Source: Maritalea myrionectae DSM 19524 (GTDB taxonomy: Bacteria > Pseudomonadota > Alphaproteobacteria > Rhizobiales > Devosiaceae). Taken from it: a stretch of DNA of 64,000 bases. Shown in pieces: positions 1 through 64,000 of this stretch (position 1 is its first letter; each line of letters opens with the position of its first letter). Both the position numbers and the translations under genes were made by a program. The stretch lies in contig NZ_AUHV01000002.1 of NCBI RefSeq assembly GCF_000423365.1, positions 372,001-436,000 of the forward strand. The letters are read 5' to 3'. The notes beneath the pieces were generated by a model that had not been told where the DNA came from, did not search any database, and was given only the letters and a program-made list of their open reading frames with translations.

Positions 1-399
1 GATGCGCTTATCTCTTTGAGCCTTGGGCTGCTGCCGCAGTTCGCGCGGCAAGAGCGAGCGCTGATCTGCAATATCAGCACCGGGCTAGCGATTGCGCCGA
101 AAGCGGCTTCCCCCGTTTATTGCGCCACCAAGGCGGGGGTGCGCCATTTCACCCGCGCGATCCGCTATCAATGTGAGGATGAAGCGTCGCAAGTTCAGAT
201 CAGCGAAGCGGTGATGGCGCTGGTAGATACGGAAATGACCAGAGGCCGTGGCACCGGAAAGATTTCGCCGGAACAGGCAGCGCAAGAAGTGGTGATTGGG
301 CTTGGCCGGGGGCAAAATGAAATCTGGGTGGGCAAGGCCAAGTTGCTTCGGTTTTTAAACCTGCTGGCCCCGCCCATCGCCGCGAAGATTTTGCGCTAA
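1..399 (+). CDS. SDR family oxidoreductase, C-terminal part (cut by window edge)
   Basis: The frame is open from base 1, so the start and the Rossmann nucleotide-binding N-terminus lie outside the window. What remains shows the SDR core: NISTG (strand with the catalytic Ser region) followed by the YCATK active-site Tyr/Lys motif, then TEMTRG in the substrate-loop region. The tail resembles classical SDRs of the DltE-like type, which are NAD(P)H-dependent reductases of unknown substrate. It converges on mutY with a 3-bp gap. Seen: the motifs. Known: Y-x3-K is catalytic in SDRs. The substrate cannot be inferred. Confidence 0.85.
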   Translation, partial: DALISLSLGLLPQFARQERALICNISTGLAIAPKAASPVYCATKAGVRHFTRAIRYQCEDEASQVQISEAVMALVDTEMTRGRGTGKISPEQAAQEVVIGLGRGQNEIWVGKAKLLRFLNLLAPPIAAKILR

Positions 400-402
400 G
401 AG

Positions 403-1473
403 CTATTTCAATGCCTTTTGCAGCACTTTTTTGAAGGCGGTGGGCAAGGCTTCGCCCTCGACGGTTTCACCCGGTTGCCACCACCCTTCTGCCGCTGGCG
501 GCGTGTCGCTTTGGATGAACCAGACGGTCACCTCTAAGGCGAAGTGGGTAAACACATGGTCGATGGTGCCGCGCTTGTGCCAATCGCCAGTGAAGGGAAA
601 TTCGGGTTCGGTGCGCTCACCAATCCATTCGCTGCCGGGCACTTCTGTCATGGCGGCCAAGAGGCCTTTTTCCGGGCGCTGGCGCAGGAAGATGTCGCCC
701 TCCTGGTTTTGCACCACGAAGGCATGGCCAAACCGCTGGGGTTTTGGCTTTTTGGGCGCGGCCACCGGATAGTTTTCCGGTACGCCGGATTTACGGCCCG
801 CGCAATTCTCGGCGATGGGGCAAATCAAGCAGTTGACGCGTTTTGGGGCGCAGATGGTGGCGCCCAAATCCATCAGGCTTTGGGCAAAGTCCCCGGCCCG
901 CTTGGGTACCGACCGCGCCACCACTTCGCGCACAAACGGCTTTTGATCGCGCACTGGCGTGTCCAAAGCGGTATAGCGCGCCACCACCCGGTCCACATTG
1001 CCATCCACCACGGCCACCTGCTCATCAAAACAAATCGCGGCGATGGCGGCGCTGGTGTAGGGCCCGATGCCGGGCAGCTTCTGCAATTCTTCGGCGCTGG
1101 CGGGGAAGATGCCATTATGCTCATCCACCAAAACCTGAGCGCAGGCATGCAGATTGCGGGCGCGGGCATAATAGCCTAGGCCCGCCCAGGCTTTGAGCAC
1201 ATCGTCGCGCGGGGCGGCGGCGAGATCAAAAATGGTCGGCCACTGCGAAGTGAACGCGGCGAAATATTTCCCCACCGTCGGCACAGTGGTTTGCTGCAAC
1301 ATAATCTCCGACAGCCAGACGAAATAGGGGTTGGGCAACACCCCTTCTGCCCGCGCGTGCGGCCCTACGCGCCAAGGCAGGGTGCGGGCTGAGCGATCAT
1401 ACCACTCCAGCATCGCTTCCGCGTCTAAGGTGGGGGCGTTTTTACCCCTAGTTTTTGAGATTTTTTCATGCAT
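403..1473 (-). CDS. mutY: A/G-specific adenine DNA glycosylase MutY
   Basis: Removes adenine mispaired with 8-oxoguanine in base excision repair. Starting at the ATG at 1473 gives 356 aa, the normal family length; the frame stays open upstream but without family similarity. Visible motifs: SEIMLQQT with the catalytic Glu, the helix-hairpin-helix LPGIGPYT, VVDGNVDRV with the catalytic Asp, and a [4Fe-4S] loop with Cys spacing C-x6-C-x2-C-x5-C. The C-terminal third is the NUDIX-like 8-oxoG recognition domain. The start region is divergent from the DUF721 gene at 1555, so the promoters share about 80 bp. Confidence 0.95.
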   Translation of the reverse strand: MHEKISKTRGKNAPTLDAEAMLEWYDRSARTLPWRVGPHARAEGVLPNPYFVWLSEIMLQQTTVPTVGKYFAAFTSQWPTIFDLAAAPRDDVLKAWAGLGYYARARNLHACAQVLVDEHNGIFPASAEELQKLPGIGPYTSAAIAAICFDEQVAVVDGNVDRVVARYTALDTPVRDQKPFVREVVARSVPKRAGDFAQSLMDLGATICAPKRVNCLICPIAENCAGRKSGVPENYPVAAPKKPKPQRFGHAFVVQNQEGDIFLRQRPEKGLLAAMTEVPGSEWIGERTEPEFPFTGDWHKRGTIDHVFTHFALEVTVWFIQSDTPPAAEGWWQPGETVEGEALPTAFKKVLQKALK

Positions 1474-1554
1474 GATGGGCGGCACTGTACTGCGTTGCGT
1501 CGCTGGCTCAAGCCAAAAGCACCATTTGTGCGCAACATATTTGAACGGGCACCC

Positions 1555-2067
1555 ATGGCAGACAAAAAAAAGACCAGAGCCTATAAGCATTTCAAGCGCG
1601 CGATGTCGATTTCGGAATTGGCAGAACGGGCGATTGAACCGCTGGCGCAAAAGCGCGGCTTTGCTAATGCCGAATTGTTGACCCGTTGGGCACATATTGT
1701 GCCTGAACCGTTTGATCAATCGGTGATCCCCGACCAGCTCAAATGGCCCCATTCCGGGCAGATTGAAGGCGCCGCCGGCGCGATACTCACCGTGAGCGTC
1801 GACCCGATCTACGCCCTCGCCTTCACCCACGAGACCGACATGATCAAAGGCGCGATCAACCGCTATTTCGGCTTTTATCTGGTGGATAAAATCAAACCCT
1901 CCCGCCGCCCGTTTTTGCCGCAGCAGCAAGAGGATACCCGGCCTCAGTTAAGACCGCTGACGCCGAAGGTTGAGGCGGAACTGAATGCGGAGCTGGATGG
2001 CATTGAGGATGCGGAACTGCGCGAGGCGTTAATGAAGCTTGGGCGGGGGCTTAAGGGGCGGGGTTAG
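1555..2067 (+). CDS. DUF721 family protein (DciA-like)
   Basis: 170 aa from the ATG at 1555 (MADKKK); an earlier in-frame ATG at 1468 overlaps the mutY start and its 29 extra residues look unlike the family. The core (SELAERAIEPLAQKRGF to the FGFYLVDKIK segment) matches DUF721, a KH-like fold family that includes the replicative-helicase loader DciA; whether this member loads helicase is inference. In Hyphomicrobiales this gene usually lies between mutY and a dsbA-like gene upstream of smc. Here that link is broken directly after its stop codon, which overlaps the stop of the next, convergent gene in the four bases TTAG. Confidence 0.8.
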   Translation: MADKKKTRAYKHFKRAMSISELAERAIEPLAQKRGFANAELLTRWAHIVPEPFDQSVIPDQLKWPHSGQIEGAAGAILTVSVDPIYALAFTHETDMIKGAINRYFGFYLVDKIKPSRRPFLPQQQEDTRPQLRPLTPKVEAELNAELDGIEDAELREALMKLGRGLKGRG

Positions 2068-2513
2068 GGGTTTTCCCCAGCCTCGCGATCTATGAATTCG
2101 GCAATGGAGTAAATCTCTAAATCTAGCGCATCTGCAATGTCACGAATTGATACAGTTATTGGAGCGTTTTCACCCGTAACAATCACATATCCTTCTGATG
2201 CAGCCACTGCAGCAAGTAACAATTTTTCATTTGCTTCGGGTGCCGTCACATTAACTAAATTTTCAAGCCTGTCCGAATAACTTGCTGCAAGACGGGAGTG
2301 TTCTTGCCTTGTTGCTGCGGTCGTCACGTTTTCGTTTATTACTTCCCGTTCGTCTGGAAATGCGTCTATAAAAATTTCTTTTTGGGGTTTAGTTGTAAAA
2401 AGGCTCTGCTTTCCAAGTCTAGAAAGTATATCGTGGCATTCATCAGTACCATTGCAAAACCCGTTTTCGAGTGCTTCGTAATCAAATAAGTACATAGGGC
2501 TAGCTAGAAACAT
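2064..2513 (-). CDS. PIN-like domain protein, possible toxin partner of the XRE-ImmA/IrrE gene
   Basis: 149 aa. The N-terminus (MYLFDYEAL) and the C-terminal stretch (LLLAAVAASEGYVIVTGEN, then a short helix and IYSIAEFI) follow the layout of PIN-like RNases such as DUF4411, with an early Asp after the first strand; the other acidic residues of a PIN site are not clearly recognisable, so the assignment is tentative. It overlaps the 3' end of the upstream gene by 14 bp if translation starts at 2513, where GGGGGT lies just upstream; the alternative ATG at 2495 lacks a ribosome binding site. PIN-like proteins of this kind are often encoded next to XRE-COG2856 proteins (known), which suggests a toxin-antitoxin-type pair (inference). 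The DNA is visibly AT-rich relative to the neighbours. Confidence 0.5.
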   Translation of the reverse strand: MFLASPMYLFDYEALENGFCNGTDECHDILSRLGKQSLFTTKPQKEIFIDAFPDEREVINENVTTAATRQEHSRLAASYSDRLENLVNVTAPEANEKLLLAAVAASEGYVIVTGENAPITVSIRDIADALDLEIYSIAEFIDREAGENP

Positions 2514-3678
2514 CTACCCCCTTGTACTCGGAGAGTTTTTGTTCTGCGGTGTCACTCAACAACTGAAAGTATTTTGGCTTCAGGCGACTAAATCGAAATA
2601 CAGTTGATGCCGACAATCCTGCTTTCCTATACTCATTCGGTACGGAACGCGCAAAGAGGTATCCAAACTTTGACAGTTTGTTCTGCCCCAGAAAAGCACC
2701 GCCACCTCCTCCCTCGGACTTTACCTCGCTTGGAAGTTCATTGGTTTTACCAAACTGGCCCTTCCATGTATTCCAGAAGTTGTCAGGCGCATATCCACAC
2801 TCCACTAAGCGAATAACTAAAGCTTCTTGACTAACACGAAGCCTTTTTGCAACTCGCCTAATACTCTGGTTGCTAAGGGGGTTGCTATGTCTGTTGAATT
2901 CGCTGGCAACCATGTCACGTGGCATTAAGAATTCCGCAGCGAAGCGATTACAAGCGCGCTCAAGTTCAGAGGAGGGATTGAATGGATTTGAAAGATCGTC
3001 TTGTCCTAAAAGAACATGACAAAACTCATGCATCATCGTGAATAATCTTGCGCCATGAGTCTGCCTATATGAGTTGATTAGGATGACCGGGATGTCATCG
3101 GTCGCACCAAATACCAAACCTTTTAGCTTTTTGTTTTCGAAAGACGAGACCAACACGCTGATGCCAAGCGACTCTATTCGACTCCTAATAAAGGAAAAAA
3201 AGGCGTTCTCTGATTTAGAGCGGAGCTGGCTCTCGTTCGAAATCTCCAATGACTTTCGCCATTTTATCGCCAGTTCCTCAAAGTCTTTTGGTGCTGTGTA
3301 AACAGGTTCACCAAGGTGAGACCATGTCATTTCCTCTTCCACTACTTGGGCCAGTAGAGCTTGAATCCTTTTTGCATAACCAATGGCTTCAATGGCAACT
3401 TTAGGATCCCCCTCCAATCCGCCAAGTTCTGTTCGAAAGTCAATTTTTTCGGCTACCGAAAATTGATTTTTTTTGAAGAAAGCTAATGGAGCTACACCAA
3501 AGAATTCAGCCAATCGATTAATCTGCTTTGAGCTCGGTGGTTTCTCCCCCTCCAAAAAGTGCGACACCTGAATTGGAGTTGCATCTATATACTGCGCAAC
3601 CTTATTTATATTGGCACCAGTCTGATTTATAAGACTGTCTAGTATTTGCGGGTTAAAATTGGGGAGTTTGTTTGACAT
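2500..3678 (-). CDS. XRE-type HTH fused to ImmA/IrrE metallopeptidase (COG2856)
   Basis: 392 aa from the ATG at 3678. Residues about 8-70 form an XRE-like helix-turn-helix. A peptidase M78 (ImmA/IrrE) domain follows, with the zinc motif HEFCH at 217-221 and the downstream metal-ligand helix with NRFAAEFLMP. A Gly-rich linker (GGGGG) leads to a C-terminal tail seen in long COG2856 proteins. Known: such proteins either repress and cleave regulators in mobile elements or pair with PIN-like toxins. Its ATG at 3678 directly abuts the ATG of the divergent gene at 3679 (CATATG), so both genes must place their promoter and ribosome binding site inside the other's coding sequence, or one start is misplaced. 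An in-frame ATG at 3690 exists. Confidence 0.85.
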   Translation of the reverse strand: MSNKLPNFNPQILDSLINQTGANINKVAQYIDATPIQVSHFLEGEKPPSSKQINRLAEFFGVAPLAFFKKNQFSVAEKIDFRTELGGLEGDPKVAIEAIGYAKRIQALLAQVVEEEMTWSHLGEPVYTAPKDFEELAIKWRKSLEISNESQLRSKSENAFFSFIRSRIESLGISVLVSSFENKKLKGLVFGATDDIPVILINSYRQTHGARLFTMMHEFCHVLLGQDDLSNPFNPSSELERACNRFAAEFLMPRDMVASEFNRHSNPLSNQSIRRVAKRLRVSQEALVIRLVECGYAPDNFWNTWKGQFGKTNELPSEVKSEGGGGGAFLGQNKLSKFGYLFARSVPNEYRKAGLSASTVFRFSRLKPKYFQLLSDTAEQKLSEYKGVDVSS

Positions 3679-4176
3679 ATGACGATGCAATCATTTGGCG
3701 ACTACGCGAGTGTCTTAGAATTAGGTTTTGCAATCAATGTTGCGGCCACTTTTGTAAACAGTTTTACGAGCCCCATCCTAAGCAGAGCCCGCGCAGATTA
3801 CAACCGAGCAGATTATTGGTTAAGCAACCCAGAAAAAATGGAAAGATTGAATTTTTCAGAGGCAGCCAAGAATGATCTAGAAGACTCTTTGGCACAATGG
3901 TATATGGCTATCCATTCTTTAGAAAAAGAAATCTCCAATAAAAACATCGTGGTAGATAAGATTGGTATAGCAGCTGCAATAGGCTGTTTTTTATTACTGT
4001 TAATTCCTCAAGTGGAGTTATACGCGCCCTACACACCAATTATCGCAACTGTGCTTGCAATTGGCCCCATGGGTCTATCAATGGTTTGGATTAGTGATAA
4101 AACGAGCATCGCAAGAAAAAAAGAAAGGGTCTTGCGCGACAAAACTAACGTGATCATTTCGGAAGCCCAGAGATAA
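3679..4176 (+). CDS. Hypothetical two-helix membrane protein
   Basis: 165 aa, not recognised as a named family. A polar, helical N-terminal half of about 90 residues is followed by two close hydrophobic segments (about 93-110 and 117-137) and a short charged C-terminal helix. This layout resembles small 2TM effector proteins such as SLATT domains, but that is only topology. The DNA is AT-rich like the two minus-strand genes it diverges from, and the three look like one imported unit. GGGGAG at 3661 is a possible ribosome binding site for the ATG at 3679; an ATG at 3685 is the alternative. Confidence 0.6.
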   Translation: MTMQSFGDYASVLELGFAINVAATFVNSFTSPILSRARADYNRADYWLSNPEKMERLNFSEAAKNDLEDSLAQWYMAIHSLEKEISNKNIVVDKIGIAAAIGCFLLLLIPQVELYAPYTPIIATVLAIGPMGLSMVWISDKTSIARKKERVLRDKTNVIISEAQR

Positions 4177-4265
4177 GTGTCCAAGTTTTTGGTTTGCGCT
4201 CAACTGGTTCCCTGGGTCTAGTCTGGAACGGTGTGTTTGGCTGGTGCTGAGCCCTTAGCCGCAGT

Positions 4266-4293
4266 CGTCATTCCCGCGCAGGCGGGAATCCAG
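4266..4293 (-). repeat. REP-like palindrome, copy 1
   Basis: The 8-bp stem ATTCCCGC/GCGGGAAT is at 4270-4277 and 4282-4289, with a CGTCA tail on the left. Read on the minus strand it follows the local pattern TGGA-stem-loop-stem-TGACG shared by all five copies. It forms an inverted doublet with copy 2. Confidence 0.85.
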
Positions 4294-4348
4294 ATTGGAC
4301 TATCCTCGCGGCAATGCGCTGGGGAGGTGCGCCTTGGTTTGCGCTGCA

Positions 4349-4378
4349 TGGCCCCTCGGGTCAGGCCCGAGGGTGACG
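4349..4378 (+). repeat. REP-like palindrome, copy 2
   Basis: The stem CCCTCGGG/CCCGAGGG is at 4353-4360 and 4366-4373, the loop is TCAGG, and the tail is TGACG. The stem is identical to that of copy 5, about 650 bp away. Opposite polarity to copy 1. Confidence 0.85.
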
Positions 4379-4530
4379 GTGGCGGGGATGGAATGCTGTG
4401 CCCTCATGTACCGTTTCTTACTGTCGACAGGTGAAATGGATTGCAAGACAGATTCACGCTCACGCCGCGAGGCTGGTCTTGCAATGAAGCGGGAGGTGTT
4501 TTGCGCAGTGCGAATTGTTCGGGCGCTGCT

Positions 4531-4558
4531 TGGACACCGGATCAAGTCCGGGGTGACG
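4531..4558 (+). repeat. REP-like palindrome, copy 3
   Basis: The short stem CCGGA/TCCGG is at 4537-4541 and 4547-4551, the loop is TCAAG, and the tail is GTGACG. The left flank GCTGCTTGGA is the same as at copy 5. This is the least perfect copy. Confidence 0.75.
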
Positions 4559-4629
4559 CGGGAGGGTTGGGTTGGTGCGGTGCTGTGTCTAACAAATTGC
4601 GTTTGAGAAATGTCTGCCTAACACTCTCC

Positions 4630-4661
4630 CGTCATTACCGGGCTTGACCCGGTAATCCATG
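4630..4661 (-). repeat. REP-like palindrome, copy 4
   Basis: The 9-bp stem ATTACCGGG/CCCGGTAAT is at 4634-4642 and 4648-4656, and the loop on the minus strand is TCAAG. The tail (CGTCA as read on plus) points outward, away from the GIY-YIG gene that starts 20 bp further on. Confidence 0.85.
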
Positions 4662-4680
4662 TAGCGGCAATGTTTTCGCC

Positions 4681-4968
4681 ATGGGTGGATGGGTTTACAT
4701 CATGAGCAACAAGATGAACGGCACGCTATATGTTGGCGTGACGAGTGATTTGGTGCGGCGGGTTTATGAACATCGTGAGGGTGTTGTTGAAGGATTTACC
4801 AAGGACCATGAGTTGAAGCGTTTGGTGTATTTTGAAGCGCATGATGAAATTGGCGCGGCCATTCAGCGGGAGAAGAGTTTGAAGCGCTGGTCGCGGGCTT
4901 GGAAAGTTGAGTTGATCCAGAAATTCAATCCATTCTGGGATGATTTGTTTGATCAGATTTGTGGGTGA
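4681..4968 (+). CDS. Small GIY-YIG nuclease domain protein
   Basis: 95 aa, the usual length of single-domain GIY-YIG proteins of the UPF0213/YhbQ type. Motifs in order: VYIM and LYVGVT (the GIY-YIG strands), RRVYEHR with the catalytic Arg, QREKSLKRW with the metal-binding Glu, and a final KFNPFW. Known: the fold cleaves DNA in homing endonucleases and UvrC; the role of the small stand-alone bacterial forms is poorly defined. The gene sits between two inverted REP-like palindromes and close to three more. An ATG at 4702 (MSNKMNG) is the alternative start, but the VYIM strand lies before it, so 4681 is preferred. Confidence 0.88.
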   Translation: MGGWVYIMSNKMNGTLYVGVTSDLVRRVYEHREGVVEGFTKDHELKRLVYFEAHDEIGAAIQREKSLKRWSRAWKVELIQKFNPFWDDLFDQICG

Positions 4969-4999
4969 ATTGGTTTGGTGCCGTTTCGCCCGAGCTGCT

Positions 5000-5029
5000 T
5001 GGACCCTCGGGTCAAGCCCGAGGGTGACG
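5000..5029 (+). repeat. REP-like palindrome, copy 5
   Basis: The 9-bp stem ACCCTCGGG/CCCGAGGGT is at 5003-5011 and 5017-5025, the loop is TCAAG, and the tail is TGACG. The left flank is GCTGCTTGGA. It lies 31 bp after the GIY-YIG stop codon in opposite polarity to copy 4. Confidence 0.85.
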
Positions 5030-5082
5030 TTTGGGGTGTGGGCGACGCCGGAGAGCGCGGCTACTGCGGTGACAATACGTCC

Positions 5083-6099
5083 CTACCGCACCGCCTGCCA
5101 CGAACCCGGGGCTTGGCCGGTCCAGCGTTTGAAGGCGCGGGAGAAGGCGCTGGGGTCGGAGAAACCGACGAGGTAGGCGGTTTCGTTGGCGGAGACTTTT
5201 TTCTCGGCCAGATAGTGGCAGGCCATTTTGTGGCGGAGATCGTCGCGCAATTGTTCGAAGGAGATGCCTTCGGCTTTGAGGCCGCGATATAGGCTTTGGC
5301 GGGAGAGACCCATTTTTTCGGCCACCTGATCCATGGTCAGCTCGCCCGTATGCAGCACCGGGATCATGATGCTTTCGGCCCGCCCCTTTATGGTCTTGCT
5401 GCTTTCCAGTTCTTTGAGCAACGCGTCGGCATGTTTGGAAAGAATGCCAAAGGCATAGCGGTCGGCATAATCGGTTTGCACGGTGAGCCATGAGGTTTCG
5501 ATTTCCATGGCGTTGCGGTCTGCCGCGAATTCAACTGGGGCCTGCAGCACACGGTCATAATCCTTATAATGAGCGGGCCGCTCGTGGGTGACCTTGATGC
5601 GTTTGACGAAGGGGGTGTCGCCAAAATGGCGGCGGAACTCGCAAATGAAGCGGCCAAAGGTGCTTTCGGTGAGTTCGGGAAACTCATTGGGGTTCAGCCG
5701 GGTATCTTCCAGCCACAATTCATGGCCTTCAGGCACCAGGGCAAAGCGTTCGCCTGCGGTGCCGATATCCACTTCGGCCACAAGTTTGCCATAGCGATTG
5801 AGCTGTTCGAGCGCCTCGCCCATATTGGCGGTGGATTCAGCGATCAGCCCGACAATTGAGGTGCGGACAAAGGGCATGTCCCAACAATAATCCAACGAAA
5901 AGGCGGGGTTGTTGGTGTATTCGGCGCCCAGCTGCATCATGCGGCGAAACTTTTCCATCGGCACGCGGTTGTCGGCATCTTCGAAGATGGCGTCATCCAG
6001 TTCGACCGCAGCCAAAAGGGCCGAACGGGACGCGCCCTTATCCGCCGCATAATCCAAGATTGATTTTAGATAACCAGCTGAAACGCTGCCATTTTCCAT
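5083..6099 (-). CDS. AraC family transcriptional regulator with arabinose-binding-like N-terminal domain
   Basis: 338 aa from the ATG at 6099 (MENGSV). Residues about 10-200 match the ligand-binding domain found in OruR/ArgR-like AraC proteins (PF12625 type), and the last about 90 residues form the two-HTH AraC DNA-binding domain (TMDQVAEKMGLSRQSLYR, then AYLVGFSDPSAFSRAFKRW). It is divergent from the membrane protein at 6229 across 129 bp, so that gene is the first candidate target. The ligand is unknown. Confidence 0.88.
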   Translation of the reverse strand: MENGSVSAGYLKSILDYAADKGASRSALLAAVELDDAIFEDADNRVPMEKFRRMMQLGAEYTNNPAFSLDYCWDMPFVRTSIVGLIAESTANMGEALEQLNRYGKLVAEVDIGTAGERFALVPEGHELWLEDTRLNPNEFPELTESTFGRFICEFRRHFGDTPFVKRIKVTHERPAHYKDYDRVLQAPVEFAADRNAMEIETSWLTVQTDYADRYAFGILSKHADALLKELESSKTIKGRAESIMIPVLHTGELTMDQVAEKMGLSRQSLYRGLKAEGISFEQLRDDLRHKMACHYLAEKKVSANETAYLVGFSDPSAFSRAFKRWTGQAPGSWQAVR

Positions 6100-6153
6100 C
6101 GCTGTGCCCCCACGTCGCCCCACATCTTAGTCGGGTGATATGTGGGGTCAATA

Positions 6154-6174
6154 AAATGATTTCTCAAGTCATTT
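6154..6174. promoter_or_regulatory. Possible operator in the araC-type/membrane-protein divergent region
   Basis: Inverted repeat AAATGA-N9-TCATTT in the 129-bp region between the divergent AraC-type gene and the membrane protein gene. Short and imperfectly supported; AraC proteins usually bind direct repeats, so it may instead serve another regulator or be chance. Confidence 0.25.
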
Positions 6175-6228
6175 GCGGCGTAGCGAAAGCGGCTTATGTG
6201 CAAGGCACGTTAATTATGCAGGATAAAA

Positions 6229-6888
6229 ATGATGAATGTGAGTTTGCAAAAAGCCGGCGGTTGGGCCGGATTGGTGGCCGGTGGCACTTATATTTTTGGC
6301 TTTGGTCTGTTGCTCGCCGTGTTTGCCCCGGGGGGGTATTTTGAGGGCGAGGCCGCAGACAAGGTTCAATTTATGATCGACAACAAAACCCTGCTCGCCG
6401 TGTGGAATTTTGTCATCTGGATTACGAACAGTTTTGCCATGGTGGTGCTGACCGTGGCACTTTATGACCGGCTGAAAGGCGGTGCCCCAGCTTTGGCCGC
6501 GGTCGGGTCTGCCTATGGCTTGATCTGGGCCGGGCTGATTTTGGCCGCGGGCATGGTGTCGAACATCTCGCTGGCGGCCGTGACCGGCATGGCGGCAGGC
6601 GATCCGGACGGGGCCGCAACCCTTTATCTGGCGCTATCGCATGTGGAAAACGGCATTGGCGGCGGCAATGAGTTGGCCGGGGGCTTTTGGGTGCTGGTGA
6701 TTTCGCTGGGGGCTTATCTTTCAAACCAATTGCAAAAGCCACTCAATATTTTGGGCATAGTGATCGGCGCGGCGGGTCTTTCCACGCTGATCCCGGCGGC
6801 ATCAGAAATTGGCGGTTCGGTCTTCGGGCTTGGTTTTATCGTCTGGTTTATCTGGGCAGGCGTCTATCTGCTCAGGACAAAAGCGTAA
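6229..6888 (+). CDS. DUF4386-like integral membrane protein
   Basis: 219 aa with about six hydrophobic segments (residues about 14-34, 55-78, 88-112, 144-162, 171-190, 195-215), resembling the DUF4386 layout of six helices. No enzymatic motif is visible. It lies divergent from an AraC-type regulator, which suggests regulated expression. Its 3' end overlaps the 3' end of the convergent gene by 17 bp. A second ATG at 6232 is equally plausible. Confidence 0.65.
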   Translation: MMNVSLQKAGGWAGLVAGGTYIFGFGLLLAVFAPGGYFEGEAADKVQFMIDNKTLLAVWNFVIWITNSFAMVVLTVALYDRLKGGAPALAAVGSAYGLIWAGLILAAGMVSNISLAAVTGMAAGDPDGAATLYLALSHVENGIGGGNELAGGFWVLVISLGAYLSNQLQKPLNILGIVIGAAGLSTLIPAASEIGGSVFGLGFIVWFIWAGVYLLRTKA

Positions 6889-7306
6889 GCGCGAGCGCTG
6901 TGAGATAGCACAGGGCCACGGCGATAAAGGTGGCCAACATGCCATATTGCAGGGCGCTGTTCATGGTGCCCTGCGGATAGGCCAGCTGCATGGCAACGCG
7001 CACGGCCCACAGCAAAGATGTTGCGGAAAGCACAACGATCAACGCAAAGCGATTGGCTTGCCCGCCCCACGCGAAGGCCAAGTTGATCAGCCCGAACAGG
7101 ACCAGCGACAGGGAAAAGAAGACATTGGTGGCCCGCACAGCCACAACCAATTCGGTGGCGGCTGGGTCCATATAATCGTACCACCTCCACAAGGTCGGCA
7201 CGAAGAAGTGCCACCCGCCAAAGCCGATGGACACCACGCTGCCCAATGTCACGAGAATTTTTGCCAAATGTCCCATTTGTCCACAAACCTGCTTTTCATC
7301 ACTCAA
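6872..7306 (-). CDS. Hypothetical four-helix membrane protein
   Basis: 144 aa (about 134 from the alternative start MGHLAKIL at 7276) with four hydrophobic segments. Small four-helix proteins like this are widespread in alphaproteobacteria without an assigned function; the exact family is not recognised. It is convergent with the DUF4386-like gene and lies upstream of, and divergent from, the dsbA-like gene. Confidence 0.6.
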   Translation of the reverse strand: MSDEKQVCGQMGHLAKILVTLGSVVSIGFGGWHFFVPTLWRWYDYMDPAATELVVAVRATNVFFSLSLVLFGLINLAFAWGGQANRFALIVVLSATSLLWAVRVAMQLAYPQGTMNSALQYGMLATFIAVALCYLTALALTLLS

Positions 7307-7403
7307 ATGTGAGGGGCATGAAAAGCAGCATAAATGCCCTGCCCTCTTGCTGCCATCATTATTATGTGTAAGTTGCCATCAAACAATTGATGGAGAGCGG
7401 AAC

Positions 7404-8102
7404 GTGGAACTTTCTCGCAGACATATGCTGATGGTTGGCGCTGGGGCCGGTGCCTTTTTGCTGGCCGGGTGCGACAACAATAACGGCAATGCGCAGGCTG
7501 AAAACAAGAGCACAGTCAACACAGCCGATAATGAAACGCCAACAGAATACGCCCCAACAGGCGATCTGATGAAGCCCTTGGCGTTTGAAGATCGATTTAT
7601 CGGCAATGAAGATGCCAAAGTGACCGTGATTGAATATTCATCACCCACCTGCTCGCACTGTGGCACGTTCCACAATTCTGTTTATCCGCAGTTTAAAGAA
7701 CAATATATCGACACCGGCAAAATCCGGTTTGTGGTGCGCCCGTTCGTGCGCAACATTCTTGATGCCGTTGTTTATATGCTCGCCGCAAGCGAGGAAGAAG
7801 GCGTGAATGTGGATTATTATGAGATCCTCAAAGTGTACTTTGAGAACCAGCGCACATGGGCAAGTTCTCAAACGCCACGCGATGCAATTGCTGAAATCGC
7901 ACTAAATAACGGATTTACACAGGAAACCTTCGACGCCAGCTTGACAAACCAAGCGCTTTTTAAGGAACTAGAACTGTTGCGGACCCAGGCGATTGAAGAA
8001 TTCAACCTGAGTGCGACTCCATCGTTCTTTGTGAACGGCAAGTTGATTGAAGGGGTAGTTCCGCTTGAAGATTGGGCTAAAGAAATCGATCCACTTCTTT
8101 AG
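7404..8102 (+). CDS. DsbA-like thioredoxin-fold lipoprotein
   Basis: 232 aa from the GTG at 7404, preceded by GGAGAG at 7392; the longer frame upstream has no secretion signal. The N-terminus has twin arginines, a hydrophobic run and the lipobox LLAGC, so export and lipid anchoring are likely. The thioredoxin fold carries the CSHC redox motif and the cis-proline segment ATPSFF. Known: such proteins are periplasmic thiol oxidoreductases; in Hyphomicrobiales one is encoded directly upstream of smc, as here (30-bp gap). The specific substrate is unknown. Confidence 0.88.
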   Translation: MELSRRHMLMVGAGAGAFLLAGCDNNNGNAQAENKSTVNTADNETPTEYAPTGDLMKPLAFEDRFIGNEDAKVTVIEYSSPTCSHCGTFHNSVYPQFKEQYIDTGKIRFVVRPFVRNILDAVVYMLAASEEEGVNVDYYEILKVYFENQRTWASSQTPRDAIAEIALNNGFTQETFDASLTNQALFKELELLRTQAIEEFNLSATPSFFVNGKLIEGVVPLEDWAKEIDPLL

Positions 8103-8132
8103 ACCCTCGCACTTCGATAAAAGAGGCGCGGG

Positions 8133-11100
8133 ATGAAATTTTCGCGTCTCAAGCTCGTCGGTTTTAAAAGCTTTACCGACCCCACAGAAATCCACCTCAA
8201 ACCCGGCCTAACTGGCATTGTTGGCCCCAATGGCTGCGGCAAGTCCAACCTTGTGGAAGCCTTGCGCTGGGTGATGGGGGAAAACTCCTACAAAAATATG
8301 CGCGCCTCGGGCATGGATGACGTGATCTTTTCCGGCTCGTCCAACCGACCGCAGCGCAATTCGGCCGAAGTGAGCCTGGTGCTGGACAATAAAGACCGCA
8401 CCGCCCCGGCCATTTTCAACAAAGATGACGAATTGGAAGTCACCCGCCGGATTGAGCGGGAGCATGGCTCAGTTTATCGCGTGAATGGCCGCGAAGTGCG
8501 GGCGCGCGACGTGCAGCTTTTGTTTGCCGATGCCTCCACCGGGGCGCACAGCCCGGCGCTGGTGCGCCAAGGGCAGATTGGCGAACTGATCGCCGCAAAA
8601 CCTGTGCAGCGCCGCGCCATCTTGGAGGAAGCTGCAGGGATTTCGGGTTTGCACTCGCGCCGCCATGAAGCGGAGTTGCGGTTGCGGGCGGCGGAAAACA
8701 ATCTCGATCGTGTGGACGACATTATCGGCCAGGTGAGCACCCAGCTTGAAAATCTGAAACGGCAGGCGCGGCAGGCAACGCGCTATCGCGGGCTTTCGGG
8801 AGAAATCCGCAAAGCCGAGGCGACCCTGTTCCATTTGCGCTGGGTGAACGCCAAGGTGGCGGAAAAAGAAGCACAGGCCGAGCATGAACGGCTGGTCAAT
8901 CTGCTGGCCAATGCCACACATGTTGAAATGGGCGCGCGGCAAAAGCTGGAACAATCTGAAGCCGAGCTCACACCGCTGCGTCAGGCAGAGGCAGAAGCGA
9001 CTGCGGCTTTGCAACGGCTTAAGATGGCGTTGGAGCAGCTAGAGGCCGATGCGCGGCGGGCGAAAAACCGGCGCATTGAGCTTGAAGGCCGCGCCAAGCA
9101 GGTCAATGCCGACGTGGAGCGCGATGAGGCGCAAATCAAGGAATCCAAAGAGTTTTTGTTGGGTTTGATCGACGAGCAGAAGGGTTTGCTGGCCGACGAG
9201 GAAGCCGAAACCCAAGACATGGCTACCGCGCAGCAAGAAGCGGAGCGCACCGGGCAAGCGGCTGAAGAGTTTGAGCAAGGGCTGAGCACCGCCCGCGACA
9301 AGCTGAGCAATTTGCGGGCGCATAAAGCCCAAACAGAACGCAGCCTGAACGATGCACGCACGCGCGCCGAAAAATTGGCGCGGCAATTGGCAGATGTGCG
9401 CGAAGAAGCGCAGCAGGTTGTGGCCAAACTGCAGGAAGACAAAACCATCCAGCTGCGCGAACGCGAGCTGGAAGACGCCAAGGCCGCAATGGCGCAAGCC
9501 GAGCAAGCCGCGGACAATGCGGAAGCGAACGTTGCCACGACACAGAACAAGCTGGACGCATTGGCCGATCCGCGCAACGCCGCCAAGAGCGACGTGACCC
9601 GCTTGGACGCGGAGGCGCGCGCCATTCACAATATGCTCAATGTGCAGGATCGGTCGCTGTGGCCCGCAGTTGTGGATGCGCTGCAAGTTGAGCCCGGCTA
9701 CGAAACCGCCCTGGGCGCAGCCTTGGGCGACGATCTGGATGCCTCTTCCGATGCGGGAGCGCCGATTTATTGGGCGGGTGCCGAAGCGAAGGGCGATGAC
9801 CCGACCTTACCCGCGGGCGCAACGCCCCTCAGTGATTTTGTGCGGGGCAGCAATCTGGTTAGCCGCCGCCTGAACCAAATTGGTTTGGTGGAATTTGCAG
9901 ATGGCCAGTTGTTGCAAAACCAATTGCAAGTTGGCCAAGCGCTGGTGACCCTTGAGGGTGATTTGTGGCGTTGGGACGGGTTTGTGGCGCGCGCCGATGC
10001 GCCAAGTGCCGCCGCGCAACGGTTGGCGCAGCGCAACCGTTTGCAAGATATTGAAGCGGATTTGGCCAAGGCCAAACAGGCCGCGACTGCCCTTGAAGCG
10101 CAGTTTGACGAAGCGTCAACAGCACTGAAGCAAGCGCGGCAGGAAGAACAGGCCAAGCGGCAGGCCTATCGCGACACCCAACGGCAAATCAATGTGGCGC
10201 AAGGGGCGCTGGATGCGGCCCATAAAGGCTTGGTGGACTTAACCTCTCGCCGCTCCGCATTGGAAGAAGCGGAAATTCGACTGAAATCAAGCCATGATGA
10301 AGCGCTGGGCCTGATGGCGGACGCGCAAAAATCTCTTGATGATATTGAAGATGAAAGTGCCCTCGCCCAGGAGATTGAAGCAGCCAATGCGAAATTGGCT
10401 GAGTTGCGGCGCCTGGCCAATGATGCGCGGATGCGGCTGGCTGGTTTTGAGAACGCAGCGCGCATGCGCAAACAACGGCTGGAGCGGATCGGCGGCGAAC
10501 AACAGAAATGGCAAAACCGCCTAAATGATACGCAAGCGCACCTTGATGTTTTGGCCAAACGCCAAAGTGATATTGAAGAACAGCTTGAACAGCTCGCCAG
10601 TGCGCCGGATCAATTCAGCGACAAGCGCGCAAAACTGGACGACCAGATCGAAGATGCTGCCCATGCGCAAAAGCGCGCAGCGGACAAGGTGGCTGTTGCG
10701 CTGGAGCGGCAACGCAACGAAGATAAGGATGCCCGCGAAGCGGTAAGCGCCCTCTCCCGTGTGCGCGAAGAGATCGCCAGGATTGAAGAACGGCTCAAAT
10801 CGCTGGCCAGTCAACGCATGCAGATTGAGGAAATGGTTTCGGAGACGCTGGATATTCCCGCCAGCCGCACGGCGGAAGTCGCCGGACTGAAAGCGGAGCA
10901 ACCACTGCCGGAAATTGAAAAAGTGGATGCCAAGCTGGAGCGCCTGAAGCGGGAGCGTGAGCGGCTCGGCGGCGTCAATTTGCGCGCGGAGCAGGAAGCG
11001 ATCGAAACCGAAGAGCAACTCGACATTATGGTGACAGACCGCGAGGATTTGATCGCGGCGATTGCCAAGCTACGCACGGGCATCTCCAGCCTGAACCGCG

Positions 11101-11594
11101 AAGGCCGTCAACGGCTGACCGAGGCGTTTGAAAAGGTGAACGCTCATTTCACAGAGCTCTTCACAAAACTATTTGGCGGCGGCACGGCGGAACTGACCTT
11201 TGTGGAAAGCGATGATCCGCTGGAAGCTGGCTTGGAAATCATCGCCCGCCCACCAGGGAAAAAGCCACAAACCATGACATTACTTTCCGGCGGCGAGCAG
11301 GCCCTGACGGCGATGTCGCTGATCTTTGCGGTGTTTTTGACCAACCCCGCGCCGATTTGCGTGTTGGACGAAGTGGACGCGCCACTTGATGATGCCAATG
11401 TGGAGCGGTTCTGCAACTTACTGGATTCCATGCGTGAGAAAACCGACACACGCTTTGTGACCATCACCCACAACCCGATCACCATGGCGCGGATGGATCG
11501 CTTGTTCGGCGTGACCATGGCGGAAAAAGGCATTTCCAACCTCGTGTCGGTGGACCTGACTACGGCCGAAAGCTTTTTGGAAGACGTGGGATAG
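8133..11594 (+). CDS. smc: Chromosome segregation protein SMC
   Basis: 1153 aa, the standard SMC length. It has Walker A GPNGCGKSN at residues 31-39, a first coiled coil to about residue 490, the hinge at about 500-640, a second coiled coil to about 1000, the ABC signature LLSGGEQ near 1050 and Walker B CVLDEVDAPLDD near 1080. It forms the condensin ring that loads at the chromosome origin region and aligns the arms. The start ATG follows AGAGGCGCGGG. It probably shares transcription with the upstream dsbA-like gene. Confidence 0.97.
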   Translation: MKFSRLKLVGFKSFTDPTEIHLKPGLTGIVGPNGCGKSNLVEALRWVMGENSYKNMRASGMDDVIFSGSSNRPQRNSAEVSLVLDNKDRTAPAIFNKDDELEVTRRIEREHGSVYRVNGREVRARDVQLLFADASTGAHSPALVRQGQIGELIAAKPVQRRAILEEAAGISGLHSRRHEAELRLRAAENNLDRVDDIIGQVSTQLENLKRQARQATRYRGLSGEIRKAEATLFHLRWVNAKVAEKEAQAEHERLVNLLANATHVEMGARQKLEQSEAELTPLRQAEAEATAALQRLKMALEQLEADARRAKNRRIELEGRAKQVNADVERDEAQIKESKEFLLGLIDEQKGLLADEEAETQDMATAQQEAERTGQAAEEFEQGLSTARDKLSNLRAHKAQTERSLNDARTRAEKLARQLADVREEAQQVVAKLQEDKTIQLRERELEDAKAAMAQAEQAADNAEANVATTQNKLDALADPRNAAKSDVTRLDAEARAIHNMLNVQDRSLWPAVVDALQVEPGYETALGAALGDDLDASSDAGAPIYWAGAEAKGDDPTLPAGATPLSDFVRGSNLVSRRLNQIGLVEFADGQLLQNQLQVGQALVTLEGDLWRWDGFVARADAPSAAAQRLAQRNRLQDIEADLAKAKQAATALEAQFDEASTALKQARQEEQAKRQAYRDTQRQINVAQGALDAAHKGLVDLTSRRSALEEAEIRLKSSHDEALGLMADAQKSLDDIEDESALAQEIEAANAKLAELRRLANDARMRLAGFENAARMRKQRLERIGGEQQKWQNRLNDTQAHLDVLAKRQSDIEEQLEQLASAPDQFSDKRAKLDDQIEDAAHAQKRAADKVAVALERQRNEDKDAREAVSALSRVREEIARIEERLKSLASQRMQIEEMVSETLDIPASRTAEVAGLKAEQPLPEIEKVDAKLERLKRERERLGGVNLRAEQEAIETEEQLDIMVTDREDLIAAIAKLRTGISSLNREGRQRLTEAFEKVNAHFTELFTKLFGGGTAELTFVESDDPLEAGLEIIARPPGKKPQTMTLLSGGEQALTAMSLIFAVFLTNPAPICVLDEVDAPLDDANVERFCNLLDSMREKTDTRFVTITHNPITMARMDRLFGVTMAEKGISNLVSVDLTTAESFLEDVG

Positions 11595-11685
11595 AAGAGA
11601 CGAAATCAACGTAATGTTTTCGGACAAAATAAAGGGCCGACACAAGGCCGACCCCTTACGCGGTTTATAGGTTTCGGCTTAGGCG

Positions 11686-12243
11686 TTAGATATCCCAAAA
11701 GCCGCCGTCCCCCATATCGTCACCGATATCTGTGAGTTCTGGCTCTTCAATGATGCCGTCATTGTTTTCGTCATATTTATAAAAGACGCCGGTGGCGAAC
11801 TCGGTTTCAGACAACAAACCATCATTGTTTGTGTCCCATGTGCTCAACAGACCGATATCGCTCCACCCTTCGGCAAACTCATTGGCCAGAATGACACCGT
11901 CACCATCAATATCCCATGCTTCCCAAGACACGGTTTGATCAAACCAGTAGTCAGGCGCACGTTGGGTGTCGGCCACATATTCAGGCGCGGTTACTTCACC
12001 GCTCTCATCAGAATCGATGGTTTCATAAACGCCGACGCTGAGCTCCTCACCGGAGATCAAGCCGTCTTCGTCAATGTCCCAAACCTCGAACACGCCGCGA
12101 TCAGTGAAGGCGGCAGAGAACTCTGCAGCGCTCATGACGCCATCGCCATTTGTGTCCCATGGGGCCACTTGAGCCATTGTTGGCGCGGCGGCCATGGCGA
12201 ACATAAGAGCTGTTGCGCTAGTGAGGGTTTTGAACTTAGTCAT
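11686..12243 (-). CDS. Secreted protein with six EF-hand calcium-binding loops
   Basis: 185 aa from the ATG at 12243, seven bases after AGGAGG (12251-12256); the ATG at 12246 is possible. A signal peptide covers residues 1-24 (ends TMAQ). Six canonical 12-residue loops start with Asp and end with Glu, at about 30-41, 56-67, 77-88, 111-122, 137-148 and 158-169. The spacing 26-21 is repeated exactly, so the mature protein is an internal duplication of a three-loop unit. Export to the periplasm or outside is likely, where it would bind calcium; no other domain is present. The function beyond calcium binding is unknown. Confidence 0.85.
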   Translation of the reverse strand: MTKFKTLTSATALMFAMAAAPTMAQVAPWDTNGDGVMSAAEFSAAFTDRGVFEVWDIDEDGLISGEELSVGVYETIDSDESGEVTAPEYVADTQRAPDYWFDQTVSWEAWDIDGDGVILANEFAEGWSDIGLLSTWDTNNDGLLSETEFATGVFYKYDENNDGIIEEPELTDIGDDMGDGGFWDI

Positions 12244-12368
12244 CATTTTCCTCCTTTCGCTTTCTGCGTATATCGGCCCAACGACGAGTGCGCGCAAATG
12301 TTCCAAATCAAAAATAAACAAGTTGGCGCCGACATTTGAGCGCGTTGAATGTGGGACTGCTGAAAGCA

Positions 12369-12980
12369 CTATTGTGCGGGTGCAGGACCGTCCGCGAGGA
12401 GTCCAAGCTGCGCAAGTTGCCGCGTGGCCAACACCTCCAGCTCCTCAATTTCCGGCAAGCTCCGCGCCATTAAATTGAGCTGTTCTATCAGGGCGAAGAG
12501 CTGTCGCCCGAGGCGGGCGCAATCAGTTGCGCGCGGCAGGTCTTTCGCATTCACCCCCCAACGGCAAATTTCAGCCAATCGGGTAATCCGGTCTTGATTG
12601 ATTTGTTGCAAGAGCTCCCTCAACGCAGGTTCATTTTCGCGCAATTCCACAGACAGGTTGGTGAGTAAGCATCCTTTCCGCTCAAGGTCGTGCACATATT
12701 GAGTGCACATTTCTTGCAACAGCATGGTGAACAACAATTTCACATCGATGGGTGGATACGCCAACACCAAGGCCATCTGCGGAGATTGCAATTCATAATA
12801 GATGATCAGGTTTTTCAGCAGCGCCTCGCGCGAACCAAACGCATTATAAAAACTCGATCTTGGCAATCCAAGATGGTCTGACATGCCCTTCACGCTCATC
12901 GCACCGATGCCTTCGCGCCAGAACATGTCGAGCAAAAGATCATAGGCATCATGCGGGGCAAAGGATTTACGGCGAGCCAA
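12369..12980 (-). CDS. TetR family transcriptional regulator
   Basis: 203 aa. The N-terminal TetR helix-turn-helix is clear: AYDLLLDMFWREGIGAMSVKGM, then LGLPRSSFYNAFGSRE. The C-terminal half has the GCLLTNLSVEL segment of TetR regulators that control efflux or detoxification genes. No divergent partner lies next to it: the next plus-strand gene is atpI, 300 bp away with its own strong promoter. A palindrome 44 bp upstream suggests autoregulation. Confidence 0.88.
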   Translation of the reverse strand: MARRKSFAPHDAYDLLLDMFWREGIGAMSVKGMSDHLGLPRSSFYNAFGSREALLKNLIIYYELQSPQMALVLAYPPIDVKLLFTMLLQEMCTQYVHDLERKGCLLTNLSVELRENEPALRELLQQINQDRITRLAEICRWGVNAKDLPRATDCARLGRQLFALIEQLNLMARSLPEIEELEVLATRQLAQLGLLADGPAPAQ

Positions 12981-13023
12981 AGGTGCGCACTTTCAATTTA
13001 TCAAAGAAAAGCAAATTATGTTA

Positions 13024-13041
13024 TTGTACATTCATGTATAA
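13024..13041. promoter_or_regulatory. Probable TetR operator palindrome
   Basis: TTGTACAT-TC-ATGTATAA, an 18-bp palindrome with one mismatch, 44 bp upstream of the TetR-type start codon in an AT-rich stretch. Position and symmetry fit an autoregulatory operator; binding is inferred. Confidence 0.5.
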
Positions 13042-13197
13042 AATTCAAGTGTTCAGCGAATCTGAGTTGTCCGGCCTTTAGAATTTGTGGCGAAAAAGTG
13101 CGCGAAGTTGAAAACAATGCCGATTTGTCGCAATAAAAAGATTCTGCCAGTTCTAATTTTCTTTTATTTTCATATATTTAGCATCATATAACCAATC

Positions 13198-13226
13198 TTG
13201 ACACCAAAATGGCAAGGCCCTATGTT
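13198..13226 (+). promoter_or_regulatory. Promoter of the F0 ATP synthase operon
   Basis: A consensus TTGACA at 13198-13203, a 17-bp spacer and TATGTT at 13221-13226, 62 bp before the atpI start. The predicted leader contains a small hairpin, GTACGA/TCGTAC at 13244-13259. The remaining 13042-13197 sequence is AT-rich without other recognisable features. Confidence 0.75.
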
Positions 13227-13287
13227 GCCCCGGAATTTGAGGGGTACGATTTTTCGTACAAATTGCCGGTTTTGGCAGGTTGGGAAA

Positions 13288-13692
13288 ATGACCAATTCTG
13301 ATAAAAATGGCGCCGGAAAAGACGCCCCCAAAGGTTTGGCTGGAGGTGTTCCAACTGGCGACCTTGATGCCCGCATTCGTGCGGCGCGCCAAAAGGGTGG
13401 CTACGGCGAATATCAGACCAAACCGAAAGAGCACCTGAGTGGACACGCGAAAGCGTCGCGGTTGGGCACCGAGTTTATCGCCGCGATCCTTGTTGGGGGC
13501 TTTATTGGATATTTTGCCGATATGGCGATGGGCACAACGCCTTGGTTCTTATTGGTGATGGTGTTGGTGGGCTTTGTTGCTGGTGTTCTCAATGTTGTGC
13601 GGGCTGCCGCGCGGATGAACGCCGAAGCGATCATAACACCGGACATGGATTTGGGACCGAAAGCGCATCGAGACGATGCTGACGGAAAATAG
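13288..13692 (+). CDS. atpI: ATP synthase accessory protein AtpI (AtpZ/AtpI family)
   Basis: 134 aa from the ATG at 13288 (MTNSDKNG); the open frame upstream runs through the promoter and is not coding. It has a polar Gly/Lys-rich N-terminus, then two transmembrane helices (about residues 65-83 and 88-110) with the [18 protein letters not shown] motif of the family. It assists c-ring assembly or cation handling in F-type synthases. First gene of the atpIBEF'F operon, 17 bp ahead of atpB. Confidence 0.88.
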
Positions 13693-13709
13693 CGATAAGG
13701 GGCTGGAGC

Positions 13710-14477
13710 GTGGCAAACGATCCAATTAAACAGTTTAAGATCACTGACATTTTCACCATTGGTGGTGCAGGCGAAGGCGAAACAGGCGGTTTTGAAATCG
13801 CGTTCACCAACTCTGCCCTTTTCATGGTGATTACTGTTGTTTCGATCTCTGCATTTTTGATCCTGTCGACACGCGGCCGTGGCCTTGTTCCAGGGCGGTT
13901 GCAGCTTTTATCTGAAATGCTCTACGAGTTTGTGGCCAATATGGTGCGATCGTCGGCAGGCACTGAAGGGATGAAATTCTTCCCATTCGTGTTCTCGCTG
14001 TTCATGTTTGTTCTGGTGGCCAACTTGTTCGGCATGGTGCCTTACTTCTTCACCGTAACCAGCCACATTATTGTGACCTTCGCTCTCGCCATGCTGGTGA
14101 TCAGCGTTGTGATCATTTACGGCTTTATGCGCAACGGCCTAGGCTTCTTGAAGCTTTTCGTGCCAGCGGGCGTTCCTGGTTACGTGTTGCCGATCGTTAT
14201 TCCGATTGAGATCGTTTCGTTCCTCTCTCGTCCGATCAGCCTTTCAGTTCGTTTGTTTGCCAATATGCTCGCGGGTCACATCACTTTGAAAGTGTTCGCC
14301 GGCTTTATTGTCAGCCTCTCTTCGCTTGGTGCGGTTGGTGTTTTGGGTGCCACCTTGCCATTCGCTATGACCGTTGCGCTTACCGCGCTTGAATTCTTGG
14401 TGTCTGCGCTGCAGGCCTATGTGTTCGCGGTTCTAACTTCTATGTATCTGAATGATGCAATTCACCCAAGCCATTAA
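13710..14477 (+). CDS. atpB: ATP synthase F0 subunit a
   Basis: 255 aa, GTG start at 13710. The helix [14 protein letters not shown] carries the essential Arg (R181) that faces the c-ring, and the C-terminal helix has the [17 protein letters not shown] motif. Membrane proton half-channels are formed by this subunit. The length is normal for alphaproteobacteria. Confidence 0.97.
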
Positions 14478-14546
14478 CAAATAACAGTTTTCAACTAACA
14501 ATGCGGCAATTGTCGCAATAAGGTCCAGCTTTTAAAGGAGTCTAAA

Positions 14547-14774
14547 ATGGAAGCGGAAGCAGCAAAATTCATCGGTGCCGGTATCGCATGTGTTGGCATG
14601 GCAGGCGCAGCAATGGGCGTGGGCAACATCTTTGGCAACTTCTTGTCAGGTGCGTTGCGCAACCCATCAGCAGCACAAGCTCAATTCGGTAACCTGATCT
14701 TTGGTTTTGCCGTGACTGAAGCTTTGGGCATCTTCTCATTCTTGGTTGCCCTTTTGCTTTTGTTCGCCGTTTAA
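14547..14774 (+). CDS. atpE: ATP synthase F0 subunit c
   Basis: 75 aa, two transmembrane helices joined by the polar loop RNPSAAQAQ. The proton-binding carboxylate is E58 (VTEALGIF). A strong AAAGGAGT ribosome binding site precedes the ATG. A perfect 11-bp hairpin follows the stop, consistent with the higher subunit-c dose needed for the ring. Confidence 0.97.
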
Positions 14775-14796
14775 TCAACGCGCGTTAGAAGTTTTA

Positions 14797-14826
14797 AGGC
14801 AGCCCACATTTAAAATGGGCTGCCTT
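14797..14826 (+). terminator. Hairpin between atpE and atpF', probable partial terminator or mRNA stabiliser
   Basis: AAGGCAGCCCA at 14797-14807 pairs perfectly with TGGGCTGCCTT at 14816-14826, with an AT-rich loop. Only a short T stretch follows, so read-through into atpF' is expected. It may set the excess of atpE over downstream messages. Confidence 0.65.
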
Positions 14827-14909
14827 TCATTGCATTTTCGCCAGATTTTGGCACACTAAATGCACTGTTGGTTGCCTGATAAAGGCGACGGTAAAAACCA
14901 GGTATTCAA

Positions 14910-15437
14910 ATGGCAAGCAGTACAAATAGCGCACACGAGGCAGCGACAGGTGTTTTCCCACCGTTTGATCCAAGCACTTTTGGATCACAGCTCTTGTGGT
15001 TGGCCCTAACCTTTGCTGCGCTTTATATCTTGATGAGCAAGGTCGCCCTGCCCCGCATTGGCGAAATTCTTGAAGTGCGTCGTGATCGCATTGAAGGGGA
15101 TTTGGCTGAAGCTGAGCGGCTAAAGCAAAAGACAGACCAAGCCATCAAGTCTTATGAAGCGGAATTAGCCGACGCAAAACAAAAGGCGCACAACATTGCC
15201 GAGGAAACACGGGATTCAATCCGTGCTGATCTCGAAAAGAAGCGCGCCAAAGTTGAAGCGGATTTGGCAAAGAAAATGGCCGCTGCGGAAAACGATATTC
15301 GCGAAACCAAAGAGGCCGCTATGGGCCACGTTGAGGAAATTGCATCAGACACAGCTTTAGCGATTGTGACCAACATTGTTGGCCGCACAGCGCAAAAAGC
15401 CACGAAAGATGCAGTCGCGAAAGTGGTGAAGGGATAA
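14910..15437 (+). CDS. atpF': ATP synthase F0 subunit b'
   Basis: 175 aa. One N-terminal transmembrane helix (about residues 27-47, FGSQLLWLALTFAALYILM) precedes a long charged coiled coil that forms part of the peripheral stalk. Alphaproteobacteria encode a b/b' pair, and this first copy with the N-terminal polar extension is the b' type. It is followed 4 bp later by atpF. Confidence 0.93.
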   Translation: MASSTNSAHEAATGVFPPFDPSTFGSQLLWLALTFAALYILMSKVALPRIGEILEVRRDRIEGDLAEAERLKQKTDQAIKSYEAELADAKQKAHNIAEETRDSIRADLEKKRAKVEADLAKKMAAAENDIRETKEAAMGHVEEIASDTALAIVTNIVGRTAQKATKDAVAKVVKG

Positions 15438-15441
15438 CAAG

Positions 15442-15924
15442 ATGGAATTAGATGCAACCCTTTGGGCGTTTGTCGGTCTTGTTGTCTTTTTGGGTCTGGT
15501 CACCTATTTGGGCGTGCCCAAAAAGGTGACTGCAGCCTTGGATGATAAGTCTAAGAAAATTGCGGATGAGCTGGAAGAAGCGAAACGCCTGCGCGAAGAA
15601 GCACAGTCTTTGTTGGCTGAGTATGAGCGCAAGCGTAAAGCCGCTGAAGACGAAGCTGCTGAGATTATCGAAGCTGCCAAGTCTGAAGCCGACCGCTTGA
15701 CCGAAGAAGCCCAACAATCATTGGATGATTTGATCACTCGTCGCACAAAAGCGGTGGAAGAAAAGATCGCCCAAGCTGAATCACAAGCGATTGCTGACGT
15801 GCGGGCCCGCTCTGCGGACATCGCTGTCGAGGCTGCAAAGCTGGTTTTGGCCGACAAAATGGCTGATAAAGGCGATGCGCTGATTGATGCAGCGATCAAG
15901 GATGTTTCTTCTAATCTGAACTAA
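15442..15924 (+). CDS. atpF: ATP synthase F0 subunit b
   Basis: 160 aa with a single N-terminal membrane helix (about residues 7-24) and an Ala/Glu/Lys-rich coiled coil, the second peripheral-stalk subunit. Last gene of the F0 operon; a strong hairpin with a T-run follows. Confidence 0.93.
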   Translation: MELDATLWAFVGLVVFLGLVTYLGVPKKVTAALDDKSKKIADELEEAKRLREEAQSLLAEYERKRKAAEDEAAEIIEAAKSEADRLTEEAQQSLDDLITRRTKAVEEKIAQAESQAIADVRARSADIAVEAAKLVLADKMADKGDALIDAAIKDVSSNLN

Positions 15925-15951
15925 TTGATGGTTTCAGATGTTGAAATTGGA

Positions 15952-15975
15952 AGCGGGCTCCGGCCCGCTTTTTTT
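15952..15975 (+). terminator. Rho-independent terminator of the F0 operon
   Basis: AGCGGGC/GCCCGCT stem at 15952-15958 and 15963-15969 followed by a run of seven T, 28 bp after the atpF stop. Confidence 0.88.
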
Positions 15976-16050
15976 ATGGGCCGCGGCCGGGACGACTTTC
16001 TCACTTAGTGAGTTGAAACCCACCTCGCCTTGCCCTCATGGCTAGCCCGT

Positions 16051-16422
16051 CTAGTCGTCGGCGTCCTGCTCCGCTTTACGCGCCTTAGCCTCCTCGAATT
16101 TTTCGAATTCATCTACCGATTGGCGCAACATTGTATTGGCTATACGCGTCACCAGGGCGACAAAAATGCCCATGCCGGAAATGACATAAACCACCGTGAA
16201 TAGTTTGCCCAAATTTGTTTCCGGTGTGATGTCACCGTACCCGACGGTAGAGATGGTCATCACGGTGAAATAGAGCGCGTCAATCGGCCCCCACCCCTCA
16301 ATCAACATATAGATCAGGGTGGCAAACAGGATGATGGCAATTGTCATCGTCAAAATTGTGCGGACAATCTCATCACCAAAAGCGGCTTTTAGGCCGTGCC
16401 AGAAAACTGAAATCTTTTGCAC
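16051..16422 (-). CDS. Small two-helix potassium channel protein
   Basis: 123 aa. Two transmembrane helices (about 21-40 and 72-95) flank a pore loop with the potassium selectivity filter TVGYGD at residues 59-64. The short charged C-terminus lacks an RCK/TrkA domain, so gating is not evident. It resembles KcsA-like minimal channels and would form a tetramer in the inner membrane. Confidence 0.88.
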   Translation of the reverse strand: MQKISVFWHGLKAAFGDEIVRTILTMTIAIILFATLIYMLIEGWGPIDALYFTVMTISTVGYGDITPETNLGKLFTVVYVISGMGIFVALVTRIANTMLRQSVDEFEKFEEAKARKAEQDADD

Positions 16423-16548
16423 AAAGCATCTCCATTTCTCGGAGGTTTAGCACTGTCCGCCCTCCTAAACAATAAGTGCGACAGTGGCTTATTGAACTTG
16501 GCGGTAAATTTAGGCACTATGCAACTATATTTAAGTCGAGGATTTTTT

Positions 16549-16929
16549 ATGAAGTTACACCCCATGTTGATGTTTAAGGGCAACGCGGCGGACGCGCTTG
16601 AGCACTACACAAGTGCCATGCCTGCTGCAAAGGTAACCGATAAGCGTGAGCGCGAAGACGGCACCATTGAATCAGCCAATTTGATGTTTGGCGAGAACCA
16701 ACTCCTGATGATTGATAGCCCCATCGATCAACCGTTTGACTTTACACCATCCTTTTCCCTGTTTGTGTTCTTCGACGATCCCGTTAGTTTGGACCTCGCC
16801 TATGAACGTTTGTCTAAAGGCGGGCAAGTGATGATGAAGCTCGGCGAATATGATTTCGCGAAGCGATATGGGTGGGTGTGTGACCAGTTTGGTGTGAGCT
16901 GGCAACTTTGTCTGCCACAAGCTGAATAG
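16549..16929 (+). CDS. VOC/PhnB-like protein
   Basis: 126 aa from the ATG at 16549, preceded by CGAGGA. It has the beta-alpha-beta-beta-beta pattern of vicinal oxygen chelate proteins of the PhnB/3-demethylubiquinone-methyltransferase-like group (HPMLMFKGNAADALEHY, then a final DQFGVSWQLCLP). These are often annotated as glyoxalase-like proteins of unknown substrate. Confidence 0.82.
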   Translation: MKLHPMLMFKGNAADALEHYTSAMPAAKVTDKREREDGTIESANLMFGENQLLMIDSPIDQPFDFTPSFSLFVFFDDPVSLDLAYERLSKGGQVMMKLGEYDFAKRYGWVCDQFGVSWQLCLPQAE

Positions 16930-16949
16930 TGGCGTATCCCACCATTAAT

Positions 16950-17090
16950 ATGGACCTCGATGCTTATGTGAAGCGCTCTCGTTCGGGGGCGTTTTTCATC
17001 GCAGGTGATCCAAATTGTTGCCCGTGCACTGACAGATCCATTTGATGCAGAGCGCATCTACCCTAAATGCAGGCTGGGTTTGGCCCGGAA
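16950..17090 (+). pseudogene. Decayed HIT-family gene remnant
   Basis: From the ATG at 16950 one frame reads MDLDAYVKRSRSGAFFIAGDP, then near 17010 the similarity moves to another frame reading QIVARALTDPFDAERIY up to about 17061. Both pieces resemble the start and the middle of alphaproteobacterial HIT-like hydrolases, which have a CFIC segment and later AERIYLLSLGS. The intervening part, the His triad and the end are gone. Seen: the two short peptides in different frames. Inferred: an internal deletion with frameshift. It overlaps the GNAT 3' end. Confidence 0.5.
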
Positions 17091-17097
17091 GGCTGCG

Positions 17098-17547
17098 CTA
17101 GAGCGTCAAGATCATGAAGGGCAATGTTCGGCCGGGTATTGAATCAGAAGGCACTACGCCCGTCTTTTTAAACCCCATATGCGCGTAAAAAGGCTCGGCA
17201 TGGGGATCGGCCACCGTTGTCATCCTTTTGGCGCCGAACGCACGGGCGTGATCGATGCCCCAATCAAGCAATTGGCGACCCACGCCCTTGCCAACGTACT
17301 TTGGTTCAACGAACAACATCTCGAGATCAAAACCGTCATCTGTTCGATCAAGTCGGATCACGCCGATGGGCACGCCAGCATCTTCTGCCACCCTGACGGT
17401 GTGGTGCACCAAGTCATGTTCTGTAATCGTCAACTCGTCCCGACACGCTTCAATGAACGCGGCATCATAAGGCCAATGTGCTTTTGAACGCAGACAAAGG
17501 TCGCTTAGCTCACCAATTTCTTCAATGCGGGCAGGTCGAATAATCAT
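17098..17547 (-). CDS. GNAT family N-acetyltransferase
   Basis: 149 aa with the GNAT core: DLEMLFVEPKYVGKGVGRQLLDW is the acetyl-CoA pyrophosphate-binding segment (motif A, V-x-x-x-x-x-G-x-G), and FYAHMGFKKTG is motif B. The substrate cannot be deduced. Confidence 0.88.
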   Translation of the reverse strand: MIIRPARIEEIGELSDLCLRSKAHWPYDAAFIEACRDELTITEHDLVHHTVRVAEDAGVPIGVIRLDRTDDGFDLEMLFVEPKYVGKGVGRQLLDWGIDHARAFGAKRMTTVADPHAEPFYAHMGFKKTGVVPSDSIPGRTLPFMILTL

Positions 17548-17677
17548 TTGGTTAGGATGGGGCGCTAATAAAGCAATAAAAAGGCGGCGGGCTCTGCAGC
17601 GCCCACCGCCTAATGAAGCGGTATTTATTTGTTATTGTTTTACCGCTTTTGTTTCGGTTCACCTCGCTTAGGAGATG

Positions 17678-17712
17678 AAAAAACCGCCCCGCGATGACAC
17701 GCGGGACGGTTT
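17678..17712 (-). terminator. Terminator of the glycine cleavage operon
   Basis: The inverted repeat AAACCG...CGGTTT with a GC-rich inner stem spans 17681-17712 just after the gcvPB stop. On the minus strand it ends in a run of six T. The rest of the 17548-17677 gap holds a second GC-rich imperfect repeat (17584-17611). Confidence 0.8.
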
Positions 17713-17715
17713 GAT

Positions 17716-19266
17716 TTATTCAGCCGCTTTTCGCTGCTCTGGCTTTTCCCATTTAAGGATTGGGGAACGGGCAGCGCGGGTTTCATCCAAGCGACGAAGC
17801 GGCGCTTTCATGGGGGCGTTGGTGAAACGCTCCACATTGCCGGCCTTTGCGTCTTCCATCAGCTCGCGCATGGTGCCGATAAACTGATCAAGCGTGTGAA
17901 GGCTTTCGCTTTCTGTTGGTTCGATCAACATGGCGCCGTGCACCACCAATGGGAAATACATGGTCATGGGGTGATAACCCTCATCGATCATGGCTTTGGC
18001 CAAATCGAGCGTTGAAACGCCTGTGCCTTTCAAGGTGCTATCATCGAACAGCACTTCGTGCATGCAAGGCTGATCGCCATAAGGCGCATTGTACAGGTCT
18101 GACAATTTCGCCTTGAGGTAGTTGGCGTTCAACACCGCATCACGCGCCGCACGGCCAAGACCGTCCAAACCGTGAGAGGCCATATAGGTCAAGGCACGAA
18201 CATACATGCCCATTTGCCCATGGAATGCGGACAAACGACCAAGATGATCGCTGCCTTCGCCTTTGTTTTCCACCAAGGTGAGCTTGTCGCCTTCGCGCTT
18301 TGCGTAAGGCAATGGCGCATAAGGGGCCAACGCATCAGACAAAACAACCGGGCCAGCACCTGGACCACCACCACCGTGGGGGGTGGAGAAGGTTTTGTGC
18401 AGGTTGATGTGCATCGCATCGATGCCCAAATCACCCGGACGGATGACACCCATAATGGCGTTGAAGTTCGCGCCATCACAGTAGAAGTAAGCACCAGCTT
18501 CGTGCACTGCATCCGCGATTTCGATCACGTCGGGTTCGAACAGGCCACAAGTGTTGGGGTTGGTGAGCATAATGCCCGCCACATTTTCATCCAACGCATC
18601 TTTAACAGCCTGCACGTCAACCGTACCATCTTCGCGGGCTTTGATGGGCTTCACTTTGTAGCCCAAGAATGCCGCTGTGGCTGGGTTTGTGCCGTGGGCG
18701 CTTTCAGGCACCAACACGATATTGCGGTGGCCTTGGCCGTTGGCTTCGTGGGCCGCTTTGATGGCCATCATGCCGCACATTTCGCCGTGGGCACCAGCTT
18801 TTGGCGTCATGGAAACGGCTTTGGTGCCGGTCAATTCCATCAACCAATGCGCCAATTGCTCCATCAATTCAATCGCGCCTTGCACGGTGGATTGGGGCTG
18901 CAATGGGTGAATATCCGCAATGCCGGGCAAACGTGCCATTTTCTCATTGAGGCGCGGATTGTGCTTCATGGTGCACGAGCCAAGCGGGTAGAAGCCCGCA
19001 TCGATTGAATAGTTCAACCGGGAAATGCGCACATAATGGCGCATGGCCTGCGGCTCGGTCAGTGCGGGCAAATCAATGTCTGATTTGCGGGCAAAATTAC
19101 CGAGCTTTGAACCCACCTTTTTGTCGAGCGCCGGCAAATCAACGCCAGATTTTTCTTTGGTGCCAATTTCAAAGATCAATGGCTCGGAAGGCAACAAAGC
19201 TGCGCCGTTTGCGGATGATGCGGCAACATTGTCCACACCTGTTGGACGGCCTTGATTGTTCAACAT
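17716..19266 (-). CDS. gcvPB: Glycine dehydrogenase (decarboxylating) subunit 2
   Basis: 516 aa, C-terminal half of the split P-protein. The segment NLHKTFSTPHGGGGPG holds the Lys that forms the PLP Schiff base. With subunit 1 it decarboxylates glycine and passes the aminomethyl group to the GcvH lipoyl arm. Its start overlaps the gcvPA stop (TGATG), indicating translational coupling. Confidence 0.97.
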   Translation of the reverse strand: MLNNQGRPTGVDNVAASSANGAALLPSEPLIFEIGTKEKSGVDLPALDKKVGSKLGNFARKSDIDLPALTEPQAMRHYVRISRLNYSIDAGFYPLGSCTMKHNPRLNEKMARLPGIADIHPLQPQSTVQGAIELMEQLAHWLMELTGTKAVSMTPKAGAHGEMCGMMAIKAAHEANGQGHRNIVLVPESAHGTNPATAAFLGYKVKPIKAREDGTVDVQAVKDALDENVAGIMLTNPNTCGLFEPDVIEIADAVHEAGAYFYCDGANFNAIMGVIRPGDLGIDAMHINLHKTFSTPHGGGGPGAGPVVLSDALAPYAPLPYAKREGDKLTLVENKGEGSDHLGRLSAFHGQMGMYVRALTYMASHGLDGLGRAARDAVLNANYLKAKLSDLYNAPYGDQPCMHEVLFDDSTLKGTGVSTLDLAKAMIDEGYHPMTMYFPLVVHGAMLIEPTESESLHTLDQFIGTMRELMEDAKAGNVERFTNAPMKAPLRRLDETRAARSPILKWEKPEQRKAAE

Positions 19267-20606
19267 CAGATGACCTCCTTCAACGCGCTCGCAAGCGCTT
19301 CAATATCTGCATCGCTGGTCAATTCAGTCGCTGCGATCACCAATAGGTTTTCAAGCTCCTTCTTGCCCGGCTCCAACCGTGACACAGGCACACCTGCGAG
19401 CACGTTTTTGTCAGCCAAGGCTTCAACGATCGGCGCCGCCGCCTTTGGCAGCTTCACGGTAAATTCGTTGAAGAAGTGATCGTTCAACACCTCAACACCA
19501 TCAATAGCACCAACCGCCTCGGCCGTTTTCACGGCTTGCTGGTGGTTCAACAGTGCCAAATGCTCAATGCCCTTTTCACCCAACAAAGACATGTGGATGG
19601 AGAAGGCCAAGGCGCAAAGGCCTGAGTTGGTGCAAATGTTGGAAGTGGCCTTATCGCGGCGGATATGCTGCTCGCGGGTGGAGAGCGTCAGCACAAAGCC
19701 GCGTTCGCCTTCCGCATCAACTGTTTCGCCACATACGCGACCGGGCATCTGCCGCACAAGGTTCGGATGGGTGGCCATCAAGCCGACATAGGGTCCACCA
19801 AATGTAAGCGGGTTGCCGATGGACTGGCCTTCGCCAACCACAATGTCCGCCCCTTGGGCGCCGGGAGATTCGATGGCGCCGAGGGACACCACTTCGGTGA
19901 ACACGGCGATCAACAGCGCGCCCTTTTCATGGGCGGCGTCAGCAATCGGGCGCAAATCGCGCAAATTGCCATAAAAGTCTGGGGACTGAACCACAACGCA
20001 TGCGGTGCTGTCGTCAATCTGCGCAATGATGTCTTCTTGCGCTTGTGGGTCAGCCTGCATGCATTTGAATGCAGGGTCTTTGCCCAAATAAGTGGCGATG
20101 GTGTCGCGATATTGCGGGTGCAACCCACCAGACACAACAACACCATCACGCTTTTTCAGGCGACGGGCCATCAACACGGCTTCCATGGCTGCGGTTGAAC
20201 CGTCGTAAAGCGAGGCATTGGCCACTTCCATGCCCGTCAGGTTGGCCACTTGTGTTTGAAATTCAAACAGCATTTGCAGCGTGCCCTGAGAAATTTCAGG
20301 CTGGTAGGGGGTGTAGGCGGTCAAAAACTCTGACCGCTGGATCAAATGGTCCACGCTGGCGGGCACATGGTGGCGATACGCCCCTGCCCCAACAAAGAAT
20401 GGACCATCTCCACCGGCGCGGTTCTTGGCCGCAAGCTGGCGAATATGCGCCTCTACGGCAAATTCTGGCTGATGATCAGGCAAGTCAGGCTTGGCTGTGT
20501 CAAAAACCTTTTTCGGTACGCGTACAAACAGCTCGTCATCGCTTTTGATGCCAATGGCATCGCGCATGACCTGTCTGTCTTGATCACTATTTGGAAGATA
20601 GCGCAT
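19266..20606 (-). CDS. gcvPA: Glycine dehydrogenase (decarboxylating) subunit 1
   Basis: 446 aa, N-terminal half of the split P-protein (MRYLPNSDQDRQVM, typical subunit-1 start). It forms the heterotetramer with GcvPB. It lies 12 bp downstream of gcvH. Confidence 0.97.
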   Translation of the reverse strand: MRYLPNSDQDRQVMRDAIGIKSDDELFVRVPKKVFDTAKPDLPDHQPEFAVEAHIRQLAAKNRAGGDGPFFVGAGAYRHHVPASVDHLIQRSEFLTAYTPYQPEISQGTLQMLFEFQTQVANLTGMEVANASLYDGSTAAMEAVLMARRLKKRDGVVVSGGLHPQYRDTIATYLGKDPAFKCMQADPQAQEDIIAQIDDSTACVVVQSPDFYGNLRDLRPIADAAHEKGALLIAVFTEVVSLGAIESPGAQGADIVVGEGQSIGNPLTFGGPYVGLMATHPNLVRQMPGRVCGETVDAEGERGFVLTLSTREQHIRRDKATSNICTNSGLCALAFSIHMSLLGEKGIEHLALLNHQQAVKTAEAVGAIDGVEVLNDHFFNEFTVKLPKAAAPIVEALADKNVLAGVPVSRLEPGKKELENLLVIAATELTSDADIEALASALKEVI

Positions 20607-20618
20607 ATTTGTCCTCGT

Positions 20619-20987
20619 TTAGTCGATGTGCGCCTTGTAGGCGTTTTCGTCGAGCAAGCCTTCCAGCTCGCCAGCATCATCAATTTCGATTTTGAAAAAC
20701 CAGCCATTTACAACTGGATCAGAGTTCACCAAGCCTGGCTCGTCTGCCAAAGATTCATTCACAGCCACAACGGTGCCGGAAACTGGCGCATAGATTTCAG
20801 AGGCGGCTTTCACTGATTCAACAACGGCAACTTCGTCGCCTTTAGAGAATTTTGCGCCGACTTCTGGTACGTCCACAAACACCACGTCGCCCAATTGGCC
20901 CTGTGCATAATCGGTGATGCCCACGGTGCCTTGGTTGCCCTCAACGCGGATATATTCGTGATCTTCGGTATATTTTGTGTCGCTCAT
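20619..20987 (-). CDS. gcvH: Glycine cleavage system H protein
   Basis: 122 aa. The lipoyl attachment Lys is K60 in ESVKAASEIYAPVSG. It shuttles the aminomethyl group between the P, T and L proteins. It lies 15 bp after gcvT. Confidence 0.97.
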   Translation of the reverse strand: MSDTKYTEDHEYIRVEGNQGTVGITDYAQGQLGDVVFVDVPEVGAKFSKGDEVAVVESVKAASEIYAPVSGTVVAVNESLADEPGLVNSDPVVNGWFFKIEIDDAGELEGLLDENAYKAHID

Positions 20988-21002
20988 TTCTTCCCCCTTG
21001 GA

Positions 21003-22142
21003 TTAAAGACGCACATAATTTGCAGGTGTAAATGGAAGTTTGGTCACCGTGCCTTTGGCTGGTTTGCCGCGCACAATGGCGGTCAATTCGGTGCCGATCT
21101 TCGCTTTTTCAGCAGGCACATAGGCAAACGCCACCGGCGACCCAATGGTCGGGCCAAATGTGCCAGATGTGACTTTGCCGATGGGCGTGCCGTTCTCGTC
21201 CACAATGTCTGCGCCTTCACGCACAGGCATGCGGCCTTCAAACAAAATGCCCACGCGCTTTTCAGCAACGCCATCAGCAATCAGCTTTTGAATTTTTGAT
21301 GCACCGGGGAAACCGCCTTCCACACGACGGCCTTTGCCGATGGCAAAGATAAGACCTGCGCTGATTGGATCGCGTTGATCGTCCATATCGTGGCCATAAA
21401 GGCAAAGCCCTGCTTCAAGACGCAGACTGTCGCGTGCGCCAAGGCCAGCAGGTTCAACTTCATCATTGCTGACCAGCGATTCAGCCAGTTTCGCCGCATT
21501 TTCGTTGGCAACAGAGAGCTCAAAGCCGTCTTCGCCCGTGTAACCTGCGCGAGACACATAAACGTCAATGCCGTCAATGGTGGCGGCAGCGGCGTTCATA
21601 AAGCTGAGCTTTTGCGGCAGATCGCAATAGCGTGACAACACGTCTTTCGCTTTTGGACCTTGCAGCGCCAACAGGGCTTTGCTGTCAAAGTAGGTTTCGA
21701 TCTCGAGTTTGTCGCCAAGCTTTTCGCGCAGAATGGACACGTCGTGGTCCTTGCGGCCCGCGTTGAACACGATAAGCAATGTGCCATCTGTTCCCGCTTC
21801 GCTTGGGCGGGTAACGATCAAATCGTCTTCAATGCCGCCATTATCGTTGAGCAAAAGCGTGTAGCGCATTTCGCCTGGTTTCAGCCCCACCAGGTCGCCC
21901 GGCATCAGACTTTCGAGCGCGCGTGCCGTTGTATCATGGTCCGCGCCTTTAACAGCGACTTGGCCCATGTGCGACACATCAAAAAGCGATGCTTGATTTC
22001 TTGTGTGATTGTGCTCGTCCACAATGCCTTTATATTGAACCGGCATTGCATAGCCTGCAAAACCAACCATGCGACCGCCCCATGCAATATGGGTGTCGTG
22101 CAATGGTGTTTGCAAAAGATCCTGAGATTCCGCCCCTGCCAT
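21003..22142 (-). CDS. gcvT: Aminomethyltransferase (glycine cleavage T protein)
   Basis: 379 aa. It transfers the methylene group to tetrahydrofolate and releases ammonia. The N-terminal PLHDTHIAWGGRMVGFAGY segment and the folate-binding domain are typical. First gene of the operon, directly downstream of the riboswitch, with GAGGGA as ribosome binding site. Confidence 0.96.
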   Translation of the reverse strand: MAGAESQDLLQTPLHDTHIAWGGRMVGFAGYAMPVQYKGIVDEHNHTRNQASLFDVSHMGQVAVKGADHDTTARALESLMPGDLVGLKPGEMRYTLLLNDNGGIEDDLIVTRPSEAGTDGTLLIVFNAGRKDHDVSILREKLGDKLEIETYFDSKALLALQGPKAKDVLSRYCDLPQKLSFMNAAAATIDGIDVYVSRAGYTGEDGFELSVANENAAKLAESLVSNDEVEPAGLGARDSLRLEAGLCLYGHDMDDQRDPISAGLIFAIGKGRRVEGGFPGASKIQKLIADGVAEKRVGILFEGRMPVREGADIVDENGTPIGKVTSGTFGPTIGSPVAFAYVPAEKAKIGTELTAIVRGKPAKGTVTKLPFTPANYVRL

Positions 22143-22179
22143 TATTCCCTCATTTGTTTATCCGACAAGTGCCAGCAAC

Positions 22180-22380
22180 GCGACAAATTGTGTCGCCTGG
22201 CGCCCCCCCTGTCGGGTAAACCTGAGAGATTTCCCGGAACTGACGTTCCGGCTACCCCCTTCGGTGTGATTGCAAAAGCAATCCGCTTTCCAGAGTTATT
22301 TATGCATGCGGTCCCTGTTGCCTGAGAGTTTCCGGGGCGGTTGCTCCTTCGGCGTTGAGCTCTTTGGCTCAATCTCTCCC
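22180..22380 (-). promoter_or_regulatory. Tandem glycine riboswitch
   Basis: Read on the minus strand, the leader of gcvT holds two copies of the glycine aptamer core. Each has a GGAGAGA or TCTGGAAAG start, a CCGAAGG(A/G)G loop and an (A)CTCTCAGG segment; aptamer 1 is at about 22318-22380 and aptamer 2 at about 22197-22300. A small hairpin GCGACA/TGTCGC at 22180-22196 separates the second aptamer from the gcvT ribosome binding site and may be part of the expression platform; it has no T-run, so control at translation is as likely as at transcription. Known: glycine binding switches gcv operons on. Confidence 0.92.
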
Positions 22381-22396
22381 GCATTGCAGTGGTCAA

Positions 22397-22418
22397 CCTA
22401 GCAGCAAAATCTGCTAGG
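22397..22418. repeat. Inverted repeat between the lipoprotein gene and the gcv leader
   Basis: CCTAGCAG at 22397-22404 and CTGCTAGG at 22411-22418, lying between the stop of the minus-strand lipoprotein gene and the riboswitch. There is no T-run, so it could be a weak terminator for the lipoprotein gene or an operator at the gcv promoter. Confidence 0.4.
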
Positions 22419-22433
22419 TCAACATTTATTCAC

Positions 22434-23030
22434 TCAGCCTTTTGGATCAAAGCCAACCCAAATGGTGATTTGCTCGCCACCCACATAAGGAATGGCCACG
22501 TTTTCCACAACCTTGACGAATTCTTCGCCCTGGTTTGGTGGTGTAATTGTAATGGGGATATCGTATTTTTCTGAGAACACGGCCATTTCGTCGCGTTCAA
22601 CTGCGAAGCGCAATGGCACATTTACGGCGCCTGATCCTGCTTGAGGACCAGCCAACAACCGACCAACAACACCCATTTTCACCGTGATCAAACCGTTTGA
22701 TACAATGCAATTACGTGACTGCTTGTCGATCACCGCTTGGTAGCGCAGCCCCTTTGGGTCACCGCTGCGGCCGCTTGAATAAAGCGCAAAACTTTCACCA
22801 CCGGGACGGATTTTGATCTCGGGGCATTCGCTGGCGATAATGGGCAGCGCTGACGGCGCAGAGCTGGCAATCTCAGTCTCGCTTGCGGATTTGTTGATAT
22901 ATTTGCTTTCAGAGCCGCCGCCGGTAAATGACCCAACGCAGCCTGACAACAATAGCGCACCTGCAATGGCTGATGCTCCAGCCAAGCGTGAACGGCTTAA
23001 AAATCTCTTGGTAAATACGCGTACTGACAT
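22434..23030 (-). CDS. Hypothetical lipoprotein
   Basis: 198 aa from the ATG at 23030; the open frame before it overlaps the peroxiredoxin gene and lacks a signal. The N-terminus is basic, then hydrophobic, with lipobox LLSGC, so it is a likely lipid-anchored envelope protein. No conserved catalytic motif was recognised. Confidence 0.75.
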   Translation of the reverse strand: MSVRVFTKRFLSRSRLAGASAIAGALLLSGCVGSFTGGGSESKYINKSASETEIASSAPSALPIIASECPEIKIRPGGESFALYSSGRSGDPKGLRYQAVIDKQSRNCIVSNGLITVKMGVVGRLLAGPQAGSGAVNVPLRFAVERDEMAVFSEKYDIPITITPPNQGEEFVKVVENVAIPYVGGEQITIWVGFDPKG

Positions 23031-23091
23031 GCTTCTCACTTTTTGACCCGAAGGCCCCCCGATTAACCCCAATTGCCCGCTTTTGAGCGCA

Positions 23092-23589
23092 CTACTGATT
23101 TTTTTTCGCCACTTCCAACATGTGCGGTGCGCCCGAAACGACAACTTCGCCCGGCACTGTTTCAATCTCCACATGAGAAATTACGCCATCTTTAACCAAA
23201 AGGCTAGAGCGAACATATCGCGTGCCGAAGCCCGCTGCTGAAAAGTCTTTATCCAATTTGAGCGCTTTTGCCAAATCGGCATTGCCATCCGCAATCAAAT
23301 CGACAAATCCAAGGGCGCCTGTTTGCTCACCCCAATGCTGCATCACATAATGATCATTGACCGACAAACACAGAATGCGATCAACACCTGCGTCTTTAAA
23401 ATCTGCTGAATGGCCAATATAGCCCGGCATATGGTTGAGGTGGCAGGTTGAGGTAAACGCGCCAGGCACGGCAAAGATAACTGATGTCCCTTGTGCAACA
23501 AGATCCGCAAAATCAATATCTTTTACGCCCTCTGCATTTACAAGTTTAACCTTTGTTGATGGCACTTTGCTGCCGACGTCCAAAGCCAT
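23092..23589 (-). CDS. Peroxiredoxin (Prx5/redoxin type)
   Basis: 165 aa. The peroxidatic Cys is C49 in the motif PGAFTSTCH, the Prx5 signature (P-x3-T-x2-C). It reduces peroxides using a thiol donor, likely in the cytoplasm, as no signal peptide is present. C-terminal sequences are normal for a 160-aa Prx5. Confidence 0.92.
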   Translation of the reverse strand: MALDVGSKVPSTKVKLVNAEGVKDIDFADLVAQGTSVIFAVPGAFTSTCHLNHMPGYIGHSADFKDAGVDRILCLSVNDHYVMQHWGEQTGALGFVDLIADGNADLAKALKLDKDFSAAGFGTRYVRSSLLVKDGVISHVEIETVPGEVVVSGAPHMLEVAKKNQ

Positions 23590-23635
23590 ATATAACCCCT
23601 CGTTGCCTAAACCGATTAATCAATGCAGCTGGATT

Positions 23636-24475
23636 TTATTGATCCAGAGCATCAAACAATAAAATGGGCACCTGTTTTTCAAAGGCACCCTCGCGGCCAC
23701 TATAGGTCAACCGTGCTGACATTCCAACATGATCGACCAAGGAAACTTCCTTCAGTGGTTCAAAGCTGAGTAGCGACGAACCGGGGCGATTTTGAGGCAC
23801 ATCAAACAGGAGGTTTTGGTTTGGTAAATCAAGAATTAATGTCTGATTTTCTTCTGCATCGGATGAGGGTTTGACCCAAATCTTGTTTTCGCTTTGGTCG
23901 AAATAGACAGCGTTAAAAGGGGCATTAGCGCGATCATCGTTGATCGGCACATAGGCTTTTGCTGCCTCTAAAGTGAAGGATACAGATATATCCTTTTGAT
24001 CGAGCGGCAGGCTTTGCGCGATGTTGTAGGTCACCGGCACACAGATTTCACCGCAAATGCCCATTAAAAGATCGCCATTTAATAGCGCGACATTTTTGTC
24101 GGATTCTGCTGAGATTTCCACTTCGAAGGGCAGCACAAAATCCTGATCGTAGACATAGTCAAAATAGCCCAAACTGATCGTGCGCTTGGGCATCGGCCAC
24201 AGGAAATTCACCTGATCAATATTCTGACTGTTGGACCAGTTGGCCGTTAGCGGAATTCCGCTTTCGCCGGGGATACGCCAATAGGTTTTCATGCCGTCGC
24301 GCAATTGAAACTCTAACCCCGCCAACATCTTTCCATTGGGATCGACATAATCGGACGTTAGCAGCCGGATCTTTGCGCCGGGTGCAACGTCGACCCAAGG
24401 GCCAGTCTCTGCCAGTACTGATGTTGGAGCCATGATCGCGGAAAGGATCAAAGCACGTAATAAAGCTGATTTCAT
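23636..24475 (-). CDS. Exported DsbD N-terminal-domain-like protein
   Basis: 279 aa. A signal peptide covers residues 1-22 (ends SVLAE). The mature part resembles the periplasmic alpha domain of DsbD/ScsB, including a GICGEICVP segment with a C-x3-C pair. The transmembrane and thioredoxin domains of full DsbD are absent, so it would need another membrane partner for electrons. It lies close to a peroxiredoxin gene in the same direction. Confidence 0.75.
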   Translation of the reverse strand: MKSALLRALILSAIMAPTSVLAETGPWVDVAPGAKIRLLTSDYVDPNGKMLAGLEFQLRDGMKTYWRIPGESGIPLTANWSNSQNIDQVNFLWPMPKRTISLGYFDYVYDQDFVLPFEVEISAESDKNVALLNGDLLMGICGEICVPVTYNIAQSLPLDQKDISVSFTLEAAKAYVPINDDRANAPFNAVYFDQSENKIWVKPSSDAEENQTLILDLPNQNLLFDVPQNRPGSSLLSFEPLKEVSLVDHVGMSARLTYSGREGAFEKQVPILLFDALDQ

Positions 24476-24617
24476 AAGACGCGTTTTATCGCAGATTTAT
24501 GGCACAGGAAAGACAATCATGATCAGAGGTTTGTGAACGATGTTTGATTTCGCGCGTTTACCTGTTAAGCCTTTATTTATATGGATGGGGCGAGACTCAA
24601 ATAAACCAACCTAAAAG

Positions 24618-25211
24618 GTGAGCGTTTTGACTTTTTCGCTTAAAGGCCAGCTGTTGGTGGCCATGCCAGATATGGAAGACGAACGGTTTAAAGACACCGT
24701 GATCTATATGTGTGCGCATAGCGAAGAAGAAGGCGCAATGGGTCTTGTCGTCAATAAGCGCATGCCGGACATTCAATTTGCCGATTTGATGGCACAGTTT
24801 GACATCAAAGTGAGCGACCAAATTGAAGAAGGCCATGCCGACCCCTATCAACAACCGATCGTCGTGGGTGGCCCTGTGGAAACGGGGCGCGGATTTGTGC
24901 TGCACACACCAGACTATCAAACTGTCGATAATTCCATGAATGTGGCAGACAATATGTGTTTGTCGACCACGCTGGATATTTTGCGGTCTATCGCCGAGGG
25001 TGACGGCCCTGAAAAGGCCCTGCTTGCCTTGGGCTATTGTGGCTGGGAGCCTGGTCAATTGGAAAGCGAACTTGTGCGCGATGGCTGGATGGTAACATCC
25101 GCCAGCGACGAGTTAATCTTCACCACGCCTGTGGAACAGCGTTACCAAAAAGCGCTCAAAGACGCGGGCATCGAACTCGCCTACCTATCTCCGACTTCAG
25201 GCAGTGCTTAA
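24618..25211 (+). CDS. yqgE: YqgE/AlgH family protein
   Basis: 197 aa with the family pattern: LKGQLLVAMPDMED, GAMGLVVNK, then GGPVETGRGFVLH and LALGYCGWEPGQLE. The molecular function of the family is not settled. The GTG at 24618 and the TTG at 24627 are both possible starts. Its stop overlaps the 3' end of the convergent large GGDEF-EAL gene by 4 bp. Confidence 0.92.
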   Translation: MSVLTFSLKGQLLVAMPDMEDERFKDTVIYMCAHSEEEGAMGLVVNKRMPDIQFADLMAQFDIKVSDQIEEGHADPYQQPIVVGGPVETGRGFVLHTPDYQTVDNSMNVADNMCLSTTLDILRSIAEGDGPEKALLALGYCGWEPGQLESELVRDGWMVTSASDELIFTTPVEQRYQKALKDAGIELAYLSPTSGSA

Positions 25212-28200
25212 CTGACGTCCTTGTCTTTATTGGTCGTTTTTTGCGGTGCTGGCTTTTGCGGCGCGGGCTGCGCCTTCTTGCCAGCTTTTTCAGCAATTGC
25301 GCGCTTTTTGCTTTGCTGGCGTTCTAAAGCGGCTTGCTGCTTGCGCTTTTCAGCCTCTTTCGCCCTTTGCTCAGCCATTTCCTTCGCTTGCTGTTCTTTT
25401 TGGATCTTGCGAGCTCTTTGTTCGGCATCGCGCTGGGCTTGTTTGCGGTTCTTCGCATCCTTGCTCAGCAATTGCACAAACTCTTCGCCTGACACAGCTT
25501 TTGAAAACGCAAAGCCCTGCGCATAGCGACAACCCAACCCTTGGATGCGCGCGACTTCATCGTCGCTTTCCGCACCCTCAGCGATCACTTGCAAATCCAG
25601 ATCCTCGGCCAAAGACACAACCGCCTTCATGATCGGCATTTGCGTTTGAGCGATGCCGTGGCGTTCCGACATCTGCACAAAGGTCGATGGAATTTTGATA
25701 AAATCAAATGGGAAGCGGTGCAGATAGGACAATGATGAATGCCCAACACCGAAATCGTCCAACGCCAGCCGGAAGCCAAGACTTTTCAGAGAGTCCAAAA
25801 TGTATGCAGAGTGCTCAGGGCTTGTCATGATTTGACTTTCCGTCACTTCCAGCAAGAAGCGGCGTGCCACCTCAGGATTTTTAGACACGAGCGAACGCAT
25901 GTCATTCAACATTGTCTCCGACGCCAATTGCTGCGCGGACAAGTTGATCGACAAGAAAAATCCTTTTTCAACCTCACCACCAGATAGCCAGTTTTTGAGC
26001 TGCGCCGATGATTGCTCAATCGCCACGCGACCCAATTTTTCAATCAGCCCCGTGCGTTCAGCCAATGGGATAAATTCCTCTGGACTGATAGCCCCGCGCT
26101 GCGGATGGTTCCACCGCATCAGGGCCTCTGCCCCGGCCAAACGACCATCTCGCAGATCAAAGATCGGTTGGAACAGGATCTTCAACTCGCGATTATCGAT
26201 CGCCTTTTTCAAATCAACGTCTAATGGATTGGTCGGCAATCCCTCATCATTGGTTGTCGTGCGATAGGCTTCAATACGGTCGCCGCCATCCCGTTTGGCG
26301 TGCAGCATGGCCAGTTCAGCATTACGCAGCACCTGTGGCGCGGTGATCGGCTTATTGTCGTAAATTGTGATGCCCATGGAGGCAGAAATTGACAGTTCGC
26401 TTTCACCAAACTTGATGGGGTCTTTAATCGCCTTGCGCAGTTGCTCAGCGAAATGCGCAATGCTGGCGGCACTGTCCTCTGTGACCAATATCACGGCGAA
26501 CTGATCGCCATTTACCCGCGCCAATGTGTCCAAGGGCCGCATAAGCCGCGAAAGACGACGCGCGATGGCCAGCAACACTGAATCAGCGGCAACATGGCCA
26601 ATACGTTCATCAAGGTTCATGAAGCCATCAAGATCAATCAAAAAGACTGCGGGTTTGATGGCGCGCGATTCGCGTGAGCGTGTCAGGGCCCGGTCGAGGC
26701 GATCCAAATATAGTTCGATGTTGGGTAAGCCGGTCAAACTGTCATGCACAGCATCATGCAGCAGGCGATCTCTTGCCACGCGTTCGTCAGTTACGTCTTG
26801 CAACGTCCCCACACAGCGCGACACTTCATCACTGCCGCCCAAAACAGGTTTTACGCGCAAACGGAAATTTCGGTAGCTGCCATCTTGGCTGATGATGCGA
26901 AAATCTGAGGCGACTTTGCCGCGACGCAATTCGACCAGAGTATCCAATGCTGTGCGGAACCGATCTCGGTCTTCGGGGTGCAAGCGCTCGAGCCAAAGTT
27001 TGATATCGCCGCGCAATGCACTTGGTTCTTCACCAAGGCGCAAGGCTAAACCGTCCGACACCACCACACGATCGCGCTCGATATTCCAATCGAACACAAA
27101 GTCGCCACTGCCTGTGAGGGCAAGCGCCCGGCGCTCAACTTCGGACAGAGCCCCGACAGACACCTGGCCGTCGGTAAAGGCGTGTTGGATCGCGGTGAAG
27201 CCCAGCAACATCACAATCAATACGAGCCCGCCCGCCACTGCGGATTGGGCAATATCATTGGTGATCTCGCCGGAAACCACCATGTAGGAAAAGATGAGCC
27301 AACCGACGAAAATGATCCAGGTGGGCACAATAAGCACCGCGCGGTCGTATCCCCGCACCGCGAGGAAACCGACCACGACAATGCCAAACACGCCGAGCAA
27401 AGCCAGCACCGCGCGGGCAGTGCCCACCGCCAATATGGGTTGGAAAAACGCCAGAATGATCAATGCCAACATCACCAGCATCAGCGCCAATGCCAAATGG
27501 ATGAAGCGAATGTGCCATCGGTGGAGGTTGAGATAGATGAACAAGAAGCCAAATAAGGTTGTGGCCAGCGCCGCCTCAGCCGCAGCGCGATAGGTTTGCA
27601 GCTGGGTGGGGCGAATATCGATAAGCTTGGCCAAGATGCCGAAATCGACCAGCAAATAGAACATAACAGCCCATGCCAGCGCTGCCGCTGCGGGAAAGAC
27701 CCCGCGCCCCTTCACCACAAACATGATGGATAAAAACACTGCCAAAAGACCTGACACACCCAAGACTGTGCCGCGGAATAGCGTAAAGGCGTTGATGTAG
27801 TCGCGATAGGAAGATGGTTCCCACATCACCAATTCGGGTAGTGTTTCATCTTCAAGTTCAATGACATAAGTAACCGTCGCGCCCGGATCGACCGTGATGG
27901 AGAATGCATCTGCCTCTTGGTCTGGCACGCGGTTGGGGCGAAACCCTTGACTGGCGGTGATGACGTTAATGCGTTTTCCGCCCAAATCGGTGCGGAACAC
28001 GCCGGAGCCTGGCATTTGGAAAAAGGGCGCCACCAATAGGCGCTCAACTTGAACATCCAACGGATTGTGAATGGCAATCAATGCCCAATTGGGGTTGGCG
28101 CTTGTATCCGTGGCCTGCACTTCGATGCGGCGAATGATGCCGTTCACGTCCGGGGCCGTCGACAACTGTACCCGGCCATCTTGGCCTTCGCGCACTTCAA

Positions 28201-28339
28201 CGGCTTCACTGAGATCAACGGCGCCGATCTTTTCTGGAATCGTAACCACTTCCAACGCTGAGGCCGCCCCGACCCATAGCAATAGGCAAAGGTGCGCCAA
28301 AACAATTACAGCCGTACGCAGCGCGCGGAACATTCCCAT
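25208..28339 (-). CDS. Membrane PAS-GGDEF-EAL protein, probable c-di-GMP phosphodiesterase
   Basis: 1043 aa from the ATG at 28339, preceded by GGGAG. Order: signal peptide (about 5-28); a periplasmic domain to about 180; seven transmembrane helices at about 185-385, like 7TMR-DISM sensors; PAS about 405-520; GGDEF-like about 530-690; EAL about 705-950; and a Lys/Gln/Ala-rich tail of about 85 residues. The GGDEF motif reads NGDQF (610-614), so cyclase activity is unlikely. The EAL residues are all present: E738, N799, E831, D861-D862, K882, E921, Q941. The likely role is c-di-GMP breakdown in response to an envelope or ligand signal. The tail is probably coiled or nucleic-acid/membrane interacting. 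Confidence 0.92.
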   Translation of the reverse strand: MGMFRALRTAVIVLAHLCLLLWVGAASALEVVTIPEKIGAVDLSEAVEVREGQDGRVQLSTAPDVNGIIRRIEVQATDTSANPNWALIAIHNPLDVQVERLLVAPFFQMPGSGVFRTDLGGKRINVITASQGFRPNRVPDQEADAFSITVDPGATVTYVIELEDETLPELVMWEPSSYRDYINAFTLFRGTVLGVSGLLAVFLSIMFVVKGRGVFPAAAALAWAVMFYLLVDFGILAKLIDIRPTQLQTYRAAAEAALATTLFGFLFIYLNLHRWHIRFIHLALALMLVMLALIILAFFQPILAVGTARAVLALLGVFGIVVVGFLAVRGYDRAVLIVPTWIIFVGWLIFSYMVVSGEITNDIAQSAVAGGLVLIVMLLGFTAIQHAFTDGQVSVGALSEVERRALALTGSGDFVFDWNIERDRVVVSDGLALRLGEEPSALRGDIKLWLERLHPEDRDRFRTALDTLVELRRGKVASDFRIISQDGSYRNFRLRVKPVLGGSDEVSRCVGTLQDVTDERVARDRLLHDAVHDSLTGLPNIELYLDRLDRALTRSRESRAIKPAVFLIDLDGFMNLDERIGHVAADSVLLAIARRLSRLMRPLDTLARVNGDQFAVILVTEDSAASIAHFAEQLRKAIKDPIKFGESELSISASMGITIYDNKPITAPQVLRNAELAMLHAKRDGGDRIEAYRTTTNDEGLPTNPLDVDLKKAIDNRELKILFQPIFDLRDGRLAGAEALMRWNHPQRGAISPEEFIPLAERTGLIEKLGRVAIEQSSAQLKNWLSGGEVEKGFFLSINLSAQQLASETMLNDMRSLVSKNPEVARRFLLEVTESQIMTSPEHSAYILDSLKSLGFRLALDDFGVGHSSLSYLHRFPFDFIKIPSTFVQMSERHGIAQTQMPIMKAVVSLAEDLDLQVIAEGAESDDEVARIQGLGCRYAQGFAFSKAVSGEEFVQLLSKDAKNRKQAQRDAEQRARKIQKEQQAKEMAEQRAKEAEKRKQQAALERQQSKKRAIAEKAGKKAQPAPQKPAPQKTTNKDKDVS

Positions 28340-28413
28340 ATTTACTCCCAACGGTTTTTCGTAGCCCGAAAAAGCCGTTACATCAACTTATATGTCGTGG
28401 TTATCTTCAGATC

Positions 28414-29010
28414 TCAAGTGGTTAGACGTGTTTGATAACGTTCTTTGGTGAGCCCAAATAGAACATGGTCTTGCCATTTGCCATCGATCTTTAAATAGCC
28501 TTCAGCTTGGCCTTCGCGGGCAAATCCGTTTTTCTCCAGCACCCGCATTGAGCGATGATTATCAACCAGACATGCCGCTTCAGCGCGGTGAAGCCGCAAT
28601 TCATCAAAAATAAATGGCAAAACTCTGGCAACCGCCTCTGTCATGATGCCTTTATTGATTTGATCCACACTAACCCAATAGCCCAATGTGCCCGCTTGGG
28701 CAACGCGGCGGCGAATATTGGATAGGTTTAATCCGCCAACCAATTGAGGATTCTCACCTTTTTCAAAAATGAGAAAAGCGTAAGCCTTGTCCGCTGCCGC
28801 ATCGGCCCGCGCTTTTTTGACGCGGTGACGAAAAGAGAAACGGGCCAATTCTGTTTCGCCCCATGTCGGTTCATAGGGTTTTAGAAAGGATTGGCTGGCC
28901 GCCCGCACCTCAACCCACTGTGGATAGTCCTCTAATGTGGGCAAGCGCAGGCTTAACCGCTCGGATTCTAACGGGGTGAAGTTGTTTAACGAGAAAAGTC
29001 GCCCGATCAC
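28414..29010 (-). CDS. RimJ/RimL-like GNAT N-acetyltransferase
   Basis: 198 aa. It has the RimJ-type start ESERLSLRLPTLEDYPQW, motif A around GTLGYWVSVDQINKGIMTEAV, and VLEKNGFAREGQAEGYLKIDGKWQDHVLFGL at the end. It likely acetylates a protein N-terminus, perhaps ribosomal protein S5. It follows the M16 peptidase gene by 11 bp in the cox/thrC transcription unit. Confidence 0.88.
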   Translation of the reverse strand: MIGRLFSLNNFTPLESERLSLRLPTLEDYPQWVEVRAASQSFLKPYEPTWGETELARFSFRHRVKKARADAAADKAYAFLIFEKGENPQLVGGLNLSNIRRRVAQAGTLGYWVSVDQINKGIMTEAVARVLPFIFDELRLHRAEAACLVDNHRSMRVLEKNGFAREGQAEGYLKIDGKWQDHVLFGLTKERYQTRLTT

Positions 29011-29021
29011 CCCTTCACTCC

Positions 29022-30284
29022 TTAGCTTTTCAGCCCGTCTTCAATGCGATCATATGTTGGAAAATGATCAAGTGGCCCAATGGCAGATACAACGGGCTTT
29101 GCATTGTGGAACAGCTGCGCTGCAACTTCCATCACCCGATCCGCATCAATGCGGTTGATCCGTTCTACCGTTTCTTCCAATGAAATCGGACGGCCCCACA
29201 ACAGTTGTTGGCGCGCAAGCTGGCCCGCACGAGAAGATGGCCGCTCAAGCGACATCAGCAGGCCCGCACGGATTTGGTTGCGCACACGCAGCACTTCTTC
29301 TTCGGTGATGTTTTGGGTGGCTTGGTGCAATTGGTCCAGCACGACCGGCATCAACTCATTTACATCCTCATCGCCGGTAGCCATGGACACGCCAAAAATG
29401 CCCGTATCCGCAAACGCCCAATGGAAGGCGAAAATGGAATAGCACAAACCGCGCTTTTCACGCACTTCTTGAAACAGGCGAGAACTCATGCCGCCGCCCA
29501 GAATTGAGGACAAGATTTGTGACGCGTAGAAACCATCGTGGTGATAGGGACGACCTTCCACCCCGATCAGAATGTGCGCCTGCTCATGATCGCGGTTCAA
29601 ACGACGCTCGCCGCCGGTAAACTTCGCTTCAACAGGGTCTGGCGCGCCGCTGGTTTTCAAGTTTGGGAATTTGCTCGCGGCGATGTCCACAAGCTGATCA
29701 TGGTCGACATTGCCGGCGGCGCTCATCACCATACGGTCACCAACATACATTCGGTCCATATAGGCGCGGATGGCGTCTGGTGTGAAGCTTTCCACTGAAT
29801 CGGTCGTACCCAAGATTGAACGGCCAATGGCCTGATCTTCAAAAGCAGCTTCCTGGAACAGATCAAACACATAATCATCCGGCGCGTCATGGCTGGCGCC
29901 GATTTCTTGCAAAATCACGTGTTTTTCGCGGATCAGTTCATCCTCGCTAAAACGAGAATTTTGCAAAATGTCCGATAGAATATCAGCGGCTAGGCCGACA
30001 TCTTCTTTCAACACACGGGAAAAGTAGCCTGTGTTTTCAATGCTGGTGGCCGCATTGACATCACCGCCCACATTTTCAATCTCTTCGGCAATTTGCCGGG
30101 CTGATCGGGTCTGTGTTCCCTTGAACGCCATATGTTCCAGCAGGTGCGAAATGCCGTGCTCTTGTTCGGTTTCGCACCGGGAGCCGGATTTAACCCATAC
30201 GCCCACAGACGCACTTTCGAGGCTCGGCATGGAATGGGTGATCACAGTCATTCCACTATCAAGGGTGGTTGATCGTAAAGGCAT
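29022..30284 (-). CDS. M16 family zinc peptidase (processing-peptidase-like)
   Basis: 420 aa. The inverted zinc motif HLLEH is at residues 47-51, with the downstream Glu region after ENVGGDVNAATS. It is related to the beta subunit of the mitochondrial processing peptidase and widespread in alphaproteobacteria. The start overlaps the thrC stop (TAATG), so the two are translationally coupled. Confidence 0.93.
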   Translation of the reverse strand: MPLRSTTLDSGMTVITHSMPSLESASVGVWVKSGSRCETEQEHGISHLLEHMAFKGTQTRSARQIAEEIENVGGDVNAATSIENTGYFSRVLKEDVGLAADILSDILQNSRFSEDELIREKHVILQEIGASHDAPDDYVFDLFQEAAFEDQAIGRSILGTTDSVESFTPDAIRAYMDRMYVGDRMVMSAAGNVDHDQLVDIAASKFPNLKTSGAPDPVEAKFTGGERRLNRDHEQAHILIGVEGRPYHHDGFYASQILSSILGGGMSSRLFQEVREKRGLCYSIFAFHWAFADTGIFGVSMATGDEDVNELMPVVLDQLHQATQNITEEEVLRVRNQIRAGLLMSLERPSSRAGQLARQQLLWGRPISLEETVERINRIDADRVMEVAAQLFHNAKPVVSAIGPLDHFPTYDRIEDGLKS

Positions 30285-31687
30285 TAGCTCTCCTTATTGG
30301 CGCGGCAACGCGTTTTGATGAAGTTTTCAACTTCAGTTTGGCTATTCGCGATCACATCATAGCGCTCTTCACGCTCATAGAGATCGCTCAACCAATCGGG
30401 CAGCGCCGGGTCGATTTTTGTTGCCGCTTTCACAGCAGCTGGAAATTTAGCCGGATGGGCTGTCGAAAGTGACACCATCGGCGTGGACGTGTTCAAATTT
30501 TCTTGGGCGACCGCCACCGCAACGGCGGTGTGTGGATCGAGCAAATAGCCACAATTTTCCAACGTGGCAGCTTGCACCTGTTCGGTCCGGCCCTGGTTTG
30601 CGGTGCCAGCGACAAACTCAGCGCGAATGGCGTTGATTTCTGTGGCGGTTAGTTCGAACCCGCCAGATTGTTTCAATTGCGCCATTTGGCGTTTGACCAA
30701 TTCTGCGTCGCGCCCTGCTGCTTCGAACAAAAGGCGTTCGAAATTTGACGAAATCTGAATATCCATCGATGGGCTGGTGGTTGCGGCCACGCCATCCATT
30801 TCATAGCGCCCCTCGTCCAGCGTGCGGCGCAGAATGTCATTTTCGTTCGTCGCAATGATCAGGCTTTTGATCGGCAATCCCATGCGCTTGGCCACATAGC
30901 CGGCAAAGATGTCGCCGAAGTTGCCCGTGGGCACCGTAAAGCTGATTTGCCGATGGGGTGCCCCCAATGCGGCAGCGGCGGTGAAATAATAAACCACCTG
31001 CGCGACAATGCGGCCCCAATTGATGGAGTTCACACCCGACAGCAACACTGAATCCCGGAAATGATGATTGTTGAACATGTCTTTGACGATGGTCTGGCAA
31101 TCATCGAAATTGCCTTCAAGGGCAATGTTGAACACATTGTCGTCAAGCACCGTGGTCATTTGGCGCTGCTGCACCGGGGAGACCATGCCTTTGGGGTGAA
31201 GAATGAAAATATCGGTGTTGTCGCGGCCGCGAAACGCTTCGATGGCGGCGGAACCTGTGTCGCCAGATGTGGCGCCAACAATGGTTGCCCGCTGATTGCG
31301 TTGGCCAAGGATATGATCCATGACACGCGCCAAAAACTGCATGGCCACATCTTTAAAGGCGAGCGTTGGCCCATGGAACAGTTCCAACACAAAGTGGCCA
31401 GGCTCAAGCTGCACCAGAGGCGCCACAGCATCGTGGCGGAACGTGCCATAAGCCGCGTTCAACATGCCGCGCAGGGTGTCGTCGTCAATTTCGCCATCCA
31501 CGAAGGGTGAAATGACTTCAAAGGCGATATCGGCGAAGGGGCGGTTTGCCATGCCAGCGATTTGATCTGCGCTTATTTGCGGCCAGCTTTCCGGCAGGTA
31601 GAGACCGCCATCTCTGGCGAGGCCCGCAAGGACTGCGTCACAAAAACCCAATCGCGGTGCATCACCGCGCGTACTTACATATTGCAT
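30284..31687 (-). CDS. thrC: Threonine synthase
   Basis: 467 aa. It converts O-phosphohomoserine to threonine with PLP; the Schiff-base Lys is K112 in GPTLAFKDVA, and GATSGDTGSAA is the phosphate-binding segment. The N-terminal MQYVSTRGD start is typical of the long bacterial/fungal class. Confidence 0.96.
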   Translation of the reverse strand: MQYVSTRGDAPRLGFCDAVLAGLARDGGLYLPESWPQISADQIAGMANRPFADIAFEVISPFVDGEIDDDTLRGMLNAAYGTFRHDAVAPLVQLEPGHFVLELFHGPTLAFKDVAMQFLARVMDHILGQRNQRATIVGATSGDTGSAAIEAFRGRDNTDIFILHPKGMVSPVQQRQMTTVLDDNVFNIALEGNFDDCQTIVKDMFNNHHFRDSVLLSGVNSINWGRIVAQVVYYFTAAAALGAPHRQISFTVPTGNFGDIFAGYVAKRMGLPIKSLIIATNENDILRRTLDEGRYEMDGVAATTSPSMDIQISSNFERLLFEAAGRDAELVKRQMAQLKQSGGFELTATEINAIRAEFVAGTANQGRTEQVQAATLENCGYLLDPHTAVAVAVAQENLNTSTPMVSLSTAHPAKFPAAVKAATKIDPALPDWLSDLYEREERYDVIANSQTEVENFIKTRCRANKES

Positions 31688-31720
31688 AAGATCGTCCGAA
31701 GGTGGTTTTGAGGGGGCACC

Positions 31721-32515
31721 CTATTCTTCTGATTTCGATTTCGCAAGTTCTTGCCGGGGGCGACGGGTGCGAATAAGCCAAAAAATTGCCAATATTGGCA
31801 TGAGCGCGGCAAGACCAAACCATGTGAAGGCATATTCAAGGTGTCGGTTGCTGAAATCAAGCGCTGCATCCGACGCGGCTTGCGGCAAATCACTCGCCAC
31901 CGGGCTAGACAAATTGACGTAAAACGGCGCCACATTTTCAAGCTCCGGAAACATGACGTTCTGGAGCCGTGCCGGGTTAATCACCCAATCCACTTGCTTG
32001 GCCAGGTCAGGTTCCAATGTCGCGCTGCCCACACGTTCAGGTCGTCGCATATAGCCTTGCAGTTCCTGCTTGCCTTTCGGCGCTTGCGCATATTCGGCAT
32101 CGGGTAAAGTCATCTCCTGAGGGGCAAAGCCGCGATTGACATAAACAACGCCGCCTTCTTCAAGCTGAAACGGCGTCACAATCCAGTAGCCCGGGCCAGA
32201 ATAGCGATCACGCTTTTTGGGCAGCGAGATGAAAACCCGCGCCTCACAACACTCTAAAAATTCGCCCGTCAGACTCACTTTTTGAAAATCAAACCGATCC
32301 GGATCAAGGGTAGCCCATTGGCTTTGATCGGGCACTTCACTGCGTTCGGCATTCAGCCGTTCATTTGCCGAGGCGATCAGTTGCTCTTTCCATTGCAGCC
32401 GATCCATTTGCCAAAAGCCAAGTGCCAAAAACAGAATCATGCAGACAAGCAAAAAGCCAACGAAAAAGGCTTTGCCCAATCCAGTTTGCCGCAGGTCTTT
32501 TTTGGCGTCACTCAT
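31721..32515 (-). CDS. SURF1-family cytochrome oxidase assembly protein
   Basis: 264 aa from the ATG at 32515 (MSDAKKDL); the frame before it overlaps the upstream gene. One transmembrane helix lies near residues 17-35 and a second near 225-245, with the large periplasmic domain between them, as in SURF1/Shy1. It assists heme a insertion into subunit I. It overlaps the DUF983 stop by 8 bp. Confidence 0.92.
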   Translation of the reverse strand: MSDAKKDLRQTGLGKAFFVGFLLVCMILFLALGFWQMDRLQWKEQLIASANERLNAERSEVPDQSQWATLDPDRFDFQKVSLTGEFLECCEARVFISLPKKRDRYSGPGYWIVTPFQLEEGGVVYVNRGFAPQEMTLPDAEYAQAPKGKQELQGYMRRPERVGSATLEPDLAKQVDWVINPARLQNVMFPELENVAPFYVNLSSPVASDLPQAASDAALDFSNRHLEYAFTWFGLAALMPILAIFWLIRTRRPRQELAKSKSEE

Positions 32516-32903
32516 TAGGCTTTTCCTCTTCATCGTCATCTGCCCATTTGGCTTCCTGGGCGTCATTTTTATATTGAAGGGCGATCATCAACCCTTTGAG
32601 TGGCCGCAGCAGCGCAAAACTCAAGATGAGTGTGGCCGGAATCCACAGCAGCAGATGGACCAAGATCGGCGGGGAGAAGCTGACTTCAACCACCAGGGCT
32701 GCCCCTACAACTAGAAATCCGACAATCATCATGATGAACACGGCTGGACCATCGCCGCTATCCGCAAAGTTGTAGGACAGGCCACAACTCTCGCAATGGT
32801 CCTCAACCTTTAAGAAGCCACGCAACAGGTTTCCTTCGCCGCAACGCGGACAACGGCAGCGCAGGCCGGCATAAAATGGTGATGTTTCTTGATGTTCTGT
32901 CAC
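32508..32903 (-). CDS. DUF983 family membrane protein
   Basis: 131 aa. The N-terminal zinc-ribbon-like Cys pairs (CRCPRCGEG, CESCGLSY) are followed by two transmembrane helices (about 53-75 and 80-100) and an acidic tail. In Hyphomicrobiales it is regularly encoded between ctaE and SURF1, which points to oxidase assembly. Confidence 0.9.
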   Translation of the reverse strand: MTEHQETSPFYAGLRCRCPRCGEGNLLRGFLKVEDHCESCGLSYNFADSGDGPAVFIMMIVGFLVVGAALVVEVSFSPPILVHLLLWIPATLILSFALLRPLKGLMIALQYKNDAQEAKWADDDEEEKPNE

Positions 32904-32930
32904 TTGTCTTGCCTTTGCCCTACAAACAGA

Positions 32931-32956
32931 AAGGGCGCGACCAACGGCGCGCCCTT
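32931..32956 (-). terminator. Hairpin between ctaE and the DUF983 gene
   Basis: AAGGGCGCG at 32931-32939 pairs perfectly with CGCGCCCTT at 32948-32956. On the minus strand the stem is followed by a T-rich stretch. It is a likely partial terminator or processing site lowering expression of the assembly genes relative to the oxidase subunits. Confidence 0.7.
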
Positions 32957-32978
32957 CTTAAACCTTCGTGCCGTTCCC

Positions 32979-33812
32979 TTAGTGGGAAATGGCGACGCCC
33001 CATGCGCCCCAAACATAGATGGAGGCAAACAAGAAGAGCCAAACCACATCCACAAAGTGCCAATACCAAGCGGCAAATTCAAAACCAAGATGTTGCTTGG
33101 AGTTGAAGTGGCCAGAAAGGGCGCGGAACAAGCAAACCAGCAAGAAGATCGTACCGACCAGCACGTGGAAGCCGTGGAAACCTGTCGCCATGAAGAATGT
33201 GGCGCCATAGATATTGCCTGAGAAGCTGAAGCCAGCAGACACATATTCAACGGCTTGCACATAGGTGAACAATGCACCCAAAATTACTGTGAGCACCAAG
33301 CCCCATTTCAAGCCATTGCGATCGTCTGCGAGCAAGGAGTGGTGTGCCCAAGTGACCGTCATGCCAGAGGTCAACAACAACAATGTGTTGAAGATTGGCA
33401 GGTGCCATGGATCAAACAGCTCAACACCTTCTGGCGGCCAGTGGCCACCCGTGGCGGCAACACGGCCGATCTGCTGTGCTTCATCCACATAGAAGAACAT
33501 GTCGAAATAGGCCCAGAACCACGCCACGAAGAACATGATTTCAGACACAATGAACAAGATCATGCCGTAGCGGTGGTGCAATTGCACAACCGGAGTGTGA
33601 TCGCCTGCATGGCTTTCTTTGATCACATCACTCCACCAGCCATACATCGTGTAAAGAACACCGGCGAGGCCAATGAAAAAGATATATGGCGTCCAGTCTT
33701 GCATCCAAGCGATACCGCCAATTGCCATAACAAGCGCTGAAACAGACCCGATAAATGGCCATGGGCTTGGGTCGACCAAGTGATAATCATGATTTTTGGC
33801 GTGTGCGGCCAT
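32979..33812 (-). CDS. ctaE: Cytochrome c oxidase subunit III
   Basis: 277 aa, seven transmembrane helices. The start AHAKNHDYHLVDPSPWP and the end WYWHFVDVVWLFLF are hallmarks of aa3-type subunit III. It lies 19 bp downstream of ctaG. Confidence 0.96.
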   Translation of the reverse strand: MAAHAKNHDYHLVDPSPWPFIGSVSALVMAIGGIAWMQDWTPYIFFIGLAGVLYTMYGWWSDVIKESHAGDHTPVVQLHHRYGMILFIVSEIMFFVAWFWAYFDMFFYVDEAQQIGRVAATGGHWPPEGVELFDPWHLPIFNTLLLLTSGMTVTWAHHSLLADDRNGLKWGLVLTVILGALFTYVQAVEYVSAGFSFSGNIYGATFFMATGFHGFHVLVGTIFLLVCLFRALSGHFNSKQHLGFEFAAWYWHFVDVVWLFLFASIYVWGAWGVAISH

Positions 33813-33830
33813 ATTTAGCTTCTCCCAATC

Positions 33831-34373
33831 TTATGAAGCATGGAATGCATAAAAGAGCGTGATTTCCCGAATTGTATCAAGCTCGTCGTTTAAATCCAGC
33901 TCCGGATCCAAATAATAAAGAACCGGCATTTGTACTGTTTCATTCGGCGCAAGGGTTTGCTCGGTGAAACAAAAACACTCAATCTTGTTGAAGTATGCTC
34001 CCATGGACGCGGGTGTCACATTGAAGCTCGCAACAGTTTTGACAGGCTCATCCGTGAGGTTTGTGGCCTCATAAGTCACTGTAATTTTCTTACCAATTTT
34101 ATCGACTTGCGTTGCCGCAGGCACTATTTTAACCGGTAAATCAGCGTCGACCTGCGCTGCGAAGCGCACTGCCATCTCGCGGTCGATTGTTGAAATCACA
34201 CCGTCTTCCGCGCGCTGAGTTGTGCCGCCATAGCCAGTGACCTGACAGAAAATCTGATAGAGCGGCACCGCCGCATAGGCCATGCCCACCATCAACGCAA
34301 CAACCAGCACCAAACCATAAGCAATGCGCTTATTGGATCGATTTCCGTGATGTTGTGTGTCGACATGTGCCAT
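33831..34373 (-). CDS. ctaG: Cytochrome c oxidase copper chaperone CtaG/Cox11
   Basis: 180 aa. An N-terminal transmembrane anchor (about 17-37) is followed by a periplasmic domain with the copper-binding CFCF motif (IECFCFTEQ). It delivers copper to the CuB site of subunit I. Confidence 0.95.
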   Translation of the reverse strand: MAHVDTQHHGNRSNKRIAYGLVLVVALMVGMAYAAVPLYQIFCQVTGYGGTTQRAEDGVISTIDREMAVRFAAQVDADLPVKIVPAATQVDKIGKKITVTYEATNLTDEPVKTVASFNVTPASMGAYFNKIECFCFTEQTLAPNETVQMPVLYYLDPELDLNDELDTIREITLFYAFHAS

Positions 34374-34385
34374 TACGCGTGTTCC

Positions 34386-34544
34386 CTACAATGGCCGCTG
34401 GAAAATGGCCGGGCCGATTTTCACAATGGTGACGGCATAGAACAGGATCGCCAAAAAGCCCAGAACCAAGGCGAGCGCGATTGAACGCTTGCGGCGGCGT
34501 TTGGCGATTTTCTCTTCTTCTGTCAGCTTAACATCTTCACTCAT
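34386..34544 (-). CDS. coxF: Small single-helix protein CoxF
   Basis: 52 aa: a charged N-terminus ([19 protein letters not shown]), one transmembrane helix at about residues 21-43 and a short tail. Its ATG overlaps the ctaB stop as ATGA. Rhizobial genomes carry a short coxF gene at this place between ctaB and ctaG. The gene falls below common length cut-offs and is easily missed. Confidence 0.82.
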
Positions 34545-35476
34545 GCGCCGATGCCTCCAAAGTAGTTGGCGACACTCACATCAGCGAGCAGCACCAAATA
34601 GACCACGAACAAATAGATCAGCGAGAACGCAAAGAGCTGACGGGCAGCTTTTTTCAGCGCCACATTATCCTTTTGCAACCAAAGTTTCACCGCATAGAAC
34701 GTGAATGCTGCACTCAAGCCACCAGCGACAAAGCCGTAGGCCAAACTTGCAAATCCCAACAAGGTCGGCGCAACGGAAATTGCAGCCAGAACCAATGTGT
34801 AGATCAATATTTGATGTTGCGTGTTCCGCTCTCCAGCCACATTCGGCAGCATCGGGATACCCGCTTGTTCGTAGTCACCCTTTTTATAGAGCGCCAATGC
34901 CCAGAAATGGGGCGGCGTCCACAAAAACGTAATCAAGAACAAAATTGTGCTTTCAATAGTCACTGTGCCTGTAACAGCAGCCCAGCCAATCATTGGGGGG
35001 AAAGCACCTGCGGCGCCACCAATGACGATGTTTTGCGGCGTCCACCGCTTCAACCACATGGTGTAAATCACCGCGTAGAAGAAAATGGTAAAGGCGAGCA
35101 ATCCCGCGGCGACCCAGTTGGTCACCAGCCCAAGAATAGCAACAGAGAAGAATGACAACACAAGGCCAAAGCCGAGTGCTTCCTGGCGTGTTACGCGCCC
35201 TGCGGGAATCGGCCGATTGATTGTGCGGCTCATGACCGCGTCAATATCAGCGTCATACCACATATTGAGCGCGCCAGATGCCCCTGCCCCGATTGCGATG
35301 CACAGAATTGCAACGAATGCGAGAAGCGGGTGCAATGTGCCCGGCGCGATCAACAAACCGACAATGGCCGTGAAAATCACCAATGACATCACACGTGGCT
35401 TCAGGAGCGCGAAATAGTCTTCGACTTCCGCGCCGCCCCAGCTCGTGTTGTCACTTTGATTGCCAATATAGGCCAT
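34541..35476 (-). CDS. ctaB: Protoheme IX farnesyltransferase (heme o synthase)
   Basis: 311 aa, nine-helix UbiA-fold enzyme with the prenyl-diphosphate Asp motif [12 protein letters not shown] and NRPIPAGRV after it. It makes heme o, the precursor of heme a for the oxidase. Confidence 0.95.
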
Positions 35477-35505
35477 TGTCTCTTTTCCTTACCTATCCGG
35501 TTCGA

Positions 35506-37170
35506 TTACTTAACTTTTGGCAAAGTTTCGAACTGGTGGAATGGTGGTGGTGAAGGCAATGTCCACTCAAGTGTGGTTGCACCTTCGCCCCATGGGTTAT
35601 CGCCAGCTTTGCGCTTCTTCATGACTGATTCAACGATACCAGCGAAGAAGAAGACCAAGCCCAAAGCCATGATCAGATAACCGATCGAGGACACCATGTT
35701 CCAATAAGCAAACGCTTCAGGATAGTCGATGTAACGACGTGGCATACCATTCAACCCGAGGAAGTGCTGCGGGAAGAAGATCAGGTTCACACCAATGAAC
35801 ATGACCCAGAAGTGCAGCTTGCCCAATGTTTCATTGTACATATAGCCGAACATTTTTGGGTACCAGTAGTACCAAGCCGCAAAGATTGCGAACACGGCAC
35901 CAAGGGACAGCACGTAGTGGAAGTGTGCGACCACATAGTATGTGTCGTGCAATGAACGGTCAGCACCAGCGTTGGCCAATACCACACCTGTCACACCACC
36001 AACGGTGAACAAGAAGATAAAGCCGATGGCCCACAACATTGGTGTGCGGAACTCAATGGAGCCGCCCCACATGGTGGCAATCCAGGAGAAGATTTTCACC
36101 CCTGTTGGCACCGCGATCACCATTGTGGCGAACACGAAGTAGCGCTGTGTATCAAGCGAAATGCCTGTGGTGTACATGTGGTGCGCCCACACGATAAAGC
36201 CCACAAAGCCAATCGCAACCATCGCATAAACCATCGCCAAATAGCCGAATACTGGCTTGCGCGAGAAGGTTGAAACAATGTGTGACACAATACCAAAGCC
36301 AGGCAAGATCATAATGTACACTTCAGGGTGACCAAAGAACCAGAACAAGTGCTGGAACAAGATTGGATCACCGCCACCTGCAGGATCGAAGAAGGTGGTG
36401 CCGAAGTTACGGTCCGTCAACAACATGGTGATGGCGCCAGCCAAAACAGGCAGAGACAACAACAACAAGAAGGCTGTGACCAAAATTGACCATGGGAACA
36501 ATGGCATCTTGTGCAATGTCATGCCAGGAGCGCGCATGTTGAAGATGGTTGTGATGAAGTTGATGGCACCCAGAATTGAAGATGCACCGGCGACGTGCAG
36601 CGACAAAATGGCGAAGTCCATTGCCGGGCCAGGTTGGCCAGAAGTGGACAATGGCGGATAAACGGTCCAGCCACCACCCGTGCCCATACCACCTGGAGGG
36701 CCCTCAAAGAACATGGACATCAGCAATAGGATGAATGCCGGAGGCAACAACCAGAATGAGATGTTGTTCATGCGTGGGAACGCCATATCCGGTGCACCAA
36801 TCATCAATGGCACAAACCAGTTGGAGTAGCCGCCGATTAGGGCAGGCATCACCACAAAGAACACCATGATCAAGCCGTGCGCGGTGGTGAACACATTGTA
36901 CATGTGCTTACCAGCGTCAAGCGCAGCCGCGCTTTGCCAATCAGCACCATAAACTATCGATGCCAAGCCAGGGAAAATTTGAATACCCGGTTCAGCCAAT
37001 TCCCAGCGCATAAAGCCAGACAGCGCGCCACCGATGATCCCTGCGATGATCGCAAAGATCAGGTACATCGTGCCGATGTCTTTATGGTTGGTTGAATAAA
37101 CATAACGCTTCCAACCCGTTGGGTGGTCATGCGCATCATGTGAATTTTGGGCAGCAGTTGCGTTCGCCAT
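35506..37170 (-). CDS. ctaD: Cytochrome c oxidase subunit I
   Basis: 554 aa, twelve transmembrane helices. HGLIMVFF holds a heme a ligand, [11 protein letters not shown] the CuB His and the crosslinked Tyr, and [11 protein letters not shown] the heme a3 and second heme a ligands. This is the catalytic and proton-pumping core of the aa3-type oxidase. Confidence 0.98.
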
Positions 37171-37249
37171 TTGCTTTCCTTGCCTCTTTCCTTAACGCCC
37201 GAAGATCCCCCTTGAGACCCCTCTTGGGCGGCAAAATTAGCGGCGGGCC

Positions 37250-38176
37250 TTAAAGGCTCGCCAAAGTCTCGTTCGCAGCCTCGACATCGTCTTCGGCTTC
37301 CATAATCTCAGCCCATGCCGCGAATTCTTCTTTTGAAACAACCCGCACTGCAATTGGCATAAAGGCGTGGTCTTTACCGCAAAGTTCAGAACACTGACCG
37401 TAGTAAAGCCCTTCTTTACGCACATTGAACCATGTTTCGTTCAAACGACCTGGCACCGCATCTGTCTTGTTGCCAAATGCAGGCACGGCGAAAGCGTGGA
37501 TCACATCGCCAGCGGTCACTTCAACGCGTACAGTTGTGTCAACGGGAACCACCAACTCATTGTCCACGGCCAACAAATAGGGCTGGCCTGGCTTTTGCTC
37601 GGCGATTTCTTCTTTGGTCAACATATATGAAGAATAGGCTGCATTGTTCAGGTCGGGATATTCATAATCCCAATACCATTGCTGGCCGGAAACGCGAATT
37701 GTCAGCTCTGGAGCGGGCACGACTTCGCCGCCATCGCGGGAGAAGATGTTTGAGCCAAGGTATTTGCGCTCACCATCTGGCACTGTCATTTGGTCTGAAA
37801 GCACACCGAATGATGGCACCGCAATCACGATCAGAATAATGATCGGCACAACAGTCCAGACAATTTCAACCAATGTATTGTGGGTGAATTTGGATGGTGT
37901 TGGATTTGCCCGTTTATTGTAACGCACAATGACCCAGATCAATAAGCCGGTTACAAAAATGGTTATAAGAGTGATGATCCACATCAACAAACCATTATGA
38001 AAGGCAATCGTTGAGTCCATAATTGGTGTTACAGATTCTTGCAGGCCGATTGCGCCGGGCTCTGGCTGCCCGTTTTGCGCCAAAGCGGCGGTGGGCAAAA
38101 GCCCCAATGTGATTGCAGATGTTATTTTAGCCAGACGTGCAAGAAGTTTGCTCACGCCAGTCTCCCTTTGCGACAT
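37250..38176 (-). CDS. ctaC: Cytochrome c oxidase subunit II
   Basis: 308 aa from the ATG at 38176 (MSQRETG). A signal peptide ends near AALAQ, followed by two transmembrane helices and a periplasmic cupredoxin domain with the CuA motif GQCSELCGKDHAFMPI. First gene of the oxidase operon; the promoter lies directly upstream. Confidence 0.96.
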   Translation of the reverse strand: MSQRETGVSKLLARLAKITSAITLGLLPTAALAQNGQPEPGAIGLQESVTPIMDSTIAFHNGLLMWIITLITIFVTGLLIWVIVRYNKRANPTPSKFTHNTLVEIVWTVVPIIILIVIAVPSFGVLSDQMTVPDGERKYLGSNIFSRDGGEVVPAPELTIRVSGQQWYWDYEYPDLNNAAYSSYMLTKEEIAEQKPGQPYLLAVDNELVVPVDTTVRVEVTAGDVIHAFAVPAFGNKTDAVPGRLNETWFNVRKEGLYYGQCSELCGKDHAFMPIAVRVVSKEEFAAWAEIMEAEDDVEAANETLASL

Positions 38177-38196
38177 GTTTAAGCCCTTTTTCGACG

Positions 38197-38240
38197 GTAA
38201 CGCATAAGTGTAGGTGAATACACTTGTCAATTCGCGTTAC
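38197..38240 (-). promoter_or_regulatory. Promoter of the cytochrome oxidase operon with embedded palindrome
   Basis: On the minus strand TTGACA (38230-38225), an 18-bp spacer and TATGCG (38206-38201) form a promoter 25 bp upstream of the ctaC start. The spacer is filled by the perfect inverted repeat AAGTGTA-N6-TACACTT (38206-38225), and GTAACGC/GCGTTAC (38197-38203, 38234-38240) encloses both. The nested symmetry suggests an operator. The rest of the 38241-38523 gap has no recognisable gene. Confidence 0.6.
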
Positions 38241-38523
38241 GCCCTAAAAGCGCAGAATCTCGAAACAGACTAAAACCATAACAGAAGGCGCAAAGCAATT
38301 CCAAACCCGCAAAATTCGGTGCGTCATATGGCTGCAATCGACAGTTTTGGGCACTTTTTGCACATTTTTATGGAATTTTGCTGTCCGCAAGACCTATTTA
38401 AGCAGCGCCGCGCCGCAATTTTGCCATGTGAATAAGCACGCTATTCCATCGCGGCTCGATTGACTGTTGTAGATAAAGGTCGCAAATTCAAAAAACCATT
38501 CGGGGTAAAGGAATCGTCTCATT

Positions 38524-39018
38524 ATGCGTTTGATCAAGCTATTTATTGGTGTGCTTATGGCTGGGCTGGTTGTGACCAGTGCGAACGCACAGGGCGTGGT
38601 GAAAGGCGACCATGGCGATTGGCAAATGACCTGCGACACCCCGCCGGGCGCTACATTTGAACAGTGCGCCCTGATTCAAAATGTGACGGCTGAAGATCAA
38701 CCCGGCGTTGCGCTGAGCGTCATCGTTTTGAAAACCGCTGATAAACAGACTCAATTGCTGCGTATTCTGGCGCCGCTTGGCGTGTTGTTGCCCAACCAGC
38801 TCGGGTTGGTGCTTGATGGGGAAGACAAAGGGCGTGCGCCCTTCATCCGCTGTTTGCCCAATGGGTGCATGGCCGAAGTTGTGTTGACCCCGGATCTGAT
38901 CGCAGAGCTTTCGAGTGCGGATACTGCACTCTTTGTGGTGTTCAAGACACCCGAAGAAGGCATCGGCATCCCTGTTTCTATGAATGGCTTTAGCGACGGC
39001 TATAACGCTCTACCCTAG
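38524..39018 (+). CDS. Invasion-associated locus B (IalB) family protein
   Basis: 164 aa. A signal peptide covers residues 1-23 (ends SANAQ). The mature part matches the IalB family: GDWQMTCDT, then CALIQNV, and RCLPNGCMAEV with paired Cys. These are periplasmic proteins; the name comes from Bartonella, and most members are in free-living alphaproteobacteria with unknown role. Confidence 0.88.
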   Translation: MRLIKLFIGVLMAGLVVTSANAQGVVKGDHGDWQMTCDTPPGATFEQCALIQNVTAEDQPGVALSVIVLKTADKQTQLLRILAPLGVLLPNQLGLVLDGEDKGRAPFIRCLPNGCMAEVVLTPDLIAELSSADTALFVVFKTPEEGIGIPVSMNGFSDGYNALP

Positions 39019-39151
39019 ATAGAAAATACCAGTCAAACAGGCTCCCTTTCGGGTTGCGACAAGAATTGCCTTGAACCGCCAAGGCGATTGCGGGTAGTTA
39101 TGCGGCGTTCCAATTTGGCGTTCGCGCCAAGCCACAACAAAGAGTGATCTC

Positions 39152-40564
39152 ATGAGCGAAGCATCTCCCACGGCAAAGAATGCTGTTTTTCTGACCGGCT
39201 CCACAATGCGCCACGTCATTATTATGACGACCACTTCGGCGATTGGGTTGATGTCGATCTTTTTCGTCGATGCGATTACGCTCTTTTACATTAGCCAATT
39301 GGGAGATCCGAGCCAAACCGCGGCTGTGGGACGCGCGGCCTATGTGCTCGCCTTTATCATCGGCATGTCAGTTGGCTTTATGATTGGCACCTCGGCCATG
39401 GTGGCGCGCGCTGTTGGCGCGGGACGCGAAGAAGCCGCAAAATCATATGCTGGCACATCGATCATTAGTGTTGCCATATTCGGCCTGCTTCTGGCGGGCC
39501 TGGGCTTCTTGCTCCTCGATTGGCTGATGGATATGCTGGGCGCAACGGGCGAAGCGCTCGATTACGCGCGCACATATCTTTATATCGTTTTGCCGTCGAC
39601 ACCATTTTTTGCCATCGGCATTGTGACCATGGGGATATTGCGGGCGCACGGCGATGCCAAGCGCTCCATGTATATTACGCTGGTTGGCGGCATTATGACC
39701 GCCCTGCTCGACCCGTTTTTCATCTTCGTCCTGGGCTGGGAAGTCGTTGGCGCCGCTGTCGTGTCCGCGATTGTGCGCGTGTCGTTTGCCGCGTTGGGGC
39801 TTTATTTTGTGATTGGCATTCACAAGGCGATTACGGTTCCCAAGTTCCGCCGCTATTTCAAAGATCTAATTGATATCTTGAAAATCGCGGCCCCAACGGT
39901 CGTGACCAACTTGGCCGCGCCGGTTGGTGCTTTTTTGATCGCCCGCGCCGTCGCCGAATATGGGGATGCCGCCGTGGCTGGCCAATCTGTCGTTGACCGT
40001 TTGATCCCCCTCGCATTCGGCGTTGTCTTTGCCCTTTCCGGGGCTGTTGGCCCGATCATTGGGCAAAATTTTGGTGCGATGCAAATGACCCGCGTTCGCC
40101 AGGCGCTGATCGATGGGCTGATTTTCAATTGCGTTTATATATTGATCGCTTGGGGATTGCTGTTTATTGCGCAAGAGCAAATCATCGCGATCTATCAAGC
40201 CGAAGGCAGGATGGCCATTGTCATCCGATTGTTCTGTAATGTGCTGGCAGGTTCGTTCCTGTTCAACGGCATGTTGTTTGTGTCCAATGCGGCCTTCAAC
40301 AATCTGGGCTATCCACTTTTGGCCACCCTTTCCAACTGGGCGCGGCAAACGCTGGGCGTGATCCCCTTCATCTATTTTGGCGCCATGTGGGCAGGCCTGC
40401 CCGGCATCATTTGGGGTGCTTCTATTGGTGCGGTCATATTCGGTATTATGCCGGTAATCGGCGCATTCTGGCTGATCCAGCGCCTGACGCCTGACAGCAA
40501 GACACCACAAGAAACTGCCGAAACACCTGAAACACCTGAGGCTGCCGAAGCGACAGCTTCATAA
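39152..40564 (+). CDS. MATE family efflux transporter
   Basis: 470 aa, about twelve transmembrane helices in two related halves, with the MATE polar features GTSAMVARAVGAG and GAVGPIIGQNFGA. It exports cationic drugs or metabolites by Na+/H+ antiport. The C-terminal tail is a Pro/Glu/Thr/Ala repeat (ETPETPEAAE). Confidence 0.93.
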   Translation: MSEASPTAKNAVFLTGSTMRHVIIMTTTSAIGLMSIFFVDAITLFYISQLGDPSQTAAVGRAAYVLAFIIGMSVGFMIGTSAMVARAVGAGREEAAKSYAGTSIISVAIFGLLLAGLGFLLLDWLMDMLGATGEALDYARTYLYIVLPSTPFFAIGIVTMGILRAHGDAKRSMYITLVGGIMTALLDPFFIFVLGWEVVGAAVVSAIVRVSFAALGLYFVIGIHKAITVPKFRRYFKDLIDILKIAAPTVVTNLAAPVGAFLIARAVAEYGDAAVAGQSVVDRLIPLAFGVVFALSGAVGPIIGQNFGAMQMTRVRQALIDGLIFNCVYILIAWGLLFIAQEQIIAIYQAEGRMAIVIRLFCNVLAGSFLFNGMLFVSNAAFNNLGYPLLATLSNWARQTLGVIPFIYFGAMWAGLPGIIWGASIGAVIFGIMPVIGAFWLIQRLTPDSKTPQETAETPETPEAAEATAS

Positions 40565-40570
40565 AAAAAG

Positions 40571-40595
40571 GCCGAGACGCCTATGGGCGCTCGGC
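40571..40595. terminator. Hairpin after the MATE gene
   Basis: GCCGAG/CTCGGC at 40571-40576 and 40590-40595, with a T-run only in the minus direction. It lies 7 bp after the MATE stop, so it may still end that transcript, but the orientation makes this uncertain. Confidence 0.4.
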
Positions 40596-40727
40596 AAAGT
40601 ATTCGGGGGTTAGTTTTCATCAAACTCAGCCCACCATATAGGTTGGACCAGTTTGGTTCTTGTACACTATTGACATTTCCCCCATTCGACTAACAAATAG
40701 TATTCATCGAACAAATCAATTTCTGTG

Positions 40728-41609
40728 ATGAATGCTATGGCCAATCCCCTCGACCTTGATCAGTTGCGTACCTTTGCCGTGATTGCCGATTGTGGCAGCT
40801 TCACTGAGGCTGCCCGACGCGTGTTTAAGACACAGTCAGCTGTGTCCATGCAGATCAAACGCTTGGAAGAACGACTAGGCGAAAATTTGTTGGTGCGTGA
40901 CGGGCGCTCCATTTCCCTCACCCGAGCCGGGGATGCGCTTTACCATCACGCGCGGCGAATGCTGGAAATCAATGCAGAGGTCGAGGATTTGTTCTCGTCA
41001 GATGTTTTGTCCGGCACCATTCGGATCGGCATACCAGACGATTATGCGGTCAAAGTCTTGCCCATTCTGCTCAGCTCGTTTCAGCAAACGCACCCAAAGA
41101 TTTTGGTGGATGTGAAATGTAAATCTTCAGAAGAGCTTATTTTGGATTTGCAGCAGGGCGATTATGATTTGATCGTGTTCACCCAAGGCACCAGCCACGA
41201 AACTGGCGAATTGTTGCGCACCGAGCCTTTGTCATGGGTGATTGGTCCCGGTTCAGATGCACATTTGCAAGATCCGCTGCCCATCGCTTGCGGCAACAAG
41301 CAGTGCTGTTGGCGCACCAACGCTGAAATGGCACTGCGCGACGCAAGCATCAATTACCGGGTCGCTTACACTTCTTCCAACGCCACAGCCATCACCAGCG
41401 CGGTTATGGCCGGCTTGGCTGTTGGTGTGCTTGCAGAAAGCTCGATCACGCCAGAAATGCGCAAGCTCGGGCTTAAAGACGGGTTGCCCCCACTCAAAGC
41501 CGCCGACATTGCGATCCGCCGCGCTGCTAATGCCTATGGTGGCATTTACAGCGCTTTGGTTGCGCATATTAAGTCCGAGTTGGATCAAGCAATGGAAGAT
41601 GCTGCATAA
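40728..41609 (+). CDS. LysR family transcriptional regulator
   Basis: 293 aa. The winged HTH at about residues 10-65 (DQLRTFAVIADCGSFTEAARRVFKTQSAVSMQIKRLEERLG) is followed by the periplasmic-binding-like effector domain. A GTG at 40725 and an ATG at 40737 are alternative starts. No divergent partner is evident: the MATE gene precedes it in the same direction. Confidence 0.92.
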   Translation: MNAMANPLDLDQLRTFAVIADCGSFTEAARRVFKTQSAVSMQIKRLEERLGENLLVRDGRSISLTRAGDALYHHARRMLEINAEVEDLFSSDVLSGTIRIGIPDDYAVKVLPILLSSFQQTHPKILVDVKCKSSEELILDLQQGDYDLIVFTQGTSHETGELLRTEPLSWVIGPGSDAHLQDPLPIACGNKQCCWRTNAEMALRDASINYRVAYTSSNATAITSAVMAGLAVGVLAESSITPEMRKLGLKDGLPPLKAADIAIRRAANAYGGIYSALVAHIKSELDQAMEDAA

Positions 41610-41731
41610 GTGGCATCTTTGCCGATCTGGTCCTAGATCAGCTTTTCGCTTTGGCATTTGGCACACCGCGCATTAAAAACCAATCGCTGTGTGCGCCGCA
41701 TGTTTAATTTTTTGCTGGAAGACCTAGCGCG

Positions 41732-43102
41732 TTAAAACAAGCGTTCCGTGTAGATTTTCGTGATGTCGCCACCCCAGGGCCCCTCATAGGCATCGAGCAT
41801 GTGTTGGGCCGGGGTTTTCTCTGTTTCGAGCGTTGTTTTGATCATGTTGAGGAAAACTGACTCGTCAAACCCCTCATAATTTTTGCGACCACGGGCGACC
41901 AATCCGGACTTTGCCAAATCATAGACATCTCTTGCGACGTCCAACACTTTGCGTCCGTTGATTTCCGCATCCAGCGCTGTCTTGGCAACATCGGTCCGCA
42001 ATTGATTGCGCTGCTCTGCGGTCCAGTCTTTGACCAATTGAAGCGCGCCATCCAGTGCTGCTTCATCATAAAGCAGACCTGTCCACAATGCGGGTAGCGC
42101 ACATATGCTGTCCCACGGGCCTGCGTCCGCGCCGCGCATTTCCAAAAATGTTTTGAGGCGAACTTCAGGGAACAGGGTCGACAAATGGTCTTCCCAGTCA
42201 GCTATTGTCGGTTTTTCACCGGGCAGCTGCGGCAGTTCACCTTTCAAGAAGGCGCGGAAGCTTTCGCCAGCGCAATTGACGAACTCGCCCTTGCGCATAA
42301 CGAAATACATCGGCACATCCAGCGCATAATCGACGTAGCGCTCAAAGCCCATGCCCTCTTCAAACGCGAAGTCCAGCATGCCTGTGCGATCATTGTCCGT
42401 GTTTTGCCAAATTTTTGCACGGTAGGACAAATAGCCAGAAGGCTTGCCATCGATAAAGGGCGAGTTGGCAAAAAGCGCGGTTGCAATTGGTTGCAGGGCC
42501 AAGCTGGCACGCAGCTTTTTCACCATGTCCTGCTCGGACGAGAAATCCAAATTTACTTGCACGGTGCAAGATCGAAACATCATTGACGTCCCAAGCGTGC
42601 CCACATGCTCCATATAAGGCTTCATGATGCCATAGCGAGATTTGGGCATCATGGGCATATCATCAAGCGACCATTCGGGGGCAACGCCAAGCCCCAAAAA
42701 CTCGATGTTCAGCTTATCTGTGATGCCGCGCAGCAGCCGCAAATGATTGCCCGTTTCCGAACAGGTATCGTGCAGGCCTTCCAGCGGTGCGCCAGACAGC
42801 TCTAGCTGCCCGCCCGGCTCCAGTGAAATGGAAGCGCCTGTGCTTTCGTCTTTAAGGCCAATAATATTGCCTTTGTCCAAAAGCGGTGTCCAATTGGTGC
42901 GTTTTTGAATCTCGATGAGAATCGCGCCAATGCCATTTTCGCCTTCATAAGGCACAGGCTGATGGCTGGTTTTGCAGAACACAAATTTTTCGTGCTCGGT
43001 GCCAATGCGCCAATCGCTTTTCGGCTTGCAGCCCTTCTCCAGCGCGTAAATCAGATCCGCTTTTGATTCAATGAGGGGCGAGTTTTCAACTGCATTGGCC
43101 AT
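41732..43102 (-). CDS. gshA: Glutamate-cysteine ligase (plant/alphaproteobacterial type)
   Basis: 456 aa from the ATG at 43102 (MANAVENS). First step of glutathione synthesis. It has GTEHEKFVF and GGQLELSGAPL of the GCS2-type ATP-grasp-like fold, FLEMRGADAGPW and other family segments. It lies about 90 bp downstream of rsmE on the same strand. Confidence 0.94.
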   Translation of the reverse strand: MANAVENSPLIESKADLIYALEKGCKPKSDWRIGTEHEKFVFCKTSHQPVPYEGENGIGAILIEIQKRTNWTPLLDKGNIIGLKDESTGASISLEPGGQLELSGAPLEGLHDTCSETGNHLRLLRGITDKLNIEFLGLGVAPEWSLDDMPMMPKSRYGIMKPYMEHVGTLGTSMMFRSCTVQVNLDFSSEQDMVKKLRASLALQPIATALFANSPFIDGKPSGYLSYRAKIWQNTDNDRTGMLDFAFEEGMGFERYVDYALDVPMYFVMRKGEFVNCAGESFRAFLKGELPQLPGEKPTIADWEDHLSTLFPEVRLKTFLEMRGADAGPWDSICALPALWTGLLYDEAALDGALQLVKDWTAEQRNQLRTDVAKTALDAEINGRKVLDVARDVYDLAKSGLVARGRKNYEGFDESVFLNMIKTTLETEKTPAQHMLDAYEGPWGGDITKIYTERLF

Positions 43103-43194
43103 AGGTGGTCCGTCCGAATTGTTATGTTTGCCACGCTGTGCCAGCGCATTGTATGCAGGCGACAATAACGCGGAAAATTTAGGATGCAATCCTT

Positions 43195-43944
43195 TTATCG
43201 TAAATCACCGATATTTGATTGCACGAGTGTTAACGCGACAATGGCGGCTGTATCGGCGCGCAATATGCGTGGGCCTAAGCTGATCGGAACACAAAAGCTT
43301 TGCGCCCGCAATAGCTCGCGTTCCGCTTCCGAAAATCCGCCTTCCGGGCCAATCAACACGGCCACTTTGCTTTGGCCCAGTGGCTTCAAGGCTTTGGCTG
43401 CGTCGGTGACGTCAGTTTCCTCATCCGCAAAAATCAGTTTACGCTCGGGATCGGTGTTGGCCCAATTGGCGATCAGTTTTTCCAAGGTTTGCGCTTCGTG
43501 CACTGTTGGCACGTTGAGGATTTCGCACTGTTCCGCGGCCTCGACAGCATTGGCCCGCATGCGATCATAATTGATGCGCGACATTTGGGTGTGTTGGGTT
43601 TGCACGGGCCGCAGAGCGTTTACGCCCATCTCCGTGGCCTTTTGCACCATAAAATCCAGCCGTGCGGTTTTGATGGGGGCAAAAATATAGTCGATTTGGC
43701 TGGGCGGCGTTTGGGCACTGGTTTGCTCTGCCACCTCAAGCTGCGCCGCCTTTTTTGACCCGCTCACCAATGTGGCGCGAAATGCCCCATCTTGGCCATT
43801 AAACAGAATCACCTCATCGCCCTCATTTAAGCGCAACACGTTGACCAAATAGTTGGACGGCGCTTTTTCAAGCTTCAATTGATCGCCCGTTGCCAAGGGC
43901 TGATCAATAAATAGGCGGGGTAAAGTTTTGTGTTTGCGCGGCAT
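43195..43944 (-). CDS. rsmE: 16S rRNA m3U1498 methyltransferase RsmE
   Basis: 249 aa. An N-terminal PUA-like domain (LPRLFIDQP) is followed by the SPOUT domain with KATEMGVNALRPVQTQHTQ and the knot region VLIGPEGGFSEAE. It methylates U1498 of 16S rRNA. Confidence 0.94.
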   Translation of the reverse strand: MPRKHKTLPRLFIDQPLATGDQLKLEKAPSNYLVNVLRLNEGDEVILFNGQDGAFRATLVSGSKKAAQLEVAEQTSAQTPPSQIDYIFAPIKTARLDFMVQKATEMGVNALRPVQTQHTQMSRINYDRMRANAVEAAEQCEILNVPTVHEAQTLEKLIANWANTDPERKLIFADEETDVTDAAKALKPLGQSKVAVLIGPEGGFSEAERELLRAQSFCVPISLGPRILRADTAAIVALTLVQSNIGDLR

Positions 43945-44009
43945 TAGGTTGACATTCCGTGCTTAAATTATAGCGTTCACTGCAACTGAATAGGTGGAAG
44001 TGGCAAGTG

Positions 44010-44942
44010 ATGCAAGACAAACCCAATTCTGAACGTATCGCAGATGCAAGTGCAACCAACTGGGTGGATCGCTATGCCCCCCGGGCTATTCACCCCTATG
44101 CCAAGATGGCCCGATGGGACCGGCCAATCGGCTATTGGCTGCTATTTTGGCCCTGTGCTATTTCGCTTGCTCTAGCGGCCGTGGCGCGACCTGCCACTGG
44201 GTTCAACTTTTACTATTTGGGCCTGTTCTTTTTGGGCGCGATCGCCATGCGCGGCGCTGGGTGCACACTCAATGACATTGTTGACCGGAATATTGATGGC
44301 AAGGTGGAGCGGACGCGGTTGCGGCCCATTCCTTCTGGCCAAATCAGTGTGCCGCAGGCGTTCGTCTTTTTGGCGGCTCAATGTTTGGTCGGACTGGTTA
44401 TTCTTTGGCAATTCAACGACTTCACCAAAATTTTGGGGCTCTCGTCCATTGGGTTGGTGATCATTTATCCCTTTATGAAGCGCATCACCTATTGGCCGCA
44501 GCTGTTTTTGGGCCTTGCGTTTAACTGGGGGGCGTTGATGGGCTGGGCTGCCATGTTTGGTGAGTTGCATTATCCCGCCTACTATCTTTATGCGGGCGCA
44601 ATATTGTGGACCATCGCCTATGACACGATTTATGCGCTGCAAGACCGGGAAGATGATGCGTTGATTGGGGTAAAATCAACCGCGCGTCTTTTTGGCGACT
44701 ATGCGCAACAGATTTCTGGCCTGTTTTATCTAGGCGCGGCGATCTTGTGGTTTCTGGCCGCAGATGGTGCGGGTGCGGGGCCGGTTTATTATTGGGTCAT
44801 GTGGGTTGCACCCGCCATTCTGGCTTGGCAAATCCTCACACTGAAACCGGACCAGACACCAAACTGCCTGATCCGGTTTAAATCCAATTTTTGGGTGGGC
44901 CTGAGCTTCACCCTCGCGCTCTATATCGAATACGCGATTTAA
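44010..44942 (+). CDS. ubiA: 4-hydroxybenzoate polyprenyltransferase
   Basis: 310 aa from the ATG at 44010. Membrane prenyltransferase with the two Asp motifs NDIVDRNIDG and DTIYALQDREDD, and RPIPSGQ between. It makes polyprenyl-4-hydroxybenzoate for ubiquinone. It overlaps the end of the convergent DUF6101 gene by 4 bp. Confidence 0.95.
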   Translation: MQDKPNSERIADASATNWVDRYAPRAIHPYAKMARWDRPIGYWLLFWPCAISLALAAVARPATGFNFYYLGLFFLGAIAMRGAGCTLNDIVDRNIDGKVERTRLRPIPSGQISVPQAFVFLAAQCLVGLVILWQFNDFTKILGLSSIGLVIIYPFMKRITYWPQLFLGLAFNWGALMGWAAMFGELHYPAYYLYAGAILWTIAYDTIYALQDREDDALIGVKSTARLFGDYAQQISGLFYLGAAILWFLAADGAGAGPVYYWVMWVAPAILAWQILTLKPDQTPNCLIRFKSNFWVGLSFTLALYIEYAI

Positions 44943-45451
44943 CCGGACACAAGGCCCAGCTGACGACGGTTGAGAAACCGGGGGCGCCGATTGGCTTCAG
45001 GACCAAGCTTGCGCCGTGTGGTTTCCTGCCCAACCATAACGCCACCCACATGCTGTGAGTAAGGCACCAATCCGCCATTGCCTGAACGAATAAACAGCGG
45101 CAAGCCCAATTGCTTGCCCCAATTTTGCCATTCAGCCACCACGGTGTGGTTGCCCTCTTCTTCAAACACGCGATAATTGAGTTCATCATCCGCGTGGATC
45201 AATTCGATTGAGCTGGTGAGAAGGCCATCTTCAGAAATACGCGTGGCCACCGCGACACCATAATACTCTTTAACTGGAACTTTGATTTTGATCGGAACGC
45301 CGCTCTTTGAAAGCATTTTGCGCACGGTGACGGTTTGCACATCACCCTGACCGCATCCATTGTCATTCGCTGGGGACAATGTGGGCCAACTCACCCGACC
45401 ATTTCCAAACAAGATCAAATCAGATCCTGAAACTGTTTTGCCTTGCACCAT
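44939..45451 (-). CDS. DUF6101 family protein
   Basis: 170 aa, an alphaproteobacteria-specific family of unknown function. The middle part (VPVKEYYGVAVATR, then LNYRVFEE and WQNWGKQLGLPLFI) is the conserved core; the C-terminus is basic (RRPRFLNRRQ). No membrane helix or signal is present. Confidence 0.8.
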   Translation of the reverse strand: MVQGKTVSGSDLILFGNGRVSWPTLSPANDNGCGQGDVQTVTVRKMLSKSGVPIKIKVPVKEYYGVAVATRISEDGLLTSSIELIHADDELNYRVFEEEGNHTVVAEWQNWGKQLGLPLFIRSGNGGLVPYSQHVGGVMVGQETTRRKLGPEANRRPRFLNRRQLGLVSG

Positions 45452-45702
45452 TTTTATCTCGTGCCTTCCTGTTAACTTGAGAGCTGTTTTTAATTTTTTG
45501 CCGCTCTTCTTATGAGGCCAAATTAGCAGGCAAGGTTTGGCATCCCTTTAAAAAACTGGGTTAAGTTTTTCTTGTTATCAAAAGGGTTAGCAGGTTATGA
45601 CCGTGGGTAACCGGCGATTAACCCAAGCGGGTTCTTGCCTTTATGCTCTGCCTCGCATACGCACGGAAGAGCTTATGTTTCTTAGGGTTTCGGGAGCCTT
45701 TG

Positions 45703-46515
45703 ATGGCACAACCAGATATTGCAGAATTGATGGAAGATCTGGAATTGGTCCGAAATGCTGTGGTGGGCGCTGGCATCATCGCCACCGGATTTTTCCGCCA
45801 AGATGTAAAAACATGGACAAAAGATAACGCGACGCCTGTCACCGAAGCTGACTTTGCCGTCGATAATTTCTTAAAAAACATGCTCACTGCTGCCCGGCCA
45901 GATTATGGCTGGTTGAGCGAAGAAACTGCTGATGATCCGATCCGGATGGAAAAGAAGCGGGTTTTTGTGGTCGATCCTATTGATGGCACCCGCGGGTTTA
46001 TCCGTGGTGAGGACAGTTGGACGATCTGCATCGCGATTGTGGAAAATGGCGTGCCTGTTGTTTGCGTTATATATGCGCCGATCCGTGATGAGCTTTATGA
46101 AGCGGTGGTTGGCCAAGGCGCCTTTTTGAATAAAGAGCGGCTTGAGCGCCGGCATCGCCTGGGTGCTGGCCCGATCATCCCGGCGCCTGGCGCTGTCCAT
46201 CGTGAATTGGAAGAGCGCGGCATTGATTATGTGCGCGGTCCAGCGCTTCCCTCTTTGGCCTATCGCCTGGTGCAGGTGGCCACAGGCGTGCTCGATATTG
46301 CAGTGGCGAGACGGGGCGCACAGGATTGGGATATTGCCGCCCCTGCTTTGATATTATCCGAGTGCGATCACTTCTTAGAAGATGTATGTTTTGGTGTGCC
46401 GCGCTTTAATAAGCAAGAAATTCGTCACGGCGCTCTTGCGGCCATGTCTGACCTGACGCTAAAAGACGATGTCCATGATGTGCTGCGCAAGGTCTATGGG
46501 TGTCCGGCAGCATAG
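45703..46515 (+). CDS. Inositol monophosphatase family protein (CysQ-like)
   Basis: 270 aa from the ATG at 45703, preceded by GGGAG. The metal-binding motifs are in order: SEET, DPIDGTRGFIRG and the C-terminal WDIAAP. It is likely a 3'(2'),5'-bisphosphate nucleotidase or a related phosphatase. In Hyphomicrobiales it precedes DUF4170 and lipid-acyltransferase genes, as here. Confidence 0.92.
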   Translation: MAQPDIAELMEDLELVRNAVVGAGIIATGFFRQDVKTWTKDNATPVTEADFAVDNFLKNMLTAARPDYGWLSEETADDPIRMEKKRVFVVDPIDGTRGFIRGEDSWTICIAIVENGVPVVCVIYAPIRDELYEAVVGQGAFLNKERLERRHRLGAGPIIPAPGAVHRELEERGIDYVRGPALPSLAYRLVQVATGVLDIAVARRGAQDWDIAAPALILSECDHFLEDVCFGVPRFNKQEIRHGALAAMSDLTLKDDVHDVLRKVYGCPAA

Positions 46516-46541
46516 ACGAACACAATAAATGGTGGGTTTAT

Positions 46542-46772
46542 ATGAGCGAAGAAAAACAATTGCTGCACTTGGTTTTTGGTGGCGAGCTAGAAGATTTGGA
46601 AAATGTGACGTTCCGCAATTTGGATGAGGTTGATATTGTGGGTGTTTATCCCAACTATCAAGCTGCCTATGCGGTTTGGAAGCAGAAGGCACAAATGACC
46701 GTTGATAACGCTCATATGCGTTATTTCATTGTGCACATGCACCGCTTGCTTGATCCCGAAGCCAAAGGCTAA
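46542..46772 (+). CDS. DUF4170 family protein
   Basis: 76 aa from the ATG at 46542 (MSEEKQ). The conserved sequence LHLVFGGEL, then VGVYPNYQAAYAVWKQKAQ and YFIVHMHRLLDP, defines the family; the function is unknown. Its usual place is between the cysQ-like and DUF374 genes. Confidence 0.9.
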   Translation: MSEEKQLLHLVFGGELEDLENVTFRNLDEVDIVGVYPNYQAAYAVWKQKAQMTVDNAHMRYFIVHMHRLLDPEAKG

Positions 46773-46775
46773 TTG

Positions 46776-47537
46776 GTGAACGAGCAGATCCAAAAAGAAC
46801 ATGGCGAGCGCGGGCTGAACAGCACCAAGGCTCGCCATTTTATTGGCTGGCATATTTTGGGCGGCTATTTGCGGCTCACTTCTGCTACGTCCAAATTTGT
46901 TTATGATCCCCCCGATGCCGAGCAAAAATGCGCAGATTTGATGCCTGCCATTTATGTGTGCTGGCACGGGCAAGGCATGTTGGGCATGAAATTGGTGCCT
47001 GAAGCCAAGCAATTGACCATTCTCACCTCTCGCCATCCAGATGGTCAGCTGGTGGCCGCCGCGGCAAAAAGCTTTGGCTGCTCGAATATTGACGGGTCGG
47101 GCGCCAATCCAAAGCAGGATGAAGGCACGGGCGGCATGGCCGCCATGCGCGAAATGCTGCGGGCGATGAAAAATGGCCAGTCCATTGGCATCACAGCCGA
47201 CATTCCCCCCGTACCTGGTCGTCAAGTTTCGGATGGTGTGGCGCTGTTGGCCCGTTTCTCCGGGCGTCCCATTATTCCCTATGCTGTTTCAAGCTCCCGG
47301 CGATCGGTGCTTGAAAAGGTGTGGGATAAGATGCAGATCAATCATCCTTTTTCCACCATTTCAGCGGTGGTGGATGAGCCACTTTATGTGCCACGCTCAG
47401 CTAAAGACCTGACGCCTTATTCAAACGAACTGGCGAAGCGGCTTGATAATGTTTTGGATCGGGCTTTCCTTTTGGCTGATGGTAAGGACCTGCCACCGCG
47501 CCCAGATCGGTCAGCTTTTTCAGTTGCCGAGGACTAG
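46776..47537 (+). CDS. Lysophospholipid acyltransferase family protein (DUF374)
   Basis: 253 aa from the GTG at 46776. It has the DUF374 features WHGQ (in place of H-x4-D), TSRHPDGQL, GITADIPPVPG and IPYAVSSSRR. The family is usually adjacent to waaA in Hyphomicrobiales and probably acylates a lipid A-related or phospholipid substrate. Here no waaA follows; a convergent gene overlaps its end by 18 bp. Confidence 0.88.
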   Translation: MNEQIQKEHGERGLNSTKARHFIGWHILGGYLRLTSATSKFVYDPPDAEQKCADLMPAIYVCWHGQGMLGMKLVPEAKQLTILTSRHPDGQLVAAAAKSFGCSNIDGSGANPKQDEGTGGMAAMREMLRAMKNGQSIGITADIPPVPGRQVSDGVALLARFSGRPIIPYAVSSSRRSVLEKVWDKMQINHPFSTISAVVDEPLYVPRSAKDLTPYSNELAKRLDNVLDRAFLLADGKDLPPRPDRSAFSVAED

Positions 47538-48650
47538 GCGCACCGCATAGTCGAGCGCCCCGGCTGGACCGATGCGCTCCATGCCGATGCGGCCGCGCCG
47601 CTCAGCATCTTCGGGGTCACTTAACAATCGATCCATGGCCGCGCTGATCTCCACCGCGCTCATTGCACAGCTTATGCGGCTTTCCCCCATTAGGCGTTCA
47701 TTGCGTTCAACACGCGATGGACGTGCGTCTGGTGGCACCAAAGCGACGAAGGGCGCACCCAGCCCAGCGCTTTGAAACACCGCCGTACCCGCCTGGCCGG
47801 CGACAAAATGCGATACGCGCGCCAACGTGCCGATACCTTGCTTGAAAAAATGCACTGGTGTGCCATCAAACATGAGTGCTTTGGCCAGATAATCGCTGGC
47901 ATCGACATCAGAGTTTTTCGCCACCGGCTTGAGCGAAGCAGCGCCGATAAGCTCATCTGCGTCACTGGTTGGGGCAACAGGCACCAGCACAGTCAACTCA
48001 TATTTGCTGCTCAGCCGCCCTACTGCAGTGATCTCCAGATCGAAAAACTTTTTGGCCGCCGCACGGCTGCCCGGCAGCAATGTGATGGGCGTTCTGTTTT
48101 CGATTAGTGATGTTACGTCGAACGAGAGCTCGGGCAACGTATCCATCATGATGTTACCGACAAATCCCGCATCCAAACCGTCAGCGCGCAATTGCCCGGC
48201 CAGAATGTCGTCGCGGCAAAGGGTTTTGGCTGTGGTGCGTTTGATGAGATTTTTCTCAATCAACGAATAGGTCGACGCATAGCCCGAATTATAGCAGTCG
48301 ATATAGAGGTCAACATGATGACCACCAGCCTTACAAAGCGCCAGCCCGACCATATCGCCCAAAACAACAATCTTGTCCCAGCGTCCTCGCTGCTGGCGCA
48401 TATAACGCACATGTTTATACGCCGTGAGCGCCAGACCATTCTTGAAGTCTTTGATCAACGAGCCTTGCTTGCGGTGACCTTCGCTGGCCAAATGGCCGCG
48501 CGGTCCCATAAGCGGGCAAATGCCTTCATAGGCGAGACCCTTACCAACCGTTGGCAGCGCTTCCACCTCGCCGTGGGGCGCGAGCGCCTTAGCAAGGGCG
48601 GCGCCCATGGCGTCCTCGCCCATGCCATTGGTGATGATCAAAACGCGCAT
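47520..48650 (-). CDS. Lipid-A-disaccharide-synthase-related glycosyltransferase
   Basis: 376 aa. The sequence follows the LpxB-related family best known from cyanobacteria and Deinococci (TIGR03492-like): NGMGEDAMGAALAKAL at the start, the GNIMMDTLPEL segment, TLLPGSRAAAK, and FVAGQAGTAVFQSAGLGAPFVAL with the GT-B nucleotide-sugar site. True LpxB is longer in sequence similarity to UDP-GlcNAc enzymes, so the acceptor and product are unknown. It lies where waaA and lpxK are usually found. Confidence 0.75.
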   Translation of the reverse strand: MRVLIITNGMGEDAMGAALAKALAPHGEVEALPTVGKGLAYEGICPLMGPRGHLASEGHRKQGSLIKDFKNGLALTAYKHVRYMRQQRGRWDKIVVLGDMVGLALCKAGGHHVDLYIDCYNSGYASTYSLIEKNLIKRTTAKTLCRDDILAGQLRADGLDAGFVGNIMMDTLPELSFDVTSLIENRTPITLLPGSRAAAKKFFDLEITAVGRLSSKYELTVLVPVAPTSDADELIGAASLKPVAKNSDVDASDYLAKALMFDGTPVHFFKQGIGTLARVSHFVAGQAGTAVFQSAGLGAPFVALVPPDARPSRVERNERLMGESRISCAMSAVEISAAMDRLLSDPEDAERRGRIGMERIGPAGALDYAVRLVLGN

Positions 48651-48656
48651 AAGGCG

Positions 48657-48872
48657 TTACTTTTTGCTCGCTTGCAGGGCTTTGAGAGACGCGTGTGCGT
48701 CCACATAAGGCTCTTGCAAGTCGACACTCCAATAGGACAATTCATCCAATGGAATTTGCTTTCCGGTGACAGCGCAACGCACAAAAGTGCCCGGCTTAAT
48801 CACTGAAAAATCTGCATCCAAATAGCGCAATTTGGCTTCGCTTTGTCCAAAGCCACTTTCAAAAATATTCAT
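48657..48872 (-). CDS. DUF2093 family protein
   Basis: 71 aa. The core is AKLRYLDADFSVIKPGTFVRCAVTG, IPLDELSYWSVDLQEPYVDA, a short alphaproteobacterial family of unknown function, usually beside lpxK or mutL. It lies 6 bp upstream of the LpxB-related gene on the same strand. Confidence 0.9.
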   Translation of the reverse strand: MNIFESGFGQSEAKLRYLDADFSVIKPGTFVRCAVTGKQIPLDELSYWSVDLQEPYVDAHASLKALQASKK

Positions 48873-48918
48873 GTGTGAACCTCTTTCGCTTCCTATTTAG
48901 GATGAGCTGAGGAAAAAA

Positions 48919-50355
48919 TCAAAAAAGACTTTGCTGTTTTGTCTCTTTTTCTTTGCTTGGCGATTTTGGTTTGGGCTTTTGCGACGGAGGTTTTCCTTCA
49001 GTCACAACCACACCTAAATCACCATCTGCAAATTGCACGTTTAGCCCCTCGCCCGTTTGCGGGGTTGAGGCCGAGCGCACCAAATTGCCCTTGGCATCTG
49101 TCACCAGGGCAAAACCACGCTCCAGCGCTTTTTTGTGGCTCAAGCTATCCAATAGTTTGCTCAAATTCTCGACCTTGGTTTGCTTGCGCTCAAACGCAGC
49201 CAAAGCCGCAGGCTGCAAACGTGCGCCCAAGCTTTCGATCTGACTGGCAAAGTTTTGTTGTTTTTGCCGCAAGCCATGTGGCGACAGACGGGCGCTGATC
49301 TGCGAATAGCTGGCACGTTTGCGATCTACAAATTGGTTCAACGCATTGCCAAGGCGCATGGTGGCCATATCAAACCGCTGGCGCGGCACGCTGGTTAGAT
49401 CCTGAGCTTTTGGCAGCGCCGCTGATACAGCGCGCAACCGATCCTTCGCAGTGGCAATATTGCGAGCTTGTGCGGCCCGCAGTCGAGTGCCCTGATCGAG
49501 CACATAATTGACCAGTTCTGATTTAACAGGCACAGCCATTTCTGCTGCGCCCGTAGGCGTAGGCGCGCGTCTGTCAGACGCATAATCAATCAGTGTGACA
49601 TCAGTTTCGTGGCCGACCGCTGAAATCAGCGGGATTTGCGACGCAGCCGCTGCACGCACCACTTCCTCTTCGTTAAAGCCCCACAGATCCTCAATTGAAC
49701 CACCGCCACGCGCAACGATAAGCAAATCTGGGCGTTTGATTGGGCCGTCGATTGGCAAAGCGTTGAAGCCATTGATGGCATTGGCCACTTCCGCACCACA
49801 GGTATCGCCCTGCACCCGCACGGGCCACACAATAACATGGGTAGGGAAGCGATCGTCGAGACGGTGTAGAATATCGCGAATAACCGCCCCTGTTGGCGAT
49901 GTAATTACGCCGATTGTTTGCGGCAGATAGGGCAGTTCCTGTTTGCGCGAGGCGTCAAAAAGCCCTTCAGCCGCCAATTGCTTGCGGCGCTGTTCCAATA
50001 GCGCCATCAAAGCCCCTGCACCTGCAGGTTCAATATTGTCGATTACAACTTGATATTTCGACGAACCTGGATAGGTGGTCAATTTGCCCGAAGCAACGAC
50101 TTCCATGCCCTCTTCAGGCTTGAACCGCAGCTTTGAAAACACACCGCGCCAGACCACAGCCTCAATGCGAGCCTTTTCGTCTTTGAGCGCGAAATAGGCA
50201 TGGCCAGAAGAATGTGGCCCCCGATAGCCCGTGATTTCACCACGAATGCGCACATGACCAAACTGTTCCTCAACGGTGCGCTTCACCGATTGAGAGATCT
50301 CAGTTACTGTGAATTCATGGGCATTGGAGCCCGTATTGCCTGATTGATCGTCCAT
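48919..50355 (-). CDS. xseA: Exodeoxyribonuclease VII large subunit
   Basis: 478 aa. An OB-fold domain at about residues 15-110 precedes the catalytic domain ([32 protein letters not shown]) and a long coiled-coil C-terminal part. It degrades single-stranded DNA to oligonucleotides with XseB, which is not in the window. The basic C-terminal tail is [11 protein letters not shown]. Confidence 0.95.
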
Positions 50356-50462
50356 AAATCAAGTCGTGCCTGTTCATTGTTGAAAGGTCAAGGGTGACCT
50401 TTGTAAATCAACATGATATGGGATTCGCAGGTTGGGTATTGTTTCAAATTCGGATCGAAAAC

Positions 50463-51737
50463 ATGAATATTTTGCTGTTGGGTTCTGGTGGACGTGAACA
50501 CGCATTGGCTTGGGCAATTGCGCGCTCTGCGCGGCTCGATAAACTCTTTATTGCCCCTGGCAATCCGGGAATGGCAGCATGTGGTTCTTTGGTTTCGCTT
50601 GATGTGAGCAATCATGAGCAAGTGACGGAATTTTGCTTAACCCGTGAAATCGACCTTGTGGTCGTTGGCCCGGAGGCGCCATTGGTGGCTGGCATTGCTG
50701 ATGATTTGCAGGCCAAGGGCATCAAGGTATTTGGCCCCTCAAAAGAAGCCGCCCAGCTTGAAGGTTCGAAGCATTTCACCAAACTTTTGTGTGATGAAAT
50801 GAACGTTCCAACCGCCAAATATGCCCGATTTGATGAGCTAGATGCTGCCATCGACTATGTACGCGCCGAAGGCGCGCCGATTGTTGTCAAAGCCGACGGC
50901 TTGGCGGCAGGCAAAGGCGTGATCGTGGCGCAAACGCTCAAAGAAGCGGAAGATGCGTTATATGCCATTTTCGACGGCGCGTTTGGCGCTGCTGGTGCAT
51001 CCGTGGTTATCGAAGAATGCCTGATCGGTGAAGAAGCGAGCCTTTTTGCGATTAGCGATGGGGTCAACTTTCAGCTCTTGGCTTCCGCTCAGGATCATAA
51101 GCGCGCCCATGATGGTGACAAAGGGCCCAACACTGGCGGCATGGGGGCCTATTCGCCTGCGCCTGTGATGACCGATGAAATGATTGAGCGGGTTAAGAAC
51201 GAGATTATCGCCCCTTCGATCAAAGGTATGGCCAATCGCGGCACTCCGTTTAAAGGCGTGCTGTTTGCTGGCCTTATGATCACCAAAGACGGGCCAAGCC
51301 TGATCGAATATAATGTGCGTTTTGGTGACCCGGAATGCCAAGTGCTGATGACGTTGCTTAAGTCCGACATATTGGATCTGATTGAAGGTTCAATTGAGGG
51401 CACTTTGGACCAACACACACCCGAATGGCACGAAGGCACCGCCCTCACCGTCGTGATGGCGGCAAATGGCTATCCCGGCTCATATAAAAAGGGCACCCCG
51501 ATTAATGGCATCGAGGCGGCGGAAACCGATGGGGTGAAGGTGTTCCATGCGGGCACGGCGCTTGTGGATGGGCAATTGGTGGCCGCAGGGGGCCGAGTGC
51601 TCAACATCACAGCGTCCGCAAAAGACGCACAAACCGCGCGCGACAAGGCCTACGCCGCCATCGACAAGATCGAATGGGCCGATGGTTTTTGCCGAAAAGA
51701 CATTGCCTGGCGGGCGCTTGAGCGCACAAATGCGTGA
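50463..51737 (+). CDS. purD: Phosphoribosylamine-glycine ligase
   Basis: 424 aa from the ATG at 50463 ([17 protein letters not shown]). ATP-grasp enzyme of purine synthesis making [19 protein letters not shown] and the [10 protein letters not shown] motif are all present. Confidence 0.96.
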
Positions 51738-51803
51738 TCTGCTCTTGAAGATATAAAAGTTTAAACAATTTCATTTAACATCTAGATTGAATACAAGCAT
51801 CGG

Positions 51804-52673
51804 GTGTTAAAGATGACAATTACTGGTCCCAAAATTGGCGTTGCGCTTGGCGGCGGTGCCGCACGGGGCCTCTCACATATCGCTGTGATCGAGGCCATGG
51901 ATGAGTTGGGTTTAAAGCCCGACTTGATCGCTGGCACCTCTATTGGATCGTTCATCGGCGCGGGCTGGGCCGCGGGCATGAGCGGCAAAGAAATTCGCGA
52001 ATATGCGATTGAAGTTCTGGGATCGATGCGGGCGCTCAGTTCGCGCTTGTGGCGGACGCAGGTGACCGGCATCAAAGCCATGTTCCAAGATGGTATTTCG
52101 ATGCAGTTTGACGCCACTAAGGTGCTCACCTCGTTTGCCCCCGGCACCTTGCCGCTACATTTTCATGATCTGAAAATTCCTTTGCGTGTTATCGCGACGG
52201 ATTATCAGAGTTGGCATCAAGTTGTGTTTCACACAGGCCTGATTGCGCCAGCAATTGCTGGGTCCATTGCGATCCCAAGTCTGTTCAAACCCGTGTCACA
52301 TCACGGCCAAACCCTGGTTGACGGGGGCGTTGTAAACCCATTGCCGCTGGACCATGCCGCACACAATATGGATATTTTGATCGGTGTGGATGTGAACGGC
52401 GATCCCGTGCCCATCAATGAAATGGCCACCCCATCAGCGATTGACGTGGGCTTGGGTGCCGCACAAATCATGATGCACGCGATGAGCGCCTATGCCATCG
52501 CCGCCTATCCGCCGGATATATATGTACGGCCCCCTGTTGGACATTTCGGGGCGTACGAGTTTTGGCGTGTTCGCGACATCTTGGCCGCTGGCGACTTGGT
52601 GAAAGACAAGTTCAAGCGCGATTTGGCCACGCGGATTGACCTTATGCTCGCCTCTCAGCAAAAAATTGGATGA
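51804..52673 (+). CDS. Patatin-like phospholipase family protein (RssA-like)
   Basis: 289 aa from the GTG at 51804; the ATG at 51813 is an alternative. The Ser-Asp dyad motifs are the oxyanion loop GGGAARG, the nucleophile elbow GTSIGS and VDGGVVNPLP. No signal peptide, so it is likely cytoplasmic or membrane-peripheral. Its 3' end overlaps the 3' end of tadA by 32 bp. Confidence 0.92.
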   Translation: MLKMTITGPKIGVALGGGAARGLSHIAVIEAMDELGLKPDLIAGTSIGSFIGAGWAAGMSGKEIREYAIEVLGSMRALSSRLWRTQVTGIKAMFQDGISMQFDATKVLTSFAPGTLPLHFHDLKIPLRVIATDYQSWHQVVFHTGLIAPAIAGSIAIPSLFKPVSHHGQTLVDGGVVNPLPLDHAAHNMDILIGVDVNGDPVPINEMATPSAIDVGLGAAQIMMHAMSAYAIAAYPPDIYVRPPVGHFGAYEFWRVRDILAAGDLVKDKFKRDLATRIDLMLASQQKIG

Positions 52674-53106
52674 GCATTTTTGCCGCTTCCGCTTCGCCAA
52701 TGCCTGAAATCACTTCTGGGTGATGGTGGCAGGTCGCTTGGTGGAAAAAGCGCACGCCATTATCAACGGCCCCGCCCTTTTGATCTTCTGCCCCATAATA
52801 GACCCGGCGTAATTTCGTATGGGCAATCGCGCCAGCGCACATGGTGCATGGCTCCAACGTCACGTAAAGATCGCAGCCTTCCAAACGGCCCGTGCCCAAT
52901 TTTGCCAGTGCCGCGCGCATAGCCTGCATCTCGGCATGGGCCATTGGATCACCTTTGCGCTTCATTTCGTTTTGCGCTTCGGCGATCACGGTTCCGTCTT
53001 TCACAATAACCGCGCCAACGGGCACTTCGCCTGCGGCGGCAGCCTCACGCGCCAAATTCAGCGCCAATTGCATCGGGGTTTGATCAGATTTTGCGGTCAT
53101 CATCAT
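52642..53106 (-). CDS. tadA: tRNA-specific adenosine deaminase
   Basis: 154 aa from the ATG at 53106. Zinc deaminase motifs HAEMQAM and PCTMCAGA. It converts the wobble A34 of tRNA-Arg(ACG) to inosine. It is divergent from mutL across 90 bp. Confidence 0.94.
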   Translation of the reverse strand: MMMTAKSDQTPMQLALNLAREAAAAGEVPVGAVIVKDGTVIAEAQNEMKRKGDPMAHAEMQAMRAALAKLGTGRLEGCDLYVTLEPCTMCAGAIAHTKLRRVYYGAEDQKGGAVDNGVRFFHQATCHHHPEVISGIGEAEAAKMLIQFFAERRA

Positions 53107-53196
53107 CCTACTTGTTGAAATGTTACCTGCCATAGGTTTGTGGATGATGCAAAGCTTATCGGTTGGTCCTATGCTATCGGGATAGGAGAATCAGCA

Positions 53197-55056
53197 ATGC
53201 GCATTCGGCAACTGCCCAACGATCTGGTGAATAAAATTGCGGCTGGCGAGGTGATCGAGCGCCCGGCCAGCATTGTTAAAGAGTTGGTGGAAAACGCTTT
53301 GGATGCTGGTGCGACACGCATTGCCATTACCACTTCTGCGGGCGGCAAATCGCTGATCCGGATCGAGGATAATGGCAGTGGCATGGGTGAAGAGGATTTG
53401 CGATTGAGCGTTGAGCGCCACGCAACCTCCAAGCTCCCCGAGGATGACCTTGATCACATTCAAACGCTCGGCTTTCGCGGCGAGGCCCTCGCCTCGATCA
53501 GCGCGGTGGCGGATTTGCGCATCGCCACGCGCCCGCAGGACGCTGAGTTGGGCTTACAATTGCGTTTTATCGACGGTGAAGCGGTGATTTCGCCCTCGCC
53601 AATGCCCCACGGCACTGTGATCGAAGTGCGCGAACTGTTTAAAAATGTGCCCGCGCGGTTGAAATTTTTGAAATCTGATCGGGCCGAAACCAACGCGATC
53701 ACCGATGTGATGAAACGTTTGGCCATGTCGCAACCACATGTTCATTTCATCTTGTCGGGATCGGACAGGCAGACATTGAACTGGCCTGCGCAACCCATAT
53801 CCGATGTGGAAGATGATTTTCAGGGCGATAAAAACCGCCTCGGCCAAATTTTGGGATTGGACTTTGCACAAAATGCCGTGCCCATCGATTATCAGCGCGG
53901 ACCGGTTTTGGTGCGCGGCATGGCGGCGCTGCCGACATACACCAAAGCCAATTCTTTATCGCAGTTCTATTTTGTGAACGGCCGTCCCGTGCGCGACAAG
54001 GTTTTGCTTGGCGCCCTGCGCGGCGCCTATGCCGATTTTTTACATCGTGATCGGTTTCCGGTGGCAGCCGTTTTTGTGAACATGCCCAGCCAAGATTTGG
54101 ATGTGAATGTGCACCCTGCCAAAGCTGAAGTGCGGTTCCGCGACCCCGGGCTGGTGCGGGCGGCGGTGATCCGTGGCGTGATGAATGCACTCGACGCTGC
54201 CGGGTTTCGCGCGTCGAAAACGGTATCCGACGCCACACTTTCCGCGTTCCAACCTGGTGGTGGACAAGCACAACAACCGCCGACAAGCGCATCGCCGTAC
54301 GTTGCGCCCAACGCAACGGGTGATGGTTTTGCCATGCCGCATCAGCAGCAATGGGCCAATACGTCGCCGACAGGCTCCGCACCACCCCCTCAACCAGATG
54401 CACCGCGCATGCATGATGTGCACCAGCCAAGCGCCCGGATGGAAGTTGCGCCGGATTTGCCACCAGAAAATGATGATTTTCCACTTGGCTCTGCACGGGC
54501 ACAATTGTTCGAGAATTACATCGTTGCGCAGGGGCCGGACAGTTTGATCGTTGTTGATCAACATGCGGCGCATGAGCGGCTGGTTTATGAGCGTTTCAAG
54601 AAAGAACTCAGCGACGGGCCTGTGCCTGCCCAGCGCCAACTTATTCCGGTGGTGATTGAACTCACAGAAGAAGATTGCGATCGACTGGAAGAGGCACAGG
54701 AAGAGTTGGCGCAAGTGGGATTGGGTGTTGAGCGCTTTGGCCCGCGCGCCATCGCCGTGCATGAAACACCCGCGATCTTGAAGCATCCGAATGTGCAAAA
54801 ACTGGTCAATGATGTCGCCGATCAGCTGGCCGAGTGGGACAATATTTCAATCGTACGAGAACGGCTGGAAGAGGTTGCGGCGCGCATGGCTTGCCACGGC
54901 TCTGTGCGCTCAGGTCGACGATTGCGGGCCGAAGAAATGAACGTGCTGTTGCGCGACATGGAAGCCACGCCGCATTCGGGCCAGTGTATCCACGGTCGCC
55001 CCACCTATGTGGAGCTGAAAAAGGCGGATATTGAACGGCTGTTCGGGCGGCGGTAG
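53197..55056 (+). CDS. mutL: DNA mismatch repair protein MutL
   Basis: 619 aa from the ATG at 53197 (MRIRQLPND), preceded by AGGAGAA. The GHKL ATPase motifs are ENALDAGA, DNGSGM and TLGFRGEAL. A Pro/Gln-rich linker at about 365-430 leads to the C-terminal domain with the endonuclease motif DQHAAHERLVYE and the zinc-binding CIHGRP, so it should nick the daughter strand in the absence of MutH. Confidence 0.96.
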   Translation: MRIRQLPNDLVNKIAAGEVIERPASIVKELVENALDAGATRIAITTSAGGKSLIRIEDNGSGMGEEDLRLSVERHATSKLPEDDLDHIQTLGFRGEALASISAVADLRIATRPQDAELGLQLRFIDGEAVISPSPMPHGTVIEVRELFKNVPARLKFLKSDRAETNAITDVMKRLAMSQPHVHFILSGSDRQTLNWPAQPISDVEDDFQGDKNRLGQILGLDFAQNAVPIDYQRGPVLVRGMAALPTYTKANSLSQFYFVNGRPVRDKVLLGALRGAYADFLHRDRFPVAAVFVNMPSQDLDVNVHPAKAEVRFRDPGLVRAAVIRGVMNALDAAGFRASKTVSDATLSAFQPGGGQAQQPPTSASPYVAPNATGDGFAMPHQQQWANTSPTGSAPPPQPDAPRMHDVHQPSARMEVAPDLPPENDDFPLGSARAQLFENYIVAQGPDSLIVVDQHAAHERLVYERFKKELSDGPVPAQRQLIPVVIELTEEDCDRLEEAQEELAQVGLGVERFGPRAIAVHETPAILKHPNVQKLVNDVADQLAEWDNISIVRERLEEVAARMACHGSVRSGRRLRAEEMNVLLRDMEATPHSGQCIHGRPTYVELKKADIERLFGRR

Positions 55057-55060
55057 GGCC

Positions 55061-55621
55061 CTAAACGGCAGGCGCTTTAAACAGATGGATCATTGTATCG
55101 CCATAGGTGCGCTCATCGAGTAAATCGAAACCATCAGGCGCTTTGACTTCAACGCCCTTTTGCTCCTCCAATACCACAATGGCCTCTGGCGCGATCCAGC
55201 CGCCCTCATAGGCGACCGCCAATGCTTTATCGCCCAAACCTTTGGCGTATGGCGGGTCTAAAAATACCAGGTTGCACGGCAAAATGCGTTGGATTTGACC
55301 CAGATCGGTTGCATCGCGACGCAACATGCGCGATTGCCCTGCTACACCAAATTCTTGGATATTTTCGCGCAGCAAGGCCCGCGCTTCAACGCCCGTATCA
55401 ACAAATGTGGCGTGCTCTGCCCCGCGCGATAGCGCTTCGAGGCCCAAGGCACCGGTGCCTGCAAACAAATCCAACACGCGGGTGCCAGTCATCACCGGAC
55501 CAAAATGATTGGCCAGAATGTTGAAAAGGCTTTCCCGCACCCGATCCGAAGTCGGGCGAATGTCGTCCGACTGAGGTGATGCAATGGTTTTAGATTTAAA
55601 CTTACCGGCAACAATGCGCAT
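55061..55621 (-). CDS. rsmD: 16S rRNA m2G966 methyltransferase RsmD
   Basis: 186 aa from the ATG at 55621 (MRIVAGKFKSK). The SAM-binding motif is VLDLFAGTGALGLEALSRGA and the catalytic motif is FLDPPYAKG. It lies 15 bp downstream of the rluB-like gene on the same strand. Confidence 0.94.
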   Translation of the reverse strand: MRIVAGKFKSKTIASPQSDDIRPTSDRVRESLFNILANHFGPVMTGTRVLDLFAGTGALGLEALSRGAEHATFVDTGVEARALLRENIQEFGVAGQSRMLRRDATDLGQIQRILPCNLVFLDPPYAKGLGDKALAVAYEGGWIAPEAIVVLEEQKGVEVKAPDGFDLLDERTYGDTMIHLFKAPAV

Positions 55622-55636
55622 AAAACTCAACTCGGC

Positions 55637-57208
55637 CTATGGTTTGCGCGGTGGGCGACCACCGGGCTTGCGGCCAGCGGGTTTACCCCCGCGTCCACGT
55701 TGATCTCCGGCTGGACGACCTTTATGACGCCCTGCGTCTGAATAACCCTGTGTGGAATGCCCCCCACCCGGCTTGCCGCGACCACCGGCTGGCTTGCCGC
55801 CACGTGGACCGCCTGGCTTTTTGTCAAAACGCTTGTCCCCTTGCGGCTTATCGCCGAACGGCTTGCGGTCGCCACGCTCACCTTTATCTTTATCCTTATT
55901 GCGATCCGTGAACGCGCCCCGGCGATCATCCGGGCGGCGGTCATCGCGACGCCCTGCAGCACCACGCGGCTTATCGCCAAAATGTTTCTTTTCACCGAAA
56001 GGTCGACCACCCTCTTTGCGGTCTCGCTTTTCAAATGGCTTGCCATCGCGACGCTTATCATCGCGACCTTTGGCGCCATCACGATCATCACGACGTGGCG
56101 GGCGGTCTTTTGAAAACTCACGCTTGGGGCCACGGTCATCGCGATCGAACTTGCGGTCTTTGTCGCCAAAGCGTTTTTTGCCGCGCGGGCCCTCATCTTC
56201 GTCGTCTTTTTTGCGGGCGCGGGGCACATGTTCACCGATATTGCCATCATCAAACAGGACGCGACGGGTGGGTGTTGCCTCTTCTTCTTCAAATTTGCGA
56301 CCCCGTGGCGGGCGTTTTTGATCAGCAGGCTTTCTCGGCTCGCCAGTGCGGCCACGGGCGCGCCCGAAACGTTCGGTTTTTGCTTCGGCTTTTTCAGCTT
56401 TGGGCACCACAGGCACGATGGGCCCATCAAAGTCCACGCCAGCCTGATCGGCCAATTTTTGGCCCAACTGATCTTTCAACACACGGGTTTTGACCGCTTG
56501 AATTTCGCCGGGCTTTAACTCATTAAGCTGGAACGGGCCATAGCTGAGGCGGATCAAACGGTTCACATCAAGGCCAAATGCCGTGAGCACATTTTTAACC
56601 TCACGGTTTTTGCCTTCGCGCAAGGAAACAATCAACCAAACATTGCTGCCTTGCTGCCGCTCCAACTGGGCTTCAATCGGGCCATAATGCACCTTGTCGA
56701 TGGTGACGCCGTCTTTTAGCTCATCCAGCTTTTCTTGCGTGATGCGGCCATAGGCCCGCACGCGATAACGCCGCGCCCAACCGGTCGCGGGCAATTCAAG
56801 CACCCGCTTGAGGCCGCCTTCGTTGGTGAGCAGCAACAAGCCCTCTGTGTTGATGTCCAACCGGCCCACGGTCATCACACGGGGTAATCCCGCCTTATCG
56901 AAGGCTTCGAATACAGTTGGGCGCCCTTCCGGGTCGCTTTCTGATACAACGAGGCCAGCGGGCTTGTGATAAAGCCAAACGCGGGTCGCTTCTCGTTCGC
57001 CCAACGGCTTACCGTCGACCAAAACGCGGTCTTTAGCTGTGACATTTACGGCAGGGCTGTCGATGGTTTTGCCATTAATGGCAACACGGCCATCAGCGAT
57101 CCACACTTCGGCAGCGCGGCGCGAACAAAGGCCAGCGCGTGCCATTACTTTGGCAATACGATCACCAGTCTGGCGGTCATTGGTGCTGCCAGCGTCATTT
57201 TTGGCCAT
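55637..57208 (-). CDS. rluB: RluB-type pseudouridine synthase with long basic tail
   Basis: 523 aa. An S4 domain at about residues 15-60 precedes the RsuA/RluB catalytic domain with the catalytic Asp D118 (GRLDINTEGLLLL). The last about 250 residues are low-complexity, rich in Arg, Lys, Gly and Asp with many RDDR/GKPFG repeats, typical of alphaproteobacterial members and probably RNA-binding. It modifies U2605-type sites of 23S rRNA (by family). The tail has a long open antisense and shifted frame, which are shadows. Confidence 0.92.
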   Translation of the reverse strand: MAKNDAGSTNDRQTGDRIAKVMARAGLCSRRAAEVWIADGRVAINGKTIDSPAVNVTAKDRVLVDGKPLGEREATRVWLYHKPAGLVVSESDPEGRPTVFEAFDKAGLPRVMTVGRLDINTEGLLLLTNEGGLKRVLELPATGWARRYRVRAYGRITQEKLDELKDGVTIDKVHYGPIEAQLERQQGSNVWLIVSLREGKNREVKNVLTAFGLDVNRLIRLSYGPFQLNELKPGEIQAVKTRVLKDQLGQKLADQAGVDFDGPIVPVVPKAEKAEAKTERFGRARGRTGEPRKPADQKRPPRGRKFEEEEATPTRRVLFDDGNIGEHVPRARKKDDEDEGPRGKKRFGDKDRKFDRDDRGPKREFSKDRPPRRDDRDGAKGRDDKRRDGKPFEKRDRKEGGRPFGEKKHFGDKPRGAAGRRDDRRPDDRRGAFTDRNKDKDKGERGDRKPFGDKPQGDKRFDKKPGGPRGGKPAGGRGKPGGGHSTQGYSDAGRHKGRPAGDQRGRGGKPAGRKPGGRPPRKP

Positions 57209-57258
57209 TAGAGTGGCTCCGGAACAATTGAAAGAGTTTCGGAGGGTTTACCCGTTTG

Positions 57259-57888
57259 TTAGGAGCCTTGCAACGCTTCTCTGATCTCAGGAGGACAAAG
57301 AGGGCTATCTAGTGGCACTAAATCCCCATTTTCAGCCAAACAGATCAAATCTTGGCCACCAACTTTGGTGAAATACTTTTCTGGTGGCAGATAAAGTGGG
57401 CGTTTGTCGCCACTCTTGAGCGCCTTTTGGTAGGCCAAACGCTGCTCACGGAAGCGGCGAGCCACTTCCTGCGCTTCTTTCGGCGTAAAGGCACGGCCTT
57501 GCGCATCGCTGAGGTCGGCAACCCGCGCACCGCGGATCAATTTGATCTCATTTTCGGTGAGCTGGGTTTCGTCTAAGCGGACTTCATCAGAGTCTTCGGG
57601 CAATGAAGCTGTTGCGGTTTCGGTTGGGATCGGCAAGAACTTGGTATCTTTTGGCAAAACAAGTGGCGCACGAGGGGCAGAAATATCTTCTTTTTCTTCC
57701 CGCTCAAGCACACCCAAGCCGCGCAATGTCTCAGACATAACTTCACGCTCAAAGGTGTTGCCATCTTTAAACGCGTTGGTGCCTTCAACTGTGGTGCATG
57801 CCGCCAAGCCTAAAAGCGAAACGCCCAACAGGACACTTGTGCCCGCGCGTTTTGCGAAAGAAAAGAACTTCTGGTTCGTACTGAACAT
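57259..57888 (-). CDS. Hypothetical lipoprotein
   Basis: 209 aa from the ATG at 57888. A signal with lipobox LAAC (LGLAACTTVEG) precedes an acidic, Pro-rich middle and a Lys-rich end (KYFTKVGGQDLICLAENGD). No known domain was recognised. It lies downstream of lspA on the same strand, and its lipobox suggests it would itself be a substrate of LspA. Confidence 0.78.
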   Translation of the reverse strand: MFSTNQKFFSFAKRAGTSVLLGVSLLGLAACTTVEGTNAFKDGNTFEREVMSETLRGLGVLEREEKEDISAPRAPLVLPKDTKFLPIPTETATASLPEDSDEVRLDETQLTENEIKLIRGARVADLSDAQGRAFTPKEAQEVARRFREQRLAYQKALKSGDKRPLYLPPEKYFTKVGGQDLICLAENGDLVPLDSPLCPPEIREALQGS

Positions 57889-57937
57889 GCATGCCACTCC
57901 AAAAACTTACCCGATAGGCCATAGGTCTCAAAAAAGG

Positions 57938-58420
57938 CTATTTTGAGGAACTATCCCCTTGAGGCTTTAGCACTATATCCCATAACAAGATAATAAGGCC
58001 AAGTGCAATTGCTACATCTGCCAGATTAAATATGTACCAATAATATCCAAAAGCGTGAAAAGAGAAGAAATCCGCCACCGCGCCATAAGCAATTCGGTCA
58101 ATCAAATTGCCGAGTGCACCGCCCAAAACAGTCGCAATGCCCCATTTGACCAACTCGGTTGTGGCGGTGACCCACCAAATGGCAAGCCCGAGCATGGCGA
58201 TGCCCATAATCCCCACGAGGATATAGGGCGACGCATCACCCAGCCAGCCATAGGAAATGCCCGTATTCCAAGCCAGAACATAGTCAAAAAATGGGGTGAC
58301 GGTGACAATCTCGCCGCCAGTCCACCCCACAATATTGAGCATATAGATCTTATGGACCTGATCCAGCAATAGGGCCAAGAAGAAGGCAAACAGGCTTTTG
58401 TGGGCTATATTCGCCTTCAT
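57938..58420 (-). CDS. lspA: Lipoprotein signal peptidase
   Basis: 160 aa from the ATG at 58420 (MKANIAHK). Four transmembrane helices. The catalytic Asp pair lies in NLIDRIAYG and FNLADVAI, and LLDQVHK matches the N-terminal family motif. It removes signal peptides from prolipoproteins. The stop-to-start gap from ileS is 10 bp, the common ileS-lspA pair. Confidence 0.95.
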   Translation of the reverse strand: MKANIAHKSLFAFFLALLLDQVHKIYMLNIVGWTGGEIVTVTPFFDYVLAWNTGISYGWLGDASPYILVGIMGIAMLGLAIWWVTATTELVKWGIATVLGGALGNLIDRIAYGAVADFFSFHAFGYYWYIFNLADVAIALGLIILLWDIVLKPQGDSSSK

Positions 58421-58430
58421 CTTTTTTCCC

Positions 58431-61382
58431 TTAGGCTTGCGCCAGTTCGCGCAAGGCTTGCGCATCACGCAAAGTTACGTCCGGATATTCTGGGTCCTGC
58501 CCCACTTCCGGCAACACTTTCCAAGAACGCTCGCACTTTTTGCCCTCAGCCATGGCGGGCACGACGGCGACGCCGGGTACATCGTCCAAACGGAAAGCCT
58601 CACTTGGGCCTTCATTTTGCAGCACCTCAGCTTGGCTGGTGATAGAGATTTCCGCCATGTCTTCGCCATGGATAGCTACATATAAATCAGCATCGGCCAC
58701 ATAGACCTTTGGTGCCGATTCTAGCGACGAGCCGATGCGCTTTTCACGACGTTCGATTTCCAATGCCCCGGTGACCACACGACGTACCTTGCGGATTTTG
58801 GCCCACTTCTCGGCCAATGCGTCATTGCGCCAGTTGGCAGGCACTGTGGGGAACTCGCGCTTATGTACGGAGCTATCACCCTCCGGGTAACGCTCCAACC
58901 ACACCTCTTCCATGGTAAACACCATGATCGGGGCCAGCCATGCGGTGAGGCAATCAAACAATTGGTTGAGCACGGTCAGCGCCGCTTTGCGCTTCACACT
59001 CGATTTAGGGTCACAATAAAGCGTGTCCTTACGGATATCGAAATAGAAGGCTGACAAGTCGACGGTCATGAAATTAAACAGGGTTGAAAATACCCGTTTA
59101 AAATCAAACGCCTTATAGTGCGCCCGCACTTCTTCGTCGAGCTTGGCGATCCGATGCATCATATATTGTTCAAGCTCAGGCATATCTTCAAACGCCACCT
59201 GCTCAGATGGATCATAATGTGCCAAGCTGCCCAGCAAGAAACGCAATGTGTTGCGCATTTTGCGGTAAGCATCAACCGTGGTTTTGATGATGGTATCACC
59301 GATCCGATGATCCTCAGAATAGTCAACTGAAGACACCCAAAGACGCAATATATCTGCGCCATATTGCTTGATGATATCTTGCGGCGCGATGGTGTTGCCG
59401 ATCGATTTCGACATTTTGCGCCCATCTTCTGCCATGGTGAAACCGTGGGTCACCACGTTTTTATAGGGCGCACGGCCACGGGTGCCGCAGCTTTCCAGCA
59501 AAGAAGACTGGAACCAGCCGCGGTGCTGGTCTGAACCTTCAAGATACACATCAGCAGGAGATTGGTGATGGTCACGTTTTTCCAGCACAAAGGCGTGGGT
59601 TGACCCAGAGTCAAACCACACGTCCAGAATATCGGTCACTTGTTCCCACTCAGCCGCATTGTACTGATCGCTCAAGAAACGCTCTTTCGCGCCCTCGGCA
59701 AACCACGCATCAGCCCCTTCGGCCTCAAAGGCATCGGCAATGCGCGCATTGACCTCATCATCTTTGAGCACTTCGCCATTTTCATTGACAAATACGCAGA
59801 TCGGCACGCCCCAAGACCGCTGGCGCGAGAGCACCCAATCGGGGCGCCCTTCGACCATTGAACTCAAGCGGCGTTTGCCGGTTTGCGGCACAAAGTTGGT
59901 CGCCTCAATTGCGTCCATGGCGCGCGTGCGCAGCGTATCGCCTGCACCACCGATGTCGCGATCCATATAGACAAACCATTGTGGCGTGTTGCGATAGATG
60001 ATCGGCTTTTTGGAGCGCCAAGAGTGTGGATATTGGTGCTTCAATCGCCCACGTGCCGCCATAGCGCCGCGTGCGGCCAGCTCAGCGATCACCTTATTGT
60101 TCGCATCGCCCTTTTTGCCTTTGTCATCCAAGATGCGTGCGCCTTCAAAGCCCGGCGCATCTTTGGTGTAATAGCCACCTGCGTCCACGCAGAAAGGGAT
60201 GGTTGCGTCGATGCCGCGCGCTTCAAGATCGCGGGCATTGTCCATCCAGATTTCAAAGTCGTCCGCGCCGTGCCCCGGTGCTGTGTGCACAAAGCCCGTG
60301 CCCGCTTCGTCTGTAACGTGGTCGCCATCAAGCAATGGCACGGTATATTCATAGCCGCCGCCATGGCCATGCAGCGGGTGTTCCAACTCCACGCCAGCGA
60401 GCATATCGGCAGGCAAGTCGGCCACGCGTTCAAACGCATCAACACGCGCTTTGGTGAAGACGTCAGCAGCAAGATTATCTGCCAAGATCAGCAATTCGCC
60501 TTTTTGCACCCAGTTTTCGTCCGGCGCTTCCGTGACCTGATAAAGGCCATATGAGATGTCGGATGAGAACGAGACAGCACGGTTGGTGGGGATCGTCCAT
60601 GGTGTGGTCGTCCAGATCACCACTTTGGCGTCCATCAGCTTTTCGACCAAATCGGCTTGTTCGCCGGAGCCACCTGCTGCGGTCACCGGGAACTTCACCC
60701 AGATCGCATCGCTCTCATGCTCATGATATTCGATTTCGGCTTCCGCTAGGGCTGTGCGTTCCACAACCGACCACATCACGGGCTTTGAGCCCCGATAAAG
60801 TTGGCCAGAGGTCGCGAACTTCATTAGTTCGCGCGCGATCTGCGCTTCTGCATCAAAGGACATGGTGATGTAAGGATTGTCCCAATCGCCATTTACGCCC
60901 AAGCGTTTAAATTCTTCACGCTGCACATCCAACCAATGGCCCGCAAATTCGCGACATTCCTTACGGAATTCATTGATCGGCACTTCGTCCTTGTTTTTGC
61001 CTTTGGCGCGATATTGCTCTTCGATTTTCCATTCGATGGGCAGGCCGTGGCAATCCCAACCCGGGATATAGGCGGCGTTATAGCCCTGCATCTGGTGCGA
61101 ACGCACCACCATATCCTTGAGTGTTTTATTGAGTGCGTGGCCGATATGGATGTTGCCATTGGCATATGGAGGGCCATCGTGAAGGATGAATTTTTCTTTG
61201 TCTTTAGAGCTTTCGCGCAATTGGCCGTAAAGGTTCATATCTTCCCAACGCTTCAGCCAGCCTGGCTCGCGCTTGGGCAAGCCCGCGCGCATGGGGAAAT
61301 CTGTTTTGGGCAAATTTAGCGTTGCCGAATAGTCTTTTTTGTCGTTTTGCGGAGTATCCGCGCCTGATGAATTATCGCTCAT
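58431..61382 (-). CDS. ileS: Isoleucyl-tRNA synthetase
   Basis: 983 aa from the ATG at 61382 (MSDNSSG). Class Ia synthetase with HIGHAL at the start and KMSKS ([10 protein letters not shown]) near the middle; the CP1 editing domain lies between them. The C-terminal zinc knuckle keeps only its first Cys (KKCERSWK); the other three are replaced, as appears common in Hyphomicrobiales. Length is normal. Confidence 0.96.
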
Positions 61383-61688
61383 GGTGCTAACCGTCATTCA
61401 ATTTGTACTGGAATTGCCGATAGGCGGGTTCGCCTTGGCTTGATTTCAATTTATATCCGACACTTCGTTCGCGCACTTCGCGCTGGTTACGAAGGCCGGC
61501 TAATAATTCGAATAATCGGGATGATCTGCGCATGATCGGACGCACGCCGCGGCGCGGCGGTCAAAAACTGGATAGGCGTGTGATCAAAAAAGGCCACGAG
61601 TTGGTCACCGATTTATTGTTGGTCTGAACGCATTAGGCCAGAACAGGGCTTAAAGTCAATCTTTTGGCCCAAATTGATGGGCGCATGC
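61383..61688. other. ileS-ribF intergenic region
   Basis: 306 bp without a confident gene. It contains a 31-codon open frame at 61532-61627 (+) starting MIGRTPRRGGQKLDRRV, with only a weak upstream GGGA, and GC-rich repeats around 61548. ileS needs a promoter here, but no clear -35/-10 was found. Confidence 0.3.
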
Positions 61689-62666
61689 TCAATCTGCAAA
61701 AAAGCCAAGTTTGACATCAATATCCGACATCGCTTTTTCATTCGCCAGGACTGCGCGTGCATTTTCGCTATCCTGATCCATGGCCGTGATCAATTCATCG
61801 AGCGAATTAAAGTTCGCTTCGCCGCGCAAATATTGGCAAAGGGCCACTTCCATATATTCGCCATAGACCTCTTCGGCGAAGTCGAAAATATGGGTTTCGA
61901 ACAAGGTGGTGCCATTATCAAACATAGGGCGACGGCCATAATTGGCCACGCCATCATAAGTTTTGCCCTTAACGCGGGCGCGCACGACATAAACGCCATG
62001 CTTGAGCCCTTCATGGGGCGACAGGTGCAAATTGGCTGTTGGATACCCCAACTCGCGGCCGCGCTTATCGCCATGGCTGACTTCGCCGGCGATGAAGGCG
62101 TGATAACCGAGCAATTGGTTGGCAAATTCCACCTCACCTTCACGCAATGCTTCGCGCACGCGGGTTGAGGAAACGGGTGCATCACCTTCGTCGAGCATAT
62201 GGTTGATCACCACATCGAACCCATATTTTGGTCCCGCTTCAACCAAATATTGCGGTGTGCCAGCACGGTCTTTGCCGAAATGGAAATCTGCGCCCACGGT
62301 GACGATTGATGCGCCCAGCTGGTCGACGATATAATTCTCAATGAAGTCCTGAGCGGACTTTTGCGAAAACTCTTTGGTGAAGGGCATGATCACCACGCCG
62401 TCAAAGCCCATCGCCTCGACAAGGCGCGCCTTTTGGTTGCGCTCTGTCAGGCGGAACATAAACGGCTTTGGCGCAAAAACGTCGCGTGGGTGCGGTTCAA
62501 ACGTCAGCACAAGCGCTGGCACATTGTTGGCGCGCGCCATTTGCTGCGCCCGCTCGAAAATCGACTGATGACCGCGATGACACCCATCAAAATTGCCAAT
62601 CGCGACCACGCCCCCGCGCAGGTGCTTTGGCAACTCACCCAAATTTTCGACAATTGTAAACGCCAT
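61689..62666 (-). CDS. ribF: Bifunctional riboflavin kinase/FAD synthetase
   Basis: 325 aa. The N-terminal FMN adenylyltransferase has GNFDGCHRGHQ, and the C-terminal flavokinase has GRELGYPTANLHLSP. It makes FMN and FAD from riboflavin. It is upstream of ileS on the same strand, a common arrangement. Confidence 0.95.
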   Translation of the reverse strand: MAFTIVENLGELPKHLRGGVVAIGNFDGCHRGHQSIFERAQQMARANNVPALVLTFEPHPRDVFAPKPFMFRLTERNQKARLVEAMGFDGVVIMPFTKEFSQKSAQDFIENYIVDQLGASIVTVGADFHFGKDRAGTPQYLVEAGPKYGFDVVINHMLDEGDAPVSSTRVREALREGEVEFANQLLGYHAFIAGEVSHGDKRGRELGYPTANLHLSPHEGLKHGVYVVRARVKGKTYDGVANYGRRPMFDNGTTLFETHIFDFAEEVYGEYMEVALCQYLRGEANFNSLDELITAMDQDSENARAVLANEKAMSDIDVKLGFFAD

Positions 62667-62865
62667 AGTGTGAAGCCCTATTTACTGAATCAAAGGCGGA
62701 AATGAATTGGCGCAAACTGCCCCGTTTGGCGGCAATTTGCAAGCAGAGCATGATTATATTTGCTCACTTTGCTATACGCGCTTTTCCCAAGTCAGGGATT
62801 TACTGTGATTTCAGCGACCAGCCGTATCATGCCGGGATATTTAATGAATTCCTGGGGGTGAGAGA

Positions 62866-63261
62866 ATGGCTTTGGACCGATCCATGCGCATTCTTATCGT
62901 GGACGATTACGCCACGATGCTGCGCATATTACGCAATCTATTAAAACAATTGGGTTTTGAAAATGTTGATGACGCGCCCGATGGGCACGCGGCGGCCCAA
63001 ATGGTGGCCCAACAGAAGTATGATTTAATCATATCCGATTGGAACATGGAGCCCATGACCGGGTATGAATTGCTGCGCCATGTGCGCGCGGACCCTGAAA
63101 ATGCCCATGTCCCTTTCATTATGATCACGGCAGAATCGGCAACTGAAAATGTGATCGCGGCCAAACGGGCCGGCGTAAATAATTACATCATCAAGCCATT
63201 CACCACCGAGATCTTGTTCGCCAAAATGCAGGCGGTTTTTGAAAAGCAGATGGCGAGCTGA
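62866..63261 (+). CDS. cheY: CheY-like single-domain response regulator
   Basis: 131 aa, receiver domain only. Acidic pocket D13-D14, phospho-acceptor D58, T88 and K110 are all in place. The start follows GGGGGTGAGAG. The stop overlaps the cheZ start (TGATG), so the two are co-translated: a chemotaxis output regulator with its phosphatase. Confidence 0.93.
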   Translation: MALDRSMRILIVDDYATMLRILRNLLKQLGFENVDDAPDGHAAAQMVAQQKYDLIISDWNMEPMTGYELLRHVRADPENAHVPFIMITAESATENVIAAKRAGVNNYIIKPFTTEILFAKMQAVFEKQMAS

Positions 63262-63902
63262 TGATGGTGCAAATAGCAGAAAAACAAACTGGCGAGCTCG
63301 ACCTCACTGATTTATCAGACAGCGACGATGAACGTATTCCATTGAAAGATGTCATCGCGCTGGCCGAGAAAGTCACCGCAGCACTAAAACCACTGGTCCG
63401 TAGTCTTGACCGCTCCATGCACCAAGAGCTTCGGGAGATTTTGCAAGCCATTGAAGGTTTGCGCACCGAGCTATCGCGCGTGGATGCCAATGACATCTTT
63501 GCTAAACGCATCCCCGAAATGGGGCGTGAGTTGGGTGCAATCGTAAAAGCCACCGAGGTTGCCACCGACACAATCATGAATGTTGCTGAACAAGTGTTGG
63601 CGGCTGATCGCTCCGATCCTGAAAAATATGCTGCCGAGGTGGAACAGCATATGATGGCGATTTTTGAAGCCTGCAGTTTTCAAGATTTAACCGGCCAGCG
63701 CGTGACCAAAATCATCCACACGATGGAAGTGATTGAAGAGCGCATTGAGGTGCTGTGCAAAATGATTGAGAACAATAATATTGCCCCCCAGACGAGCGGC
63801 GAACCCACGGCTCAGGAAAAGCGAAACCGGGAAAAACTGGTCAGCGGCCCCGCCCACGACGGCGAAGGGGTTTCACAGTCTGACATTGATGCCATGTTCT
63901 GA
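63261..63902 (+). CDS. cheZ: CheZ-family CheY phosphatase
   Basis: 213 aa, mostly helical. The catalytic segment FQDLTGQRV carries D142 and Q146, equal to the Asp/Gln pair of enteric CheZ. The C-terminal SQSDIDAMF resembles the CheY-binding peptide at the ends of CheZ and FliM. It dephosphorylates CheY-P and so sets the flagellar response. The last 98 bp of the window hold no clear gene. Confidence 0.9.
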   Translation: MMVQIAEKQTGELDLTDLSDSDDERIPLKDVIALAEKVTAALKPLVRSLDRSMHQELREILQAIEGLRTELSRVDANDIFAKRIPEMGRELGAIVKATEVATDTIMNVAEQVLAADRSDPEKYAAEVEQHMMAIFEACSFQDLTGQRVTKIIHTMEVIEERIEVLCKMIENNNIAPQTSGEPTAQEKRNREKLVSGPAHDGEGVSQSDIDAMF

Positions 63903-64000
63903 TCCTCCCCCGGATGCCCTGCGCCATGATTACCAATAAAGGCGTGGGGCAAATCCGACGGTATTTGCTTTGCTTTGGCCCACAAGTCTGGTGATCATTT

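Follow-up and report, generated by a model that had tools for sequence, protein, structure and literature searches.

Site-specific single-strand GIY-YIG nucleases (Ssn) were reportedly described, along with their NTS repeats, by Chenal et al. (Nat Commun 2025); the Ssn of Neisseria meningitidis is said to be a GIY-YIG nuclease that is specific for single-stranded NTS repeats and affects transformation. A second literature concerns repetitive extragenic palindromes (REPs). Within this, Di Nocera et al. (2013; PMC3733652) define the ‘CGTC REPs’ by a CGTC or TGTC head, a stem of 8–9 bp starting A-T, a loop of 4–5 nt, a CCA tail and an arrangement in opposite-orientation dimers; they are reported mainly from alphaproteobacteria and, in the words of that paper, “apparently lack a dedicated transposase”. 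PMC8266576 describes E. coli TnpA-REP as processing single-stranded REP, and such enzymes as having co-evolved with their REPs, and the dRS3 repeat is given in PMC3898611 by the pattern ATTCCC(N8)GGGAAT.

The window analysed here, a stretch of 64,000 nt from Maritalea myrionectae DSM 19524, contains a small GIY-YIG gene framed by palindromes of this general kind. Its relevant features, with the basis on which each was assigned, are as follows.

4630..5029, + strand: 400-bp unit of REP (heads out), GIY-YIG gene and inverted REP (palindrome scans; deleted copy on contig C5)
4681..4968, + strand: GIY-YIG nuclease gene, 95 aa, single domain (Pfam; conservation in homologs)
4630..4659, + strand: left end REP, reading CGTC, 9-bp stem, CTTGA, stem, CCA (hairpin scans)
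5000..5029, - strand: right end REP, inverted (hairpin scans)
4660..4665, + strand: TGTAGC, left subterminal motif adjoining the REP tail (genus-wide matches of the C5 copy often end at 36 nt)
4994..4999, + strand: GCTGCT, right subterminal motif, approximately the inverse of the left TGTAGC (dimer survey; genus-wide matches of the C5 copy)
4266..4292, + strand: extra CGTC REP, sub-type with an 8-bp stem and 4-nt loop (hairpin scans)
4349..4378, - strand: extra CGTC REP (hairpin scan; dimer survey)
4531..4558, - strand: extra CGTC REP with one mismatch in the stem (hairpin scans)
about 4437..4489, - strand: REP of TTGCAAGA type, decayed and with an expanded loop (read by eye; called by no tool)
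contig C5 of the same genome (G000), 127755-127923: deleted copy of the window unit, 169 bp (alignment to the unit)

The unit begins CGTCA and ends TGACG, with 21 bp between the tail of its left REP and the ATG, and the copies at 4266–4292 (+) and 4349–4378 (-) form a further heads-out dimer with a 56-bp spacer. A first-pass annotation of this DNA had recognised five copies of one palindrome family within 0.8 kb, the last two facing outward around a 95-aa GIY-YIG gene, and this arrangement, with a unit of exactly 400 bp, is borne out. The five copies at 4266–5029 are the only CGTC hairpins in the 64-kb window to score ≥6; at a score of ≥7 there are four, versus a mean of 0.3 and a maximum of 2 in 30 dinucleotide shuffles (a looser first scan also gave weak matches at 34358 and 63763, which were lost once G-U pairs were penalised). 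The picture of a uniform family with a constant loop needs qualification: all five copies bear the CGTC tag, but copy 1 is of a sub-type with an 8-bp stem and the loop GCAG, copy 2 has the loop CCTGA, copies 2 and 3 have one stem mismatch each, and the decayed, loop-expanded copy makes a sixth beside the five that were called. The suggestion of compensatory change stands, with 98.4% of stem cells pairing across ten copies (7 distinct) from three loci of this genome, both sides altered in 7/9 stem pairs, and pairing falling to 49% when the partner is slid by one column.

The protein encoded at 4681–4968 is a GIY-YIG domain (Pfam PF01541, E 2.4e-15) with no other domain found in Pfam, and 58 aligned homologs with a flanking palindrome conserve Y6 (0.98), Y17 (0.98), R27 (1.00), E64 (1.00) and N83 (0.98); by analogy with I-TevI, the catalytic residues are presumably among these. 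The nearest named relative found is Maritalea mobilis, where (L067) a protein of 94% identity lies in the same neighbourhood, and a Neisseria gonorrhoeae homolog (L167; 52% identity over 98%) is embedded in dRS3-type palindrome arrays, 16 within 1.6 kb. This gonococcal homolog may be the published Ssn, an identification with which its setting is in line. Set beside the definition of Ssn, the window gene encodes a single GIY-YIG domain with the presumed catalytic residues and has a genomic repeat around it; its family is most likely Ssn, and the pairing of enzyme and repeat has therefore probably already been described, under that name.

A defence system was considered for the GIY-YIG gene and rejected, there being no PADLOC match, and a phage origin is unsupported: 11 phage records match, all at <60% identity and just one with ≥80% coverage. 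On plasmid p1 of Planktothrix agardhii, a homolog (L175:2489-2773) has an MmeI-type restriction gene on one side and a DISARM gene on the other, and the palindromes around it are of a different, TGTCATTCTGAG type. The window gene itself falls within a variable hotspot (2064–5085) whose contents differ among its own genome, Maritalea mobilis and genome G030, and which also holds a gene (2500–3690) with an M78/IrrE domain that matches PADLOC RmrA models. A conserved block (mutY/DUF721-like) borders the hotspot on one side and araC/dsbA/smc on the other; AraC is a Pfam assignment, the other gene names being putative.

Across its own 3.54-Mb genome the strain has three small GIY-YIG genes, the window gene and two paralogs. 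A covariance model (R1), built from ten copies that all come from these three loci and used to score 150 of 2015 candidates, gives at least 55 REP matches at E≤0.1, in 24 clusters; with training from the gene loci and scoring of the best candidates only, this figure is a lower bound that leans towards those sub-types, and the model misses the 8-bp-stem copy at 4266. In their head, 8–9 bp stem, 4–5 nt loop and CCA tail, as well as in these many dispersed copies and opposite-orientation dimers, the window palindromes agree with the definition above and are members of the CGTC-REP superfamily as published (PMC3733652). All three GIY-YIG genes have a REP on both sides within 300 bp, though for the C3 paralog the upstream one is degenerate (23.9 bits), and downstream of the C2 paralog the closest REP is ‘+’, with a ‘-’ copy farther out. 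Nine of the 55 matches lie within 300 bp of the three genes, versus 0.03 expected from a uniform spread, and 45 are >500 bp away from them. No hairpin was found within the 3.2-kb stretch around L007, where a GIY-YIG domain lies in a 630-aa frame (UvrC-like by size). At 33 loci of this genome, neighbouring REPs ≤250 bp apart make 30 pairs (16 ‘+-’, 10 ‘-+’, 3 ‘++’ and 1 ‘--’), the commonest having the layout of the gene unit.

Heterodimers of TTGCAAGA and CCCCAAGA stems recur (L001–L003 and dimers of the own genome) with TTTSA...TSAAA beside their tails, where the CGGG types instead have a TGYAGC subterminal motif. A dispersed repeat of ~250 bp (L018:1411-1670), 72–80% alike and recurring in genomes G024 and G030, includes a REP heterodimer and, beyond it, some 90 bp more, which makes it a composite element bigger than a REP pair; in G024 the empty site for the L018 dimer is not a clean one, and the alignment to G030 continues across the dimer.

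The deleted copy of the window unit on contig C5 has a left REP of the same type as in the unit, with two mismatches, and an identical right REP. It is colinear with the first 93 bp of the unit (83% identical), including the start-codon region and AACAAGATGAACGG, then runs through about 35 bases without a clear match, and closes with the final 42 bp of the unit (39/42 identical); its interior aligns with a score of 36 versus a shuffle maximum of 18. Genus-wide, this copy has many matches that break off after 36 nt, at the REP plus TGTAGC or GCTGC, so that the repeated end extends beyond the palindrome. For the flanks of the C5 copy, G024 offers no good match and G030 none at all, and another possible deleted copy, in G030 (about C12:125740-125908), was set aside as marginal, its score of 20 equalling the shuffle maximum. 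The C5 copy and the ‘+-’ dimers would be the traces expected of an autonomous unit with non-autonomous derivatives.

The first-pass annotation had allowed that a lack of empty or alternative sites in close relatives would count against a discrete 400-bp unit. Sites both with and without such a unit do occur in other genera, namely Azospirillum, Sphingobium and Shinella. In Azospirillum lipoferum 4B (L172:2486-2779) the suf operon is interrupted by the GIY-YIG unit, which has sufB on one side and sufC on the other, the gene lying between two complete dimers, with two REPs on each side, rather than in a ‘+ gene -’ layout. The sufB-sufC junction is gene-free in all 11 other Azospirillum records with both flanks among the first 40 of 129 matches listed (87–95% identical), so gain is the simplest reading for A. 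lipoferum, and no REP is present in the three unoccupied junctions that were aligned, so that simple homing into a REP is unsupported. On Sphingobium plasmids, seven records (two read) have the gene, flanked by fnrL on one side and by a response-regulator gene on the other, and five lack it (four other records and S. herbicidovorans). In two of these five, TYG64 and TYG74, the site holds a single palindrome headed by CGTC at either end, as though the left arm of the left REP had been fused to the right-hand part of the right REP; given that no REP is visible in TYG65 or at the S. herbicidovorans site, the scar of a lost unit would be its simplest reading. Double-headed palindromes elsewhere, in 0.99 Mb of loci (overlaps included), are rare and mostly chance-like, so only the Sphingobium case is used here as a possible excision scar.

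In Shinella and its kin, three records carry a four-REP block (two read; two, being of equal length, may be one plasmid) that is absent from 12 records with both flanks, comprising ten Shinella, one Sinorhizobium and one labelled Roseateles (three read). Inspection by eye of the Azospirillum, Sphingobium and Shinella junction alignments showed no target-site duplication. For the window unit no clean empty site was found: in G030, where the AraC neighbour is 96% identical, the gene and palindromes are absent, but the entire stretch from the DUF721-like gene to araC differs. Likewise, beside nrdJ, at the place of the C3 paralog, G030 has one REP and no GIY-YIG gene in the stretch read, with flanks that differ. 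The evidence for mobility consists of empty sites in three other genera and, for the window unit, of a deleted copy at another locus.

A scan of genome contigs returned 179 relatives of the protein, of which the best 80 were analysed by comparing the 200 bp upstream of each gene with the reverse complement of the 200 bp downstream, alongside 320 same-locus control windows. A flanking inverted repeat scoring ≥16 was found at 50/80 loci versus 0/320 controls, and one scoring ≥14 at 59/80 versus 3/320. These repeats are alike within a locus and unlike between loci, with long variants that escape the hairpin scan; loci with nuclease and palindromes are spread over several phyla, and repeat-free loci also exist (for example L102, L111, L129 and L143). 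A pooled set was assembled from the best 80, the own three, 29 family loci and nine from a plasmid collection (in which 34 records had a match), giving 121 loci, or 118 after deduplication. Here the nearest upstream REP is ‘+’ in 43/50 cases and the nearest downstream one ‘-’ in 41/52, and 30 of the 40 two-sided loci read ‘+ gene -’, with 10/40 arranged otherwise. REP density is 2.25/kb within 300 bp of the gene versus 0.115/kb beyond 1 kb, and 3.42 versus 0.54/kb when counted outside long ORFs, which lowers the enrichment from ~20-fold to ~6-fold. The two ends are identical in 11/40 two-sided loci (shuffled mean 0.8, maximum 4), and the median distance from REP to gene is 30.5 nt upstream and 18 nt downstream. 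A canonical CGTC hairpin within 200 bp is absent from 53 of the 111 loci with full flanks, some of which carry variant palindromes caught by the inverted-repeat test. Over roughly the first 13 nt outside the CGTC head of 111 REPs near GIY-YIG genes, the sequence is C-rich and G makes up 8–18%, versus 24–41% farther out, which may mark either the end of the element or a target preference.

Protein and palindrome also appear to vary together. Protein distance correlates with palindrome distance (Mantel r 0.23, reached by 1/5000 permutations), and the closest protein neighbours agree in palindrome length in 43/58 cases (shuffled mean 29, maximum 42; 58 of the 62 palindrome-bearing loci); phylogeny confounds the Mantel test, and shared ancestry alone could explain part of these results. 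Within the family, the gene is present in 69/101 genomes (E≤1e-10) and R1 REPs in 84/101. With at most 73 candidates scored per genome, the median count is 24 REPs in genomes with the gene (n=69) and 2 in those without (n=32), and 6/69 and 11/32, respectively, have none; six of the 32 gene-less genomes hold 28–60 REPs, which counts against reading nuclease and REPs as one element, and phylogeny confounds these counts too. The association of the GIY-YIG gene with palindromes is real, broad and specific. Palindromes, mostly facing outward, are commoner beside these genes than farther away, and the equal density beside unrelated genes that the first-pass annotation had named as adverse to its case was not found, either across loci or within the own genome. 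Its larger idea, that a GIY-YIG enzyme with REP-like palindromes would form a system of its own, survives as a strong, mostly outward association in many genomes, but is less new than implied.

We think it fairly probable, judging from sequence, that the GIY-YIG nuclease recognises the CGTC REPs on its two sides when they are folded as single-strand hairpins, and that gene and REPs together make a small mobile package in the manner of a RAYT ‘REPtron’. In such a scheme, and in line with the reported Neisseria precedent, a palindrome exposed as single strand during replication or DNA uptake would fold into a hairpin with its CGTC head and CCA tail unpaired; the nuclease would then bind the loop, head and tail of the folded REP and nick there. 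GIY-YIG enzymes act on DNA by hydrolysis and are not known to rejoin it, so that host functions would be needed for movement: host repair or replication might join the ends, such that the framed unit is lost or is copied elsewhere. A moved unit would carry the gene or, in internally deleted copies, just the two REPs, and the dispersed heads-out REP dimers may stand to the gene-bearing unit as REPINs do to RAYT units, being its non-autonomous relatives. That the flanking repeat is the cognate site of the nuclease, and that the nuclease itself moves the unit, we infer from this arrangement.

Alternatively, a resident nuclease of Ssn type could limit or shape DNA uptake and exchange by cutting incoming single strands at the palindromes, with the unit not being mobile; recombination would spread the palindromes, and the copies beside the gene would be one site among many or a site of self-control. 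The reported Neisseria meningitidis work, the position of the gonococcal homolog inside dense dRS3-type arrays and the distance of most own-genome REPs from the gene all speak for such a role. Pure exchange predicts neither whole units present or absent at orthologous sites nor a deleted copy, however, and we regard this explanation as rather unlikely, although a role in uptake and a role as a mobile unit are mutually compatible. The REPs that lie away from the gene, or in some gene-less genomes, would suit passive hitchhiking, whereby other enzymes (RAYTs or others) spread CGTC REPs and short intergenic gaps by small non-essential genes are preferred, as would the drop in enrichment under the non-ORF control. 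This we consider improbable, in view of the prevailing outward orientation, the ends that match within a locus, the stems that differ between loci and the spread across several phyla; moreover, a RAYT gene flanked by CGTC repeats was not found by Di Nocera et al. (2013; PMC3733652). The spacing of the palindromes from the gene and the compensatory changes in their stems might suggest a function in RNA only, with the upstream hairpin (about 20–30 nt before the start codon) setting translation and the downstream one terminating or stabilising the transcript; but palindromes recur away from the gene, gene-free dimers recur, and the head and tail are conserved outside the stem, all of which makes such a function very improbable indeed.

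Returning to the reading that we prefer, that of a REP-recognising nuclease within a mobile unit, we tentatively raise a wider possibility, which we consider somewhat less likely than not: that the mobility enzymes still missing for the CGTC-REP superfamily as a whole are small GIY-YIG nucleases, with REP-gene-REP as the autonomous form, dispersed heads-out dimers as deletion-derived non-autonomous forms, and each nuclease co-evolving with its own stem and loop. If true, CGTC REPs would represent a second, non-HuH origin of bacterial REPs. Should the reported Ssn activity hold for them, nucleases with matched stems might also be assembled into a panel of ssDNA cutters of differing specificity. 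The unit joins the literatures on REPs and on single-strand GIY-YIG nucleases; among the matches listed, a literature search gave no paper on GIY-YIG genes framed by REPs, which is no proof of absence, and ‘GIY-YIG’ with ‘repetitive extragenic palindrom’ led, among the matches listed, only to PMC9465073, with one occurrence of each. What may be new, as far as sequence comparison can suggest, is the connection with CGTC REPs in a REPtron-like mobile unit, together with the evidence for mobility. How the CGTC REPs are spread was a question left by Di Nocera et al. (2013), and the framed gene, the empty sites and the deleted copy make that question testable.

Compared with known systems, the window unit resembles Ssn in having a small GIY-YIG protein and a palindrome beside the nuclease in many taxa. 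It differs from the gonococcal homolog, whose repeats are of the CGTCATTCCCGCG type and dRS3-like, in its 9-bp stems and CTTGA loop, and from Ssn more generally in being a framed unit with empty sites in other genera and a deleted copy, for which cleavage is predicted. The UPF0213 structures PDB 1zg2 and 1ywl, remote matches at E 3.8e-4 and 0.065, are likewise one small GIY-YIG domain but are distant in sequence. The CGTC REPs of PMC3733652 have the same build, with no dedicated mobility enzyme reported there, whereas in the window they frame a GIY-YIG gene. Membership of the RAYT family itself was rejected, as the protein has no HuH domain (GIY-YIG only in Pfam) and the palindrome head is CGTC, not GTAG. 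Nevertheless, RAYT/TnpA-REP REPtrons and REPINs, as described in PMC8266576, share with our unit a REP-framed nuclease gene and dispersed REP dimers as its likely non-autonomous partners; the one combines an HuH tyrosine transposase with a GTAG tag, the other a GIY-YIG nuclease with a CGTC tag.
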